Source: Ignavibacteriaceae bacterium (GTDB lineage: Bacteria; Bacteroidota; Ignavibacteria; Ignavibacteriales; Ignavibacteriaceae). Taken from it: a stretch of DNA of 59,071 nt. The stretch covers positions 1-59,071 of the forward strand of contig JACZKK010000076.1 in the NCBI GenBank assembly GCA_014860115.1, written 5' to 3'. Under the pieces are notes generated by a model. It made no database searches. It saw only the letters and a list, made by a program, of their open reading frames with translations, and had not been told where the DNA came from. Shown piece by piece: positions 1-59,071 of this stretch (position 1 is the first letter of the stretch; each line of letters begins with the position of its first letter). The position numbers were made by a program, and so were the translations under genes.

Positions 1-525
1 GGAATAAATGTTAATCATTTGAATCTGGCTGCTTCGTTAGCAGTTGCCTCTGCAATAGAAAATCTTCATCAACTTAAAACCGAACTTAAATGGCCTAACG
101 ATGTTTTGATTGACAAGAAAAAGGTTTCTGGAATTTTGACGGAGACATCTATCAAAGGGTCTAAAATTGAACGGGTGGTTATTGGCATTGGAATAAATCT
201 GAACCAGCTTGTCTTCAATGGCGACTTTAATTATCCGCCAACATCATTGAAGCTTGAACTTAATGCCAACGTTGATAGAGAGAATCTTCTTGCAGAAGTA
301 CTGAATATCTTCGAAGAACTTCTCATAAAACTTGAAGAAAAACCCCATTCTATTCTTGCAGAGTGGCGCGCTAAATGTCAAATGATCGGCGATAAAATTA
401 CTATAACAGAAAACGACAAAGTTAAGTCAGGGATTTTCTATGATATTGATGACGATGGTTACCTGCTTCTGAAAAGAAACGATGCAATTGAAAAAATACA
501 CTTCGGTGATGTGAGTTTTGCCTGA
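1..525 (+). CDS. birA: Biotin--[acetyl-CoA-carboxylase] ligase, 5'-truncated
   Basis: Biotin protein ligase attaches biotin, via biotinyl-AMP, to the carrier subunit of acetyl-CoA carboxylase. The reading frame is open from base 1, so the N-terminal part of the catalytic domain lies outside the window; the TTG at 19 is internal and not a start. Family hallmarks are the KWPNDVL segment followed by KVSGILTE (biotin/ATP site), then VIGIGIN, and a small C-terminal SH3-like domain (GDKITITENDKVKSGIFYDI). No N-terminal DNA-binding domain can be judged. The stop overlaps the start of coaX by one base (TGATG), indicating translational coupling. Its substrate pathway (accD) is encoded on the opposite strand just downstream. 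Confidence 0.93.
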   Translation, partial: GINVNHLNLAASLAVASAIENLHQLKTELKWPNDVLIDKKKVSGILTETSIKGSKIERVVIGIGINLNQLVFNGDFNYPPTSLKLELNANVDRENLLAEVLNIFEELLIKLEEKPHSILAEWRAKCQMIGDKITITENDKVKSGIFYDIDDDGYLLLKRNDAIEKIHFGDVSFA

Positions 526-1271
526 TGCTTCTCACTCTCGACATTGGTAACACAAATATCAAATCAGCATTATTTGATGATCAGAGTCTAAAGGAATTTA
601 TTGTTCATTCCGATACCAATAAGTTATTTTATTACTTCAGTAAATTAAATTTCACAGAAGCAGCGATTTGTTCTGTTAATCCTCCAGTTGAGAACAAAGT
701 AGCAGAATATTTTTTAGCGAAAAACATCAAATTATTTCGGGCAAACATCAAGGATAAACTCAATCTCAAAATTAATTACGAAACCCCTGATACACTTGGA
801 ATGGACAGAGTGTGTTCAATAGTGGGAGCTTTAGAAATTGCAACCAGGGAAAAATTACAACTGGATAATCGCTACTTAATAACTATCGATTTTGGAACCG
901 CAACAACAGTAAATATTATTTCACCTTCAAGGGAATTTATTGGCGGCTTAATTGCACCAGGAATTGTTACAATGCTCAAATCGCTGAATGAAAAAACAGC
1001 ACAGCTTCCCTTGCCGGATTTAAACAATTACAAAGGATTAATTGGAAATTCGACTAACACTTCAATCATCAGCGGAGTAATTACTTCCACTGTTGGTATG
1101 ATCGGTGAGACAATAAATCAATTAAGCGCTTCAAGTAATCAAATTATACCGATAATCTTTGCAACCGGTGGTAATGTGAGATTCATTCTTCCGCATCTGA
1201 AATATAAAGTTTTATTTGAAGAGGCTTTGGTACTAAAGGGTTTGAAGGTTATTTATGATTTGAATAAATAA
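525..1271 (+). CDS. coaX: Type III pantothenate kinase
   Basis: Phosphorylates pantothenate in the first step of CoA synthesis. CoaX enzymes belong to the ASKHA fold, need a monovalent cation and are not feedback-inhibited by CoA (family knowledge). Visible motifs: the N-terminal phosphate loop DIGNTN (residues 6-11), TPDTLGMDR near residue 88, DFGTATT near residue 123, and GGLIAPG near residue 141. At 248 residues the length is normal. It starts inside the birA stop codon. It converges on panC, which makes the pantothenate this enzyme uses; only 14 bases separate the two stop codons and no convincing terminator hairpin is visible between them. Confidence 0.95.
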   Translation: MLLTLDIGNTNIKSALFDDQSLKEFIVHSDTNKLFYYFSKLNFTEAAICSVNPPVENKVAEYFLAKNIKLFRANIKDKLNLKINYETPDTLGMDRVCSIVGALEIATREKLQLDNRYLITIDFGTATTVNIISPSREFIGGLIAPGIVTMLKSLNEKTAQLPLPDLNNYKGLIGNSTNTSIISGVITSTVGMIGETINQLSASSNQIIPIIFATGGNVRFILPHLKYKVLFEEALVLKGLKVIYDLNK

Positions 1272-1285
1272 ATTTTGGTAGAAGA

Positions 1286-2137
1286 TTAGATCGAAATCTT
1301 AGTGTTATCAATCAATCTTGTCTTACCAATCTTGCAAGCGATTAAAATTAAATACTCCTTCCCAGTTTTCAGTTCATCAACAATTTCAAAAGTATCTGCT
1401 TCAACTATTTTTATATAATCAAGATTTGCTGATGGAATTTTGGAGAATAGCTCAGCCATATCCGATAAAATAATGCTAACTCTTCGTTCACCATCAGAAA
1501 TAATTTTCATTGCAAGTTCCAGTGAACGATGAAGTACAAGTGCTTCTTTTCTTTCTGATGAAGATAAATAAACATTTCGGGAGCTCATCGCCAAACCATC
1601 TTCTTCGCGAATTATGGGGCATCCAACAATTTTGGTATCCGACTTTAAGTCTTTAACCATCTGCTTTATCACAGCTAACTGCTGTGCATCCTTTTGACCG
1701 AAGAAAGCATAATCAGGTTGAATGCAATTTAAAAGTATTAACACTACAGTAGAAACACCACGAAAGTGGTTGGGGCGAAATTCACCTTCGAGTTTCTTCG
1801 TTACAAATTCAACATTTACATAAGACTGAAAGTTTTGAGGATAAATTTCTTCAGTCGAAGGAAGAAATAGATATTCTACTCCTTCACTTTCAAGAAGCTT
1901 GTTATCTCTTTCAACATCTCGCGGGTAGCTTTTAAAATCTTCTGATGGACCAAACTGTATGGGATTTACAAAAATGGAAACAATGGTTATGTCACAAGTT
2001 TTTTTTGATTCTCTGATTAAAGAAAGATGTCCTTCGTGAAGGAATCCCATTGTAGGAACAAAGCCGATAGTTTTACCGGCTGCTTTAATGTTTTTAGAAA
2101 TTGTGAGAATATCTTGTGCGGATGAAACAGTTTTAAT
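1286..2137 (-). CDS. panC: Pantothenate synthetase, apparent AUU start
   Basis: Condenses pantoate and beta-alanine with ATP to make pantothenate. Motifs: the HIGH-type PTMGFLHEGH, FVNPIQFGPSEDF, FRGVSTVV, FGQKDAQQL and MSSRNVYLS. The first ATG in frame (2050) is the Met of PTMG itself, so starting there would delete the first strand and half the nucleotide loop. The frame stays open upstream to about 2149 and encodes a normal N-terminus (KTVSSAQD ... GKTIGFVPTM) but contains no ATG, GTG or TTG. An ATT at 2137-2135 puts the PTM Met at residue 30, as in other PanC proteins, and has GAGG 5-6 bases upstream, overlapping the accD stop. I therefore chose AUU (283 residues). A sequencing error is the alternative. 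Last gene of the porX operon. Confidence 0.9.
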   Translation of the reverse strand: MKTVSSAQDILTISKNIKAAGKTIGFVPTMGFLHEGHLSLIRESKKTCDITIVSIFVNPIQFGPSEDFKSYPRDVERDNKLLESEGVEYLFLPSTEEIYPQNFQSYVNVEFVTKKLEGEFRPNHFRGVSTVVLILLNCIQPDYAFFGQKDAQQLAVIKQMVKDLKSDTKIVGCPIIREEDGLAMSSRNVYLSSSERKEALVLHRSLELAMKIISDGERRVSIILSDMAELFSKIPSANLDYIKIVEADTFEIVDELKTGKEYLILIACKIGKTRLIDNTKISI

Positions 2138-2144
2138 TTCTGCC

Positions 2145-2984
2145 TCAGGTCATTAATTCGAGGAGGTTATTTATTGTTTGCCTTAGATTTTTTCTGTGGC
2201 TGATAACATCAATAAATCCTTTTTCCAGTAAAAACTCTGATCTCTGAAATCCCTCGGGTAAATCTCTGCCAATCGTTTGCTTGATCACTCTTGGACCGGC
2301 AAACCCGATTAATGCATTTGGCTCCGCAATATTAACATCACCAAGCATTGCATAACTTGCAGTAGTACCGCCTGTTGTTGGATCAGCAATCACAGACAAG
2401 TAAGGAATGCCAGCATCAGCCAAACGTGTTAATCGTGCACTTGTTTTTGCTAATTGCATTAGTGAGTAAGCAGCCTCCATCATTCGTGCACCACCGCTTT
2501 CAGAAATAATTATCAGTGGAAGTTTACTCTTTACGGCTTTATCAATAACCCGTGCAATCTTTTCCCCAACTACAGAACCCATGCTTCCGCCGATAAATTG
2601 AAAATCCATACAAGCTAAAGCAACATTTCTTCCCTCAATTTTACCTGTGCCCACACGTACGGCTTCATAAAGCCCGAGTGCCTTGACAGTGTTGTTCAAT
2701 CTATCTTTATATTTTTTTGTGTCTTCAAATTCCAGCGGATCGGGCGATCTCATCTTTTTATGCATCTCTTTAAAGCTGCCTTTATCAAGGAGAATGCCTA
2801 TGTATTCCTCGCTGCCAATTCGGAAATGATGTTCGCACTTAAGACAAGTCCAGAGATTTGATTCAAGCTGTTTCTTATGAATTATTTCACCGCAACCGGG
2901 ACATTTTTCCCAAAGCCCATCAGGTAAATCCTTCTTTTGTGAGTCGGGAGAAATATTTTCTTTTGATCTGCTAAACCAGGCCAT
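2145..2984 (-). CDS. accD: Acetyl-CoA carboxylase carboxyltransferase, beta subunit
   Basis: Transfers the carboxyl group from biotin to acetyl-CoA, giving malonyl-CoA for fatty acid synthesis; works with AccA. The N-terminal four-cysteine zinc ribbon is intact (C28, C31, C47, C50), followed by a crotonase-type carboxyltransferase fold with the SESGGARM and DPTTGGTTASYA loops. The length of 279 residues is typical. Its ATG shares one base with the stop of the upstream DUF1573 gene. Downstream, the stop codon forms part of the probable ribosome-binding site of panC. accA is not in the window. Confidence 0.96.
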   Translation of the reverse strand: MAWFSRSKENISPDSQKKDLPDGLWEKCPGCGEIIHKKQLESNLWTCLKCEHHFRIGSEEYIGILLDKGSFKEMHKKMRSPDPLEFEDTKKYKDRLNNTVKALGLYEAVRVGTGKIEGRNVALACMDFQFIGGSMGSVVGEKIARVIDKAVKSKLPLIIISESGGARMMEAAYSLMQLAKTSARLTRLADAGIPYLSVIADPTTGGTTASYAMLGDVNIAEPNALIGFAGPRVIKQTIGRDLPEGFQRSEFLLEKGFIDVISHRKNLRQTINNLLELMT

Positions 2985-3700
2985 TAGCCACCTTTTTTGA
3001 TGATATCGGCATAGATAGTTAATATTTTCGTCGGATCTTTCGGATCGTTTGATTGAACGGTAACTGTCTTACTATTTTTTCCTGAGCGGTTCTTAGTATC
3101 AAATTCTACTTTAATCGTTCCCTCTTGCCCTGGCTTTATGTTGCTGCTACTTAAAAGAGCTGCTGTGCAGCCGCAGGAACTTTTGACATCTTTTATTACT
3201 AATTCAGATTGACCTTTATTGACAAATCTGAATGTATAATTAATTTTTTCTCCTTCGCTTACTTTTCCAAAATCATGCTGTGTTTCAGGGAAGTGGATAG
3301 CAGGGATACTTCCACTTTGTTCACCAGTTACAATTTTTCCAGATATAGTAAGTGTCATTTCCGGAGACTGTGGATCGTTTGTAAAAATCTTGACTGTCTT
3401 TTTTTGCATCCCCATTCTTCCGGTGGAATTAAACTTAACAGGCAGATTTGTCGATTCACCCGGAGCTAGTTCGCTTTTCTCTGGTACGGCTGCAGTACAA
3501 CCGCAGGAAGCCTGGACATTAGTTATTTTTAGTAAGTCACCGCCACTATTTGTTAAAACAAATATGTGTGATACAGTTTCACCTTGCTTAATATCCCCAA
3601 AATCAAAACTGGTCTGCTGAAGAACTAATTTTGGCTGCATTAGTTGTGCAAACACCAATGAAGAAAACAAAAAGAAAACAAACAGAAGGTTCTTAGTCAT
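2984..3700 (-). CDS. Exported protein with two DUF1573 domains
   Basis: The 238-residue product has a signal peptide (first 19 residues, cleavage likely after FAQ) and two tandem DUF1573 domains, about residues 28-120 and 132-235. These are Ig-like/ASPM-type folds common in Bacteroidota periplasmic proteins. Each repeat has the hallmark FDFG/HDFG start, a central SCGCTAA motif and an LTISGK- or LTIYAD-type end. The biochemical role of the family is unknown. It overlaps tsaB by four bases and accD by one, so it is translationally coupled inside a housekeeping operon, an odd place for a secreted protein. Confidence 0.85.
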   Translation of the reverse strand: MTKNLLFVFFLFSSLVFAQLMQPKLVLQQTSFDFGDIKQGETVSHIFVLTNSGGDLLKITNVQASCGCTAAVPEKSELAPGESTNLPVKFNSTGRMGMQKKTVKIFTNDPQSPEMTLTISGKIVTGEQSGSIPAIHFPETQHDFGKVSEGEKINYTFRFVNKGQSELVIKDVKSSCGCTAALLSSSNIKPGQEGTIKVEFDTKNRSGKNSKTVTVQSNDPKDPTKILTIYADIIKKGG

Positions 3701-4368
3701 TTATTTTTCTCCTTTACAATAAACTCTTTTAAATAATTTGGTTCTAAAAAATCGTAATCGAAGGTTTTTCTATCACCTCCAAAATTTACTGCCCATTTGG
3801 CAATAAAAAGCGGATCCGGAACTGAGGGATATTCAACTGGTTTTCCTAATAAAACAGAAGAATTACCAAATACCCTGAAGCCCTCAGATTTTTTAACAAA
3901 TAAATCTTTTGTCAAAATGGTTAAATCCTCCCCAAATATATAATTATTGCCCCTAATTTGAAACCTTGTAAAATAGACCTCTTCTTTATTTACTCTATTC
4001 GAAATAATAAATTCATCATTTTCTTTAAGAATAGTCGATAGTTGAAGAGCAAAAGCTTCATAAGTTGGAACGGGTAATATTGGGAGGTTTGCTCCGTAAG
4101 CAATACCCTTGGCTGCAGAAAATCCGATGCGAAGTCCCGTGAAAGATCCGGGACCTTCCGAGACAGCAATTGAATCAAGTTCCGCTGGCTTGATGTTCGC
4201 ATTTTTGAAAAGAAAATCAGTTAATTCAAATATTTTTTCGGAATGAGAGTGCTTTAAATTGACGGAAAATGAAAAATATTTATCATCCGAGAAATAAATA
4301 CAAACACCACAAATATTTTCTGATGTTTCAAAAGCAAGAATAGGTTTGTTCTCAGATAAATTTTTCAA
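3697..4368 (-). CDS. tsaB: tRNA threonylcarbamoyladenosine synthesis protein TsaB
   Basis: Pseudo-kinase partner of TsaD in the TsaBDE complex that installs t6A at A37 of ANN-decoding tRNAs. It has the ASKHA N-terminal strand ILAFETS, then HSEKIFEL and the diagnostic SEGPGSFTGLRIG at about residue 69. Length 223 is normal. The best start is a TTG at 4368 inside the end of tsaE (17-base overlap), with AGGGAA upstream. tsaD and tsaC are not in the window. Confidence 0.93.
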   Translation of the reverse strand: MKNLSENKPILAFETSENICGVCIYFSDDKYFSFSVNLKHSHSEKIFELTDFLFKNANIKPAELDSIAVSEGPGSFTGLRIGFSAAKGIAYGANLPILPVPTYEAFALQLSTILKENDEFIISNRVNKEEVYFTRFQIRGNNYIFGEDLTILTKDLFVKKSEGFRVFGNSSVLLGKPVEYPSVPDPLFIAKWAVNFGGDRKTFDYDFLEPNYLKEFIVKEKNK

Positions 4369-4783
4369 ATCTGAATTCCCTTTCCGTTCCGTTCAAAATT
4401 AAAATACTAATCTCAATTCTTTCTGCCGGGAGAACTGAAGGCAAACGATTACCCCATTCAATGAAAAGTATTGAATCATCATCGTTCACATAATCCTGCC
4501 AGCCGATATCGAAGAGCTCTGCTGAATTTTTCAACCTGTAAAAATCAAAATGACAAATGTGAAATTTGTTATGGTATTCATTTACAATTGCGAAAGAAGG
4601 ACTATTTACATTAGTTACTCCAATTGATGTAAGAGCTGACTTGATGAAAAAAGTTTTCCCTGCACCGAGATCACCATTTAGAACTACCCTGTCGCCTTTT
4701 TTGCAGGATACCATAAAATCAGAGGCCAGCAAAGAAGTCTCTGCCTCAGTTGAAGTTTTTATTGTTGAAGGATATTGAATCAA
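4352..4783 (-). CDS. tsaE: tRNA threonylcarbamoyladenosine synthesis ATPase TsaE
   Basis: Small P-loop ATPase that drives turnover of the TsaBD complex in t6A synthesis. Walker A is GDLGAGKT (residues 37-44), followed by the TsaE-specific SPSFAIVNEY segment, HFDFYRL and FIEWGNRLP. The 143-residue length is typical. Start is a TTG one base after the porX stop codon, so translation probably depends on porX. tsaE and tsaB overlap, as often seen for this pair. Confidence 0.93.
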   Translation of the reverse strand: MIQYPSTIKTSTEAETSLLASDFMVSCKKGDRVVLNGDLGAGKTFFIKSALTSIGVTNVNSPSFAIVNEYHNKFHICHFDFYRLKNSAELFDIGWQDYVNDDDSILFIEWGNRLPSVLPAERIEISILILNGTEREFRFEKFI

Positions 4784-4784
4784 C

Positions 4785-6353
4785 TTACTTTGGCTCCATC
4801 GTAATAACCGGTAAAATCATTTCTTCAAGAGATATTCCGCCATGCTGAAATGTATCTTTGTAATGACTCAGATATTTATGATAATCAGTTGGATAAACGA
4901 AATAATAATCTTCTTTTGCAATGATATAATTAATTGTAACACCGCGTTTAGGCAGCTTATAATCCTGAGCATTTTTAATATAGACAGCATGCTTGTCATC
5001 AACTTTAAGATTTCTTCCATACTTAAACCTGAGGTTTGTTGATGCTTCCCTGTCGCCGAGAACTTTTGCGCCACGCAACGAGCGAATGCTGCCGTGGTCA
5101 GTCGTTATAACTATTTTTACTTTATCCATTTTTGCAATTGACTTCAGAGTACCTAGTAATGATGAATGCATAAACCAGCTATTTGTTAATGAACGGTATG
5201 CTGGTTCATCAGGTGCAATTTCTTTAAGTATGTCAGAATCAGATCTTCCATGTGCTATCATATCTAAAAAATTAACTACAATAGCAGTGAAGTGATTGTT
5301 CTTGTATGATAAAATATTTTGCTCAAAGTTTCTTCCAACTTCAGGATCTATAATCTTTATGTATTTCAAATCGTTTCTGAGTTTAATCCTCTTCCTATCC
5401 AACAATAGTTGAAGCAGTTCCTTTTCATACTTATTCATGCTGTTCTCATCATCATCCTTGCCAGACCACAGATCCGGATAATATTTTTCTATCTCCGATG
5501 GAAACAGACCACTAAACAAAGCATTTCTCGCATAAGGTGTAGAAGTTGGAAGGATACCATAATAATATTCTTTTTCAATTTTGAATAAGTCACGCAAATG
5601 TTTTTCCAGAACCATCCACTGATCCATTCGCAAACAATCAAGTACAAAATAGAATACACTCGTACCTTCATTCTTTAAATGCTTAAGGACGTATTTCTCA
5701 GTTATTTCTGTAGTGAGGGTTGGCGTGTAAGCATCACCGAGGGAGTTAATCCAGCCTCTATAATTTTTCTCAACAAACTTTGAGAATTCTTTATTCGCTT
5801 CCTTTTTCTGATCATTTAAAGTCTGGTGAAGACCAATTTCAGGATGGGTATCTAACTCAATTTCCCAGTTGACAAGCTTTAAATACAGATCAATCCATTC
5901 AGCAAAATCAGGATTGGTTGACAGTGCACGTGATATTTCATTGAAATCCTGCAGATAATCTTTGGCGGCGTACTGACCAGAAATTTTTTTCCCTTCAAGA
6001 ATTTTTTTGCACACCAATAAAACCTGGCTTGGATTAACAGGTTTCGTAAGATAATCTGAAATTCTTCCCCCGATAGCATCATTCATCAAAGTTTCTTCTT
6101 CACTTTTTGTGATCATTACTACCGGAATGTTCTGATTAATATCCTTAATCTGCGCGAGAGTTTCCAAGCCTCCCATTCCTGCCATCATTTCATCCAGAAA
6201 AATAAGATCGTAAGATTTTTCTTTTACAGCTGCAATGGCATCAGAGCCATTCATAGCTGTATCAACCTCGTATCCTTTTTCAGAAAGGAATATTATGTGT
6301 GATCTTAATAAATCAATTTCGTCGTCAACCCAGAGGAGCTTTTTCTTATCCAT
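4785..6353 (-). CDS. porX: PorX: response regulator with PglZ phosphatase domain (T9SS regulator)
   Basis: PorX is the response regulator of the T9SS regulatory pathway in Bacteroidota. The receiver domain (about residues 1-125) keeps acidic D10/D11, the phospho-acceptor D54 (LIFLDEMM) and the DYLTKP lysine. The second half (about 210-520) is a PglZ/alkaline-phosphatase-type domain: VLDCLRMDQW, the nucleophile-region ILPTSTPYARN, NFLDMIAHGRSD and ITTDHGS supply metal-binding Asp/His residues. There is no classical DNA-binding domain, as in known PorX. The ATG is preceded by a purine-rich GGAAAAGAGAAAATA. First gene of the operon porX-tsaE-tsaB-DUF1573-accD-panC and neighbour of sprA. The cognate kinase PorY is not in the window. 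Confidence 0.94.
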   Translation of the reverse strand: MDKKKLLWVDDEIDLLRSHIIFLSEKGYEVDTAMNGSDAIAAVKEKSYDLIFLDEMMAGMGGLETLAQIKDINQNIPVVMITKSEEETLMNDAIGGRISDYLTKPVNPSQVLLVCKKILEGKKISGQYAAKDYLQDFNEISRALSTNPDFAEWIDLYLKLVNWEIELDTHPEIGLHQTLNDQKKEANKEFSKFVEKNYRGWINSLGDAYTPTLTTEITEKYVLKHLKNEGTSVFYFVLDCLRMDQWMVLEKHLRDLFKIEKEYYYGILPTSTPYARNALFSGLFPSEIEKYYPDLWSGKDDDENSMNKYEKELLQLLLDRKRIKLRNDLKYIKIIDPEVGRNFEQNILSYKNNHFTAIVVNFLDMIAHGRSDSDILKEIAPDEPAYRSLTNSWFMHSSLLGTLKSIAKMDKVKIVITTDHGSIRSLRGAKVLGDREASTNLRFKYGRNLKVDDKHAVYIKNAQDYKLPKRGVTINYIIAKEDYYFVYPTDYHKYLSHYKDTFQHGGISLEEMILPVITMEPK

Positions 6354-6548
6354 TATTTTCTCTTTTCCTGCAAAGCAATTAAATTTTTTCTTTTAGAAAG
6401 TTATTAAAAAGTAGTGAGAAATTTTATTTAGTAAGTCATATTAGGCAAAAAGTAAGTTTTATAGAGATGACATCTTCTTGTAAAATTAAATGTTTTATTT
6501 TCTTCAATAAGGATTTCATCTTTTGAATTGCATAAGATAACTTAGTAA

Positions 6549-9500
6549 TTACTGTATCACTATGTTAACGTCCAGACCAGCTTCATTCGTTGTAGTTGGA
6601 GGAATTCTGGCAGCGCCTTCCGGTTCAACCGTTGATCGTTTGTAAAAGATTGATAGAGATACTTTTGAACTTATCGTGTATTTTATTCTCGGTTCAATAG
6701 TTGTTCTGGTGGTTCCATCCTGTGGAATTCCTTCCTCGGTAAAATTATTCATCTCGTAACGAACAACTGAATTTTTTGTGCTTGTGTATGAAATCAGAAA
6801 TTCAACATCATTTTTTAGTGATACTCCAAACAACGGTACATCAAAACCAGCTTTTGAAAAACTTGCAGTAAATCCAATATCCTGTGAAGATGTTTCATTG
6901 ATATTTGATGTGCTTGCACCGAGATCGTAAGTTGTTCTTGATGAAAACTTTATGCTTCCGTTCATGTTGCCGCCCCATATTTGCCCAAATGTAATATTCA
7001 AACCAGCGAATGGTGTAAAACCATATTCGATTCTTTGAGTTTGAATTTCTTGATTACCTTCACTTGTTAGCTTCCATCCTTCTGTATAACTGGAGCTATA
7101 TGCGTGATCAAGAGATATTCTTTCAGCAAGTGATTTAAAGAAAAGTATTTTTTCCAGGCCATCCCAGGTAATTCTCCAGTTGGCACGTGGTATATATTCA
7201 TTTACATCACTGAACATTGGTAAACCTGAAAGAAGCGGCAGTGTTTCAAAACCTTCAACAAAAGCATCTGAAAGACTCTTACGTGGATCCTGTGCATTCG
7301 GATTATATAAAGCAAAAACTTTTTGAATGCCCGATTCAACTAATGGAAGGCTTGGAGGTAGAGAAAGGAATGATCTGGTCAGGCTTCCGGTAGCAGTAGT
7401 ATTTGTAATAGTAATATTCCCGAATTGATCTGCATTAAGAGAAACATTTTTATTCTCTGACCAGTTCACGTTCCAATTTATATCAATCTTGGCACCTTCC
7501 CATAGTGGTCTGGCAGTTTTAAAATCAATACTATTTTTTTCAGAGTACAAATCACTAAGATTAGTGTTAGAATTTGGTGAAAAAGCTCTTGGTCCCACAT
7601 CACTGCTCAAACCAAGCTGAAAAGCACGTGAAGGTCCGTTTGAATCATCTTGAGTTATTCCCCAAAAATTATAAAAGCCGGTGCCTGTTCCTCTTATACC
7701 AGATTTAGAAACACTATAATCGTGAGTGTAGTTAGTTGTGAAATTCTCCCAATCAAAAAAGACATACTTAATAGTTGAAACGAGGAATTGGAATGCCCGG
7801 TTAAGAGATGAGGGCTTATCCGAAATAATTATATTGGTTGAATCTTCAACATCCTTTCCTTTTTCTATTTCACCTTTATTTGTTGTAGGCTCTTCTTTGC
7901 CAAATAAGGGTTCAGTAAGAGATTTCCAGCGAAGAATCACTCCTGTTGTGAACTTCTGATTATTACCTGCACTTCTGCCAATGTCTTCCTGCCTCAAATC
8001 AAAATCCCAACGATATCCAACGGAATAGCCAGCATTAAGCGTAAAATAGCGATTGATATCCCAAAGTGATGGAAGTTTTGGAGTGGTTCTCACATCGAAC
8101 GATTGCTGGTATCGATAATCTTTTCCAAAGCCTGCACCACCAACAATATCATCCCAGATTTCTCCTTCGGGCCTTTCATTCCCTAATGAATCCGTTAAAA
8201 TATCTGCGAGTGAAGAATTCATATTGACATTGTAGTTCACGCTTAAATTAATTAATCCGCCTTCAGTAAGTTTCCAGTTAAAGCTGAAACCTCTTCCAGT
8301 AGTAAAATCCTGCGAAACAATTGCATCGGTTGGCACATTGGGTCTTGGTCTTGTCTGGCTGCTATTCCTGTTACGGTTAGCTGTAACATTTGCAGAAAAG
8401 TTCTGTGGTGCAAAGTATATTTTCAAATCTTTATAATCTTTAAACAAAGAAAAGACAATCCCAACAATCGGCAGGTCGGATAACTTTATATGCAGGTCAG
8501 GACTAAAGTTAAAAGCATAATTTGTACTTGCATTCCATAGCCAGCTGTTTGCTTCAAGTACTGTGGGACTTCTGTTAAACCTGTTATTATAGTTGAATCC
8601 AAAGCTTAAAGCATTCCAGGTATCTCTAACGTACCAAACATCAGTCGGAAGTTTCAATTTAATATTTGATGAAGAAATTGTGTTGGTAACAGTAAGAGTT
8701 TGTGTTTCTGTATATAGATCCTCCGGAGTTTTTATATTACCTAAAGAATCGGGTTCACTGTTTTCAAATTGCTTTGCAGCTTCATCAACTTTAACATCTG
8801 TGCCGGGAATGTAAAGAGGTTTACCAAGCGACTCCGTATGAGAGTAACTGACCTTTAGATTACTTTCGCGCATATTAAATGGAACCAGTTTTAAGATATC
8901 CAGATCTGTAGATACAGCCCAGTTCTGGTTCTCCACCCTTGAACCAAACCGTTCAGAAAGTCTGTGGAAGTACGGATCTGTCTGGCTCATATTAAAATTC
9001 ACAGTCATCAGATCAGCAAATTTTAGTGACGTATTGAATGTAAACGCCATACCGGGAGTATCATCTGCGCCAACAACTCTTAATTCGTTAATCCACACTT
9101 CACCGGAGAGAGGTCCTGAATTAAAAGTTGGATCATCTAAATTGAATACTCCAACGGATAGAAATTTTATTGAGGTTAGTGTTGGTTTCCCTTTCAAAAC
9201 ATAAAAATGACCAGGCAAACCGGGAACAGGTATTTTAGAATCTGCAACTGCCGCTGCAACTTTAATGGCTGTCAGATCACTAAATTTTATTGAGATGCTG
9301 TTCCAACCTGAGTCTACGGGCTGACGATATTCATAGTAATTAGCCGTATCAGTTCCAAATCTGAAAAAAGCTTCTGAAGAATATTGACCAGTTAGAGGAT
9401 CGTTAAAAGACAACGTGCCCTCACTTTTATCAAGTTCGCCATGAACAAACAATTTCATCTCTGTATAACTGAAAACATCCAGAGGACGGAAAAGATATTT

Positions 9501-12500
9501 TACCGCTTCTCTTGATTCTCCATCAGGTAAATCATTGTAAACCAAACTCAATGATTGTTCGTTGTTATAAATTTCTTCATCCGGTCGCGTTCTGTCTCTT
9601 TCCCTGAAAACACCCGGAGGGCTTGTATATCTGTCATTCTCTTCTAAACTTACAACTGATACCGAGAGCACACTATCTTCCACAATTAATTTCTGCCACT
9701 GATTACCAACAAGATTAAATTCTGTTATTCTTACATGAACAACAGAATCAACACCTTGAATGTAGAGTCTTATTGTCTCAACATTTGAAAAGCTTGGGCT
9801 GCCAATTATAGCTGATGTATCCTTCAGAGGTATTCGGTATAAAAACCAGTTTGAGCTTGTAAATCCACCGCCAGCAATAAATGGATTTGAAGCAGTATCG
9901 GTAGTTAAAGGAATTGTATAACGATAATAGTTGTTTGCAAGGTCAACTGATCCGTTTCTGTTTAAGTCTTCCGTATCTGGTAATAAACCTACATCAGTCA
10001 GAACAGCATTTCCTTCAGTACCATTAATATTAAAATAGTCAAAGATTGATAATGGATTTCCGGTGAATAAAAAATTATCTCCCGCTGGATCTGATTTTGT
10101 GCTTTGATACTCAACTCTTTCCTGTGCATCAAAGAAGCCATCCAATCCTGTATCTTCGCCTTCATCAATTGCATCATTTAAATTTTTGTCTTCTGTATTA
10201 AGCTGATTATTTGGAATTACATCTTCACTGATAACACCTAAATCCAGATTTAATGTTGCACCTACAGGCGCTCTCTCTATTTTCATCCAGAACTCAACAA
10301 ACTCGATATTCTGTTCAACAAGGTTATTTGCGGTTGATGAAAGCAATCTCATCATACCGCCCCAGTTATTTTCTTTTTGTACTAAGTCTGGATCAGTATT
10401 ATAAGTACCGGGAGTATCAGGGACAAAGACATAATCTAAAACAGTAATTTGTTGATCGGAGCGTGCGACTTGCTTTCTTCCGCCGTAGATACTATCAACC
10501 ACAACATCAGAAGGAGTAACCGTATACCAGAAGCTTTTTGATTTGAAGCTCATTCTCTGCTGCCTATTTAAATCTCCGATTACATTTAGTCTTTCAGGGA
10601 CACTCAAATCTTTCCAACCTGTATAGTTTACTCCAACAGGAATTAATCTCTTTGCTCCTTCAAAGTCATCAATATATGCTATACTCTCTCCTCCGTCCTC
10701 AGCAATCGTACTCTTTTTTGTATTTGGATCGGGAGACATATACGCATATTCACCATTGAATGTGAATGATGACATCTCTCTGGTTGAGATTAAATAATCC
10801 AGTGTATTTGTTAAGAAAGGAAGGTCTGCACTCGTTCTAAAGTCTACACCATAAATTGTGTTGCTCAAAGGCTCTTCACCAATCCTTACTTTATCACTCA
10901 ATGTTTCCTGGTTGAGATTCATTATCGTAAAACCGAGAGTTGTCTTATCAGAAAAATCATAAACACCTCTTGCACCTAGAAGAGTTTTGGAAGCAAGCTG
11001 GAAAAGATCATTCTGCTCATAGGAGATTTTGAGATCGGCACCTGGAACCAGTGCAGCTTCATTCCTTATAGTTAACTGCCCGATATTATAATCAACAGTG
11101 TAGTCCGTTCCTTCTCTCAACTCTCTTCCGTTTAAACGAACTTTCACCGAGTTTTCAACAACGTTAAATCCGAGCTGATATGTTGCCGAACTGGTACCCG
11201 TATTCTTACCAGTAAAGACCCATTTGTCAGGTGCTTTATCCTGTCGGGCGTAAGTTTTAGTTGTATCATAAATTGATTGATACACCAGTTCTTCAAGACC
11301 TGCAGGAATATCTCTTCCGAAAGGTTCCAGTGTTGGAAAAATGATCTCACCCGTCTCAGGCAAGATTGTATAACCAACTCTCCAGTCAAATATGTTATCA
11401 GGAGTTGGACTTCCTCCTGAGCCTTGCTGGTCAAATCCAAATGCTTGAATCAGCCTGATACCGCCGGGTAATTCTTCGGTTGGCTCCTGTCCTACAACTT
11501 CATACCTAATTTTAAACTCAAAACCTTCCGGCTTAACATTTCTTGCACCGGTCGGATAAATATTTTTCAACCTTAAACTCCAGGCTTCATCATAAGTTGG
11601 CTGAAGATTTTTTGGTTTGACCAGCTTTAAAACGATCAGAGTATCGTTCTGTGTAACAGTATTTAAAAATTGACCATAAGTAAAGTTATTCGGTCCTTGC
11701 TTGAATGCAACTCCGATTATATCCTGTTCATTCAATGATGTCTTGAAAGAAATATAACCAGTTTCAGAATGGAGTGTGTAGTCTGTCCCTTCCTGTAATA
11801 AAAGAAACCTGCCAGTTTCTTCTTTACCGGCTCTTGGATTTTCTAAGGCTTCCTTTAACGAATCGGGGTAAGAGCTGCCAGGCGAAATAGGCGGCAAATC
11901 TATAAAACAATTTGCATATCTTATTTTCGATTGATCAGCTACAACTTGATTTATAGATTTCCAGACTTCAATTTCATTAACTTTATATTGAGGATCATAT
12001 TGTGATGGTATGTTACTGTAAAAATTTTCAAAAAGATTAAGGGTTCTATCTGCATAAATCTCATCGATGAAATAATGGTTCTCCGAGTAATCATAAGCTC
12101 TTACTGAATATTCCTGCGAAGTAGAACCACCGGAAACTGCAACTTCTTTCGTCTCACCTTTTTTCTGACTCGCAAGAGCTGTCAGCTTAAACGGTCCCAT
12201 TTTAAATAAAGCCTTAACTCCAAAAAGAGCTTCCGCACCGCCGATTAAAGATGGAGTTTGCATCGAAACGTTTCCGGCTTCAATGCTCTGGATTATTTCA
12301 TCATCATAACCGGTGTATTTAATTTTTAGCTGGTTCTCATATTCAAAAGTTCTTTCAGTATTCCAATCAGCATTTATGTTCAACTTATCACCGATAGTAC
12401 CACTTACGTTTATCTGAACCTGCTGCTTAAAGTCGGGTTCATTCCTGGTATTGCCAAGCCGGTTTGCAGTAACACCTTCGGTTGTTTCACTTCGCCATGC

Positions 12501-13403
12501 ACCGTGAATCTGGACAGAGCCGCCAATCTTCAAACTGATTTTTGGCTCACCAAAAATGCTGAGTACACCCACACTCGGAAGAGGAATTTCAAAATCTGTA
12601 AAGCTTGTAATTAATTCACCTAAACCAATGGTTCCGCTTTTTAATTCATATGTATACCCCTGTTTTTCCCATTCTTCCCTTTCCTTCAATGCAAGTTTTA
12701 ATTCAACATAGTCTTCGATTGGCATCCTTAGCAGTAATTTTGGTTCGTGTGCACCTACTTTTTCTCTAACCTCAACAAATTGACCAGTCGAATCGATTTT
12801 TACAGTTCTTTGCTTATATGATGTAGTAGGTTGTGCAAAAAACTTTGACTGCTTCTTTTCACCAGCTTCAACATATGACTTTTCATCTCTTTGAAATCTG
12901 AATTGTTCAAGTCTTGCTGTTGAGTCTAATGTTCTCCAATCAATTTTTACTGTGTCCTCTTTAGCGAGAAGTGAATCGCTTAATGCGTCAGTTGAATCGC
13001 CTAATGCTTCAGTAGAATCTTTAAAATTGAATGTCGGATCAAGAACGATCTCCTCTCCTCCTTCCAACTTCGTTTCGCCGGAATCAGAATCGGGTATTTC
13101 AAAATCAAGTTCCATCTCGTTTGGTGAATTAGACGGTAGAAGAAAACTCATAAGATTGAGCGAGGTGATTTGATTTTCCTGTTTTGCTAAACCAGGACTT
13201 TGTTCTTCTTGCTTTTCCTGATAAAGTTTTTGTGAATATTCTGAATGGAGTGTCTTAAAAACAGCATCGAACCACATTGATTGATCGAGCTGCGGCTTCT
13301 CAGGCGATTGGAATCCAAGGTTAATTCCCGCAAAAAATATAACTAAAGCAAACAGAGAAATGCGAAGAATCTCTTTAGCCAGATTTAGGACCCTGTGTTT
13401 GAT
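6549..13403 (-). CDS. sprA: T9SS outer-membrane translocon protein SprA (Sov)
   Basis: SprA is the very large outer-membrane beta-barrel through which T9SS cargo leaves the cell. This copy is about 2,284 residues, the family size, and almost entirely beta-rich with family segments such as LPSVGVLSIFGEPKI and NINADWNTERTFEYENQLKI. The first ATG (13277) lies after the signal peptide. Upstream in the same frame the codons give a basic N-region (KHR), a hydrophobic core (ISLFALVIFFAG) and a cleavage region (GFQS), but no ATG/GTG/TTG before the TGA near 13424. Best candidates are ATC at 13403, six bases after AAAGGA, or CTG at 13382 preceded by AGGG. An error at the start codon is possible. It sits upstream of porX with a 195-bp AT-rich gap holding no obvious hairpin. 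Confidence 0.95.
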   Translation of the reverse strand: MKHRVLNLAKEILRISLFALVIFFAGINLGFQSPEKPQLDQSMWFDAVFKTLHSEYSQKLYQEKQEEQSPGLAKQENQITSLNLMSFLLPSNSPNEMELDFEIPDSDSGETKLEGGEEIVLDPTFNFKDSTEALGDSTDALSDSLLAKEDTVKIDWRTLDSTARLEQFRFQRDEKSYVEAGEKKQSKFFAQPTTSYKQRTVKIDSTGQFVEVREKVGAHEPKLLLRMPIEDYVELKLALKEREEWEKQGYTYELKSGTIGLGELITSFTDFEIPLPSVGVLSIFGEPKISLKIGGSVQIHGAWRSETTEGVTANRLGNTRNEPDFKQQVQINVSGTIGDKLNINADWNTERTFEYENQLKIKYTGYDDEIIQSIEAGNVSMQTPSLIGGAEALFGVKALFKMGPFKLTALASQKKGETKEVAVSGGSTSQEYSVRAYDYSENHYFIDEIYADRTLNLFENFYSNIPSQYDPQYKVNEIEVWKSINQVVADQSKIRYANCFIDLPPISPGSSYPDSLKEALENPRAGKEETGRFLLLQEGTDYTLHSETGYISFKTSLNEQDIIGVAFKQGPNNFTYGQFLNTVTQNDTLIVLKLVKPKNLQPTYDEAWSLRLKNIYPTGARNVKPEGFEFKIRYEVVGQEPTEELPGGIRLIQAFGFDQQGSGGSPTPDNIFDWRVGYTILPETGEIIFPTLEPFGRDIPAGLEELVYQSIYDTTKTYARQDKAPDKWVFTGKNTGTSSATYQLGFNVVENSVKVRLNGRELREGTDYTVDYNIGQLTIRNEAALVPGADLKISYEQNDLFQLASKTLLGARGVYDFSDKTTLGFTIMNLNQETLSDKVRIGEEPLSNTIYGVDFRTSADLPFLTNTLDYLISTREMSSFTFNGEYAYMSPDPNTKKSTIAEDGGESIAYIDDFEGAKRLIPVGVNYTGWKDLSVPERLNVIGDLNRQQRMSFKSKSFWYTVTPSDVVVDSIYGGRKQVARSDQQITVLDYVFVPDTPGTYNTDPDLVQKENNWGGMMRLLSSTANNLVEQNIEFVEFWMKIERAPVGATLNLDLGVISEDVIPNNQLNTEDKNLNDAIDEGEDTGLDGFFDAQERVEYQSTKSDPAGDNFLFTGNPLSIFDYFNINGTEGNAVLTDVGLLPDTEDLNRNGSVDLANNYYRYTIPLTTDTASNPFIAGGGFTSSNWFLYRIPLKDTSAIIGSPSFSNVETIRLYIQGVDSVVHVRITEFNLVGNQWQKLIVEDSVLSVSVVSLEENDRYTSPPGVFRERDRTRPDEEIYNNEQSLSLVYNDLPDGESREAVKYLFRPLDVFSYTEMKLFVHGELDKSEGTLSFNDPLTGQYSSEAFFRFGTDTANYYEYRQPVDSGWNSISIKFSDLTAIKVAAAVADSKIPVPGLPGHFYVLKGKPTLTSIKFLSVGVFNLDDPTFNSGPLSGEVWINELRVVGADDTPGMAFTFNTSLKFADLMTVNFNMSQTDPYFHRLSERFGSRVENQNWAVSTDLDILKLVPFNMRESNLKVSYSHTESLGKPLYIPGTDVKVDEAAKQFENSEPDSLGNIKTPEDLYTETQTLTVTNTISSSNIKLKLPTDVWYVRDTWNALSFGFNYNNRFNRSPTVLEANSWLWNASTNYAFNFSPDLHIKLSDLPIVGIVFSLFKDYKDLKIYFAPQNFSANVTANRNRNSSQTRPRPNVPTDAIVSQDFTTGRGFSFNWKLTEGGLINLSVNYNVNMNSSLADILTDSLGNERPEGEIWDDIVGGAGFGKDYRYQQSFDVRTTPKLPSLWDINRYFTLNAGYSVGYRWDFDLRQEDIGRSAGNNQKFTTGVILRWKSLTEPLFGKEEPTTNKGEIEKGKDVEDSTNIIISDKPSSLNRAFQFLVSTIKYVFFDWENFTTNYTHDYSVSKSGIRGTGTGFYNFWGITQDDSNGPSRAFQLGLSSDVGPRAFSPNSNTNLSDLYSEKNSIDFKTARPLWEGAKIDINWNVNWSENKNVSLNADQFGNITITNTTATGSLTRSFLSLPPSLPLVESGIQKVFALYNPNAQDPRKSLSDAFVEGFETLPLLSGLPMFSDVNEYIPRANWRITWDGLEKILFFKSLAERISLDHAYSSSYTEGWKLTSEGNQEIQTQRIEYGFTPFAGLNITFGQIWGGNMNGSIKFSSRTTYDLGASTSNINETSSQDIGFTASFSKAGFDVPLFGVSLKNDVEFLISYTSTKNSVVRYEMNNFTEEGIPQDGTTRTTIEPRIKYTISSKVSLSIFYKRSTVEPEGAARIPPTTTNEAGLDVNIVIQ

Positions 13404-13636
13404 GAATTTTCCTTTAAGGATATATCAGTAATTAACTAATAACAAATTGTAAAAATTAATCTATAGTTTATCCTTTCCTGTTTATATTGAAAAATCTGAC
13501 AAATCAATATTTTTTTTCTTTCGAAATTTACGCCAAACATTCAAAATTGCAAGGAAAATATATATCCTATTCAACTTGTAAATGGGGTAGAATTTCGGTA
13601 GCCGTCTGATGATTATTTGTGATTTTACGCGATACT

Positions 13637-14140
13637 TCAGAATGATTTGGATAGCCGCTTTATCAGAGCAGAGTGCTCAGGAAACTTTTTAATAAGATCA
13701 TCTCTCTTCCCCAGTTCAAAGTCTTCAAAATCAAAACCAGGGGAAACAGTGCACCCGAAAAGTGCGAAAGATTTTTTATCCTCAAGCTCAGCAGCAAACC
13801 AGTTTTGTTTTTCGATAGTCAACTGAAGTTCACAATCTTCATCTCTACCTAGTTTACTAACTGAGAGTTCCCCTTTTTCATTGATGATATAAAGAAGAAC
13901 ATTGCTGCCATCATAAAAATGCCATAGCTCATCAGATTGAAGCAGATGATAAGCAGAGAATTGTTTTCCTTCCAGCAGAAAATAAATTGAAGTGGAATAA
14001 TTTCTTGATGACTTGTATCGCTTCGGTAAATGTTCCGGCAAAATCAATTCACCGGAACGATAAACTTCCCTGAAGTAACCACCTTCGGGATGTTTTTTTA
14101 ACTGAAGCTGCTTTATGTATTTACTAGCTTTTGGGTGCAT
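13637..14140 (-). CDS. DUF985 cupin-family protein
   Basis: A 167-residue cytoplasmic cupin of the DUF985 (cupin_5) family. Diagnostic parts are the N-terminal HPEGGYFREVYRS, the YFLLEG-SAYHLL-SDELWHFYDG strands and GCTVSPGFDFEDFE near the end. Cupins of this family are RmlC-like barrels, but their substrate has not been established and no enzyme assignment is made here. It lies 5 bases downstream of the secreted deiminase gene on the same strand and may be co-transcribed with it. The 233-bp gap towards sprA is AT-rich and probably carries the sprA promoter. Confidence 0.8.
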   Translation of the reverse strand: MHPKASKYIKQLQLKKHPEGGYFREVYRSGELILPEHLPKRYKSSRNYSTSIYFLLEGKQFSAYHLLQSDELWHFYDGSNVLLYIINEKGELSVSKLGRDEDCELQLTIEKQNWFAAELEDKKSFALFGCTVSPGFDFEDFELGKRDDLIKKFPEHSALIKRLSKSF

Positions 14141-14145
14141 CGGAA

Positions 14146-16731
14146 TTACTTCAACAACAGCATCTTCCTGGTTTCAACGAATGATCCTGCTTTCAATTGA
14201 TAAAAATAAACTCCACTGCTCAGATTCCGGACGCCGCTTGAATGACTTACTGAGTTAAATTCAACTTCATAAGTACCTTCTGGTTTCTCTTCATTTACTA
14301 AAGTTGCTACTTCATTTCCTAGAATGTCGTAGACTTTTAAAGTCACTTGTAGAGTCGCATCGCGATGCTTCTCTACTGATGGGATGTTAAATTTAATTTT
14401 TGTCGTGGGATTAAAAGGGTTAGGATAATTCTGCTCAAGTGAGTAGACAGTCGGTGACAACTCTCCACTTACCAGCAACTTGTTAATTGTCATATTTTCG
14501 ATTACTATATTTTCTCCATCTTTCAGGTTGGCATTCAACATCTTTCCACTCTCGTCCATCAACTTGATTTCCATTGATTCTGCTCTTATTGTCAGTGGAT
14601 ATACTATTCCGCTCATCTCAATCATCTTTGCTGAGCTGCTCAGATCCTCTGCTATTCTTCCACTTGAGTATCTGAAATCATACATATCTTCCATTGGTGC
14701 AGGTGGTAATTCATACTGAGTTAAGTCTACCTGTCCTTTTACTGCATATAGCGTGTAACTTACTCCGGAGGCATCAGTGAGTACTATTCTTCCCCAATTC
14801 TCTGAAAAGTATTCTACTGTTTTTCCGTCCTTCGCCATTGTCTCCGGTATAATTATCTGTCCTGTTGCTGACAGCTTCAACCAATATCCATATCCTGGGT
14901 TCAAAGTTGAAGGAGTATAGTAGCCATTCGAATATCCGAAGATCGGACCGGTTTGTAATCCCGGAGGGTTAGTTGTCACATTTGCTGGTGTTACGCTTAA
15001 CTCATATCCTCCAAATAAATTCCAACCAGCGGTTCCTGATATTGGTTCGTGAGGTACGATGTTTATTCCACCTGCTGGCCATTCATCTCCTGTATTGTAT
15101 GTTCTGGGTCCTGAGTGTTTCATCCAGTAGCCGATTCCCGGTGTAGTTGTTGTAACTACCTGATAGCCTCCAGAATATTCGAATACATTCGCACCTGGGT
15201 CACGGAATGTCCACCAAGTATTAACACTTTGATCTATCGGATGTAAACCCGGTATTGAAACCATGTTCCAACCGTTTGATACGTTTACACTAAGCTGGCA
15301 TGTATTTGAACTAACAAGGAATTTATAAAATCCATTCGGTGCAACAATAGGTTTGGTTACAGTTTTTCCGCTGATCGATGTTGCAGCGATATAGTAGTAA
15401 ATAACTGTGCTGTCTGTCTGAGTAGGTATGTAGCCAATTGCCGTATCTCCTGAAACAAATTGCATAGCCACAGAATTAAATCCCAAGATTGTATCAGTTG
15501 TCCAATACAAAGATGCTTCAGCAACACCGGATTTTGTTTTTATCACAGCACTAACTGCAATGGAATCTTCATCATAAACAACCGAATCCATTTTAGCGTG
15601 GGAAATCCATACAGGATTAAACACACCAACTTCCTTCATTATGCAATGAATTGCACCAAGTGAACCTATTATTGCATTACAGTTTATCCCCACAACATTA
15701 TAACCGGGCATTGCTTCTCTGTAAATTCTCAATGCAGTTGTGTCATATTGAAGTTCGTATGTTGGGACGATAATTGTTTTGTTTACAAACATCGAATTTG
15801 TGTATGTCCGATACTGGCCGCTCGGAGGATAATTTCCGTTTTGATCCGGAGGCATTGGTATTCTCACAACTTTGTATGGTCTGCCAAAACAAGTTTGAAA
15901 ATTATTCAATACATACTGAAGGTTTGCTTCAATCTGCGGACCATCAGCAACTCCGGGAGGATATTGACCAACCAACAAGGTTTCTTCATCAAGTAATTTC
16001 ATATGCATATCTATATGATGAATTTGGTCGTATGGCAGATTATTCATTTTAATGTATCTGTCAACTCCTAAAAATTTATTCATAATTTCATCTATCTCTG
16101 CTTCAGTCTTTGAAGAATTTTCATTCAAAATTAATTTTGATGAAAACGCCGTGCCGTGTCCATCCACCATTAAGTTACCTCCTGTATGAGTTAGCGTATA
16201 TGGCGGCGTTGTTGTTTGATAAATTGGTGCACCGATATAGTTAGAAAAGAATACTGGAGTAACATCATCGAGAGGTCTTGGTCTGTTGTAAATCCAATCG
16301 ATAATATTTAGTGTGTCAAAATCATTTGTGTATGCTGTCCAGGGACCGTAATCTCTAACCCAAATAGAATTAAATGATGTGATGAGATATTTTATGTTGT
16401 AAAGTGGAACTCCACCGCCCTGAAGATAACTTTTCACCGAATTCGAATCGCTGCAAATTATATAAACAAGTCCTTCTTCCTGAGCGTAATCAACAATCTG
16501 CCGTAAAATAACAAGTTGCGAGGTCCAGGTAATGATGACTCCCTGAAGTTCTTCCCACTCTGCCATTCCGCGAACAGGTGATGGCGGAGGATCAGAGAAT
16601 AACGGATTAACCGGATGTTGATAGTTTTGCCATAGAACAAATTCTTCTTCAGTCATCCAATGAGGCAGATCCTGCGAATAAAAATTTTGTGTGATTATTA
16701 AAAGAAAAAGGATAGTAAAAGTTAGTTTCAT
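14146..16731 (-). CDS. Secreted agmatine/peptidylarginine deiminase with T9SS sorting domain
   Basis: An 861-residue T9SS cargo: signal peptide (about residues 1-19), a PAD_porph/agmatine-deiminase domain (about 45-370), a beta-rich middle with internal repeats (GWNMVSIPGLHP / GWNLFGGYELSV) and a C-terminal sorting domain (from NYPNPFNPTTKI). The guanidine-modifying active site seems intact: WVRDYGPW near 124, HHIDMHMKL near 236 and the cysteine of GAIHCIM near 361, close to the order and spacing of Porphyromonas peptidylarginine deiminase. It should convert agmatine or protein/peptide arginine to the citrulline-type product outside the cell; which one cannot be told from sequence. Two palindromic insertions lie in the sorting domain. 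Transcribed divergently from the M28 peptidase gene. Confidence 0.88.
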   Translation of the reverse strand: MKLTFTILFLLIITQNFYSQDLPHWMTEEEFVLWQNYQHPVNPLFSDPPPSPVRGMAEWEELQGVIITWTSQLVILRQIVDYAQEEGLVYIICSDSNSVKSYLQGGGVPLYNIKYLITSFNSIWVRDYGPWTAYTNDFDTLNIIDWIYNRPRPLDDVTPVFFSNYIGAPIYQTTTPPYTLTHTGGNLMVDGHGTAFSSKLILNENSSKTEAEIDEIMNKFLGVDRYIKMNNLPYDQIHHIDMHMKLLDEETLLVGQYPPGVADGPQIEANLQYVLNNFQTCFGRPYKVVRIPMPPDQNGNYPPSGQYRTYTNSMFVNKTIIVPTYELQYDTTALRIYREAMPGYNVVGINCNAIIGSLGAIHCIMKEVGVFNPVWISHAKMDSVVYDEDSIAVSAVIKTKSGVAEASLYWTTDTILGFNSVAMQFVSGDTAIGYIPTQTDSTVIYYYIAATSISGKTVTKPIVAPNGFYKFLVSSNTCQLSVNVSNGWNMVSIPGLHPIDQSVNTWWTFRDPGANVFEYSGGYQVVTTTTPGIGYWMKHSGPRTYNTGDEWPAGGINIVPHEPISGTAGWNLFGGYELSVTPANVTTNPPGLQTGPIFGYSNGYYTPSTLNPGYGYWLKLSATGQIIIPETMAKDGKTVEYFSENWGRIVLTDASGVSYTLYAVKGQVDLTQYELPPAPMEDMYDFRYSSGRIAEDLSSSAKMIEMSGIVYPLTIRAESMEIKLMDESGKMLNANLKDGENIVIENMTINKLLVSGELSPTVYSLEQNYPNPFNPTTKIKFNIPSVEKHRDATLQVTLKVYDILGNEVATLVNEEKPEGTYEVEFNSVSHSSGVRNLSSGVYFYQLKAGSFVETRKMLLLK
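14349..14376. repeat. In-frame REP-like palindrome in the sorting domain of the deiminase
   Basis: An imperfect palindrome with GTAGAG and CTCTAC ends and a GCATCGCGATGC core. It lies inside the gene and encodes the extra segment VEKHRDAT between the first strand (KIKFNIPS) and VTLKVYD of the sorting domain. The sorting domain of the protein at 33110-34492 lacks these residues, which supports an insertion. Confidence 0.6.
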
Positions 16732-16853
16732 TTTGCTGGCTTCCTTAAATTCGGATGCGAAATATATTTTTTAAATGAAAAAATTTAACCCTCTAAATAT
16801 AACTACTGCATCAACCAATCGCTTATCAACGGTAAAAATATTATGAGCTCTTT

Positions 16854-18266
16854 TTGAACATTCCAGACATATATAAAAATACATTTTTCATTTTAGTTTT
16901 AATTCTAATTCTATTATTTAATTCAGCACTTATTATGCCTCAAACCATTAAACAAGAACCAGTAAAAATCGAAGAATACAATAAAATTGCGCAAGTGATT
17001 GTCGAAACCGCACTGAGAGAAAGAAAAGGTTATAAATACCTGAGTGAACTTTGTGAATATGGGCCAAGGCTGAGCGGTTCAGAAAATTCAATGAAAGCCA
17101 TTAACTGGGCTTATGAAAAAATGAAATCACTTGGATTTGACAAAGTTTGGCTGCAGCCTGTAATGGTTCCTCACTGGGAGCGTGGTGAAGCTGAAAGTTG
17201 TACAATTCTGGATTTGAATAAAGAGCTATCGACTCTTGCTTTAGGTGGCAGTATTTCAACACCTGTCGAAGGAATTACTTCTGAAATGATTGAAGTAAAA
17301 ACCTTTGAAGAACTTGAAAAAAGAAAAGATGAAGTGAAAGGAAAAATTGTTTTCTTTAGCCGTGCATTGGATCAAGGGAAGGTAAATACTTTTTCAGGAT
17401 ATGGTGGCGCAGTTAATCAAAGAGTAAACGGTGCAATTGAAGCTGCAAAATATGGAGCGGTTGCAGTTGTTATCAGATCAATAACAACTAAACATGATAA
17501 TGTTCCTCATACAGGTGTTATGGATTACAACGATACGATCCCAAAAATACCTGCCGCTGCTTTAGGAAATATTGATGCAGATTTTTTGAACAATGAATTA
17601 AAAAGGAATCCACATCTAAAAATAAATTTAAAGTTGAGTTGCAAAACTTTACCGGATGCTCAGTCATACAATGTAATCGGTGAGATTACGGGGACAGAAT
17701 TTCCTGATGAGATTGTTTTAGTCGGTGGTCATTTTGATAGCTGGGATGTTGGATGCGGTGCTCATGATAACGGTGCTGGCTGCATTCAAACAATGGAAGT
17801 CCTGGATCTGATCAAGCGGCTTGAAATTAAAACAAAACGAACTTTGAGATGCGTCTTTTTTATCAACGAGGAAAATGGTGTGCGTGGTGCAACTGAATAT
17901 GCAAATTATGCTGATACGTCGGCACAAACTCATTTGGCTGTCTTGGAGTCCGATCGTGGTGCATTCACTCCAATTGGGTTTTACGCTGAAACAGATTCAA
18001 TTGAAATTTTGGAACGGTTACAGAGTTGGTTGACAATACTTGAAAAAGCTAACATCGAATGGGTAAGAAAAGGCGGCAGCGGAGTGGATGTTCAGAAAAT
18101 TAAAAATGCACAACTTCATCTTGGATATGTCCCTGATGATCAGCGTTATATGGATTATCATCACTCAGCAAACGATGTGTTTGAAGAAGTTCATCCTAGA
18201 GAGTTTGAACTTGGTGCCGCAGCAATTACAATTATGGCTTACTTGCTCAGCGAGGAAGGGTTATAA
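16854..18266 (+). CDS. Secreted M28-family metallopeptidase with PA domain
   Basis: Zinc-dependent aminopeptidase/carboxypeptidase-Q-like enzyme of 470 residues. A hydrophobic N-terminus (FFILVLILILLFNSALI) acts as signal peptide or anchor. A PA (protease-associated) insert lies around residues 120-250. The catalytic part shows the metal ligands in order: GHFDSWD (H, then catalytic D), AHDNGAG (bridging D), NEENG (catalytic and ligand E), ESDRG (D) and YHHSANDVF (H). Start is TTG at 16854; no in-frame ATG would keep the signal peptide. Its last 20 bases overlap the 3' end of hpnE on the opposite strand. Confidence 0.88.
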   Translation: MNIPDIYKNTFFILVLILILLFNSALIMPQTIKQEPVKIEEYNKIAQVIVETALRERKGYKYLSELCEYGPRLSGSENSMKAINWAYEKMKSLGFDKVWLQPVMVPHWERGEAESCTILDLNKELSTLALGGSISTPVEGITSEMIEVKTFEELEKRKDEVKGKIVFFSRALDQGKVNTFSGYGGAVNQRVNGAIEAAKYGAVAVVIRSITTKHDNVPHTGVMDYNDTIPKIPAAALGNIDADFLNNELKRNPHLKINLKLSCKTLPDAQSYNVIGEITGTEFPDEIVLVGGHFDSWDVGCGAHDNGAGCIQTMEVLDLIKRLEIKTKRTLRCVFFINEENGVRGATEYANYADTSAQTHLAVLESDRGAFTPIGFYAETDSIEILERLQSWLTILEKANIEWVRKGGSGVDVQKIKNAQLHLGYVPDDQRYMDYHHSANDVFEEVHPREFELGAAAITIMAYLLSEEGL

Positions 18267-19554
18267 ATGAAATTTGTCCGATGATGAGTTCAGCTGCAGC
18301 CCTTCCACTTTTTACTGCACTTTCTATCGTTGAGGGTAAACCTGTATCTACCCAATCGCCCGCTAAAATTAAATTTTTAATTTGTGTTTCTTGAGCTGGT
18401 CTTTTGTCAATAATATCATTTGATGGAATAAAAGTAGCACGTTTTTCTTTTATAATTTTGTAACCGATTATCAATTCCGAATCCAGTAAGAAGAATTTTT
18501 TCATTTCATCTTTTACCATCTCTATTAAATCCTCATCTGATTTGTTTACAAGTTCATTGGCATCGCTGATTACAATATTCAGGTGCGTTCCTTTGTTAAA
18601 TACCCAGTGCAATGGTGAATTGATGAGTCCGAAAAAATCTTCCGGAAATTTAGTCGCCTTCAACCAAATGTGAATATTGAGGATTGATGAATACTTAAAA
18701 TCCGGGAGGACAAAAATATTTTCATCGTCAATTATCCGATTCAGTGCGAATGCCGGAATAGCTGAAATTACAAAATCGAAATCGAGAAATACTTTTTCTG
18801 AAGAATGAATTTCGGTTACCTGGTTTTCTGATATAATTAGCTTTTCAACTGGTTCGGATAAAATTATCTCTCCCCCATTTTTCACAATAAACTCCTCAGC
18901 ATTTTTACAATATGATTCACTCAACCCATATTTTGGTAAAACGATTGTCGCTGCTTTATTTCCCTTCAGAAAAATCTGCTTCAGAATATCTATAAAAATT
19001 TTGGCAGAAGCTTTTTCAATGTTCGTGTTTAAAGCTCCCACAGCCAGAATTTTCCAGAATGCATCCTGAACATTTTGTGATTGGTTCTCTTTCTCCAGCC
19101 ACTCTTTAATATTCATATTTGAAAATTTATCAGAAGTTAGGAATGGAAGCTTGGAAAATACTTTCAATAAACTCGCGCGATCTGAAAGACTTATAGCTTT
19201 AAATTTTAAAAGTCCAATTAATAAATTGAAAGGATAAACGAAAGTAAAACTTTTTAAAGGTAATACTCGAAACCCTTCCTTCACAAAATTTACTTCAAGT
19301 CGCTTTTGAAAATGAAAATTTTCTTTTGCTCCAATGAACGAAAGGAATTTCAAAGTTTCAGAATAGCACCCCATAAGAATGTGCTGCCCGTTATCCAGGA
19401 CAGTGTTGGTTTCTTTGTCCAGGAAAGAATAAGTTCTGCCGCCTAACTTTGGCGAGGCTTCCAGAAGTGTAACTTTGTATTTTTTATTTGCTAGATATGC
19501 TGCAGCTGAAAGCCCTGCAAATCCTCCCCCGATAACAATGACTTTTTTTTGCAT
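18247..19554 (-). CDS. hpnE: Hydroxysqualene dehydroxylase (HpnE)-type FAD oxidoreductase
   Basis: FAD-dependent amine-oxidase/phytoene-desaturase superfamily member of 435 residues. The Rossmann motif is VIGGGFAGLSAAAYL (about 6-20), then EASPKLGGR, and DNGQHILMGCY, a segment typical of squalene-associated HpnE. C-terminal FAD contact: LAGDWVDTGLPSTIESAVKSG. In the HpnCDE route HpnC makes hydroxysqualene from presqualene diphosphate and HpnE reduces it to squalene. It follows hpnC and hpnD on the same strand with a 20-base gap. A carotenoid desaturase is the main alternative, but the flanking hpnC/hpnD pair favours HpnE. Confidence 0.85.
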   Translation of the reverse strand: MQKKVIVIGGGFAGLSAAAYLANKKYKVTLLEASPKLGGRTYSFLDKETNTVLDNGQHILMGCYSETLKFLSFIGAKENFHFQKRLEVNFVKEGFRVLPLKSFTFVYPFNLLIGLLKFKAISLSDRASLLKVFSKLPFLTSDKFSNMNIKEWLEKENQSQNVQDAFWKILAVGALNTNIEKASAKIFIDILKQIFLKGNKAATIVLPKYGLSESYCKNAEEFIVKNGGEIILSEPVEKLIISENQVTEIHSSEKVFLDFDFVISAIPAFALNRIIDDENIFVLPDFKYSSILNIHIWLKATKFPEDFFGLINSPLHWVFNKGTHLNIVISDANELVNKSDEDLIEMVKDEMKKFFLLDSELIIGYKIIKEKRATFIPSNDIIDKRPAQETQIKNLILAGDWVDTGLPSTIESAVKSGRAAAELIIGQISFITLPR

Positions 19555-19574
19555 CTGATAAAATTCAGAATAGA

Positions 19575-20417
19575 TCAGTATACCAATCTGTACTTAGCCC
19601 AAACTCCGAGTGAAATGCCAACCTTTTTTGCTGTTGAGATTTTAATCCTGTTATGATAAACATCGTAATCAGCATCCACAATTTTATTAAGCATCCTGTA
19701 ATAAATATGCTGCATTGCTCTGGCAGCGAACATTGCTTTCTTATCTTCGCGGTTCAGACTTGCAGTTGCGGCATTAAAATATTCTCTGGCACGTTCAACC
19801 TGGTAGTGCATCATCTTTTGAAAATTTTCGTTATAGGTACTATTGAAAATATCTGATTCGTGGTAATTAAATTTTTCAAGGTCCTCTTTTGGAAGGTAGA
19901 TCCTTCCTTTCTCTGCATCCTTCTTTATATCGCGTAATATGTTAGTCAATTGAAGTGCAATGCCAAGATTAACTGCAAAATCTTTTGCGGATGGATGTTT
20001 GTAACCAAAAATTTCAATACACATTAATCCAACAGTCGATGCAACATGATAGCAATAAGTCTGCAAATCATTGAAGGTTAGGTATCTCTTCTGCTGAAGG
20101 TCCATTTCCATTCCCTTAAGAAGATCAAAGAAAGGTTCGAGTGGAATATTGAAATGCTGTATGGTCTTAGAAAGTTTATTGATCAAGGGATAATCTGAAT
20201 GACCATTCAGTGATTTCTCTAATTCTACTCTCCACTTTCTAAGCTTATCATATTTTAAATCATCAGTAACAGTTCCTTCATCAACAATATCATCGGTCTC
20301 ACGGCAAAAAGCATAAACGGTATTCATCGCATCACGTTGTTCAGCCGGTAAAAGGTTAAAAGCATAATAAAAGCTGCTTTTACTTTTCTTTGAAATTTCC
20401 TTTGCGATATCGTTCAT
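19575..20417 (-). CDS. hpnD: Presqualene diphosphate synthase (HpnD)-type
   Basis: Squalene/phytoene-synthase family enzyme (280 residues) that joins two farnesyl diphosphates. It has both Asp-rich Mg-diphosphate motifs: DDIVDE (first) and NILRDIKKDAEKGRIYLP (second), plus the N-terminal SFYYAFNLLP. Role as the presqualene-diphosphate step is inferred from the three-gene set. Its start overlaps the end of hpnC by four bases. Confidence 0.86.
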   Translation of the reverse strand: MNDIAKEISKKSKSSFYYAFNLLPAEQRDAMNTVYAFCRETDDIVDEGTVTDDLKYDKLRKWRVELEKSLNGHSDYPLINKLSKTIQHFNIPLEPFFDLLKGMEMDLQQKRYLTFNDLQTYCYHVASTVGLMCIEIFGYKHPSAKDFAVNLGIALQLTNILRDIKKDAEKGRIYLPKEDLEKFNYHESDIFNSTYNENFQKMMHYQVERAREYFNAATASLNREDKKAMFAARAMQHIYYRMLNKIVDADYDVYHNRIKISTAKKVGISLGVWAKYRLVY

Positions 20418-21283
20418 AAAGAAATAAATGATTTTATAAAAAGTTTCAAATAATCAGTTTTAGTTAAAACCGGTCTTCTAGTAAAAACATCAAAATCAGA
20501 GCCACGGATTTTGTTTAGAATTTCTTCGCCTCCTCTAATCGTCCAGGCAATTTCATACTTAAATCTACCGGAAAGAAATTCTAATAAACTCTTGCCTTCA
20601 TCATACAAAATCTGGACTCTATTAACACTAAATTCAATTAACTTCTTCAAGTTATGACTAATTTCATTCATCTCAAACATTTTTTCATCTACACCGAATT
20701 TTTTCATTTCATCAAGAGGATAATAGATCCTTCCCTTATTTAAATCAATACTGGTATCCTGGATAAAATTGGTTATTTGCAATGCCGTGCAAATTTTATC
20801 GGAATAGTAAAATGCTCTTTGATTTCTGACATTAAAAAGCTCAAGCAATATTCTTCCAACTGGATTGGCTGAGTTCGAGCAATAGTCCATCACTTCATTA
20901 AAATCTGTATAACGGGTTTTTATGACATCCTGTTTAAATGCTTTTAGAAGATTAAAAAAATATTCCGGATTTAACTTTCGTGTAATAATTGTGTATCGTA
21001 GTGCTGATTCAAGTTCAGTAGCCGGGTTCGCTCTGAGCAATGACTTAAATCGATCCTCAAAAGTCTGAAGCTTTTCAACCCTTATAGATGAAGAGTAATT
21101 CCCTTCATCAGCAAAATCATCCGCAGTTCGGGCGAACCAATAAATTACGCTAATATCATTTCTAAATTTTTTAGGAATAAGAAAAGAAACTACCGGAAAA
21201 TTTTCATAGTGTGATCTTGCAAGCTGGCGAGCCTGATTGTACCCTGCTACCAGATCGGATTTTTCAATTTTGGATTCAGACAT
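20414..21283 (-). CDS. hpnC: Hydroxysqualene synthase (HpnC)-type
   Basis: A second squalene/phytoene-synthase family protein (289 residues), diverged from hpnD. It has ARTADDFADEG and NFIQDTSIDLNKGRIYYP, again the two Asp-rich motifs, and the HYENFPVVSFLIPK start typical of HpnC. It is first in the hpnC-hpnD-hpnE operon. No squalene-hopene cyclase (hpnF) or isoprenyl-diphosphate synthase follows in the window, so the fate of squalene is not shown here. Confidence 0.86.
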   Translation of the reverse strand: MSESKIEKSDLVAGYNQARQLARSHYENFPVVSFLIPKKFRNDISVIYWFARTADDFADEGNYSSSIRVEKLQTFEDRFKSLLRANPATELESALRYTIITRKLNPEYFFNLLKAFKQDVIKTRYTDFNEVMDYCSNSANPVGRILLELFNVRNQRAFYYSDKICTALQITNFIQDTSIDLNKGRIYYPLDEMKKFGVDEKMFEMNEISHNLKKLIEFSVNRVQILYDEGKSLLEFLSGRFKYEIAWTIRGGEEILNKIRGSDFDVFTRRPVLTKTDYLKLFIKSFISL

Positions 21284-21519
21284 TCAAAAACATTAAAGAG
21301 TGAATTGCTATTATAAAAATAAACGTATCTCATTAACCGACAAAAATGTCTATTATCTGAGTATGTATAATTGAATCACAAATATCATTCTGAGTCAAGA
21401 AATTGACTTGATATTTATAAAATTAAGCAAAAACGTAAATATTAACTGGAATAAAAGTTGGCTTCATCAACTGCAATGAATATTATAATCACAAAGTTAA
21501 AACAGTAAAAGAGGGTATT

Positions 21520-21900
21520 ATGGAAGACTTTGAACAGAAAGTAGTTGACGATGTAGTAGTTGAAGTAGTGAACCTTACTCGTGCAACCTGGAAGGAGGCA
21601 AATCAATTCAAACTGATTCTTCAGGCTGATATTGAAAAGAAATTTAAAAAATTAGTCGTAGATATAAGCAAAATCGAATTTATGGATTCTACCTTTTTAG
21701 GAACACTTGTCCTTACAAAAAGAAACATAACGCAGATTGGCGGAGACCTAAAATTGGTAGAACCACTTTCTGTTTTTAAAGCTCTTATGGAAAAGACTTC
21801 AACACTGAATATTTTTGAAACATATAAAAGTGCAAGTGACGCTGTAAAAAGTTTTAAGCACGTTGAACCTATCAAACCATCGGTTCGATTACACGTGTAA
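21520..21900 (+). CDS. STAS-domain anti-sigma factor antagonist
   Basis: Single STAS domain (126 residues) of the SpoIIAA/RsbV type. The phosphorylatable serine is S57 in FMDSTFLG, where SpoIIAA has S58. Such proteins bind and inhibit an anti-sigma kinase when unphosphorylated (family knowledge). No kinase or sigma factor gene is next to it, so its partner is elsewhere. The ATG has a GAGGG ribosome-binding site, and a strong intrinsic terminator follows, so it appears to be a monocistronic transcript. Confidence 0.88.
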   Translation: MEDFEQKVVDDVVVEVVNLTRATWKEANQFKLILQADIEKKFKKLVVDISKIEFMDSTFLGTLVLTKRNITQIGGDLKLVEPLSVFKALMEKTSTLNIFETYKSASDAVKSFKHVEPIKPSVRLHV

Positions 21901-21930
21901 TAAAGTACTTGTAGGGAAGCAAATACGTAG

Positions 21931-21963
21931 AAAGCCACTCTTTTTTTTCAGAGTGGCTTTTTT
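21931..21963 (+). terminator. Intrinsic terminator after the STAS gene
   Basis: Perfect 10-bp stem AAAGCCACTC / GAGTGGCTTT with a T-rich 10-base loop and a T run following on the + strand. It ends the STAS transcript 30 bases past the stop and separates it from the converging tRNA-Leu transcript. Confidence 0.85.
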
Positions 21964-21990
21964 CATTAATTCTTATCTTGAAAAAGTATG

Positions 21991-22074
21991 TGCCCGGAAC
22001 AGGACTTGAACCTGCACTGGCTTGCGCCAACTAGCTCCTGAAGCTAGCGTGTATACCAATTTCACCATCCGGGC
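21991..22074 (-). tRNA. tRNA-Leu (anticodon CAG)
   Basis: 84-nt type II tRNA read from the minus strand. Acceptor stem GCCCGGA / TCCGGGC with discriminator A, D arm GTGAAATTGGTATACAC, anticodon stem CTAGC / GCTAG with loop TTCAGGA (CAG), a variable arm with a GGC..GCC stem, and T arm with GGTTCAAGTCC. CCA is not encoded. It starts only 5 bases after the stop codon of the GIY-YIG gene, so both are probably on one transcript. A partial second copy of its 5' half lies on the far side of that gene. Confidence 0.95.
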
Positions 22075-22079
22075 AATAA

Positions 22080-22316
22080 TCACTTTAATTTTTTTAAGAA
22101 CTCTTTTCCTACGCCTGACTTAAAATATTTTTCTCTCTTTCTTGCATCTTCTCTTGTTGGTTGTTCTTCCCAATACATCAATTCAAATGGTCGGTATGCT
22201 CTTGTAGTTATTTCACGTCCAGAATTATGCCTTCGAATCCTCTCATCCAGATCCGCTGTCAAACCAACATATATATAATTTCTTACCATGCTTTTTATTG
22301 CATATACTTTATACAC
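22080..22316 (-). CDS. Small GIY-YIG nuclease, tRNA-associated
   Basis: A 78-residue stand-alone GIY-YIG (URI-type) nuclease domain: VYAIKS and YIYVGLT form the GIY/YIG strands, then DLDERIRRHNSG with the conserved Arg and His, and an Arg/Lys-rich end with REKYFKSGVGKEFLKKLK. Start is GTG at 22316, because a TAG stop lies just upstream in frame. This GTG directly follows the point where homology to the tRNA-Leu 5' half ends. No DNA-binding extension is present. Small proteins of this kind are common in Bacteroidota-type genomes and their function is unsettled; a homing-type role is inferred here from the tRNA context. Confidence 0.85.
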   Translation of the reverse strand: MYKVYAIKSMVRNYIYVGLTADLDERIRRHNSGREITTRAYRPFELMYWEEQPTREDARKREKYFKSGVGKEFLKKLK

Positions 22317-22370
22317 AAGCTAGCGTGCCTGCCTGTCGGCAGACAGGTATACCAATTTCACCATCTGGGC
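22317..22370 (-). pseudogene. Duplicate 5' half of tRNA-Leu, interrupted by a palindrome
   Basis: On the minus strand this repeats the first 34 bases of the intact tRNA-Leu (acceptor strand, D arm, anticodon stem to the TT before the CAG anticodon). 33 of 34 bases match once the 20-base insert at 22328-22347 is removed. It lacks the anticodon and the 3' half and so cannot be a tRNA. It lies directly upstream of the GIY-YIG start codon, in the same orientation as the intact tRNA. Confidence 0.85.
22328..22347. repeat. 20-bp dispersed palindrome, copy 1
   Basis: CCTGCCTGTCGGCAGACAGG, a near-perfect inverted repeat around GTCGGCAGAC, inserted precisely between GTG and TAT of the tRNA fragment. 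Related copies are at 58121-58140 (complete, opposite orientation) and 32863-32884 (altered). Confidence 0.8.
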
Positions 22371-22374
22371 TAAT

Positions 22375-22482
22375 ACAATGAATAATTAAGAATGAACAAT
22401 TAAGAATTAAAAGTTAATTGTACAACAAATGTAAAGTTTTAATATCGATTTTCCAGATACTTAATTGTTCATTATTCATTGT
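22375..22482. repeat. AT-rich inverted repeat pair
   Basis: The arms ACAATGAATAATTAAGAATG... (22375-22404) and CTTAATTGTTCATTATTCAT... (22460-22482) are reverse complements apart from a short indel, separated by about 55 bases, and could fold into a long hairpin downstream of the PBP1A gene. A related single arm occurs near 40277-40312 beside the SRP RNA. It could act as a terminator or be a small non-coding mobile repeat. Confidence 0.55.
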
Positions 22483-22500
22483 TATTTTTTAATTGACCAA

Positions 22501-24774
22501 TTACCATCCAGTTTCCCCTGTTCTTTCTTCTCTTATAATTACATTCTTATCAGTATGAATTTCGCAGGTCATCGGGAGATGCTTTGAGTTGATGATGTCG
22601 TAGATAATTTCCGGACAGTAATTGTTTGCGAGCCTTGGGTCACCAAGATCCATCGTTTTCTTGCAGAACGCAACTGTATCAACACCTTCCGAATAATTAA
22701 AATATCCCACGGGAATTTTAATCTCCTTGTAAGCACCTTCCATAAACATTGCCCAGATCGGAAGCGCAGCTCTAGCACCCTGGCCATACCAATCGGTGAA
22801 CTTAACTCTGTGATCATCAAACCCAACCCAGCATCCGCCAACAAACTCCGGAGTATAACCAACAAACCATGCATCGGAAAAGTTTTGTGTTGTTCCTGTC
22901 TTTCCTGCTGCCGGGTATTGGTAATATCTTCTTACTCCTGCGCCGGTTCCATAATCAACTACATCCATCATCATACTTTCCATAATTGATGCTGTTTGAG
23001 GTGTAATCGCTTGCACATACTCCGGTACGAACTGATCAATCAGGATACCATTTTTATCTTCAATCTTTAAAATAGAAATGTTTTGAATGTGAATACCTTT
23101 GTTTACAAATGTTCCAAAAGCAGAAGTCAACTCGAGTGGTGAAACCTCAGAGGTTCCAAGCGCTATTGCAGGATACGGATCAATTTTAGAATTGATCCCC
23201 ATCCTCTGTGCAATCTTAACAACCTGCTTCGGTGGAGCAATTTCACTTATGGTCATTCTTCCTGTAATTACGTTTAGAGATTTTGCAAGTGCAAATCTCA
23301 TTGTTTCGTAACCGGAATATTCGCCATCGGAGTTAGAGGGACTCCAGCCATTGTAATCAAACTTCTGATTCAGTATTGCAAAGGCAGGATAATAACCATT
23401 CTCAATTGCTGTTGCATAAATAATCGGTTTAAATGACGAACCAGGTTGTCTCTTTATTCCTGTTACATGATTTAATCCCCTTCCAAATATCTGGTTAGTT
23501 CCTCCCACCAAAGCTTTAATTTCTCCAGTGAATGGATCAATGACAACAAAACCAACCTCTATTCTTGTAGCAACAAATTTAACAGAATCAATAAAAGCTT
23601 CATCTTTCTTTAAACGGTTATATATGGTTGCTTTATTCTCCTTAGATTCTGCGCTTCTATATTCACGGGATTTTTTTATCGCTTCATCTATAAGAGTTGC
23701 AAGTAAATCTTTGTTTTTGTTCCAGCTCCAATTTTTGTCAAATAATTTTTGATATTCCTGTATATGCTTTGCAGCAACTTCATTTGCAATCTTCTGCATA
23801 CGGATATCGATTGAAGTATAGATATTCAAACCATCGCGGTACATATCGTATCCATATTTATCAGCAAGCTCGGACAATTGCAGACGTACATATTCCATAA
23901 AGTGTGGAGCAACTGTTCTCATAACATTTGGTTTTTCTGAAGCAAGCACAATTGGTTCCTGCTTTAATTTATCATATTCATCCTTATCGAGAAAACCAGT
24001 AGACACCATATTATACATTACAAGGTTTCTTCGCTTTAATGCATTATCATAATTATTTACAGGATCAAAATCTCTTGGTGATTTGAGTAAAGCAACAAAC
24101 AATGCAGCTTCAGGAAGAGTCAGTTCGCTGGCACTTTTGCCAAAGTAAACCCGACTTGCAGCTTCTATTCCGTAGGCACTTCTTCCGAGGTACGAAACAT
24201 TCAGGTAGAGTTCAATTATTTCTTTCTTGGTGAAGTTTCTCTCAATCTGAATAGCTGTGATCCATTCCCTGATTTTTCTTACACCTTTATCAATCTTTGT
24301 TTCCCTGGTTACTTTCAACTCATAAAGATTTCTGGCAAGCTGCTGAGTTAATGTACTGGCTCCCTCTGCAAGCGATAATGAAAAAAGATTTTTAACCATC
24401 GCCTTAAAAAACCTTGTAACATCAACTCCCCAGTGATCGTAAAACTTCCTGTCTTCAGTCGCAATTAAAGCTTTAATTAAATGATCTGGAAGCTTATTTA
24501 ATTGAGTCTCAATCCTGTTCTCAATAAAGTATTGACCTAATAATTCTCCGTCAGCTGAAAATACTTTGCTTGCAAGCTGCGGTTTAGGATTTTCAAGCTC
24601 CTCAAGGGATGGTAAACCGCTGTAAATGATGGCTAAAAATGTCCCGAGCAGAACAAATGCAACTGAACCGCCAATTAACCAATATTTTTTCTTTTTAGTA
24701 TTTTTTTTCTTTTTCATCTTTTTATTTCGATAAGACGGATCATCAAAATATTTATCGTAATCTGAGTCAGTCAT
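22501..24774 (-). CDS. Penicillin-binding protein 1A (bifunctional transglycosylase/transpeptidase)
   Basis: Class A PBP of 757 residues that polymerises and cross-links peptidoglycan. A Lys-rich cytoplasmic start is followed by one membrane segment (YWLIGGSVAFVLLGTFLAII). The GT51 domain has ATEDRKFYDHWGVD and GASTLTQQLARNLY. The transpeptidase domain has SSFK (catalytic Ser), SLN and KTGTT. All active-site motifs are intact. lpxH lies 13 bases upstream on the same strand, so the two may be co-transcribed. Confidence 0.95.
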   Translation of the reverse strand: MTDSDYDKYFDDPSYRNKKMKKKKNTKKKKYWLIGGSVAFVLLGTFLAIIYSGLPSLEELENPKPQLASKVFSADGELLGQYFIENRIETQLNKLPDHLIKALIATEDRKFYDHWGVDVTRFFKAMVKNLFSLSLAEGASTLTQQLARNLYELKVTRETKIDKGVRKIREWITAIQIERNFTKKEIIELYLNVSYLGRSAYGIEAASRVYFGKSASELTLPEAALFVALLKSPRDFDPVNNYDNALKRRNLVMYNMVSTGFLDKDEYDKLKQEPIVLASEKPNVMRTVAPHFMEYVRLQLSELADKYGYDMYRDGLNIYTSIDIRMQKIANEVAAKHIQEYQKLFDKNWSWNKNKDLLATLIDEAIKKSREYRSAESKENKATIYNRLKKDEAFIDSVKFVATRIEVGFVVIDPFTGEIKALVGGTNQIFGRGLNHVTGIKRQPGSSFKPIIYATAIENGYYPAFAILNQKFDYNGWSPSNSDGEYSGYETMRFALAKSLNVITGRMTISEIAPPKQVVKIAQRMGINSKIDPYPAIALGTSEVSPLELTSAFGTFVNKGIHIQNISILKIEDKNGILIDQFVPEYVQAITPQTASIMESMMMDVVDYGTGAGVRRYYQYPAAGKTGTTQNFSDAWFVGYTPEFVGGCWVGFDDHRVKFTDWYGQGARAALPIWAMFMEGAYKEIKIPVGYFNYSEGVDTVAFCKKTMDLGDPRLANNYCPEIIYDIINSKHLPMTCEIHTDKNVIIREERTGETGW

Positions 24775-24787
24775 AATTTAGTTACAA

Positions 24788-25510
24788 TTATAATTCGACA
24801 ATTTCAAATTTTTGGTTTTTGAAAACTCCGTAACAAGGTTTATCAAGCCACGATCCTAGGTTGATATAATTCCCTTGCTTATAAGTTTGCCAGATACGTT
24901 TGTGTAAGTGGCCAAACAGAATATAGTCAAATCCTTCATCAATTTTTTTCTTTGCTGTTTCATATAAACCATCAACCTCACCATAATCTTTTTTATCTGT
25001 GTATGCACGGCTGGATTTGCTAGTTTTACTTGCAATACCAATTCCAATATCCGGGTGAAGCAAAGAATAAAGCCACTGAAAGAATTTGTTTCGTAATATA
25101 CATTTTAAAATGTTATATCCGGTATCATTACTTACCAATCCATCGCCATGAGCGATAAAAAACTTTTTACCATTTAGTTCGATTGATAATCTATCGGTAT
25201 GCATAATTACACCGAATTCTTTTTCAAAAAAATCACGGTGAAGAAAATCGTGATTACCAATGAAGTAATGTAATTTAATCTTGCGTTCACTGAGGTCTTT
25301 TAATGCAGCAAGAGTTCTGTAAAAACCTTTCTGATAAACTCTTTTGTATTCAAACCAATAATCGAAAAGATCTCCAACAATAAACAACTCATCGCAATTT
25401 GTTTCTGCAAATTTTAAAAAACTGACAAGTTTTTTCTCTTTTGCTTCTTCCTGCGACTTGTCCTGCAATCCTAAATGAATATCAGAAATAAAAAAGTAAA
25501 CTTTCTCCAC
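24788..25510 (-). CDS. lpxH: UDP-2,3-diacylglucosamine pyrophosphatase
   Basis: Calcineurin-like metallophosphatase (240 residues) that hydrolyses UDP-2,3-diacylglucosamine to lipid X in lipid A synthesis. Metal motifs in order: ISDIHLG, VGDLFDYW, GNHDF, AHGDG and FGHLHKR. The DYWFEY segment is typical of the LpxH branch. Start is a GTG at 25510. It implies a lipopolysaccharide outer membrane, consistent with SprA and the TonB receptor. LpxG/LpxI-type functions cannot be fully excluded without alignment. Confidence 0.85.
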   Translation of the reverse strand: MEKVYFFISDIHLGLQDKSQEEAKEKKLVSFLKFAETNCDELFIVGDLFDYWFEYKRVYQKGFYRTLAALKDLSERKIKLHYFIGNHDFLHRDFFEKEFGVIMHTDRLSIELNGKKFFIAHGDGLVSNDTGYNILKCILRNKFFQWLYSLLHPDIGIGIASKTSKSSRAYTDKKDYGEVDGLYETAKKKIDEGFDYILFGHLHKRIWQTYKQGNYINLGSWLDKPCYGVFKNQKFEIVEL

Positions 25511-25574
25511 AAATACTATAAGTTAATTATGAATAATTCAAAGCTACATATATGATAAAGGAAAAAAAATTCAC

Positions 25575-27245
25575 TCATTCATCTTCTGAAGCAAGTACAG
25601 CCAACAGCCAATTATCGGGATCAAGCTTAATACTTTCAAGCATTACTGTTGCTGATATTTCAAGAAGCGTATCTTTGCTTACAATCTCGTAACGATAACT
25701 TTTTTCAGTCGAATCTTTAAAACTAATATGTATTTCAAACGGGAAATGATATTCCTCATAGTCCTCCTGAATTTGTTCCAATTTAATTCTTAGTAAATAA
25801 TCTTCACCTGACATAATTGTTTCTGTTTTGTATTCAAGTTCAATCTGTCCTTTGCCATGCACCCACTGCTCGAAAAATTTATCCAGATTTTTTCCTGAAA
25901 CTTCTTCACAAATAATTTTAAAATCGTTTGTTGAAGCATTTGAATATTTGTAAGTCTCGTAATAGGTCCTTAGAATATTAAAGAAAGTTGAATCACCAAC
26001 TTCCCATCTCAACATATGCAGAACCCACGCACCTTTATCATACATTGTCCTTGTAAAGAGGAATGGTCCCGGTTCAGCCAATGAACCTGAAAAGTTGCTG
26101 CTGTATTTGCTAAGCATCGTTGATTGAAGCGCTTCTTTTCCTGAAATCGCTTCATAGTATAACGCTTCACAGTAGGTTGCAAAACCTTCATTAAGCCAGA
26201 TATCTTTCCAGGATTTTGGGCCAACTGCATTTCCCCACCATTGATGAGCAAGCTCGTGAACAAAAGTATCTTCAAAAAATTTCTTACCGCCAATCATATT
26301 TGATGAGACGCCGGTAATAGTCTGATGTTCCATTGCACCTGCATACCATAAAAATTCTGCAACACCATATTTTTCTTTAATGAAAGGATACTCACCGAAC
26401 ATTTGTGAAAAAACTTCTAACATTTTAACTTGAGTTGAGAAATCTACCTTTGCTTTTTCAAGTTTATCGGGAAGAACATAAAACTGTACACTCATAGTAT
26501 CGAGTCCATCTAAAGAGATGTACTCATCGGAGAAATACTCATAATCTGAAGAATAAATTGCAACTAAGTAGGTTGATATTGGGTATTCAGTCCTCCAGCG
26601 ATACGTTCTTCTTTCTCCATCCGTCACAACATCAACTAAAACTCCATTAGAAATTGAAACCATATCTGAATCATTTATGATGCTGATTTCAAGCATTGTT
26701 TTATCGAAGGGAATATCGTTGCAGGGAAACCAGGAAGAAGCATAATTCGGTTCACTTAAATTATAAACCAGCGAAGTTCCATTTCTTTTTCCAAAAACAA
26801 AACCTTCAAGCCCGGCTTTTTTTGGCGTGCCTTGATAATCAACTTCTATTTTGAATTCACTACCGGAAAATGAATTAATCGGAATGGATAACCTGTAGCC
26901 TTCATTTTCATACTCAGTTGATACATCATTCAACAGTATACTTTTTATTTCGAAATTATCATAAAAATTCAAATCAATTGATTCTATGGTCGAATCTAAA
27001 ACTTTGCCAGTTAGGATTGCCTTAGCAACAAACATTTTCTGTTCAGGATAAAGGTCAAAAGACAGATCATATTTGTATATATCAATCTTCCTTTGATTGC
27101 CAGTTATGTAATCATCATCCAGCTTCTGGAAATATGTGTAGATGTAAGTCAGCTTATATAACTGAATTTTATAGTAGACAGCCCCGGGCAGGATTAATAT
27201 TAAAAACACTAAAAAGATTATGAGAAGAATTTTTTTCTTTTTCAT
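25575..27245 (-). CDS. M1-family (gluzincin) metallopeptidase
   Basis: A 556-residue aminopeptidase N-like protein. A Lys-rich start and one hydrophobic segment (ILLIIFLVFLILILPGAV) anchor it in the membrane with the enzyme outside. It has the M1 substrate motif GAMEH, the zinc site HELAHQWWG followed by the third ligand in NEGFA, and the usual N-terminal beta-saddle. Shorter than aminopeptidase N because the large helical C-terminal domain is reduced to a short end. Divergent from glgC, with a 139-bp AT-rich promoter gap. Confidence 0.88.
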   Translation of the reverse strand: MKKKKILLIIFLVFLILILPGAVYYKIQLYKLTYIYTYFQKLDDDYITGNQRKIDIYKYDLSFDLYPEQKMFVAKAILTGKVLDSTIESIDLNFYDNFEIKSILLNDVSTEYENEGYRLSIPINSFSGSEFKIEVDYQGTPKKAGLEGFVFGKRNGTSLVYNLSEPNYASSWFPCNDIPFDKTMLEISIINDSDMVSISNGVLVDVVTDGERRTYRWRTEYPISTYLVAIYSSDYEYFSDEYISLDGLDTMSVQFYVLPDKLEKAKVDFSTQVKMLEVFSQMFGEYPFIKEKYGVAEFLWYAGAMEHQTITGVSSNMIGGKKFFEDTFVHELAHQWWGNAVGPKSWKDIWLNEGFATYCEALYYEAISGKEALQSTMLSKYSSNFSGSLAEPGPFLFTRTMYDKGAWVLHMLRWEVGDSTFFNILRTYYETYKYSNASTNDFKIICEEVSGKNLDKFFEQWVHGKGQIELEYKTETIMSGEDYLLRIKLEQIQEDYEEYHFPFEIHISFKDSTEKSYRYEIVSKDTLLEISATVMLESIKLDPDNWLLAVLASEDE

Positions 27246-27384
27246 TTGCGTAAGTCAACGAAATTGTAGCTTGAAAAGAGAATAATCATCACTCTAAATT
27301 TACAACTTTTAATAATTAACCATTTCTTAAATTGTCAATGAAATCATATTTATATATTTTTGAAGTGAAATTAAAGGAGAGAAA

Positions 27385-28638
27385 ATGTCCGTTCACGGTT
27401 CATCAATATTAAGAGATACAATTACAATGCTGCTGGCTGGAGGCCAGGGCGAAAGACTTTATCCTCTGACAAAAGTTAGAAGTAAACCTGCTGTTTCTTT
27501 CGGAGGTAAATACAGGATAATTGATTTTGCACTTTCGAATTGCCTCAACTCCGAGCTAAGGAGAATTTATGTGCTTACTCAATATAAATCCGATTCATTG
27601 AACCAGCACATATTCGAAGCATGGAGCATTTTCAATCCCGAGCTTGGAGAATTTATTTATTCTATTCCTCCCCAAAGGAAACTTAACAACGATTGGTACC
27701 TCGGAACTGCGAACGCTATCTACCAGAATATGAATTTATTTTCATCTGATAGAAAAGCAAAGCTGGTGCTCATTTTAAGCGGCGATCATATTTACAAAAT
27801 GGACTACCTGAAACTGCTTCAATATAACACTGATAAAAAAGCACATTTATCCATGGCCTGCATTGAAGTGCCAAAAGATGAGGCAACAAGGTTCGGAATT
27901 GTCAGTGTCAACTCAGAATATAAAGTTGATTCATTCATAGAAAAACCAAAAGATCCTCCGCTAATTCCTGATAACCCTAAGTATTCTTTCGTTAATATGG
28001 GAATTTATGTTTTCGATGCAATTGCTTTAAGGGAAGTATTTACTGAAATGGAGGAAAAACATATTTCGGCAAATGATTTTGGTCAGGATGTAATTCCTTA
28101 TATGGTAATGACCGGTAGAGATGTTTACGCTTATAAGTTTGTTGATGAAAATAAAAAATCACAGCCATACTGGAAGGATATTGGAACAATAGACAGTTAC
28201 TATTCTGCAAGTATGAATTTACTGAGTGTGTCCCCTGATTTTAATATGTACGATGCTGAATGGTATATCAGAGGATATCAGTATCAATTTCCGCCTGCAA
28301 AAACTGTATCGCATGAAGGCGAACGTGTTGGTCGTAGCCTGAATTCATTAGTATGCGACGGTTGTATAATCTCCGGAGGTCTGCTTGAGCGTTCCATTCT
28401 TGGTCCGAATGTACGGGTGAACAGCTATGCTTACGTCACTGATTCAATTATCATGAACAACTGCAACATCGGAAGACACGCTCGGATAAGAAGAGCCATC
28501 ATTGATAAAAACGTTAACGTCCCTGAAGGATACGAAATCGGTTTTGATCTCGAAGGTGACAAGAAAAAATTTACAGTAACTGAAAGCGGTATAGTAGTTA
28601 TCGGTAAGAATGAAGTATTGACTTCAGAAAAGGTATAA
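27385..28638 (+). CDS. glgC: Glucose-1-phosphate adenylyltransferase
   Basis: Makes ADP-glucose for glycogen synthesis. N-terminal nucleotidyl-transferase domain with LLAGGQGERLYPLT (residues 16-29) and SKPAVSFGGKYRIIDFALSN, LSGDHIYKMDY, FIEKPKDPP; C-terminal left-handed beta-helix with SILGPNVRVNS-type hexads. Length 417 is typical. The ATG has a good AAAGGAG site. No other glycogen gene is adjacent, so it is apparently transcribed alone; a hairpin 80-105 bases after the stop may end the transcript. Confidence 0.94.
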   Translation: MSVHGSSILRDTITMLLAGGQGERLYPLTKVRSKPAVSFGGKYRIIDFALSNCLNSELRRIYVLTQYKSDSLNQHIFEAWSIFNPELGEFIYSIPPQRKLNNDWYLGTANAIYQNMNLFSSDRKAKLVLILSGDHIYKMDYLKLLQYNTDKKAHLSMACIEVPKDEATRFGIVSVNSEYKVDSFIEKPKDPPLIPDNPKYSFVNMGIYVFDAIALREVFTEMEEKHISANDFGQDVIPYMVMTGRDVYAYKFVDENKKSQPYWKDIGTIDSYYSASMNLLSVSPDFNMYDAEWYIRGYQYQFPPAKTVSHEGERVGRSLNSLVCDGCIISGGLLERSILGPNVRVNSYAYVTDSIIMNNCNIGRHARIRRAIIDKNVNVPEGYEIGFDLEGDKKKFTVTESGIVVIGKNEVLTSEKV

Positions 28639-28720
28639 CTGCAGAATCGGCTGGATGAGTACTTACAGTAGTATCCACTAAAAAAATATTAATGTTATAA
28701 CTACATTGAACTCATCCCCA

Positions 28721-28743
28721 CCCTTCTCTTTCAAAGAGAAGGG
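28721..28743. repeat. GC-rich hairpin downstream of glgC (possible terminator)
   Basis: CCCTTCTCTTT / AAAGAGAAGGG with a one-base centre, followed by CTTATTT. It could act as the glgC terminator, but it also resembles a dispersed hairpin family in this window (see 49703-49735), so function is uncertain. It lies in the 315-bp gap between glgC and uvrC, which otherwise holds only the hairpin at 28815. Confidence 0.5.
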
Positions 28744-28814
28744 CTTATTTACATCAGGACTTAATGTTTACGTTCGATCGGAACATATTTATATAATGCT
28801 TTAGTGTTAATAAG

Positions 28815-28837
28815 TCTCTCTCTTCTTAAGAGAGAGA
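28815..28837. repeat. Purine/pyrimidine palindrome
   Basis: TCTCTCTCTTCTTAAGAGAG followed by AGA, a near-perfect palindrome around CTTAAG, with a further GAGAGAG run after it. No gene or clear regulatory role; likely a repeat-family member in the glgC-uvrC spacer. Confidence 0.5.
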
Positions 28838-28953
28838 TTAGAGAGAGTTGATGATTTATTATGGATTTTCGCTTCTTTTAATTTTTCAATTGATTTAATC
28901 CTGAAATTTTTCAAGATTCATCCCGTGGTAAAAAATATTTTTAGCATTGATTG

Positions 28954-30780
28954 ATGAATCCTGAACTTCAAAATAAATTATCCAATCTTCCTTCTAAGCC
29001 GGGAGTTTATCAATTCTTTAACGATAAGAAAAAAGTAATCTATGTAGGTAAAGCAAATAACATCCGCAGCCGTGTAAAAAGTTATTTCCATTCAAAGAAT
29101 CCCAACGCAAAAACTGAAGCACTGGTAAGCAAAATTTCTGACTTTGAGTTGGTAGTCACTGATTCAGAAGTAGAAGCATTGGTGCTTGAAAACAATCTCA
29201 TCAAAGAACTTAAACCCAGATACAATGTAAACTTAAAGGATGATAAATCCTTCCCTTTCATCAAAGTAACGAATGAACCTTACCCGAGAATTTTTTCGAC
29301 TAGAAGAGTAGTTCGCGATGGGTCAAAATATTTTGGTCCTTATACGAGTGTTAAAAATATGAAGTCGGCTTTGAGAATGATTAACCAGGTTTTCAAAATA
29401 AGAAGCTGCAAGTTTGATATTAATGATAACTCAATCGCAAAGAAAAAATTTAAAGTCTGTCTTGATTATCACATTAAAAAATGCGACGGTCCCTGCGAAG
29501 GACTTGTAAGCGAAATAGATTACAACGATATGGTTGATGAAGTTGTAAAAGTAATTCGCGGAAGAACTGATGACTTAATAAAAGATCTCGATAAAAAAAT
29601 GAAATCAGCTTCAGTAAATATGGAATTTGAAAAAGCTGCTGAGATTAGAGATAAAATTGATCAGCTTCGAATTATTTCTTCCAAACAAAAAGTAGTCAGC
29701 AATGATTTTGAGGACAGAGATGTAATTTCGATTGCTTTTGAAGATAAAGATTCTGCCTGCTCTGTCTTCAACATTCGTTCAGGCAAACTTGTTGGTAAAA
29801 AACAGCTTCGTTTAAGTTTGAATGGCGGTGAAGAATTAGAAGAAATTTATAATTCAGCAGTTAAATTTTACTATGGAGATCACGTTGAAATCCCAAAAGA
29901 GATTTTGATTGAAGTTGAGCCACTAGAAAAAGAACTGCTTGAAGAGTGGCTGAATCAAAGAGCAGAAAAAAAAGTAAAGATATTTATTCCGCAGAGAGGT
30001 GAACTTAAAGCGCTTGTAATGATGTGCAAAGAAAATGCAAATCTTCAATTAAAAGAAATTCAATTACAGAAAATGAAGAAAGAAGGAAATGTACCATTTT
30101 CACTTTCGGCATTACAGAGAGATTTGCGATTAAAAATTCTTCCGAGAAGAATTGAGTGTTTCGATATTTCAAATATTCAGGGATCGGATTCTGTTGCAAG
30201 TATGGTTGTATTTGTTGACGGCAAACCGAAGAAAAGTGAATACAAAAAATTCATTATAAAAGAAGTTGATGGCCCTGATGACTTTGCTAGTATGCAGGAA
30301 GTTATTCAAAGAAGATACACACGATTGCTTGCTAGCAACGAACCACTTCCTGAATTAATTATGGTCGATGGCGGCAAAGGACAACTATCAAGTGCGTGTG
30401 AAATATTAGACAGTCTCGGAATAAAACAATACAATATTATCGGTCTCGCAAAGAGACTTGAAGAAGTATTCTTTCCTGAAAATTCAGAACCAGAATCAAT
30501 TCCAAAAACTTCATCGGGATTAAAGCTTTTACAGCAAATAAGAGATGAAGCGCATCGTTTTGCAATAACTTTCCACAGACAAAGAAGATCAAAAAGAACA
30601 ATAACGACAGAACTGACAGAGATAAAAGGAATCGGAAAAGCAACGGCATATCAGTTGCTCTCGGAGCTGGGCAGTGTTGAAAAAATTAAAAATTCTAACA
30701 CTGAATCTTTATCAAAAATAATAGGAAATAAGAAAGCCCAACTTGTCAGAGAGTACTTCAACAATGAAAAGAACGAATAA
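28954..30780 (+). CDS. uvrC: Excinuclease ABC subunit C
   Basis: Dual-incision nuclease of nucleotide excision repair. In order: GIY-YIG domain (PGVYQFFND .. VIYVGKA, residues about 14-90), a Cys-rich stretch (CKFDIND.. CLDYHIKKCDGPCEG), a UVR motif (FEKAAEIRDKIDQL), the RNase H-like second nuclease (ECFDISNIQGSDSVASMV and MVDGGKGQL with its Asp residues) and C-terminal helix-hairpin-helix (IKGIGKATAYQLL). ATG at 28954 is preferred over the TTG just before it. Overlaps the next gene by 17 bases. Confidence 0.95.
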   Translation: MNPELQNKLSNLPSKPGVYQFFNDKKKVIYVGKANNIRSRVKSYFHSKNPNAKTEALVSKISDFELVVTDSEVEALVLENNLIKELKPRYNVNLKDDKSFPFIKVTNEPYPRIFSTRRVVRDGSKYFGPYTSVKNMKSALRMINQVFKIRSCKFDINDNSIAKKKFKVCLDYHIKKCDGPCEGLVSEIDYNDMVDEVVKVIRGRTDDLIKDLDKKMKSASVNMEFEKAAEIRDKIDQLRIISSKQKVVSNDFEDRDVISIAFEDKDSACSVFNIRSGKLVGKKQLRLSLNGGEELEEIYNSAVKFYYGDHVEIPKEILIEVEPLEKELLEEWLNQRAEKKVKIFIPQRGELKALVMMCKENANLQLKEIQLQKMKKEGNVPFSLSALQRDLRLKILPRRIECFDISNIQGSDSVASMVVFVDGKPKKSEYKKFIIKEVDGPDDFASMQEVIQRRYTRLLASNEPLPELIMVDGGKGQLSSACEILDSLGIKQYNIIGLAKRLEEVFFPENSEPESIPKTSSGLKLLQQIRDEAHRFAITFHRQRRSKRTITTELTEIKGIGKATAYQLLSELGSVEKIKNSNTESLSKIIGNKKAQLVREYFNNEKNE

Positions 30781-31651
30781 GATTTTTTTAACGTCAATAG
30801 TTTTAACGGCAATAATCTTTTTTAACAGCGCCTACTTAAATAAAAGCACATCAGAACTTTCACCAAAAGAATTTGATTATTCATTTCATCCATTCGCCGG
30901 ATATGATTTTAAACTACTGCGCGATACTGTTTACACAAACAAAGATCATTACATCGAAGTAAATCTTTCGACTCAGCAAGCAACACTTTTTTCAAGAGAT
31001 GGAAGTGAATTCCATTTTCCTATTTCTTCCGGTACAAAACGGGTTGAAAAAGGAATGGAAACAAGCACAGGGTTATTTGCAATCCAATGGAAAGCAAAAA
31101 AACAATATTCAGTTCAGTTTGACAGCACAGTTATGCTGAACTGGATGGGCTTTAATAATGGAATTGGTTTCCACGCATTGCTTGGAAAAAGTTATTACAA
31201 ATATCTTGGCAAGAAAAATGTTTCTCACGGATGTGTGAGAGTATCCAGGGAAGATGCACAAATCGTTTATGAAAAAGTTGAAAAAGGAACGCCGGTTCTT
31301 GTGCATAAAGGAAACAATGCGATTAAGATAGCTTTCACCAGTGAGGGCGAAAGCTATAATCAATATTCTTACAAGGATACTTACAATCTGTTAAAAGATA
31401 GATATCAGAAAATTTACGATGGTGATTACCTGATTTCTTCCAATGAAAAAATTCTCGTGGATGAAAATAATATTCATTCGAGTGGTCTGCCGATTGGTAA
31501 CTCAGAATTAATTCCGACAAAACAAAATATTAAACCATCAACTTTGTGGGTTGATAATACTCTTCCAGAACGTGAAAAGCTGAACGAGATTTTAAAAGGA
31601 AGAGAAAAGTCGAAGCTCACCTACAATACATTTCTTGATTCCAGAAATTAA
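30764..31651 (+). CDS. L,D-transpeptidase (YkuD/ErfK type)
   Basis: A 295-residue envelope enzyme with an N-terminal membrane/signal segment (IFLTSIVLTAIIFFNSAYL) and a YkuD domain. The catalytic signature is GFHALLG followed by SHGCVRV, with the nucleophile Cys. Family members form 3-3 peptidoglycan cross-links or attach lipoproteins. ATG at 30764 inside the end of uvrC is preferred to the earlier TTG because it begins the signal segment (MKRTNK). The C-terminal 100 residues have no recognised domain. Confidence 0.85.
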   Translation: MKRTNKIFLTSIVLTAIIFFNSAYLNKSTSELSPKEFDYSFHPFAGYDFKLLRDTVYTNKDHYIEVNLSTQQATLFSRDGSEFHFPISSGTKRVEKGMETSTGLFAIQWKAKKQYSVQFDSTVMLNWMGFNNGIGFHALLGKSYYKYLGKKNVSHGCVRVSREDAQIVYEKVEKGTPVLVHKGNNAIKIAFTSEGESYNQYSYKDTYNLLKDRYQKIYDGDYLISSNEKILVDENNIHSSGLPIGNSELIPTKQNIKPSTLWVDNTLPEREKLNEILKGREKSKLTYNTFLDSRN

Positions 31652-31686
31652 GGACTTTCGCTGACCCTATACTCCTTAATCTTACA

Positions 31687-31709
31687 GGGACAGGTCGTAA
31701 CCTGTCTCT
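31687..31709. repeat. Small hairpin GGGACAGGT / ACCTGTCTC
   Basis: Nine-pair stem (one G-T pair) with a CGTA loop, 36 bases after the L,D-transpeptidase stop. It has no T run. It probably belongs to the same class of mobile palindromes as the REP units that follow. Confidence 0.5.
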
Positions 31710-31729
31710 ACTATTCACAAACTGAACAT

Positions 31730-31894
31730 TGTATGGATTGGTCTCCCGATCGATCTGTTACCAAAAATAAAACATAAATTCGGAACGGATGGGAATCCGT
31801 TCCCTACATCAATCAATTTTTTTTGAAATTTGTAGGGATTGGTCTCACGACAAATCCGTTACTAAAAAGAAAACATTACATCGGAGCGGAGGGA
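31730..31894. repeat. REP array left of the transposase (one full 79-bp unit, one truncated)
   Basis: Unit 1 (31730-31808) starts TGTATGGA (TGTAGGGA in other copies) and ends TCCCTACA. Inside are two hairpins: a GATCGATC-type stem, and GGAACGGAT-GGGA-ATCCGTTCC. A 22-base T-rich spacer leads to unit 2 (31831 to about 31894), which has changes in its first hairpin and stops before the terminal TCCCTACA. Together with the right-hand array these flank the RAYT gene. Confidence 0.85.
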
Positions 31895-31930
31895 GTTTGG
31901 ATTTAAATTCCACATTTGAGGAATAATTGT

Positions 31931-32422
31931 TCACATCATCAAATTATCCGGGTTGACTTTTTCTAATTCCCATTTTAATGGATTCTCATCAATGTATTTT
32001 CTTATTTGAAATAATTCTTTTTCGTTTCTTATAATTCTATCAAAGAATGATTTCTGCCATTCAAATTCATTGGGATTAGTGAGATTCTCACGGATTTTCT
32101 TTGTACAATATGATTTAAATTTACCAATTATATTTGATAGTGAATGATTTTTACCTCTCAAACCGTTGTCAAGAATTAAAATCAAATGAAGATGATCGGG
32201 CATAATCACATAATAATCAATTTCGACACTATAAAAATCTGATAGAGTTTTTAAGATTTGGTCTACAATTAAACCATATTTGGAAAGTACGATATTTGAA
32301 TTAACAACTCGCGAAAAGAATTCTCTTCGATTCTTAATACAAATAGTTACGAAATAAAATCCATATTTAGAATAATCATATTCTTTTAATCGGGTTCTTT
32401 TTCTTTTAGGAAGTTTATTCAT
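31931..32422 (-). CDS. REP-associated tyrosine transposase (RAYT, Y1/IS200-like)
   Basis: A 163-residue HUH single-strand transposase: YDYSKYGFYFVTICIKNR (first strand), the HUH motif MPDHLHLIL (H77, H79) and catalytic Y143 in RKYIDENPLKW. The KSFFDRIIRNEKEL segment is typical of RAYTs, domesticated relatives of IS200/IS605 that act on REP palindromes. It is intact. It sits between two arrays of the same palindromic unit, as RAYT genes do. Base composition does not differ visibly from its neighbours. Confidence 0.93.
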   Translation of the reverse strand: MNKLPKRKRTRLKEYDYSKYGFYFVTICIKNRREFFSRVVNSNIVLSKYGLIVDQILKTLSDFYSVEIDYYVIMPDHLHLILILDNGLRGKNHSLSNIIGKFKSYCTKKIRENLTNPNEFEWQKSFFDRIIRNEKELFQIRKYIDENPLKWELEKVNPDNLMM

Positions 32423-32519
32423 TGAATAAAAAATCAGTTCTTTAAATTAAAAGAAACATTTTAATATTTTTATTAATAATACGGTTCGGACAAAGTCTAC
32501 ATACATATCCAATAAAATC

Positions 32520-32902
32520 TGTAGGAATCAATTTCCTCACTGATATGCCTGTAAATATAAAATTATATTACGGAACGAATAGGAATATATTTCCTACATT
32601 GCTTGAAATTTGTAGGGATCGATCTCCCGATCGATCCGTTATCAAAAATAAAACATAAATTCGGAACGGATGGGAATCCGTTCCCTACATCAATCATTTT
32701 TTTTTGAAATTTGTAGGGATTGGTCTCCCGATCGATCCGTTACTAAAAATAAAACATAAATTCGGAACGGATGGGAATCCGCTCCCTACATCAATCAATT
32801 TTTTTTGAAATTTGTAGGGATTGGTCTCCCGACCAATCCGCCATCAATAAATCAGAACGGACAGCCTGCCTGTCGGCAAAGGCAAGGAGTCCGTTCCCTA
32901 CA
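32520..32902. repeat. REP array right of the transposase (four 79-bp units, 101-bp period)
   Basis: Units at 32520-32598 (diverged), 32611-32689, 32712-32790 and 32813-32902. The middle two are almost identical and separated by a conserved 22-base spacer, giving a 101-bp period. Each unit is bounded by TGTAGGGA and TCCCTACA and holds two hairpins. The last unit is lengthened by an inserted, altered copy of the 20-bp dispersed palindrome (about 32863-32884). These fill most of the 687-bp gap between the transposase and the next gene; the rest (32903-33109) shows only a small CTCCTAAAGGAG palindrome and the leader of the following gene. Confidence 0.9.
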
Positions 32903-33109
32903 TAAATTTTATTTTTTTACTTGCCGGATATGAAGAGTTGCTTGTGCGGTAATTATATTTTTTGCACATTGATTTTAAATTGTTCTGCCCCTTTGGAGAA
33001 ACGTGTGGACTGCGGTTCTCTTTTCTTCTTTCCGGAATGTTGTGCTTCTCCTAAAGGAGTAATGTAGATAAATAATCAACTATTACTCGCACAAACCCAG
33101 GGAGGTCTT

Positions 33110-34492
33110 ATGAAATTCTTTTCTTCTTTTTTTATTCTTTTTACAGTTCTGTTTTGGTCAATGAATTTTTCTGAAATTAAAGCTGATACGGGTACGCCAC
33201 CAATTGTAACTATACTTGATGAAAACTTCGTTGATATCGATCAACTGGTGGTATATGAAGACCAATCATTTATATTATATGGTATTGGTATTGGAGAAAT
33301 ACCATTATACTATTTCTGGTATGAATCAGGCACTTTAATTGGAACAGGAATTATATTTACATATAATTTTTCTGATCCGGGCAATTATACAATTGAGCTT
33401 GAAGTAATTGATGCTAACAACCTTTCTGGTTATGATTATGTAACGGTAACAGTATTACCAGTCACTGCTCCACCCGGAGATATTTGCGGTTATGTTACAC
33501 AAACTGGGGGTTCACCTCTTGCAGGAGTTTCAGTAACACTCCTAGATGTAAGCAGTATACCTTTAGGTGCCCCTGTTCTTACAGATGCAAGCGGCAGTTA
33601 TAGTTTCACCAACCTTGATGCTGGTATTTATTCAGTTTCTATTATGACACCGCTTGGATTTGCAGCATCACCCGGTGAAACGCAGGTTGGAATAGAACCA
33701 AATACTCCCTGCACAGAAGTAAATTTTGAATTAACTCCAACTGTAGTAACAAACAGCTGCAAAGGAATGGGATACTGGAAACATCAATTCAGTGTTTACC
33801 TTACCGGACACGGAAACGCACAGGAAACTGAAGCTGATCTTTATATGTATCTGGATGAGGCTTTCAACCACTTCGGAGTTTTATGTTTGTTTGAAAGTAT
33901 GGGTGATTTCGGATTTGAAGAAGCTCACGCAATACTTTCTGTAAAAGGAAATCGACCAATGGAAAGCAAAGCACGTCAGCATTTGTTCACTTTGCTTTTG
34001 AACTTTGCATCAGGAAGAATTGGCAATGCAACTGTAATAAGTGAAGACGATCGTGATGCTGCTGATGCTGTTACCTATGTAGCTCAGCTAATCCTTGACG
34101 GAGATGCAACCAACGACGAACTTGCAAAAGACATCTGCGAAGAGATAAACAAAGGTCAAATGCTTGAAGCTGGAATAATTCCTGAATCAAACATAGTATA
34201 TAAGCTAAGTCCCGGAGGAAGAGCTCCAAACAATTTTGTTTTGTCTCAGAACTATCCCAATCCGTTTAATCCTTCAACAAAAATAAGCTTTGAAATTCCG
34301 AAGAATGGAGAGGTTTCTTTAAGAGTATTTGATCTTACGGGACGAGAGGTTGCTACTCTTGTTAACGAAAACGTTTCTAAAGGAAGTTATGAAGTTGAAT
34401 TTAATGCAACCAGTTTACCAAGCGGAGTTTATTTCTATCAGTTGAGAGCGGGTTCTTTTGTTGAAACGAAGAAGATGATTTTGATGAAATAA
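33110..34492 (+). CDS. T9SS cargo protein with PKD-like, CnaB-like and GYWKH domains
   Basis: 460 residues: signal peptide (about 1-25), PKD-like Ig domain (about 28-115, ending ANNLSGYDYVTVTV), SdrD/CnaB-like beta domain (about 125-210, GYVTQTGGSPLAGVSVTLLD), a helical domain starting CKGMGYWKHQF (about 218-365), and the sorting domain (from NYPNPFNPSTKI). The helical domain resembles GYWK-type segments seen in other surface proteins, but I know no function. Strong GGGAGG ribosome site before ATG. Its sorting domain is free of the palindromic insertions seen in the other two, making it a useful reference. No enzyme motif is recognised. Confidence 0.8.
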   Translation: MKFFSSFFILFTVLFWSMNFSEIKADTGTPPIVTILDENFVDIDQLVVYEDQSFILYGIGIGEIPLYYFWYESGTLIGTGIIFTYNFSDPGNYTIELEVIDANNLSGYDYVTVTVLPVTAPPGDICGYVTQTGGSPLAGVSVTLLDVSSIPLGAPVLTDASGSYSFTNLDAGIYSVSIMTPLGFAASPGETQVGIEPNTPCTEVNFELTPTVVTNSCKGMGYWKHQFSVYLTGHGNAQETEADLYMYLDEAFNHFGVLCLFESMGDFGFEEAHAILSVKGNRPMESKARQHLFTLLLNFASGRIGNATVISEDDRDAADAVTYVAQLILDGDATNDELAKDICEEINKGQMLEAGIIPESNIVYKLSPGGRAPNNFVLSQNYPNPFNPSTKISFEIPKNGEVSLRVFDLTGREVATLVNENVSKGSYEVEFNATSLPSGVYFYQLRAGSFVETKKMILMK

Positions 34493-34501
34493 TGATTTCA
34501 C

Positions 34502-34535
34502 CTTGTAGGGGCTCAAAATTTTGAACCCCTACAAG
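34502..34535. terminator. Long palindrome / likely terminator between the two T9SS cargo genes
   Basis: 34-base palindrome CTTGTAGGGGCTCAAAA / TTTTGAACCCCTACAAG, only one position mismatched per arm. It starts 10 bases after the stop. There is no T run after it, and its CTTGTAGGG end resembles REP-unit ends, so it may be a repeat that also halts transcription. A degenerate relative lies at 36526-36554. Confidence 0.6.
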
Positions 34536-34631
34536 CCAATTCGAAATTTAATCGATTGTTTTTCAATACTCTTGCCTTCTACAAAAATTTTAACTTAGTT
34601 TGTGATACAAATTTTCATCAGTGAGACCATA

Positions 34632-36428
34632 ATGAAAAACACAATTAAATATTTACCTCAGCTTTTATTAGCAATATTCTTTCTATCAATTCAGATGTTC
34701 CCGCAAGCACCCGATACAATGTGGACAAAAACTTTCGGCGGAACTAATATTGACATCGGACATTGTGTGCAGCAGACTGCTGACAGCGGATACATCATAA
34801 CCGGTTATACTCGCTCGTACGGAACAATCAGCGGCAGAAATGTGTGGCTGATTAAAACAGATAAAAACGGAAATCAGCAGTGGAACAATACTTTCGGTGG
34901 CAACAGTGACGATGAAGGATATTCAGTTCAGCAAACAACCGACGGCGGATACATTATCGCCGGATATACAGAATCATTCGGTGCAGGATTAAATGATGTG
35001 TTTCTAGCTAAAGCTAATGCTTCAGGAAACCAGGTCTGGACAAAAACATTTGGCGGAGCTCAGGATGATGAAGGTTATTCTGTCCTCCAAACAAATGATG
35101 GTGGATTTCTTATTGGTGGAGTCACATCATCGTACGGAGCAGGCAGCAGAGATATGTGGATGATAAAAACCGATTCTGCAGGAAATTTAGTTTGGCAAAA
35201 AACTCACGGCGGATTGAGCTCAGATGGTGCTTGGTATGTAGATCATACTTCTGATGGCGGATTCATACTTACCGGATGGACATTATCTTATGGTCCGGGA
35301 TTTATTGGAAATGCCTGGCTCGTGAAAACAGACTCACTGGGCAATCAGCAATGGAATAAATTTTTTGGCGGTGATGATGCTGACCGAGGTTATGCTGTAC
35401 AGCAAACGACTGACGGAGGATATATCCTTACTGGTTATACAGGTTCTTTTGGTGCAGGACTTTATGATATGCTTTTAATAAAAACAGATCCTTCAGGAAA
35501 TGCAGAATGGACAAAAACTTTCGGTGGAACGGGAAGAGATTATGGTAACTCAGTGCAACAGACAAATGAAGGCGGATTTATTGTTCTTGGTTATACTCTT
35601 TCCTTCGGTGCCGGCGGAGACGATTTCTACCTTGTTAAAACCGATGCGAACGGCAATGAAGAATGGTTTAAAACTTATGGCGGTTCTGCTTCGGATGTAG
35701 GATTTTTTGTTAGACAAACAAATGACGGCGGATTGATTTTAGTCGGTCATACTTTGTCATTTGGTGCTGGAGTTCACGATGTTTGGTTAATAAAGACTGA
35801 TAACATTATTCCCGTTGAATTCCTGAGCTTCACTGCAGAACTTTCAGGGAATGATTTTAAACTTATTTGGTCAACAGCAACAGAAACAAACAATCAGGGT
35901 TTTGAGATTCTTCGCTCCGCTCAGAATGACAACGGCGGTTGGGAGAAAGTTGGATTTGTTCCCGGTTTTGGAACATCAACTGAAGTTCATCACTATTCTT
36001 TTGTTGATGAATCAATGCTGCCAGGTAACTATCAATACAGATTAAAACAAATTGATTTCGACGGAACGTTTGAATATTCAAACATTATAGAAGTTACAAT
36101 TGATGCGCTAGTAAAGTTTGCATTAGAACAAAATTACCCCAACCCGTTTAATCCAACTACGAAGATTAAATATTCTATTCTGTCAAACGTCAAAGGTGAA
36201 ATGTCAAACGTGACCTTAAAAGTTTATGACGTTCTAGGAAATGAAGTTGCAACACTCGTTAACGAAGAAAAACCAGCAGGCACTTATGAAGTTGAGTTCA
36301 ACGTTAATTCCGACGAAGGTCGGAATCTCTCCAGTGGAATATACTTTTACCAGTTAAACGCGGGAGGTTCTGAAATAAATTCAGGACAAGGTTTTATCGA
36401 AACGAAGAAGATGTTATTCTTGAAATAG
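34632..36428 (+). CDS. T9SS cargo protein with seven tandem propeller-like repeats
   Basis: 598 residues. Signal peptide MKNTIKYLPQLLLAIFFLSI..FPQ, then seven repeats of about 51 residues (roughly 28-395) with the consensus TKTFGG..DxGxxVQQTxDGGYIxxGYTxSFGAGxxDxxLIKTDxxGNxxW. Seven copies suggest one closed seven-bladed beta-propeller. Then a domain ending in YRLKQIDFDGTFEYS, and the sorting domain (NYPNPFNPTTKI). ATG at 34632 is chosen over GTG 34602 because it begins the signal peptide. Three palindromic sequences are embedded in frame near the C-terminus. Binding target unknown. Confidence 0.85.
   Translation: MKNTIKYLPQLLLAIFFLSIQMFPQAPDTMWTKTFGGTNIDIGHCVQQTADSGYIITGYTRSYGTISGRNVWLIKTDKNGNQQWNNTFGGNSDDEGYSVQQTTDGGYIIAGYTESFGAGLNDVFLAKANASGNQVWTKTFGGAQDDEGYSVLQTNDGGFLIGGVTSSYGAGSRDMWMIKTDSAGNLVWQKTHGGLSSDGAWYVDHTSDGGFILTGWTLSYGPGFIGNAWLVKTDSLGNQQWNKFFGGDDADRGYAVQQTTDGGYILTGYTGSFGAGLYDMLLIKTDPSGNAEWTKTFGGTGRDYGNSVQQTNEGGFIVLGYTLSFGAGGDDFYLVKTDANGNEEWFKTYGGSASDVGFFVRQTNDGGLILVGHTLSFGAGVHDVWLIKTDNIIPVEFLSFTAELSGNDFKLIWSTATETNNQGFEILRSAQNDNGGWEKVGFVPGFGTSTEVHHYSFVDESMLPGNYQYRLKQIDFDGTFEYSNIIEVTIDALVKFALEQNYPNPFNPTTKIKYSILSNVKGEMSNVTLKVYDVLGNEVATLVNEEKPAGTYEVEFNVNSDEGRNLSSGIYFYQLNAGGSEINSGQGFIETKKMLFLK
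35904..35932. repeat. In-frame dispersed hairpin (ILRSAQNDN-coding)
   Basis: GAGATTCTTCGCTCCGCTCA followed by GAATGACAAC. The opposite strand reads CHSERSEES, a repeat peptide found spuriously in many Bacteroidota-type genomes. Here it replaces the usual residues after TETNNQGFE in the propeller protein, so it is translated. Confidence 0.65.
36182..36215. repeat. In-frame GTCAAA-type repeat in the sorting domain
   Basis: GTCAAACGTCAAAGGTGAAA followed by TGTCAAACGTGACC, coding for SNVKGEMSNVT between KIKYSI and LKVYD. The same GTCAAAGGTGAAA... pattern, in reverse complement, forms the right edge of the S23 cassette at 43146-43176, so one repeat family occurs both inside a gene and at a cassette edge. 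Confidence 0.55.
36307..36326. repeat. In-frame perfect hairpin before the LSSGIYFYQL strand
   Basis: ATTCCGAC-GAAG-GTCGGAAT, an 8-bp perfect stem coding for NSDEGRN just before LSSGIYFYQL. The deiminase sorting domain has a longer insert at the same place; the protein at 33110-34492 has none. Confidence 0.6.
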
Positions 36429-36430
36429 GC

Positions 36431-36509
36431 TGTTGGGATCGATCTCCCGATCGATCCGCAAATTAAATTAAAACAATTAATAGGAACGGACAGTAGTCCG
36501 TTCCCTACA
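36431..36509. repeat. Solo REP unit downstream of the propeller gene
   Basis: A single unit of exactly 79 bases, starting TGTTGGGA and ending TCCCTACA, with the same two hairpins as the array units (GATCGATC stem; GGAACGGAC..GTCCGTTCC). It begins 2 bases after the stop codon. This is a transposed copy about 3.5 kb from the RAYT gene. Confidence 0.85.
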
Positions 36510-36525
36510 GCGATTAATTTTTAAT

Positions 36526-36554
36526 GGTCGAGGCTTAAAATTTTGAGCTTCTAC
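36526..36554. terminator. Degenerate palindrome between convergent genes
   Basis: GTCGAGGCTTAAAATTTTGA followed by GCTTCTAC, a weaker relative of the 34502-34535 palindrome with the same AAAATTTT centre. It lies between the convergent propeller and NhaC genes and could end both transcripts. Confidence 0.4.
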
Positions 36555-36568
36555 GAAATAAAATTTTT

Positions 36569-38437
36569 TTATTCTACCTTCCTACCGAACAAATAAATAA
36601 TCCCAAAAAGAAGAGATATAATTATCAGTAGCGCAATGATTGGCGACAAACCGAAAGCAGTAAGTATATCACCGATTAACATCGTCACAATGCCAACAGT
36701 AATTGCATAAGTAAGCTGAGTTCGTACGTGATCAATATGATCGCAGCCGGAAGCCATTGAGCTTAGAATTGTTGTGTCGGAAATCGGTGAGCAGTGATCT
36801 CCCCAAACGCATCCCGCAAGAACTGAACTGACAACTCCTATCAAAATTAAATGCGTATCCGCAGGTGAGTAATCATTCATTCCTGTAACTGCTGCAGAAA
36901 GAGGAATTACAATCGGAAACATAATTGCCATTGTCCCCCAGCTTGTTCCGGTTGCAAAGCTCGTGACACCACAGACTATAAATACAATAACGGGCAGAAA
37001 ACGCGGGTCAATTGAATCGCTTATCAGACTTATAATATAATCTGCTGTTCTTATTTCACTTGTTACTGCACCAATGCTCCACGCAAGAGTTAAAATCAAA
37101 ACCGCCAGAAACATAGAACGAATTCCGGCAAACCAGGCATCAACAGTCTGTCGTAATGTTAATAGTCTTTGCGCAACGATCATTAAAGCAGCAACAACAC
37201 AGGCGGAAAAACTTCCCCAAAGCAAAGCCAGATATGAATTTGAATTGCTGATAACATCTCTAATTCCGTAATCGTCTATCCCCTGCTCTTTAAGAGATTC
37301 AATTCCAGTAAATATCAAACCGAAAACAGTAATCGAGATCAAAACCAGAATCGGGACAACTCCATTATACCATTTTGCTTTGTCTTCATTAGCAAACAAT
37401 TCACTCTTTTCTGAAAAATCATTAGCGGTGAATGTTGCTGCGGATACCTTCCCTTCGTGAACCGCTCTTCTTTCAGCTTTAAGCATTGAACCGAAATCTC
37501 TCTTTGTAAATGCAATGAGAAACACAAAGACAAGCATTGCGAGAGGATAGAAACGAAAAATTATTGTATCAAGAAAAACTGAATAAGCATTAAGCGGAGA
37601 ACCGATTACTTCTAAACCATCCTGAATCAATCCAACTTCATAACCAATCCACGAAGAGACAATAAAAATACTAGCAACAGGTGCAGAAGTTGCATCAACA
37701 ATAAAAGCGAGCTTTTCGCGTGAGACTTTAAGTTTGTCTGTAATCGGTCTCATCAGATTGCCAACTACAAGTGCGTTCGCATAATCATCAAAGAAAATAA
37801 TTAATCCTGAAAGCCATGTAGAAATCATTCCAGATCTTCTGGTCCTCGCAAATTTTGAAAGCGAATTAGCAATCCCTGTGGTTCCACCGCTTCGGGAAAT
37901 CAAACCAATCACTCCGCCAAAGAGTAAAGTAAAAACAATTATCTGTGTATGAGAAACATCACTAACTGCAGCAATTACATATTTATCAATCAATCTTAAA
38001 AATGCTGCAAGAGGATCGAAGCCATAAATAAAAAAAGCTCCGGAGTAAATTCCGAGAATCAAAGAAACCACAACCTGCCTGAATATTAACGCAAGAGCAA
38101 TTGCCAGAAGTGGTGGGATAATGCTTAAAATTCCGGGGATAACATTTACGGTGGTTTCTTCCCTTTCAATTCCTGAAAAGACTACTCTATAATTTCCTGA
38201 GTTGTGAATTGTGAGTGTTGTGTCGAATGAACCATCGGACATATTTATTGCAAAGTTCTCTGCTGAATCATCTTTTATAAACTCAATTTCAAATGATTTA
38301 AGACTATCAGCAAACCCTTCACCATTTATCTCAAAGCTAATTCCCGAAAGTGTAAGCGGGGGAATTTCAACAGTTTGTCCGTAGGAGCGGATACAAAAAG
38401 GTATGATGCAGAAAAAGATAAGGATGACTTTATTCAA
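36569..38437 (-). CDS. NhaC-family Na+/H+ antiporter with N-terminal extracytoplasmic domain
   Basis: 622 residues. The NhaC-type transporter (about residues 105-620) has many membrane segments and the conserved loops GGVIGLISRSGG, FDDYANALVVGN, GTSWGTMAIMFPI and WGDHCSPISDTTILSS. It should exchange sodium for protons or a related ion/amino-acid pair. The unusual part is a cleavable-looking signal peptide (ending YGQ) and about 80 residues of beta-rich soluble domain before the first membrane helix. Divergent from the lipoprotein gene at 38551. Confidence 0.88.
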   Translation of the reverse strand: MNKVILIFFCIIPFCIRSYGQTVEIPPLTLSGISFEINGEGFADSLKSFEIEFIKDDSAENFAINMSDGSFDTTLTIHNSGNYRVVFSGIEREETTVNVIPGILSIIPPLLAIALALIFRQVVVSLILGIYSGAFFIYGFDPLAAFLRLIDKYVIAAVSDVSHTQIIVFTLLFGGVIGLISRSGGTTGIANSLSKFARTRRSGMISTWLSGLIIFFDDYANALVVGNLMRPITDKLKVSREKLAFIVDATSAPVASIFIVSSWIGYEVGLIQDGLEVIGSPLNAYSVFLDTIIFRFYPLAMLVFVFLIAFTKRDFGSMLKAERRAVHEGKVSAATFTANDFSEKSELFANEDKAKWYNGVVPILVLISITVFGLIFTGIESLKEQGIDDYGIRDVISNSNSYLALLWGSFSACVVAALMIVAQRLLTLRQTVDAWFAGIRSMFLAVLILTLAWSIGAVTSEIRTADYIISLISDSIDPRFLPVIVFIVCGVTSFATGTSWGTMAIMFPIVIPLSAAVTGMNDYSPADTHLILIGVVSSVLAGCVWGDHCSPISDTTILSSMASGCDHIDHVRTQLTYAITVGIVTMLIGDILTAFGLSPIIALLIIISLLFGIIYLFGRKVE

Positions 38438-38550
38438 ATGTATTCATCATAATAAGAAACAATTCGTATTTGGATACCATCAGAAATATACTCTATCAAA
38501 AAAATATTTCAAAAATAATTATTATTTTTGCTCATAACTACAGAGAATAA

Positions 38551-39669
38551 ATGATGAATAAGTTAATTTTATATGCATTCGCAATCCTTGCGTTTGTATT
38601 TTCAGCATGCAGCACAAGTGATGAAAAATTAAATAGTGCAAAACTTCGTGAATTAGTTTTACAGGCACTTGATAGAAACCATGAAGCCAATGTTGAGTTG
38701 AAAGGATTTGTCGATGCAGAATTAATAAGCAGGAAAGATTTCAACAACATTAAAATTGATAGTGGTTACATAAATAATAAATATTACTATTCTGTTCTTC
38801 TGGAATATTCCGATCCTCTTTTAAACCGTTTTGCAATTTATGATGATGAACTCCGCTTATATTTAATTGATAAATCGCTGAACGGAAATCTAAGTGCTCA
38901 ATGGGCTGCGAAGGAAAACCGGAATTTTGTTTTTGTGCAGGAAAGATTTCTGACCAAAGATGTTTTAAACCTTGAGCGACTCTCGATTTACGAAGTGTAT
39001 GATACAACCGCAGGTCTTGTTTACAGATCAATTAGCAAATTCGTAAAAGATAAAAATACATCGACCCAGATAATTGAAAAAATTTCCACTGATTTCATCG
39101 TTACAGAAATTTCGGGCAAAACCAATCTTCAAGTTATAAATCAAGCCGATACTTTTTATTTCTACCCGAATAGCAAGAAATATCTCAGTTCAAAAAATCT
39201 TTTTAATAATTTTGTAAAACAGGAAATAGAAGATTTTAGCAGGGTTATTATTCAACCACAAATTCCCGCTGGAATTTTAGATGATAATACTTTACCAGAA
39301 TTTACTATAGATCTGAATGAAGATTGGGCAAAAGTTTCGTGGTATAATGAAGACAAATTACTCAAATCCAGCCTGACCGGCACAAAGTATCTTAATAGTA
39401 AACTTAAGGCTGCAATTACAATTTTTGAAATTCCTTCGGGTAAATCAGGCGAGGATTACTCATGGTATCCTTTTGGCAGTTTCGCTGGGGAAAATACCAG
39501 AAAAAGATCAACAGGAAATTATACAATGGATAAAAATTACAATCAGCTACTGGAACTTGCTTGTGGCGATAAAAAGTATCTTCTATTATTCGATTGTCCG
39601 AAGAACACTTTTGAACAGAACAAAAGAATGTTAAATCAGATTTTAAATTCTTTTGATATTGATTGCTAA
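38551..39669 (+). CDS. Lipoprotein of unknown function
   Basis: 372 residues with a lipoprotein signal peptide (LILYAFAILAFVFSAC), Cys at about residue 20. The mature part is mixed alpha/beta with no recognised domain; notable segments are FVFVQERFLTKDV, DLNEDWAKVSWY and the C-terminal CGDKKYLLLFDCPKNTFEQN. Likely anchored to a membrane facing the periplasm. Two ATGs in tandem start it (38551 and 38554). Upstream of sixA with a 40-base gap, so co-transcription is possible. Confidence 0.7.
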   Translation: MMNKLILYAFAILAFVFSACSTSDEKLNSAKLRELVLQALDRNHEANVELKGFVDAELISRKDFNNIKIDSGYINNKYYYSVLLEYSDPLLNRFAIYDDELRLYLIDKSLNGNLSAQWAAKENRNFVFVQERFLTKDVLNLERLSIYEVYDTTAGLVYRSISKFVKDKNTSTQIIEKISTDFIVTEISGKTNLQVINQADTFYFYPNSKKYLSSKNLFNNFVKQEIEDFSRVIIQPQIPAGILDDNTLPEFTIDLNEDWAKVSWYNEDKLLKSSLTGTKYLNSKLKAAITIFEIPSGKSGEDYSWYPFGSFAGENTRKRSTGNYTMDKNYNQLLELACGDKKYLLLFDCPKNTFEQNKRMLNQILNSFDIDC

Positions 39670-39709
39670 AATATTTCTAACTGCAGGCTAATTTTTCTCG
39701 GACCAGAAA

Positions 39710-40186
39710 ATGAATATTTATTTAATACGGCATGGTGAAGCTGAGGCAACTTCAGAAAACAAGCCGCATGAACTAAGAGGTTTGACTGTAAATGGCGGTG
39801 AAATTGTCCGGGCTTCTGCTGAATTCTGGAAAAACTTTACACATAGTTTTGATATTATTTTATCCTCTCCGCTAAAAAGAGCAAAACAAACGGCCGATAT
39901 TATTCGTGATGTTTTCAAAGTAAAGGCGGCAACTATGGAAGAAATTTCTCTTCTTAATGGTGGCTTAACCGAGGATTTAATTTCTATTGCGGTACCTTTA
40001 GGCATGGGTGAGATAGCAATGGTTGGACATCAACCAGATATTGGAATTCACATCGCATCAATGATTGGTTCTAATGATACAAATTTTAAAATTCCTCCGG
40101 CAGCAATAGCAAAAATTCACTTTAAAGAAAATCCCAGAATCGGTAAAGGTATTCTTGAATTACTGCTTCCACCTATAAACAAAAAA

Positions 40187-40192
<6 letters not shown>
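39710..40192 (+). CDS. sixA: SixA-type phosphohistidine phosphatase
   Basis: Small histidine phosphatase (160 residues). It has the RHG motif YLIRHGEAE (catalytic His at residue 8), the SSPLKRAKQTADII segment with the second Arg, and GHQPDI with the second His. SixA proteins dephosphorylate histidine phosphotransfer domains or PTS proteins (family knowledge). The stop codon overlaps the 3' end of the SRP RNA encoded on the other strand by about 6 bases. Confidence 0.88.
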
Positions 40193-40271
<79 letters not shown>

Positions 40272-40327
40272 AAATACAATGAATAATTTATAATTGAAAA
40301 TTAACAATTAAAGATAATAATAAACAT

Positions 40328-41302
40328 TCATTTTGATTTGAAATTTAACTTCTGACTTTTAACCTGATCGGTCAAAGTATTCCTTTCCCAAAATACACCA
40401 TCTTCATAACCTTGAATCCTTGTGTTTTTTTCCGCCAACTCCAATCGCTTTTCGGCCAGATAGCAGTAGTATTCATCAACTTCAACACCAACATATTTTC
40501 TTCCAAGCTTTTTTGCTACTACGGCGGTTGTGCCCGAACCAATGAATGGATCAAAAATTATATCGCCTTTATTTGTGCTTGCTAAAATTATTTTAGCTAA
40601 AAGTTTTTCAGGTTTCTGTGTCGGATGTTCAGTATTCTCAGGCATTGACCAGAATGGTACCGAAATGTCGTTCCATATATTTGACGGGAATGTATCTCTG
40701 AAGTTACCTTCTTTTCTTTCTATCCAATCCTTCGGTCTTCTTTTTTCATCCTTATATGGAGCTAAAACTTTCCTTCTCAGTTTTACAGTATCAATATTAA
40801 ATGTGTACTTTTCAGACTTCGTAAAGAACCAAATATCTTCAGTACAGTTCTTCCAGTTTGCTTTTGCACCTCTTCCCTTTTCTCGTTCCCATGTAATTCG
40901 GTTTCTCACCTTAAAATACTTTGAACCAACTCTGAAAATCGCTGATGAAGATTTCCAGTCGGAACAAATGTAAATGGATGCATTTTCTTTTAGAATCCTA
41001 ACTAGTTTCTTTAACCAGGAATTCAGCCATTCTTCGTATTCTATCAAATCCATTTCATTAAATGATACCTGATTGAATTTCTTTGTTATGTTGTAAGGCG
41101 GGTCAATGAATAGCAAGTCAACAAAATTATCGGGGAGAAAATCTGCAACTTGCAAAAAGTCCTGGTTAATAATTTTATTAATTAGTTGTTTAGAATTAGA
41201 TGGTTTGTACAGCCTTATTAGTTTTATTTTAAATTTCTTTTTATCTCCTTCGCTGAGACGAAGAGTTCGGTTTAGTTTTGCATTTTTATTTATTGGCATC
41301 AA
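40328..41302 (-). CDS. Solitary site-specific DNA methyltransferase (beta class)
   Basis: 324 residues. The catalytic motif IV is FIDPPYNI (about residue 65), motif I is DPFIGSGTTA near residue 250, and HPTQKPEKL (motif X) precedes it. The order IV-TRD-X-I marks the beta class, modifying adenine-N6 or cytosine-N4. No restriction enzyme gene is adjacent, so this is an orphan methylase. The target site is not predictable. ATG ATG start at 41302; either may be used. The 246-bp upstream gap is divergent with icd. Confidence 0.86.
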   Translation of the reverse strand: MMPINKNAKLNRTLRLSEGDKKKFKIKLIRLYKPSNSKQLINKIINQDFLQVADFLPDNFVDLLFIDPPYNITKKFNQVSFNEMDLIEYEEWLNSWLKKLVRILKENASIYICSDWKSSSAIFRVGSKYFKVRNRITWEREKGRGAKANWKNCTEDIWFFTKSEKYTFNIDTVKLRRKVLAPYKDEKRRPKDWIERKEGNFRDTFPSNIWNDISVPFWSMPENTEHPTQKPEKLLAKIILASTNKGDIIFDPFIGSGTTAVVAKKLGRKYVGVEVDEYYCYLAEKRLELAEKNTRIQGYEDGVFWERNTLTDQVKSQKLNFKSK

Positions 41303-41548
41303 ACTAGAAACTGTTTAGTGTGATTTACTATTGTTACAATTTTCGGCTGCTAAATTTACTATAAAATTTGTCTTCAGTGCAGCTAATTTATTGGATTTTA
41401 TTTGAATTGAAGAAAGCAGATTTAAATACTTTAAAATCTTAAAAATGTATCTTAAGTTGACTTTGATTATGGTGATTTATCTTGTTTCACTACAGCCAAT
41501 TATCTAAGTTTCCAGAGCAATTTTTTCACTTTTTCAGGATACATTTTT

Positions 41549-42730
41549 ATGAAAAGAACTATCGTTGCAATGCCAGGAGATGGCATTGGTAAAACAGTAC
41601 TTCAAGAAGCAATAAGAGTTTTAGGAGCAGTCGGTTTCGAAGCTGAATATGTTCACGGAGATATCGGCTGGGATTTTTGGTGCAGTGAAGGTAATGCCCT
41701 TCCACAACGCACAATTGATCTTCTTGAGAAACATAAAATCGGTTTATTCGGCGCAATAACTTCCAAACCAAAAGATGCCGCAGATAAGGAACTTGATCCA
41801 TCTCTAAAAGGAAAAGGATTTAGTTACTTTTCACCAATCGTTGGTTTACGACAAAAGTTTAATCTTGATGTTTGTATTCGTCCCTGCCAATCATTCAAAG
41901 GCAACCCACTAAATTTTATAATCAGAAATGCAAAAGGCGGATTTGATGAGCCATTGGTTAACGCTGTTATCTTCCGACAAAACACAGAAGGACTTTATGG
42001 TGGAATTGAATGGACGAATCCTCCAAAACAGGTTCGTGATGCTCTTGAGACTCATCCTAAGATGAAATTCTTTAAGGATGTTCCGAGTGAAGATATGGCA
42101 ATCTCAACAAGAATTGTTACGAGAAATACTTCACGAAGAATTATTCGTGCAGGTTTTGAGTACGCAAAAAAATATGGTTACACAAACCTTACACTTTGCG
42201 AAAAACCAAATGTGCTTCGGGAAACTTCCGGTATGATGTTTAAAGAAGCAAAAGCAATTGCTAAAGAATATCCGGGCATTGCTTTGTGGGATACAAACAT
42301 CGATGCACAAATGATGTGGCTTACTAAAAATCCTGAAACCTACGGAGTTATTGTTGCTGAAAATATGTTTGGCGATATTATCTCAGATGGATTTGCCGGA
42401 TTGGTTGGCGGGCTTGGTTTTGCATGTAGCGCTAACATTGGTGAAGAAGTTGCAGTGTTTGAACCAACTCACGGCAGTGCACCAAAATATCAGGAATTGA
42501 ATCCTTCAATTGTAAATCCAATCGCAATGATTTTAAGTGCCTGTATGATGCTTGATCACATTGACGAAAAAGCAAAAGCTGATAAAATTAGAAAAGCAAT
42601 TGCTAAAGTTATTGAAGAGGGTAAAGTTAAGACATACGATATGATGAAATTGCGCGGTGGTCCTGATGTATTCAGTAAAGGTGCTTGTACAACTCAGCAA
42701 ATGACGGATGAAATAATTTCAAAGTTGTGA
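41549..42730 (+). CDS. icd: Isocitrate dehydrogenase (isocitrate/isopropylmalate dehydrogenase family)
   Basis: 393-residue beta-decarboxylating dehydrogenase. MPGDGIGKTV at the start; LRQKFNLDVCIRP and FRQNTEGLYGGIEW form the substrate loops; the metal site is FGDIISDGFAG. The cofactor loop reads HGSAPKYQ; Lys-Tyr at this place is the NADP signature of bacterial isocitrate dehydrogenase, where NAD forms have Asp (family knowledge). With an aconitase and citrate lyase downstream, isocitrate is the likely substrate; homoisocitrate is an alternative because the aconitase is homoaconitase-like. First gene of the citrate cluster. Confidence 0.82.
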   Translation: MKRTIVAMPGDGIGKTVLQEAIRVLGAVGFEAEYVHGDIGWDFWCSEGNALPQRTIDLLEKHKIGLFGAITSKPKDAADKELDPSLKGKGFSYFSPIVGLRQKFNLDVCIRPCQSFKGNPLNFIIRNAKGGFDEPLVNAVIFRQNTEGLYGGIEWTNPPKQVRDALETHPKMKFFKDVPSEDMAISTRIVTRNTSRRIIRAGFEYAKKYGYTNLTLCEKPNVLRETSGMMFKEAKAIAKEYPGIALWDTNIDAQMMWLTKNPETYGVIVAENMFGDIISDGFAGLVGGLGFACSANIGEEVAVFEPTHGSAPKYQELNPSIVNPIAMILSACMMLDHIDEKAKADKIRKAIAKVIEEGKVKTYDMMKLRGGPDVFSKGACTTQQMTDEIISKL

Positions 42731-42740
42731 AACGATAAAC

Positions 42741-43161
42741 GTCAAAAGTCAAATGGTTTTTCTTAGAATACGTTAGAGATTTTAATGTTAAGACTAAATC
42801 ATAAAAATCTTGATGTGTGGCAAATTGCTGTAAAATTTGTGTCACTTATATATCAGATCACATCAAAATACCCAAAAGATGAATTATTTGGATTGACGAA
42901 TCAAACTAGAAGAGCTTCGGTATCTATCTCAGCAAATATTGCTGAGGGTTCTTCAAGAAAAAGTTTAGTAGAAAGAAAAAGATTTCATGAAATATCAAGA
43001 TCCTCTTTAGTTGAAGTAGATAATCATTTGGAAATTGCTATTACATTAAATTATCTGGATGATAAAACAGTTAAAATAATTGATAAAAAGCTTAACGAAC
43101 TCTTTGCTAGGCTATCAAAATTCATTGAGAGAGCTGGATGAATTCCCGTTTGACTTTTGAC
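42741..43161 (+). mobile_element. S23 cassette 1: inverted-repeat-bounded four-helix-bundle gene
   Basis: A 421-bp segment between icd and cstA, bounded by GTCAAAAGTCAAATGG (42741-42756) and its reverse complement (43146-43161), 15 of 16 bases matching. It holds one gene (42785-43141). The transcript could fold with the repeats as a closing stem, as in the 23S rRNA intervening sequences that encode the same protein family. The mobile nature is inferred. Confidence 0.55.
42785..43141 (+). CDS. Four-helix bundle (S23/IVS) protein, copy 1
   Basis: 118 residues of the S23 family: HKNLDVWQIAVKFVSLIYQI, then FGLTNQTRRASVSISANIAE and RFHEISRSSLVEVDNHLEI. Family members are encoded by intervening sequences in 23S rRNA of some bacteria and as free genes; related Avd proteins help diversity-generating retroelements. 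The function of free copies is unknown. Clearly related to the copy at 45403-45759, which has the same length. It splits icd from cstA. Confidence 0.9.
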   Translation: MLRLNHKNLDVWQIAVKFVSLIYQITSKYPKDELFGLTNQTRRASVSISANIAEGSSRKSLVERKRFHEISRSSLVEVDNHLEIAITLNYLDDKTVKIIDKKLNELFARLSKFIERAG

Positions 43162-43184
43162 TTTTCACCTTTGACGATATAAAA

Positions 43185-44819
43185 ATGAACGGAATAGAAC
43201 TCATACTCATTGCACTAATAATGTATGTTGTTGCTTACAAGCTCTACGGCGGTTTTATAACCAAGCGGCTTGAAGTGAACAATATTAAAGAAACACCTTC
43301 GCACACAATGTACGATGGAGTTGATTACGTTCCGGCAAAAGCTCCGGTTCTCCTCGGACATCACTTTGCATCGATCGCAGGTGCAGGCCCAATTGTTGGC
43401 CCGGTTATAGCCGCAGGATTTGGTTGGCTGCCGGTTTATCTGTGGGTTGTATTCGGCGCAATTTTTATCGGCGGTGTTCACGATTATTCATCTATTGTTG
43501 CTTCAGTTCGTCATCAAAGCAAATCAATTGGTTACATAATTCAAACTTATCTTGGAGTGAATGGTAAGAAACTTTTCCTCATATTCTCCTGGGCAACTTT
43601 AATTCTTGTAATTGCAGTGTTCACTATAATTGTTTCGGATACTTTCACTCATATTCCGAGTGCAGGGACCTCTTCAATTCTGTTTATATTTCTTGCAATT
43701 TTGTTTGGATTAACAATTTATCGATTTAAAGTTCCTTTGTGGGTTGCAACGATTATCGGAGTTGTTCTGCTTTTCTTATCCATTCCAGCAGGAAATTTAT
43801 TTCCGCTTCAGCTTGATAAACTCACCTGGCAGTTAATCCTGTTCGTTTATATTTTTGCTGCATCCGTTACACCTGTCTGGATATTGCTGCAGCCTCGTGA
43901 TTATCTAAATTCTTTTTTCCTATATGCTCTAATGATCGGAGGATTAGTTGGAATTTTATTTGCTGCCCCAACAATCAATCTTCCCGCATTCAGCACATTT
44001 TCATTAGAAAAAGTTGGATATCTCTTCCCCGCTTTATTTGTCACGGTTGCTTGTGGTGCTATCAGCGGATTTCATTCACTGGTAGGAAGTGGAACTACAG
44101 CAAAGCAGCTTAATAAAGAAACCGATAGCAGAATTATCGGCTACGGCGGAATGCTGATTGAAGGCTTGCTTGCTGTCTTATCATTGGTTGCGGTTGCTTC
44201 GATGGTTAATAAAGAATTTATTGACCTCCTTATTAAGCAGGGTCCGGTTGCAGCATTTTCTCTCGGCGTAGCAAGATTTATTAATGCAATTCCAGTTCTG
44301 AATATTTCTATACCACTTGCACAAACATTTACTGCACTTGCAGTTTCTGCTTTTGCATTAACTTCGCTCGATACCGCAACACGGTTAGCAAGATTTATGT
44401 TCCAGGAATATTTTGAAGTTAAAGATCAACCAGAGAAAAAATCAATTTTTCAGAACAGATTTGTGGCTACAGGTATAACTGTTTTCTTTGGTGCAGCTTT
44501 AACTTTCAGTGGACAAACAATGTCAATCTGGCCGGTGTTCGGAAGTGCAAATCAATTACTTGCAGCATTAGCATTGCTCGCATTAACTGTCTGGGTAGCA
44601 AATCTTAAAAAAGGATTTTTGTTTGTTTTGATACCAATGCTTTTCATGTTCGCGGTGACACTAACAGCATTGGGAATGTTGGTCTATCAAAATTTTATTG
44701 CAACTAATTTTACATTATCAATTATTTCAGTCTTACTATTTACTCTTGCAGTTTTGCTTGGAATTAAAGCCTATAGTGTTTTAATCAACGGTAAAGAATT
44801 AAGTAAAGAAATTGCTTAA
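43185..44819 (+). CDS. cstA: CstA-type carbon starvation / peptide-pyruvate transporter
   Basis: 544-residue polytopic membrane protein of the CstA family: YGGFITKRLEVN, GHHFASIAGAGPIVGPVIAA (conserved membrane entry), GGVHDYSSIV, and the later SLDTATRLARFM and WPVFGSANQLLAALALL. Family members import peptides or pyruvate. The length is that of the shorter CstA branch. It lies between two S23 cassettes and just upstream of the HD protein gene. Its presence in a citrate cluster suggests uptake of an organic acid or peptide that feeds it (inference). Confidence 0.9.
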   Translation: MNGIELILIALIMYVVAYKLYGGFITKRLEVNNIKETPSHTMYDGVDYVPAKAPVLLGHHFASIAGAGPIVGPVIAAGFGWLPVYLWVVFGAIFIGGVHDYSSIVASVRHQSKSIGYIIQTYLGVNGKKLFLIFSWATLILVIAVFTIIVSDTFTHIPSAGTSSILFIFLAILFGLTIYRFKVPLWVATIIGVVLLFLSIPAGNLFPLQLDKLTWQLILFVYIFAASVTPVWILLQPRDYLNSFFLYALMIGGLVGILFAAPTINLPAFSTFSLEKVGYLFPALFVTVACGAISGFHSLVGSGTTAKQLNKETDSRIIGYGGMLIEGLLAVLSLVAVASMVNKEFIDLLIKQGPVAAFSLGVARFINAIPVLNISIPLAQTFTALAVSAFALTSLDTATRLARFMFQEYFEVKDQPEKKSIFQNRFVATGITVFFGAALTFSGQTMSIWPVFGSANQLLAALALLALTVWVANLKKGFLFVLIPMLFMFAVTLTALGMLVYQNFIATNFTLSIISVLLFTLAVLLGIKAYSVLINGKELSKEIA

Positions 44820-44838
44820 AATAAATCTGAGGAAATTA

Positions 44839-45372
44839 ATGAAAGAAAAAGTTTTAAAAATCTGGCCAGAAATAAAATGGATTGAAAATAAAGAGCTAAG
44901 AGAAAAAGTTTTAAACTGCTGGATTTATGCAATTGAAAACTCAGTGCTCACTCCTGAAGATCTTGAAGTGATTCCTTTTTCACTTTTGATAAAAGATTGC
45001 AAAATAACTTTTATGAACCATAAACGTACGGCAGTTCAGCTTTCTGTGGATATTGCAAAGCGAATGAAAGCTAACTTCGGTGATGAAATAAAAATAGATA
45101 TGGATTTACTTATCGCTGGTGCAATTCTGATTGACATAGGAAAATTAATTGAATATGATAAAGTGAATGGTAAACTTGTCACAAGTAAAGCCGGAAATTT
45201 ACTTCGTCATCCATTTAGCGGTGTTTCAATTGCAGATAGATTCGGATTGCCTTATGAAGTGCAGCATATAATTGCCTATCATGCAAAAGAAGGTGATTTG
45301 GCAAAAAGAAATGTTGAAGCAATAATTGTTCATCACGCAGATTTTGTTTCATTCGATCCGTTTAAAGTATAA
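44839..45372 (+). CDS. HD-domain protein with altered HD motif
   Basis: 177-residue HD-superfamily fold: H61 in MNHKRTAVQLS, then GAILIDIGK where the usual His-Asp pair is Ile98-Asp99, then HPFSGVSIAD and a late VHHADFVSFD. The other His/Asp residues remain, so metal binding may be reduced or altered. ATG at 44839, 6 bases after GAGGAAA, is preferred to the TTG inside cstA. It follows cstA closely. Substrate unknown. Confidence 0.78.
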   Translation: MKEKVLKIWPEIKWIENKELREKVLNCWIYAIENSVLTPEDLEVIPFSLLIKDCKITFMNHKRTAVQLSVDIAKRMKANFGDEIKIDMDLLIAGAILIDIGKLIEYDKVNGKLVTSKAGNLLRHPFSGVSIADRFGLPYEVQHIIAYHAKEGDLAKRNVEAIIVHHADFVSFDPFKV

Positions 45373-45374
45373 TT

Positions 45375-45778
45375 GGCTAGAAGCGAGAGGTAAGAAGTAA
45401 GAATGCTTGATCTTAGTCATAAAAAATTAGATATCTGGAATTATAGTTTAGACTTGGTATCAAAGATTTATTCCTTGACATCTAAATTTCCAAAAGAAGA
45501 GCTTTTTGGATTAACTAGTCAACTGAGAAGAGCTTCAGTTTCTGTAAGTTCAAATGTTGCTGAAGGATTATCACGAACTTCTAAACTTGAGAAAATCAGG
45601 TTCCTTGAAATTTCTAGATCATCATTAGTTGAGATTGATACTCAATTAGAAATTACTCTGAAATTAAAGTTGTCCAACAATAATGAGCTAATTGAAATTG
45701 AAAAGTTATTAAACAGTTTATTTGCAATGATAACTTCATTAAAAAAGAAAATTAAATAAAAACCTCTTGCTTCTCGCC
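45375..45778 (+). mobile_element. S23 cassette 2: inverted-repeat-bounded four-helix-bundle gene
   Basis: A 404-bp segment between the HD gene and aconitase, bounded by GGCTAGAAGCGAGAGGT (45375-45391) and ACCTCTTGCTTCTCGCC (45762-45778), 15 of 17 bases complementary. The AATTG just outside is also echoed with a 4-base indel. The repeat sequence differs from that of cassette 1 although the encoded proteins are related, so the repeats may belong to the insertion sites or to other repeat families. Confidence 0.55.
45403..45759 (+). CDS. Four-helix bundle (S23/IVS) protein, copy 2
   Basis: 118 residues, same family and length as the gene at 42785: HKKLDIWNYSLDLVSKIYSL, LFGLTSQLRRASVSVSSNVA and RFLEISRSSLVEIDTQLEI. 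Identity to copy 1 is around half by eye, so these are not a recent duplication. Basic C-terminus (KKKIK) suggests RNA or DNA contact. It separates the HD gene from aconitase in the same operon. Confidence 0.9.
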   Translation: MLDLSHKKLDIWNYSLDLVSKIYSLTSKFPKEELFGLTSQLRRASVSVSSNVAEGLSRTSKLEKIRFLEISRSSLVEIDTQLEITLKLKLSNNNELIEIEKLLNSLFAMITSLKKKIK

Positions 45779-45815
45779 TTTCAATTCTGGCAGAGTTCAA
45801 GATTACGGAGAAAAA

Positions 45816-47786
45816 ATGCCCCAAACTTTAATCGAAAAAATAGCACAAAAATTTGCTGTGGGATTGGATCCAAAACACGAAGTTCACGCAGGTGATTATC
45901 TTTCTATTAAACCTGCCTATGTAATGACACACGACAACACCGGTGCAGTCATTCCAAAATTCAAATCCATAGGTGCGAAAAAACTTTTCAATCCAAGGCA
46001 AGTTGTATGTACACTTGATCATAATGTTCAGGATACAACAGAAAAAAATCTTGAGAAGTATAAAAAGATTGAAGACTTTGCTAAAACTATGGGAGCGGAT
46101 TTTTATCCAGCTGGTCGAGGCATCGGACACCAGATTATGTGCGAAGAAGGTTATGCCTGGCCGGGAACGATGGTTGTTGCATCCGATTCGCATTCAAATA
46201 TGTATGGCGGGCTTGGCTGTCTTGGAACTCCAATTGTCCGGACAGATGCCGCTGCAATCTGGGCAACAGGAAGAACTTGGTGGCAGGTTCCACCAATTGC
46301 AAAAGTCGAGTTGAAGGGAAACTTAAGACATGGCGTAACCGGAAAAGATGTCATCATAGCCTTGTGCGGATATTTTAATAAAGATGAAGTATTAAATCAT
46401 GCAATAGAATTTGCTGGTGATGGAATTCGTTATCTGACAATTGATGAACGATTAGCTATTGCAAATATGACGACAGAGTGGGGCGCACTTGCAGGAGTTT
46501 TCCCAATTGATCTTGCAACAATTTTATGGTTGAAAAAACGCGAAAGATTTATTGAGCATCGTGGACTTGAAGGAGTTTTTTCTGATGAAGATGGAAATGG
46601 TCAGCATCCAAGAATAAATCATAAACGTATTGAAGAATTAGAACATAATAATCTTCAAGCTGATACAGATGCTTTTTATGTAAAAGAACTAACGATTGAT
46701 CTTTCTGCAATCGAACCATTTGTATCTGGTCCTAACACAGTAAAAACATATGCAGCGGTATCAGAGCTTAAAGAAAAAAATATTAAAATAAATAAAGCAT
46801 ATCTAGTATCGTGTGTTAATAGTCGTGTTGATGATATCGCAGAAGCAGCAGCAGAAGTTAAGGGGAAGCAAATTGCTGATCACGTAAAGTTTTATATTGC
46901 CGCTGCGTCAAGTGAAGTTCAAAAAGAAGCTGAACGATACGGTTACTGGCAATCATTGTTAGAAGCTGGTGCAATTCCACTTCCTCCCGGCTGTGGACCA
47001 TGTATCGGACTCGGAACAGGATTGCTTGAAGATGGTGAGATTGGAATTTCTGCAACGAATAGAAATTTTAAAGGAAGAATGGGTTCACCAAATGCACAGG
47101 CTTATCTTGCTTCTCCTGCTGTGGTAGCTGCTTCTGCTGTTGCAGGTAAAATTTATTTCGAGTGGAAGAATAAGGAACACCGTCCGATTAATGGCTCAAT
47201 TAAAATCAATGAGAAAAAAACCGATAAAAAAACTGCTGTAAAAATTATCAAAGGATTTAAACCTGTAATTGAAGGAGAGTTAATTTTCTGCCACCAGGAT
47301 AACTTGAACACCGATGGAATTTATCCCGGCAAGTACACTTACAATGATGATATGACTCCGCAGCAGCAAGCAGAAGTTGTAATGGAAAATTACGATCCTG
47401 AATTTGTGAAGATTACGAAATCCGGAGATGTACTTGTTGGCGGATTTAATTTTGGCACTGGTTCATCACGTGAGCAGGCAGCAACAGCTCTAAAGTATAA
47501 AGGAATTCAATTAGTAGTTGCAGGCACTTTTAATGAGACTTATAAACGTAATGCTCTTAACAATGGTTATTTGCTAATTGAATGTCCACAACTTGTAAAC
47601 GATTTGACAGCAAAATTTGGGAAAGACAAGTTAACCGTAAAAACCGGTATGAATGTTAAAATAGATTTTGAAAATTCATCTTTAGCATTTAATGATAAAA
47701 CTTATTCTCTCGATCCGGTCGGTGAAGCAGCACAAGAGCTAATAGTAACCGGTGGATTGGAAGAATGGGTTAAGAAGAATCTTTAA
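45816..47786 (+). CDS. Aconitase-family hydratase, homoaconitase-like single chain
   Basis: 656-residue [4Fe-4S] hydro-lyase with large domain and swivel domain in one chain. Cluster cysteines: VSCVNSR (one) and GCGPCIG (two). Also GRGIGHQIM, ASDSHSNMYGGLG, TDAAAIWATGRTWW, GISATNRNFKGRMG and the swivel FNFGTGSSREQAATAL. As far as I recall, this resembles fungal homoaconitase (Lys4) along its whole length more than typical AcnA/AcnB. With icd and citrate lyase around it, citrate/isocitrate is the likely substrate; homocitrate or methylcitrate are alternatives. No homocitrate synthase is in the window. Confidence 0.85.
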   Translation: MPQTLIEKIAQKFAVGLDPKHEVHAGDYLSIKPAYVMTHDNTGAVIPKFKSIGAKKLFNPRQVVCTLDHNVQDTTEKNLEKYKKIEDFAKTMGADFYPAGRGIGHQIMCEEGYAWPGTMVVASDSHSNMYGGLGCLGTPIVRTDAAAIWATGRTWWQVPPIAKVELKGNLRHGVTGKDVIIALCGYFNKDEVLNHAIEFAGDGIRYLTIDERLAIANMTTEWGALAGVFPIDLATILWLKKRERFIEHRGLEGVFSDEDGNGQHPRINHKRIEELEHNNLQADTDAFYVKELTIDLSAIEPFVSGPNTVKTYAAVSELKEKNIKINKAYLVSCVNSRVDDIAEAAAEVKGKQIADHVKFYIAAASSEVQKEAERYGYWQSLLEAGAIPLPPGCGPCIGLGTGLLEDGEIGISATNRNFKGRMGSPNAQAYLASPAVVAASAVAGKIYFEWKNKEHRPINGSIKINEKKTDKKTAVKIIKGFKPVIEGELIFCHQDNLNTDGIYPGKYTYNDDMTPQQQAEVVMENYDPEFVKITKSGDVLVGGFNFGTGSSREQAATALKYKGIQLVVAGTFNETYKRNALNNGYLLIECPQLVNDLTAKFGKDKLTVKTGMNVKIDFENSSLAFNDKTYSLDPVGEAAQELIVTGGLEEWVKKNL

Positions 47787-47791
47787 AACAC

Positions 47792-47865
47792 AATTGAACG
47801 CAGATATCACCGATTGTTTAAGATCAGCGCAGATCATAAAAAATCATAAAAATCAGCGTTCAATT
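47792..47865. repeat. Dispersed palindrome (AACGC / GCGTT type), copy 1
   Basis: AATTGAACGC and GCGTTCAATT form perfect 10-base ends of a 74-bp element in the spacer between aconitase and the PrpD-family gene. It contains GATCAGCGCAGATCATAAA plus AATCATAAAAATC, which recurs with one mismatch at 50734-50766. Confidence 0.75.
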
Positions 47866-47885
47866 ATTTCTTATAAAGGAATAAT

Positions 47886-49319
47886 ATGAACAAATCAATT
47901 TCAAGAACAATTTCAGAATTTGCAGTTAACTTGCAATACATAGACTTACCAAAAGAAGTTATCCACGAAATAAAAAGATATCTGTACGATTCATTCGGCT
48001 GTGCATTCGGAGGATATCATACAAAAGATGTTAGAATAATCCGAAACATTTACAGAGATATGGGCGGGACAGAAGAAGCCACAGTAATTGGATTCGGTGA
48101 TAAAATTCCTGCTGTTAATGCAACATTGGTAAATTCATTGATGATCCGTGCACTCGACTTTAACGATATTTACTGGAAAGAAGATCCATCACATCCGTCT
48201 GATATTATTCCAGCTGCATTATCAACTGCAGAATTAGTTGGCGCATCAATGGAAGATGTAATAACAGCAATTGTACTTGCTTATGAATTTGAACAGCGGC
48301 TCTGTCTGTTTGCTTCTCCGGGAGTTCGTGAACGGAAATGGCATCACGCAACTCTAACTCAGTTTGTTTCTCCAATTGTTGCAGGAAAAATTCTTGGACT
48401 AAGTGTCGATCAAATGGTAAACGCTATCGGAATTAGTGGAAGCCATAATCATACAATCGGTTGTCCGACTGCTGGCAAACTTACAATGATGAAAAACACA
48501 GTTGATCCAATGGCAACGCAGTCAGGTGTATTTGCAGCACTAATGGCTCAACGTGGTTACTCTGGAACTGAAGCAGTATTTGAAGGCAAAGAAGGTTTTA
48601 TGGATACGTTTCTTGGCTGGAATGCAAAAGAACAAAAAGTTGAACCAGTCAGTATGAAAGGCAGGGATGGTGTCTCCGAGTGGAAATGGAATATTGATAA
48701 ATTAATTGGCGGACTTGGCAATTCATACAAAATTCTTGAATGCAGTATGAAAGCTTTTCCCACAGAAGCATTAACTCACACTCATCTTTCAGCAACACTA
48801 AAAGTTGTTACGAAGAACAATATCGGTTATGATCAGATTGACACAGTGACTCTTACAACATTAGCACAAGCTTATGATATACTTTTCGATCCACACAAAT
48901 ATCGCCCGGAATCAAGAGAAACTGCAGATCACTCACTTCCCTATTGCATAGCTGCTGCCTTAGTTGATCATAAAGTAACAACCCAATCTTTCTCAGATGA
49001 AAAATTAAAAGACCCAAGAATTTGGGAGGTGATTGATAGAATAAAAGGTGAACCTTCTCAGGAATTTGAAAAAATGTTTCCGGCAAAACAGCCCAGCAAA
49101 GTTATTGTGCGAACAAAAGATGGACGAGAATTTTCAGAGTATCTTGAATATCCAAAAGGCGATCCAAGAGAACCAATGACGATGGAAGATCTGGATAATA
49201 AGTTCGACGCTCTATCATCGCAGCTATTTGTTTCCGGCAGAAGAAAAGAAATGAAAGATGCAATCTTCAATGCAGAGGTTATGACTGCACGGGAGTTTAT
49301 GAAGAAAATGATTGTTTAA
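47886..49319 (+). CDS. MmgE/PrpD-family dehydratase
   Basis: 477 residues of the MmgE/PrpD fold: DSFGCAFGGY at the start, VNSLMIRALDFNDIYW, KWHHATLTQFVSPIVAGK and SHNHTIGCPTAGKLTMMK in the active-site region, and KAFPTEALTHTHL. Known members are 2-methylcitrate dehydratase and cis-aconitate decarboxylase; the substrate cannot be settled by sequence alone. In this cluster a citrate or methylcitrate dehydration is likely. No prpB or prpC is adjacent, arguing against a standard methylcitrate cycle operon. AAAGGA ribosome site. Confidence 0.85.
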   Translation: MNKSISRTISEFAVNLQYIDLPKEVIHEIKRYLYDSFGCAFGGYHTKDVRIIRNIYRDMGGTEEATVIGFGDKIPAVNATLVNSLMIRALDFNDIYWKEDPSHPSDIIPAALSTAELVGASMEDVITAIVLAYEFEQRLCLFASPGVRERKWHHATLTQFVSPIVAGKILGLSVDQMVNAIGISGSHNHTIGCPTAGKLTMMKNTVDPMATQSGVFAALMAQRGYSGTEAVFEGKEGFMDTFLGWNAKEQKVEPVSMKGRDGVSEWKWNIDKLIGGLGNSYKILECSMKAFPTEALTHTHLSATLKVVTKNNIGYDQIDTVTLTTLAQAYDILFDPHKYRPESRETADHSLPYCIAAALVDHKVTTQSFSDEKLKDPRIWEVIDRIKGEPSQEFEKMFPAKQPSKVIVRTKDGREFSEYLEYPKGDPREPMTMEDLDNKFDALSSQLFVSGRRKEMKDAIFNAEVMTAREFMKKMIV

Positions 49320-49324
49320 CATTC

Positions 49325-49411
49325 TGTCACTGCGAGTCATCCTTAGCTTGTCGAAGGATAGCGAAGCAATCTATAAAATGATGAGATTGCTTCACTTCGT
49401 TTGCAATGACA
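49325..49411. repeat. Nested palindromic repeat (GCAATGACA family)
   Basis: Outer arms TGTCACTGCGAG and TTGCAATGACA, middle arms GAAGCAATCT / AGATTGCTTC, and a second palindrome (CATCCTT..AAGGATA) inserted in the left arm. It occupies nearly all of the spacer between the PrpD-family gene and the CitD-CitE gene. Confidence 0.75.
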
Positions 49412-49430
49412 ACTCATTAAAAGGTATACA

Positions 49431-50708
49431 ATGAAAAAAATATTAAAATCATTCGCTGGCAAACGAGGCGAATCAGTTCGTTCTGATTGCTATTTTGAAA
49501 TCGAACTGAAAGATTCAGGAGATATAAAAATAAATCTTAAGAGCAAAGTTGAATCAATGTATGGGGAATCGATCAAAGAATTGATTCTTGAGATGATTAA
49601 TTTCTTTGAGATCAAAAATGCAAAGATTCTTTGCGAAGATAATGGAGCACTCCCGTTTGTGCTTGCAGCAAGATTTGAATTGGCTGTAAAAAGATTGGCC
49701 CATCCCCTAACCCCTTCTCTAAGGGAAGGGGGATTTAAATCCTCACCTTTCATCAAAAACATAAAATTTAATAAAGAATATTTACTTCCATTTAACGAAA
49801 AGAATTTGCACTCAACTCAAAAAGACAAATTAAGAAGAAGTCGGCTTTATCTGCCCGGAAATGAACCAAAGTTCTTTGTCAATGCAGGACTTCATTCTCC
49901 AGATGGAATTATACTTGATCTGGAAGACAGTGTTGCTCCTTCAGAAAAAGATGCAGCTCAGCTTCTTGTCCGAAATGCCCTCCGCTCTGTTGATTTTTAC
50001 AGCGCAGAAAGAATGGTTAGGATAAATCAACTTCCCAAAGGAGTAGATGATCTGAAATTCATTGTCCCGCATAATGTAAATGTAATTCTTGTTCCAAAGT
50101 GTGAATCAGCGGAGCAAATTCATCAACTTGAAAAAGAAGTTGAGAAGTTAAGGAAGCAGCACAAAGTTGAAAATCCAATTTACTTTATGCCAATCATTGA
50201 AAGTGCACTTGGAGTAATCAAAGCATTCGAGATCGCTTCTGCATCAAAATATAATTGTGCACTTGCAATTGGATTAGAAGATTACACAGCCGACATCGGA
50301 ACTCAACGAACAAACGAAGGTCGCGAAAGTATTTTTGCCAGACAGATGTTAGTAAACGCTGCTAAAGCTGCAAGCATTCAAGCAATAGATACTGTGTTCT
50401 CTGATGTTGCTGATATGGAAGCTCTGAGGGAAAGTGTTATAGAAGCAAAGTCACTTGGATTTGAAGGTAAAGGATGTATTCATCCACGTCAGATAAAAGT
50501 TGTTCACGAAGCTTTTGCGCCAACCGAACAAGAAATTGAAAAAGCTAAAAAGATTGTTCTGGCATTTGAAGAAGCAGAGAAAAAAGGACTCGGTGTCGTT
50601 TCACTTGGAAGTAAGATGATTGATCCACCGGTTGTTAAACGAGCAGTTAAAACAATTGATCTGGCGATCTTAAATAATTTAATAGATAAAAATTGGAGAA
50701 AAGGATAG
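49431..50708 (+). CDS. citE: Citrate lyase: fused acyl-carrier (CitD) and citryl-CoA lyase-type beta (CitE) subunits
   Basis: 425 residues. Residues 1-88 match the gamma (ACP) subunit CitD: a start with serines S15 and S18 (GESVRSD) where CitD carries its prosthetic group, then KVESMYGESIKELIL and EDNGALPFVLAARFELAV. Residues from about 135 match CitE: RSRLYLPGN, DGIILDLEDSVAPSEKD, VPKCESAEQ, MPIIESALG, GLEDYTADIG and GKGCIHPRQI. CitD and CitE are normally separate proteins. The linker (89-134) includes LTPSLREGG, encoded by a dispersed hairpin. The family cleaves citrate to acetate and oxaloacetate via citryl-ACP; citramalate is an alternative. Modification genes citC, citX and citG are absent here. 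Confidence 0.86.
   Translation: MKKILKSFAGKRGESVRSDCYFEIELKDSGDIKINLKSKVESMYGESIKELILEMINFFEIKNAKILCEDNGALPFVLAARFELAVKRLAHPLTPSLREGGFKSSPFIKNIKFNKEYLLPFNEKNLHSTQKDKLRRSRLYLPGNEPKFFVNAGLHSPDGIILDLEDSVAPSEKDAAQLLVRNALRSVDFYSAERMVRINQLPKGVDDLKFIVPHNVNVILVPKCESAEQIHQLEKEVEKLRKQHKVENPIYFMPIIESALGVIKAFEIASASKYNCALAIGLEDYTADIGTQRTNEGRESIFARQMLVNAAKAASIQAIDTVFSDVADMEALRESVIEAKSLGFEGKGCIHPRQIKVVHEAFAPTEQEIEKAKKIVLAFEEAEKKGLGVVSLGSKMIDPPVVKRAVKTIDLAILNNLIDKNWRKG
49703..49735. repeat. Dispersed hairpin forming the CitD-CitE linker
   Basis: CCCCTAACCCCTTCTCTAAG plus GGAAGGGGGATTT; stem CCCCTT / AAGGGG. Related to the hairpin region at 28716-28744 after glgC (TCCCCACCCTTCTCTTT...). Here it is translated as PLTPSLREGGF within the fusion linker. 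Confidence 0.7.
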
Positions 50709-50773
50709 AACGCTGATGCAACTGATTTAATATGATCAGCGCAGATCATAAACAATCATAAAAATCTGTGTTC
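50708..50773. repeat. Dispersed palindrome (AACGC / GCGTT type), copy 2
   Basis: Arms GAACGCTGAT and ATCTGTGTTC (8 of 10 pairs) around GATCAGCGCAGATCATAAAC plus AATCATAAAAATC. It overlaps the last base of the citE stop and fills the gap to citF. Second copy of the 47792-47865 element. Confidence 0.75.
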
Positions 50774-50796
50774 CATTTCTTAAAAGGATTTTGATT

Positions 50797-52350
50797 ATGA
50801 AATTAATAAAAAATGCTGCCGGGAGAATTGTTCCAACAGAAGTTAACGGACAATCTCAAATTCCTTTCCAGGGAATAAATAAATACAAACCATCAGGGAA
50901 CAAAGCAAAACCACCGATTCGTTCGTGTGTAGACTATCCGAAAGATGGAAATAAACTTGTAAAAGATTTAAAGACTGCATTAAAGAAAGCAGGATTAAAA
51001 GATGGAATGACTATTTCAACACATCATCACCTTCGCAACGGTGATGCTGTAACGAATGTTCTTTTTGATACTATTAAAGAAATGGGAATAAAAAATATTA
51101 GATGGTTCCCGTCTGCAAGTTTTCCTGTTCATTCACATTTAATTAAATATCTTGAGGACGGGACTATTCATCACATTGAAGGAAGTATGAATGGACCGCT
51201 CGGTAAATTTACATCCGAAGGAAAGATGAAAGGAGTTGGAGTTCTTCGTTCACACGGTGGAAGATACCAGGCAATTCAAGATGGTGATGTCCATATAGAT
51301 ATTGCAGTAATTCTCGCTCCAACGGCTGATCCATTCGGCAATGCAACCGGTGATCGTGGTAAATCTGCTTGCGGATTAATTGGATTTGCACTTGGAGACT
51401 CCGAATATGCTGATCGTGTTATTATTGTAACTGATAATCTTGTTCCCTTCCCTTGTGTTCCCTGGCAGATTCAAGGCAACAATGTTGATTTCGTTGTTGA
51501 AGTTGAATCGCTTGGTGATCCCAAAAAAATTGTTTCCGGCACAACTGAAGTAACAAAGTCACCAGATCGTTTGTTGATTGCTGAATACGTTGCAGATTTT
51601 ATCGAAGAAGCCGGAATTATGAAGGATGGTTTCTCTCTTCAGGCAGGTGCTGGCGGAACAAATCTTGCATTTCTTTTATTCTTAAAAGAAAAAATGAAAG
51701 CAAAGGGTGTAAAAGCAAGATTTATGCGCGGTGGCAGTACAAAATATCTCGTTGAATTGCTTGAAGAAGGATTGACTGATTACATTCTTGATGGACAAAC
51801 ATTTGACCTCGAAGGTGTAAGAAGTATGAGTGAGAATGCAAATCACGTCAACACTTCTCCATTTACCAGCTACAACTTTCATGGTAAAGGAAATTTTGCA
51901 TCGATGGTTGACGTTGCTGTGCTCGGTGCAACCGAAGTTGACGTAAATTTTAATGCAAACGTAGTTACACATAGTGATGGATACTTACTTCACGGAATCG
52001 GAGGATGGCAAAACTGTTTGTACTCAAAATGTACAATACTTGCAATCCCATCTTTTAGAGATCGAATTCCGGTAATTGTAGATGAAGTTACAACTCTTTG
52101 TGGTCCTGGTGAATTAATTGATGTGATCATAACAGAACGTGGAATTTCGATCAATCCTAAACGAAAAGATTTATTAAAAGCTGTTAAAGGATCATCACTT
52201 CCCATCAAAGATATTGAACAAATCAAAAAAGAAGTTGATGAAATTTGCGGCGGTGCTCCTGCAAAACCAAAAGTGAATAAAGAAAAAGTTGTTGCAATTA
52301 TTAAATGGGTAGATGGGACTGTACTTGATTCGGTTTTTGAGATAGCTTAA
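50797..52350 (+). CDS. citF: Citrate lyase alpha subunit (citrate:acyl-carrier transferase)
   Basis: 517 residues of the CitF family, a CoA-transferase-fold protein that exchanges acetyl-ACP for citryl-ACP on the CitD carrier. Seen: HHHLRNGDAV, GVLRSHGGRYQAIQ, APTADPFGNATG, QAGAGGTNLAFLLFLKEKM, LDGQTFDLEGVRSM, ATEVDVNFNANVVTHSDG and LCGPGELIDVIITERGISIN. ATG at 50797 has AAGGA upstream and is preferred to the TTG two codons before. It follows the CitD-CitE fusion, so all three lyase functions are encoded here. Its stop overlaps the patatin start. Confidence 0.92.
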   Translation: MKLIKNAAGRIVPTEVNGQSQIPFQGINKYKPSGNKAKPPIRSCVDYPKDGNKLVKDLKTALKKAGLKDGMTISTHHHLRNGDAVTNVLFDTIKEMGIKNIRWFPSASFPVHSHLIKYLEDGTIHHIEGSMNGPLGKFTSEGKMKGVGVLRSHGGRYQAIQDGDVHIDIAVILAPTADPFGNATGDRGKSACGLIGFALGDSEYADRVIIVTDNLVPFPCVPWQIQGNNVDFVVEVESLGDPKKIVSGTTEVTKSPDRLLIAEYVADFIEEAGIMKDGFSLQAGAGGTNLAFLLFLKEKMKAKGVKARFMRGGSTKYLVELLEEGLTDYILDGQTFDLEGVRSMSENANHVNTSPFTSYNFHGKGNFASMVDVAVLGATEVDVNFNANVVTHSDGYLLHGIGGWQNCLYSKCTILAIPSFRDRIPVIVDEVTTLCGPGELIDVIITERGISINPKRKDLLKAVKGSSLPIKDIEQIKKEVDEICGGAPAKPKVNKEKVVAIIKWVDGTVLDSVFEIA

Positions 52351-53177
52351 TGAAAATCGGAATAACTTTCGGTGCAGGAGGTGCGCGGGGTATTTCTCAT
52401 CTTTTAATGATTGAAGCTTTAGAAGAATTGGGAATTAAACCATCAATAATTTCAGGTTCAAGCTTTGGTGCAATAGTTGGGGCATTTTATGCTGCAGGAT
52501 TTACCAGCAAAGAAATGAGAGACATTCTTAATCAGCTTATTAATCCAAAAAGAGATTCTGTTTTTGATTTCCTGCTCAAATCAGACATTGCTAAACTCTT
52601 AACAATGTTTGATCCGCAATTCATTAAGTCTGGTTTTATCAAAGGTGATAAGTTTCAGAAGTTTATGGAATCTAATTTAAAGGTTTCTAAATTTGAGGAA
52701 CTAAGCATCCCGTTAAAAATAGTTGCCACGGATTATTGGAAAAAAGAAGAAGTAGTATTCGACAGAGGTGAATTGATTGAACCAATTAAAGCCAGTTACT
52801 CGCTGCCGGGATTATTCACTCCGGTTAAAATAAAAAATAAAATTCTAATTGATGGAGGTGCAGTCAATCCGTTGCCATTTGATTTAATTAAAAATTATTG
52901 TGATATAACTATAGCAATTGATGTAACGGCAGTTAAATCACAAAGTGAAGCTGATATACCTCCGACTTTCGATTCAGTTTTTACCACTTATCAAACGATG
53001 CAGAATTCAATCATTAAGGAAAGATTAAAATTTTTAAGGCCTGATATTTACATCAGACCTGAAATTTATGATGTGAGAGTTTTCGATTTCATAAAAGTGG
53101 ATTCAATCTTTAAGCAAGCTCAACCGGCGAAGAAAGAACTATTAAAACAATTGGATAGATTTTTATCAAATAAGTAG
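52350..53177 (+). CDS. Patatin-like phospholipase
   Basis: 275 residues with the oxyanion loop GAGGARGISH (about 8-17), the nucleophile elbow GSSFG (Ser near 39) and the dyad Asp in DGGAVNP (near 169). The catalytic dyad is complete. Such enzymes hydrolyse acyl-ester bonds in lipids. No signal peptide, so probably cytoplasmic. Its ATG shares one base with the citF stop, so it is the coupled last gene of the citrate cluster; why a lipase is there is not clear. It converges on the next gene with a 47-bp gap with no clear hairpin. Confidence 0.87.
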   Translation: MKIGITFGAGGARGISHLLMIEALEELGIKPSIISGSSFGAIVGAFYAAGFTSKEMRDILNQLINPKRDSVFDFLLKSDIAKLLTMFDPQFIKSGFIKGDKFQKFMESNLKVSKFEELSIPLKIVATDYWKKEEVVFDRGELIEPIKASYSLPGLFTPVKIKNKILIDGGAVNPLPFDLIKNYCDITIAIDVTAVKSQSEADIPPTFDSVFTTYQTMQNSIIKERLKFLRPDIYIRPEIYDVRVFDFIKVDSIFKQAQPAKKELLKQLDRFLSNK

Positions 53178-53224
53178 TCTTGATGCAACGTTGATTGATT
53201 CAATTTCTCAAGTTTGAAATTAAT

Positions 53225-54685
53225 TTATGGAGGAGTTTTGAACTTGTTCAGTCCACTGGCAAAAGTGGTTATCCAAACGATTCCATTTTGATCGACAATA
53301 CTTGCCTTTAGGTTATTTGAACTTATAAGGGAATTCAGCGTATTATAAAATGTTGAAATATTCTGATTATCATACTTAAGTAATCCATCTGAGGTAGAAA
53401 TCCATTTATTATTCTGATTATCAATGAAAATATGATTTACATAATTCTGAAATGTACCTAAATGGATATTCGTGAATGTATTCCCATCCCAGCGTGATAT
53501 TCCGCTCCGTCCGATAGTATCTGGCTGAAAACAAAACCATAATTCGTCAGACATATCCTTTTCTATCGAACTTACCGTCATTGTACAATAAATATAATTC
53601 CACCAGCGCATCCATGAAAAAGATTGGTTTTCAAAAATAAAGATTCCATCTAGTTTCGTTCCGAGATACAATTTATTTTCAGTTTCTATATAAAAATCAT
53701 TGATCCAATTTTTACCCTCCTGTTGCTTGTAAACAATCCAATTAATTCCATCAAACTTAACCAGGTTACTTGGGGTAGCGATCCAAACAATATTATTATT
53801 ATAAAATCTAATTTTGTTTATATTGTTATTAGTTAGACCTGAATTACTGCTATTAAAAATATTCCACGAACTACCATCGAAAATTCCAATGCCTTTGTCA
53901 GTACCTACCCAGATTCTGTTTTGATTATCAACATTAAGACAATTGATTCTATTTCCGGGAATCTGTGAGTTACCTGTATTGTAATTAATGAAGTTTACTC
54001 CGTCAAATTTTATCAGGCCAATATCAATACTTCCAATCCATTTTACATTATTCTGGTCGATGGTAATTGCAGTTAAGTTATTTGACGCAATTTCAGAATT
54101 AAAAACCTGATAGTCTACCCAAACTGAAGTATCGCGAAGCTCTTCGCTGTAGCTATTGGTTTTACTGCTCTGAACAATGGTAGAAATTTCCTCATCCCTA
54201 TGATTCAGTAACTTGAACTTGACACGATATTCTCCGGGAAATAAACTAAAAAATGTTGAAGGAGTTATTTTACCTGTGGCTGAATCATTTATAATTATTT
54301 CAGCACCTGCAGGAGAAGTTTGAAGCGATAGGTTACCATACATTGAAGGATTAGAGGCAATATCAATACTTACATGTAATTTTTCATTTTCAGCCAGTGT
54401 AACAACAAGAGCAGTATCCTTGAAATACTTTTTCTTGAGAGTGATTTCATAAACACCAGCTTCTATATACGAGATACTGTCCGGAGTTAGTCTTCCTGTA
54501 TTTCTCTCATTTAGAAATATTGTAAATCTATCAGGCAATGAATTTATATAAATGAAACCCTCCGGAGGATCGGATTCGACCGGTGAACGTGATACTTCTT
54601 TATCACATCCAACAAATAATACAATTATCCAAAAGCATAAAGTTAAGAGAGCAATTGAGAAATTTATTTTAATAATATTTTTCAC
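53225..54685 (-). CDS. Lipoprotein with PEGA-like and two-component-regulator-propeller domains
   Basis: 486 residues. Lipoprotein signal peptide (FWIIVLFVGC, Cys near 28). Two PEGA-like beta repeats (about 42-105 and 112-170: FTIFLNERNTGRLTPDSISY and AEIIINDSATGKITPSTFFS), then a beta-propeller (about 200-485) made of Reg_prop-type blades such as NRIWVGTDKGIGIFDGSSW, NNKWISTSDGLLKYDNQ and GIVWITTFASGLNKF. Blades resemble the sensor half of hybrid histidine kinases, but no kinase is attached. Last in a row behind the DUF4249 and TonB receptor genes, 8 bases from the former, so a cell-surface accessory role is inferred. Confidence 0.82.
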   Translation of the reverse strand: MKNIIKINFSIALLTLCFWIIVLFVGCDKEVSRSPVESDPPEGFIYINSLPDRFTIFLNERNTGRLTPDSISYIEAGVYEITLKKKYFKDTALVVTLAENEKLHVSIDIASNPSMYGNLSLQTSPAGAEIIINDSATGKITPSTFFSLFPGEYRVKFKLLNHRDEEISTIVQSSKTNSYSEELRDTSVWVDYQVFNSEIASNNLTAITIDQNNVKWIGSIDIGLIKFDGVNFINYNTGNSQIPGNRINCLNVDNQNRIWVGTDKGIGIFDGSSWNIFNSSNSGLTNNNINKIRFYNNNIVWIATPSNLVKFDGINWIVYKQQEGKNWINDFYIETENKLYLGTKLDGIFIFENQSFSWMRWWNYIYCTMTVSSIEKDMSDELWFCFQPDTIGRSGISRWDGNTFTNIHLGTFQNYVNHIFIDNQNNKWISTSDGLLKYDNQNISTFYNTLNSLISSNNLKASIVDQNGIVWITTFASGLNKFKTPP

Positions 54686-54693
54686 TTTGTATT

Positions 54694-55662
54694 CTAATCT
54701 TCTACAATAAAATTGTAACCAAATGATTCGATATAATCTTCCACAAATCTCAGCCGTGTATAATCTCTTTTTGAATAAGAGCCGAATAAACCAAAACCAC
54801 CTTCAATGTTTGTGTAATCAGAAACATCAACATTAACTGTAAGATCATCAATAGTTCCTCCTGTTGATGAAACGTATCTTGAAGTTGGTAAATCAAAAGC
54901 AGCTACTGAAAAAATAATTTTTTGAAGTACAGAATAGTTCTGTTTATTGGGATCTCCTGCTGAAATCCCTTCAAGTGTTTTTGTAATTGCTGAAAGATCA
55001 TAAACAATTGTAGCCGAAGCAGAAGGCGCAGGGTATACGGGTACTTGACTACCTCCCTGGTTAACAAATTTATAAGGAACATCTATGGTCTTCTCTATTA
55101 TTTCTCCATTTACATTTTGCTTATATCGAATCGACATTCTTGGATAAAAAAATGTCCCATCAGTTTGTGTATTCCACATAACCTCACTGGTTGCTTTTCC
55201 CCCAGAAGGAATTAACACATCACTGTCATCATCAAATTGTATTTGTCCCGGTGTAAAAGATGATGAGCGCAGTCTTCTTCCGTTTGGAAGCAGTACTTCC
55301 AGCTCGATTGTTTTTCGGTTGCCCACTCTAAATTTATCATTGTAATAAAATTTGAATGGAGTTTTATATCTGGATGTATCAACTCTTGCAACTGATGTAT
55401 CCTTGAATACAAAAACAGAATCATTATACCATATACGAATATCGGCACCAACTACCGAAGGATCTTCAGTATAAGTTAATGGGTCGTACCCATCTGGTCG
55501 ATAACTTTTAAATAACGTAGCTGTTTGATATTGCTGATCACTTTTTAGAATACAGGTGAAAGCATATCGCTCAAAGTAATCACCATAAGGATTGAAATCT
55601 TCCTCACAGGAAAGAAAAATAAAAACCAGAGAACTTATTATAAGCAGTTTGATGGATTTCAT
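54694..55662 (-). CDS. DUF4249-family lipoprotein
   Basis: 322-residue lipoprotein (signal ending FIFLSC, Cys19) of the DUF4249 family. In Bacteroidota these proteins are encoded next to TonB-dependent receptors and are thought to be their surface lipoprotein partners. Seen: EEDFNPYGDYFERYAFTCIL, ADIRIWYNDSVFVF, and the C-terminal GGFGLFGSYSKRDYTRLRFV. Its start overlaps the receptor gene stop by 4 bases. Ligand unknown. Confidence 0.83.
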   Translation of the reverse strand: MKSIKLLIISSLVFIFLSCEEDFNPYGDYFERYAFTCILKSDQQYQTATLFKSYRPDGYDPLTYTEDPSVVGADIRIWYNDSVFVFKDTSVARVDTSRYKTPFKFYYNDKFRVGNRKTIELEVLLPNGRRLRSSSFTPGQIQFDDDSDVLIPSGGKATSEVMWNTQTDGTFFYPRMSIRYKQNVNGEIIEKTIDVPYKFVNQGGSQVPVYPAPSASATIVYDLSAITKTLEGISAGDPNKQNYSVLQKIIFSVAAFDLPTSRYVSSTGGTIDDLTVNVDVSDYTNIEGGFGLFGSYSKRDYTRLRFVEDYIESFGYNFIVED

Positions 55663-57902
55663 AATTCCACCTTCAAAGTACCAGTAACAAGAAATGGAAG
55701 CATATTCACAACTTCTCCGGTGTTACGATCAAAGTAAAATATATTCGCTCTGTCGTAAACATTTATTATGCTAACACCTAACTCAATGTTCGCATAAAAG
55801 AGAGTTAATCTTTTAATCAAGCTCAGATCAAGACGATGATATGAAGGAAGTCGTCCTATGTTTTTATCTCCGAGATAAGCATAAGGATTGTATTCGCCGC
55901 TGCCCTGCCCGCTCGAATAAATGTTTGTAAGAAAATATTTATCATAAAATCCAATCATCTCGGTGAACGGATAGCCAGATGTAAAATTCCAAATTGAGCT
56001 TGCAATCCATCCACTGCCGATATTCAACTCCACAATAATATTTGCGGCGTGCCTTGCATCATATTTTGGATAGTAAAGCCAATCGTCAACTTCCTTATAA
56101 GCCCAGCTTAAAGCGTAAGAAGTCGTGACATTTAATGGATCTAAACTATAGTTGAGTGAAAGCTCGGAACCATAGGACTCACCTGTGCCGGATAAAAGAT
56201 CAGGATCAGAGGTTGTGAATTTCTGATCGTTGACAATCGGGATATAATGAATAATTTTATAATATCCTTCAACAGAAAATCTGATTCCTCTGGAGACGTC
56301 AAAATCCAGCCCGGCAATGTAATGAATTGATCTTGCAGGATTTAAATAATCGGGAGTAATTATCCAAGGATCAAAGATTGAAATAATTTCGCTTTCATCA
56401 GAAACGGTTAACATTTCCTGTTGATAAATTCCCCATGCAGCCTGGAATGCTACTGAAGGAAGAAATCTGTAAGTCATACTTACACGCGGCTCAAAAAAAC
56501 CGCCTCCCTGACTGCTCAATCCTGTCACATTAAATCTTGTCCCAGCATCCAATCCAAAATTTTTCCATTGTAGAAATTTATATTTACCGTATAGACTAAG
56601 GTTGCCTGCAAACTTTTCAACATTACTTTGAACTCCGACAAAATTAGTCTGGCTGAATTTTGTATCAACTGTTTTTAATTTTAATCCCAAACCAATTTCA
56701 TCACGATTCTCATATACAACATTCATATCAAAGGAGATTGTAAAATCTTTTACTTCGTTATAACGAGGTTTCAAGCTGCTGAGATTTGGAATCACTTCAC
56801 CCTCAAATGTGCTAAGTGATATTCCAAGCCGGGAAAAAAGCGGGACATCATAAATCTGAAGCCATTCGAATCCAAATAAATTATTATTCCATTTGAATTG
56901 CTCCCGAAGAGGATCCTGATAATCAACATTATCATTTGATAAGAAGCCAAATACGGCAAATTTTGCATTCTCAAAAATATCTTCGCTGCTATAGTTAAGC
57001 TTGAAGGAAAGATCATAGAAATCAATCGGGATGGTCTGCTCATTGAAAAAATTTTTCAGTACCTCATTGCTGTAACTCATTCTGCCTGTAATCATAAATG
57101 AGCCATTGGGAATCGGACCTTCGAGCAATCCTTTGGCAGTTAAAAAGCTGAGACCTCCTTTGAATCCTATCCTGTTTTTATTTCCGTCTTTTGAAATAAC
57201 ATCCATAACTGAGGAAACCCTACCGTTGTATTCAGAAGTAAATCCTCCTTTATAAAATTCAATGCTGTTGATCATATCAGGATCAATTACACTGAAAAGA
57301 CCAAGTGAGTGAAATGGATTATAAATCTCAACTCCATTTAGCAAAATTAAATTTTGATCTCCGCTCCCACCACGAACATAAAATTTTGCAGTAACATCAC
57401 CTGTTGTGCTTACTCCGGGAATATATTGAAGTGATCTGAAGATATCCGTTTCGACTCCTTTAGGCTGAATTTCAATTTCTTTTACTGAAATTCTTTCAAG
57501 ACTGATATCAGTTGTGTTTTCGTGAATTACTTTTTCACCGACTTTCTCAATTGTCTGTAACTCAACGCTTAACGGTATAAGCTTTACATCAAGCTGAGTA
57601 ACCATGCCAGGCTTAACAAAGGCAGTAAAAACTTTAGTTTTATAACCAACGTAAGAAACCGTTACCTCATACTCTTTTCCGGACGGAATTGATTTAATCA
57701 AGTACAACCCTCTTTCGTTTGTTGAAGCACCGACATTTATTTCTTTAAGGAATACATTACAGAAGACAAGAGCTTCTCCATTTGTAGAATCGGTTACAAA
57801 CCCGCGGAGGTTACCCTGCTGTTGAGGTTTAATTAGTTCGGTAGGGATAATTAACAGAACTAAAACAACATAAAATAGAGTGGAAATTATCTGTACCCGC
57901 AT
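55659..57902 (-). CDS. TonB-dependent outer-membrane receptor with carboxypeptidase-regulatory-like domain
   Basis: 747 residues: signal peptide (VLVLLIIPTEL..), CarboxypepD_reg-like beta domain (about 32-115, GFVTDSTNGEALVFCNVFLK), plug domain (about 125-235: ERISVKEIEIQPKG, LQYIPGVSTTGDVTAKFYVR, YKGGFTSEYNGRVSSVMDVI), and a beta-barrel ending in VTGTLKVEL. A shorter barrel than SusC proteins, typical of receptors paired with DUF4249. Imports an unknown ligand using TonB energy. First gene of the trio with the two lipoproteins. Confidence 0.88.
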   Translation of the reverse strand: MRVQIISTLFYVVLVLLIIPTELIKPQQQGNLRGFVTDSTNGEALVFCNVFLKEINVGASTNERGLYLIKSIPSGKEYEVTVSYVGYKTKVFTAFVKPGMVTQLDVKLIPLSVELQTIEKVGEKVIHENTTDISLERISVKEIEIQPKGVETDIFRSLQYIPGVSTTGDVTAKFYVRGGSGDQNLILLNGVEIYNPFHSLGLFSVIDPDMINSIEFYKGGFTSEYNGRVSSVMDVISKDGNKNRIGFKGGLSFLTAKGLLEGPIPNGSFMITGRMSYSNEVLKNFFNEQTIPIDFYDLSFKLNYSSEDIFENAKFAVFGFLSNDNVDYQDPLREQFKWNNNLFGFEWLQIYDVPLFSRLGISLSTFEGEVIPNLSSLKPRYNEVKDFTISFDMNVVYENRDEIGLGLKLKTVDTKFSQTNFVGVQSNVEKFAGNLSLYGKYKFLQWKNFGLDAGTRFNVTGLSSQGGGFFEPRVSMTYRFLPSVAFQAAWGIYQQEMLTVSDESEIISIFDPWIITPDYLNPARSIHYIAGLDFDVSRGIRFSVEGYYKIIHYIPIVNDQKFTTSDPDLLSGTGESYGSELSLNYSLDPLNVTTSYALSWAYKEVDDWLYYPKYDARHAANIIVELNIGSGWIASSIWNFTSGYPFTEMIGFYDKYFLTNIYSSGQGSGEYNPYAYLGDKNIGRLPSYHRLDLSLIKRLTLFYANIELGVSIINVYDRANIFYFDRNTGEVVNMLPFLVTGTLKVEL

Positions 57903-57995
57903 CTGCCGTTAATAATGAAAAATAAATTACGGGTTCAAATATATAGTAAACTTATTTGTGTTTATACACTTGATTTTTGCCGGTATAAAAAATGG

Positions 57996-58160
57996 TTATT
58001 CCCCTCCTGCCTGAGAGCCTGTCCCGAACTTGTTTCGGGAAGGGGACGAAGGGGTGGAGGGAGAAAGAGTTATCTTGTTAGTTGCCAGTTTTACACCACC
58101 CCGTCCTTCGGACACCCCTCCCTGTCTGCCGACAGGCAGGCTCAAAGAGGAGGGGATAAA
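57996..58160. repeat. 165-bp nest of palindromes
   Basis: Outer arms TTATTCCCCTCCT.. (57996-58015) and ..AGGAGGGGATAA (58141-58160); inner arms GGGGTGG (58051-58057) and CCACCCC (58096-58102). Inside are a hairpin TCCCGAA-CTTG-TTTCGGGA (58022-58040) and the 20-bp dispersed palindrome CCTGTCTGCCGACAGGCAGG (58121-58140). It looks like repeats inserted into repeats, in the 426-bp gap between the receptor and permease genes. No gene is credible here; the rest of the gap is AT-rich. Confidence 0.75.
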
Positions 58161-58162
58161 TC

Positions 58163-58212
58163 GTCAGTCTTCGACAAGTTTATAGTGAGCGTGTCGAACT
58201 GCTCAGACTGAC
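58163..58212. repeat. 50-bp palindrome (GTCAGTCT / AGACTGAC)
   Basis: Perfect 8-base ends GTCAGTCT and AGACTGAC, with inner arms TTCGACA (58170-58176) and TGTCGAA (58192-58198). It follows the 165-bp nest directly and precedes the 3' end of the permease gene; it might also act as a terminator for that gene. Confidence 0.75.
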
Positions 58213-58328
58213 AATTAGATATGAACGACTGCCAGAAACTTAAAAAATTAAAGTGAGAAAGACGAGAGAGGAAAGAGAATAATCAGATTAAATCTTTGTC
58301 TGATAAAATAGAAATCTCCAAAGACCAG

Positions 58329-59071
58329 CTATGCTGCTCTTAACGCATTTACAATATTCAATCTTGCAGCACGGATCGATGGTAAGAAACCTCCGAGTAT
58401 TCCCATCAAAACAGCAAACAAAAGAGAGGATATAACTATCGTCGGTGATAGACTAAAACCAAATGAGAGCTCAGCAAAAGAACCAAAATTCAATGTGGAG
58501 ATATTAAAGAACTGAAGGAATGAAGCAAGAAAAAGTCCTACGACTCCACCAGTAATTGCAATGACAAGCGATTCGATTAAAAAGACGACAAGAATGCTTC
58601 TTCGTTTAAAGCCAAGTGCTCGTAGTGTTCCGACTTCAACGGTTCTGTTTGCTACGGCAGCATACATTGTTATCATTGCACCTATAGTAGCACCAAAGCT
58701 GAAAATTACAGTGATGAAAATTCCAAGAATCCGGATGAAGTTTGCCATAAGCTCAGATTGTTCTTCAAAATATTTCTGCTCAATCTTTGCATCAAACTGC
58801 TGGAGTCTTCTATCAAAATCAAAATTCTTTTTAAATGCTTCAAAGTTTTTAACATCATCAAGTTTAAGAGTAAGAGAGGAAACAGCACTTCCACGATTGA
58901 ATGCATTGAGCAGCGCCTGTGAATCTCCCCACATTTCAGAATCAAAACCGCTTCCGTCAGAATCAAACACACCAACGATTTGCCAGTTATCACCGGCAAA
59001 CTTTACAATATCACCCATCTTTGCACCTTTAAATCTTGAAGTTACAGCAGAACCAACTATCAGCTCACGTA
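58329..59071 (-). CDS. ABC transporter permease, FtsX/MacB type, 5'-truncated
   Basis: C-terminal about 247 residues of a larger permease. The frame is open to the window edge, so the ATG at 59018 is internal. It begins in the periplasmic MacB-type domain (KMGDIVKFAGDNWQIVGVF, MWGDSQALLNAFNR) and then shows three membrane segments with the FtsX-family core VGTLRALGFKRRSILVVFLIES.. and ..GFLPSIRAARLNIVNALRA. Such permeases power lipoprotein release, efflux or cell-envelope signalling; the ATPase partner is outside the window. Confidence 0.88.
   Translation of the reverse strand, partial: RELIVGSAVTSRFKGAKMGDIVKFAGDNWQIVGVFDSDGSGFDSEMWGDSQALLNAFNRGSAVSSLTLKLDDVKNFEAFKKNFDFDRRLQQFDAKIEQKYFEEQSELMANFIRILGIFITVIFSFGATIGAMITMYAAVANRTVEVGTLRALGFKRRSILVVFLIESLVIAITGGVVGLFLASFLQFFNISTLNFGSFAELSFGFSLSPTIVISSLLFAVLMGILGGFLPSIRAARLNIVNALRAA

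Follow-up and report, generated by a model that had tools for sequence, protein, structure and literature searches.

In the window, the whole 59,071-nt stretch of Ignavibacteriaceae DNA analysed here, a small GIY-YIG nuclease gene lies between a 5′ remnant of a tRNA-Leu gene and a complete tRNA-Leu(CAG) gene. The same layout recurs in other genomes, together with empty sites in other species, tandem arrays, nucleases that sort by tRNA isoacceptor, hairpins concentrated in the loops of displaced tRNA copies and, at one locus, an apparent replacement of half a tRNA gene. We consider it probable, though well short of certain, that these loci represent a family of minimal mobile elements, each consisting of a small GIY-YIG gene and a piece of host tRNA, specific for certain isoacceptors and behaving much as homing endonucleases do. 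The evidence points to a selfish element that lives in tRNA genes without destroying them.

A GIY-YIG gene between a tRNA-Leu remnant and an intact tRNA-Leu

The locus is encoded on the minus strand and consists of a 5′ tRNA-Leu remnant (22370-22317), the GIY-YIG open reading frame (22316-22080), a 5-base gap after the nuclease stop codon (22075-22079) and the intact tRNA-Leu(CAG) (22074-21990). ARAGORN and Rfam (RF00005, 56.6 bits) both identified the intact gene, which matches the tRNA-Leu(CAG) of G004 and G005 at 85/85 positions. The nuclease gene, taken from the list of open reading frames, has a GTG start, encodes 78 residues and matches only GIY-YIG in Pfam (PF01541, E = 3.1e-17). The remnant is interrupted in its D-loop by a 20-bp palindrome (22327-22346, CTGTCTGCCGACAGGCAGGC). 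Nucleotides 1-24 of the tRNA (22347-22370) precede the palindrome with 23/24 matches (one mismatch, 96%), and nucleotides 25-34 (22317-22326) follow it with 10/10 matches to the intact copy and end immediately 5′ of the anticodon position. The GTG start comes directly after nucleotide 34 of the remnant, so that the start codon occupies the position of the anticodon. A PBP1A-family gene (22501-24774, minus strand; TIGR02074) is a conserved neighbour by synteny and lies outside the element.

An Rfam search of 21400-22960 returned tRNA alone above the gathering score and no group I intron match up to E = 1, and we therefore rejected an intron reading. The GIY-YIG frame stands alone, in neither an intron nor an intein as judged from Rfam and the list of open reading frames. 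It is the sole sense-strand frame of at least 50 aa lying wholly between the tRNA pieces, and no integrase gene was found there. PADLOC anti-phage defence models matched 0 families up to E = 0.01. When the whole remnant was folded as a single strand it was not unusually stable (z = -0.12; the remnant at L024 gave z = -2.15).

These results bear out what an earlier note on this DNA had described, namely a GIY-YIG gene between a 5′ tRNA-Leu remnant and a complete tRNA-Leu (by ARAGORN, Rfam and Pfam), with no intron and no integrase. Its count of 33/34 matching positions between the remnant (22317-22370) and tRNA nucleotides 1-34 also stands, once the D-loop palindrome, which it had omitted, is excluded from the comparison.

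Small GIY-YIG genes are commonly found beside tRNA genes

When named genomes were scanned with five Leu-type proteins, 334 relatives emerged, from which the best 80 were kept on protein similarity alone, a set that is Leu-biased by the query. Within these best 80 of 334, an intact tRNA lies no more than 150 bp away at 76 loci, on the same strand in 76/76 cases (75 Leu, 1 Ser). At the other four the stretch covered contains no intact tRNA, and three of them show tRNA fragments. The 80 loci belong to Bacteroidota, Ignavibacteria and Patescibacteria, and other clades of the nuclease adjoin Ser, Met, Cys, Asn, Asp, Arg or Pro tRNA genes. The layout in the window is not due to chance, since it was found again in other genomes; the recurrent same-strand association across relatives likewise excludes a chance tRNA fragment beside an unrelated frame.

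In a draw of 395 genomes of the phylum, 140 had matches at E ≤ 1e-6. At 18 of the 20 best-scoring new loci a tRNA lies within 150 bp; at another the distance is 441 bp, and the last shows a fragment only. All 19 tRNAs are on the same strand as the nuclease gene. Six complete genomes contain 38 GIY places by our own grouping of Pfam hits, with long UvrC-like frames left out. Twenty of them lie within 150 bp of a tRNA, against a chance expectation of about 0.5% (an estimate that assumes some 45 tRNA genes per genome), four more lie at 183-542 bp or have remnants, and 14 have none (among these, L222 has a short tRNA-like match and L236 is missed by our own profile).

We rejected the possibility that the element is a phage or plasmid passenger: of 30 pattern matches in viral contigs 0 were confirmed as relatives, plasmids gave no match and 11 phage records were all below 60% identity. 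These searches thus identify no vehicle for the element.

Occupied and empty sites beside the PBP1A gene

Syntenic sites in relatives were located through the C-terminal end of the upstream PBP1A-family gene. Among 30 such loci, 19 have an intact tRNA-Leu(CAG) and, within the stretch covered, no GIY gene, six have a GIY gene (G000, which is the window's genome, and G002, G003, G023, G024 and G038) and five have neither in the stretches covered. The empty sites include those of the congeners G001, G004 and G005, each with one intact tRNA-Leu(CAG) after PBP1A and no nuclease. Occupied and empty alleles (6 and 19 of 30) come from different species, not from strains. Compared with G004, whose contig stops directly after the tRNA and so covers the upstream side, the window holds additional sequence between PBP1A and the tRNA, made up of the remnant, the palindrome and the nuclease. 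Both the empty sites and the small GIY-YIG genes bounded by tRNA pieces that the earlier note had thought worth seeking therefore exist, the latter commonly. The complete identity of the window's tRNA to those of the empty-site congeners G004 and G005 gives no sign that its own 5′ half was imported.

Two further observations concern this locus. The long PBP1A-tRNA-Leu spacer of G017 (L068) holds a tRNA-Leu-like remnant with an insert, possibly the trace of a lost element; tblastn found no GIY relic in it. In G002 (C1, about 62,900-64,300; L307) a transposase-like frame, which we take to be IS256-like, separates the GIY array from the intact tRNA-Leu(CAG), and the PBP1A-tRNA spacer is partly repeated around it.

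The nuclease is conserved and sorts largely by tRNA isotype

In 28 aligned sequences, Y5, Y16, G18, R26, H30 and E62 are among the eight invariant columns; we take these to be the catalytic residues of GIY-YIG nucleases. Between the window's nuclease and that of G002, dS is 0.80 and dN 0.137 (dN/dS about 0.17), and between tandem copies the values are 0.13 and 0.011 in G002 and 0.07 and 0.006 in G053. Judged from such rates, the nuclease is under purifying selection. The closest solved chains by profile are 1zg2 (E = 1.6e-13) and 1ywl (E = 1.9e-12), along with five SLX1 sequences, whereas I-TevI (1mk0) reached only E = 0.0034.

A nuclease tree was made by a quick search on about 76 columns, with 27/163 rows having no tRNA and hence no isotype label. 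It needs 12 changes of tRNA isotype among 61 rows from relatives, against a minimum of 31 in 200 shuffles. Rows at Leu, Cys, Asp, most Met and most Asn tRNAs cluster together, and those at Ser and Arg fall into several groups; Arg, Met, Asn and Ser rows each occur in more than one place. The protein tree thus sorts largely by tRNA isotype. Nine Patescibacteria among 78 rows of the protein tree (again about 76 columns) are interspersed so that at least six changes are needed, which suggests that the nuclease elements have been transferred between phyla.

Displaced tRNA copies carry hairpins in their loops

The palindrome in the window's remnant is one of many. Remnants contain 205 inserts of at least 10 nt (array repeats counted), of which 159 have a stem of at least 5 bp; after shuffling, 13% of inserts do. 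A length of exactly 20 bp is found in 81 of the inserts. Distinct hairpin inserts lie in D-, anticodon- or T-loops in 97/107 cases, where about 43 would be expected from random placement. The Leu-type palindrome, allowing up to four mismatches, is found near the GIY gene (within 130 bp upstream or 200 bp downstream) in 65/80 loci, and in 7/443 control windows 700-1200 bp away at the same loci. We rejected the idea that the number of GIY genes drives the number of palindromes, as the two show no clear relation: G007 has 52 forward palindrome matches and three GIY genes, and G050 has none and nine.

In the window's genome the palindrome CCTGCCTGCCGGCAGGCAGG and its variants are dispersed over sites L091-L109, where they encode LPAGRQG peptides when inside reading frames and, by eye, also occupy the loops of other hairpins. 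The window itself contains a REP-associated tyrosine transposase (RAYT) gene at 31931-32422 on the minus strand (NF047646, 81.9 bits, cut-off 80). By eye it has REP-like repeats on both sides, and the copy near 32860-32895 has an insert in its loop resembling the element's palindrome. It is separate from the element, whose protein matches only GIY-YIG in Pfam and is not an HUH Y1 transposase.

GIY-YIG genes away from tRNA genes

Of the 27 rows without a tRNA, 11 cluster at one edge of the tree, in a group that also includes one Asn-associated row. These 11 and three other tRNA-less loci were compared with 300 control windows from other loci, and 11 of the 14 have direct or inverted repeats in their flanks above the 99th percentile. 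Nine of those 11 come from the clustered group and six are REP-like by eye. GIY genes seen between flank repeats, several of them REP-like by eye, in the absence of a tRNA include those at G002:C1:910389 (L220), G000:C209:7091 (L006), L223, L230, L233, L238, L240 and L241, the last two of which may be copies of each other. By eye, the same carB-like frame appears to adjoin both L006 and L220, and at G002:C1:2617851 (L059) a 13-bp inverted repeat, ACCCCGTCAAATA, flanks the GIY-YIG gene. The rule may therefore extend beyond tRNA genes, to a small GIY-YIG gene lying between copies of a repeated and often hairpin-forming host sequence.

Such loci raise the alternative that DNA hairpins of any kind are the substrate of the GIY-YIG proteins, which, somewhat as RAYTs do, would live in palindromic repeats and spread them, with tRNA genes serving as one kind of hairpin-rich landing site and tRNA duplication arising as a by-product. 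The clustering of tRNA-less rows, the in part REP-like flank repeats, the concentration of inserts in tRNA loops and, by eye, in the loops of other hairpins, and the presence of SLX1, a structure-specific nuclease, among the closest solved relatives are all in line with this. We nevertheless consider it unlikely: palindrome number is unlinked to GIY number, the sorting by isotype suggests recognition of more than a hairpin, and the window's genome also has an ordinary RAYT surrounded by REP-like repeats.

Two geometries, remnant junctions and tandem arrays

The elements occur in two geometries. In the type seen in the window (type A) a 5′ remnant, the nuclease and the intact tRNA follow one another, and the tRNA is downstream in 52/76 loci. 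In the mirror arrangement (type B, 24/76) the tRNA is upstream and a 3′ remnant comes after the nuclease. A remnant was recognised for 172/188 GIY genes with a same-strand tRNA no more than 2.5 kb away, a count that includes array copies (one spacer in arrays being counted twice) but neither duplicate loci nor those numbered 60-109 and 190-219. Where a type A remnant stops at most 25 nt from the GIY domain, its end falls between positions -6 and +7 relative to the anticodon in 35/48 cases, compared with 16/67 type B remnants, at any distance from the GIY domain, that begin there. The anticodon loop is thus the usual junction for the window's type and not a general rule. Some remnants are near-full-length tRNA copies.

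Against this background, the earlier note's proposal that the tRNA is rebuilt at its 5′ half describes type A, and the 3′-remnant mirror is equally real. Whether the break is confined to the anticodon loop, which it had listed as a check, is answered in the negative by the type B junctions and the near-full-length remnants.

At Leu loci the locus's own tRNA is the best match to the remnant, ties included, in 69/75 cases, and remnant-tRNA identity is 96% within a locus (aligned part only, and so an upper bound) versus 82% between loci. Such a pattern fits intraspecific homing and plain local duplication alike. In the window, the outer half and the inner half belong to one and the same type of tRNA, so that local duplication would account for the arrangement just as well, and on the available sequence its spare half is not distinguishable from a local duplicate.

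Tandem arrays with a unit of nuclease and remnant are present at tRNA-Leu in G023 (5 × 450 bp), at tRNA-Asp in G002 (5 × 315 bp) and at tRNA-Ser in G030 (3 × 323 bp). There are also arrays whose remnant unit has no nuclease, at odds with the earlier note's model as it was stated: tRNA-Met with 6.3 copies of 73 bp and tRNA-Val with 4.5 copies of 124 bp. In these arrays (G011, L231, and G030, L228, respectively) an arm of the tRNA is replaced by a hairpin.

Apparent replacement of a tRNA half in G002

The intact tRNA-Leu(CAG) of G002 is identical to those of G000, G004 and G005 over nucleotides 1-45, and all 12 differences fall in nucleotides 46-85. Among the 85-nt Leu tRNAs compared, its 3′ half is closest to that of G038, which belongs to another family of the order (38/41). 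A piece equal to native nucleotides 60-84 (25/25) lies 26 bp downstream of the tRNA when a 22-bp insert is excluded; the insert is in the T-loop and holds two short inverted repeats. The simplest reading would be that a foreign 3′ half took the place of the native one, whose end was displaced and marked by a hairpin. No GIY gene lies between this tRNA and its remnant. The mosaic supports half-replacement in principle. For the insertion of a spare half, as the earlier note had proposed for the window, it is the one direct support; in the window itself, the 85/85 identity of the tRNA to those of empty-site congeners gives no sign of an imported half.

A tRNA-Cys locus in G041 was considered as a second mosaic and proved ambiguous. 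Its 3′ remnant resembles the tRNA-Cys of another genus, and its intact tRNA shares 97% identity with a congener's, a pattern that is the reverse of G002; the remnant may have been imported or may be a fossil of the ancestral tRNA.

A passive origin would have tRNA genes duplicated in tandem by replication slippage, with a GIY gene trapped long ago and inherited vertically with losses while the spare copies decayed. The 69/75 remnants for which the locus's own tRNA is best or tied, and the existence of remnant arrays without a GIY gene, are what it would lead one to expect, but it does not predict that nucleases sort by isotype and are under purifying selection, that gene and tRNA are strictly co-oriented or that the displaced copy repeatedly acquires hairpins, and the half-replacement in G002 is not a duplication. 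We regard such an origin as improbable.

The hairpins as DNA or RNA

Several tRNA-Ser remnants are marked by a different, double hairpin, for which a search of six genomes gave seven matches in five of them, all no more than about 150 bp from a GIY gene. Across the seven aligned copies 96.9% of cells are paired, compared with at most 52.3% when the pairing is slid, and the covariation score was reached by 0/500 shuffles. Three pairs are changed on both sides, a number reached by 122/500 shuffles. Among mismatches in the Leu palindromes, G.T (37) and A.C (42) are similarly frequent, which gives no sign of selection as RNA, and we rejected selection of the hairpins as RNA on this basis.

It is very improbable that the protein acts on RNA, cutting or processing tRNAs of one isoacceptor type while the hairpin-bearing copy serves on the same transcript as decoy or regulator, a role with which isotype sorting and the conserved pairing and covariation of the Ser hairpins would agree, because the position in the target gene, the tandem arrays and the empty sites are typical of DNA targeting, the Leu palindromes show no RNA-strand bias, the double changes in the Ser hairpin are matched by many shuffles, and the solved relatives SLX1 and I-TevI are DNA nucleases.

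A proposed homing-like route into tRNA genes

If these are isoacceptor-specific homing-like elements, as we favour, the nuclease would cut the tRNA gene on a chromosome lacking the element, and repair templated by the copy that carries it would place the nuclease gene inside the tRNA. A spare half supplied by the element, 5′ as in the window or 3′, would make one tRNA whole again, and the half that was displaced would be left outside as the remnant. Tandem arrays could arise by repeated insertion or by unequal exchange between the duplicated tRNA pieces. The short palindromes in the D-, anticodon- or T-loop of the displaced copy may break the nuclease target there, and may also break the repeat homology that could otherwise delete the nuclease gene.

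Several findings count against homing: the reversed pattern in G041, the mosaic in G002 without a GIY gene, the nuclease-free arrays and the 14/38 GIY places without a tRNA. In addition, a target wholly inside the tRNA would persist in the intact copy of the same cell, and the homing model thus leaves immunity unaccounted for. A more far-reaching proposal is that these elements form a new class, isoacceptor-specific parasites of bacterial chromosomal tRNA genes across phyla that persist in these essential genes because they carry a spare half and silence the displaced copy through hairpins in its loops, with hairpin insertion as part of the mechanism and a sister clade doing the same in REP-like repeats; this we put forward tentatively, as possible but somewhat doubtful.

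Relation to known systems

The closest known system appears to be SegB of phages T4 and T6, which the available part of its description presents as a free-standing GIY-YIG homing endonuclease that adjoins tRNA genes, has been linked to breaks in DNA that contains tRNA genes, promotes the joint amplification of a tRNA and its own gene and has been transferred between phages with hosts of different phyla; no preference for particular tRNA isotypes is reported in that part (PMC13096335). Like SegB, the present element has a GIY-YIG gene outside introns and beside tRNA genes. SegB is phage-borne, and the same part of its description mentions no tRNA halves or hairpin-bearing copies, whereas the window's element is chromosomal and encodes 78 aa; as far as that description goes, sorting of the nucleases by isotype and a tRNA gene that is split and restored also set the element apart. 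Among the matches listed in the open literature, judged on titles and abstract openings, we found no close parallel other than SegB.

Three better-known arrangements share some of the features. Integrase-bearing elements that enter tRNA genes rebuild the 3′ part of their target. They resemble the present element in occupying a tRNA gene and in carrying a spare piece that repairs it, but here there is no integrase between the tRNA pieces, the remnants are of either half and the unit is about 300 bp. Some tRNA genes contain group I introns that encode GIY-YIG homing endonucleases, and these have in common with the element the nuclease domain and the location in the anticodon loop; the element differs in having no intron RNA and in restoring the tRNA by duplication, not by splicing. 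RAYT/REP systems likewise place a small nuclease gene among palindromes, but their nuclease is of a different family. Small GIY-YIG proteins of the UPF0213 and SLX1-like kind are the closest solved chains to the element's protein by profile, and we know of no link between them and split tRNA genes.

A homing element inside an essential gene normally depends on an intron or intein for its survival. Here a partial duplication of the tRNA gene, in about 300 bp of DNA, appears to take over that role. If this is true, it would provide a simple route to duplicated and mosaic tRNA genes in Bacteroidota, Ignavibacteria and Patescibacteria, would account for odd tRNA fragments adjoining small GIY-YIG genes and would make the origin of short dispersed palindromes testable.
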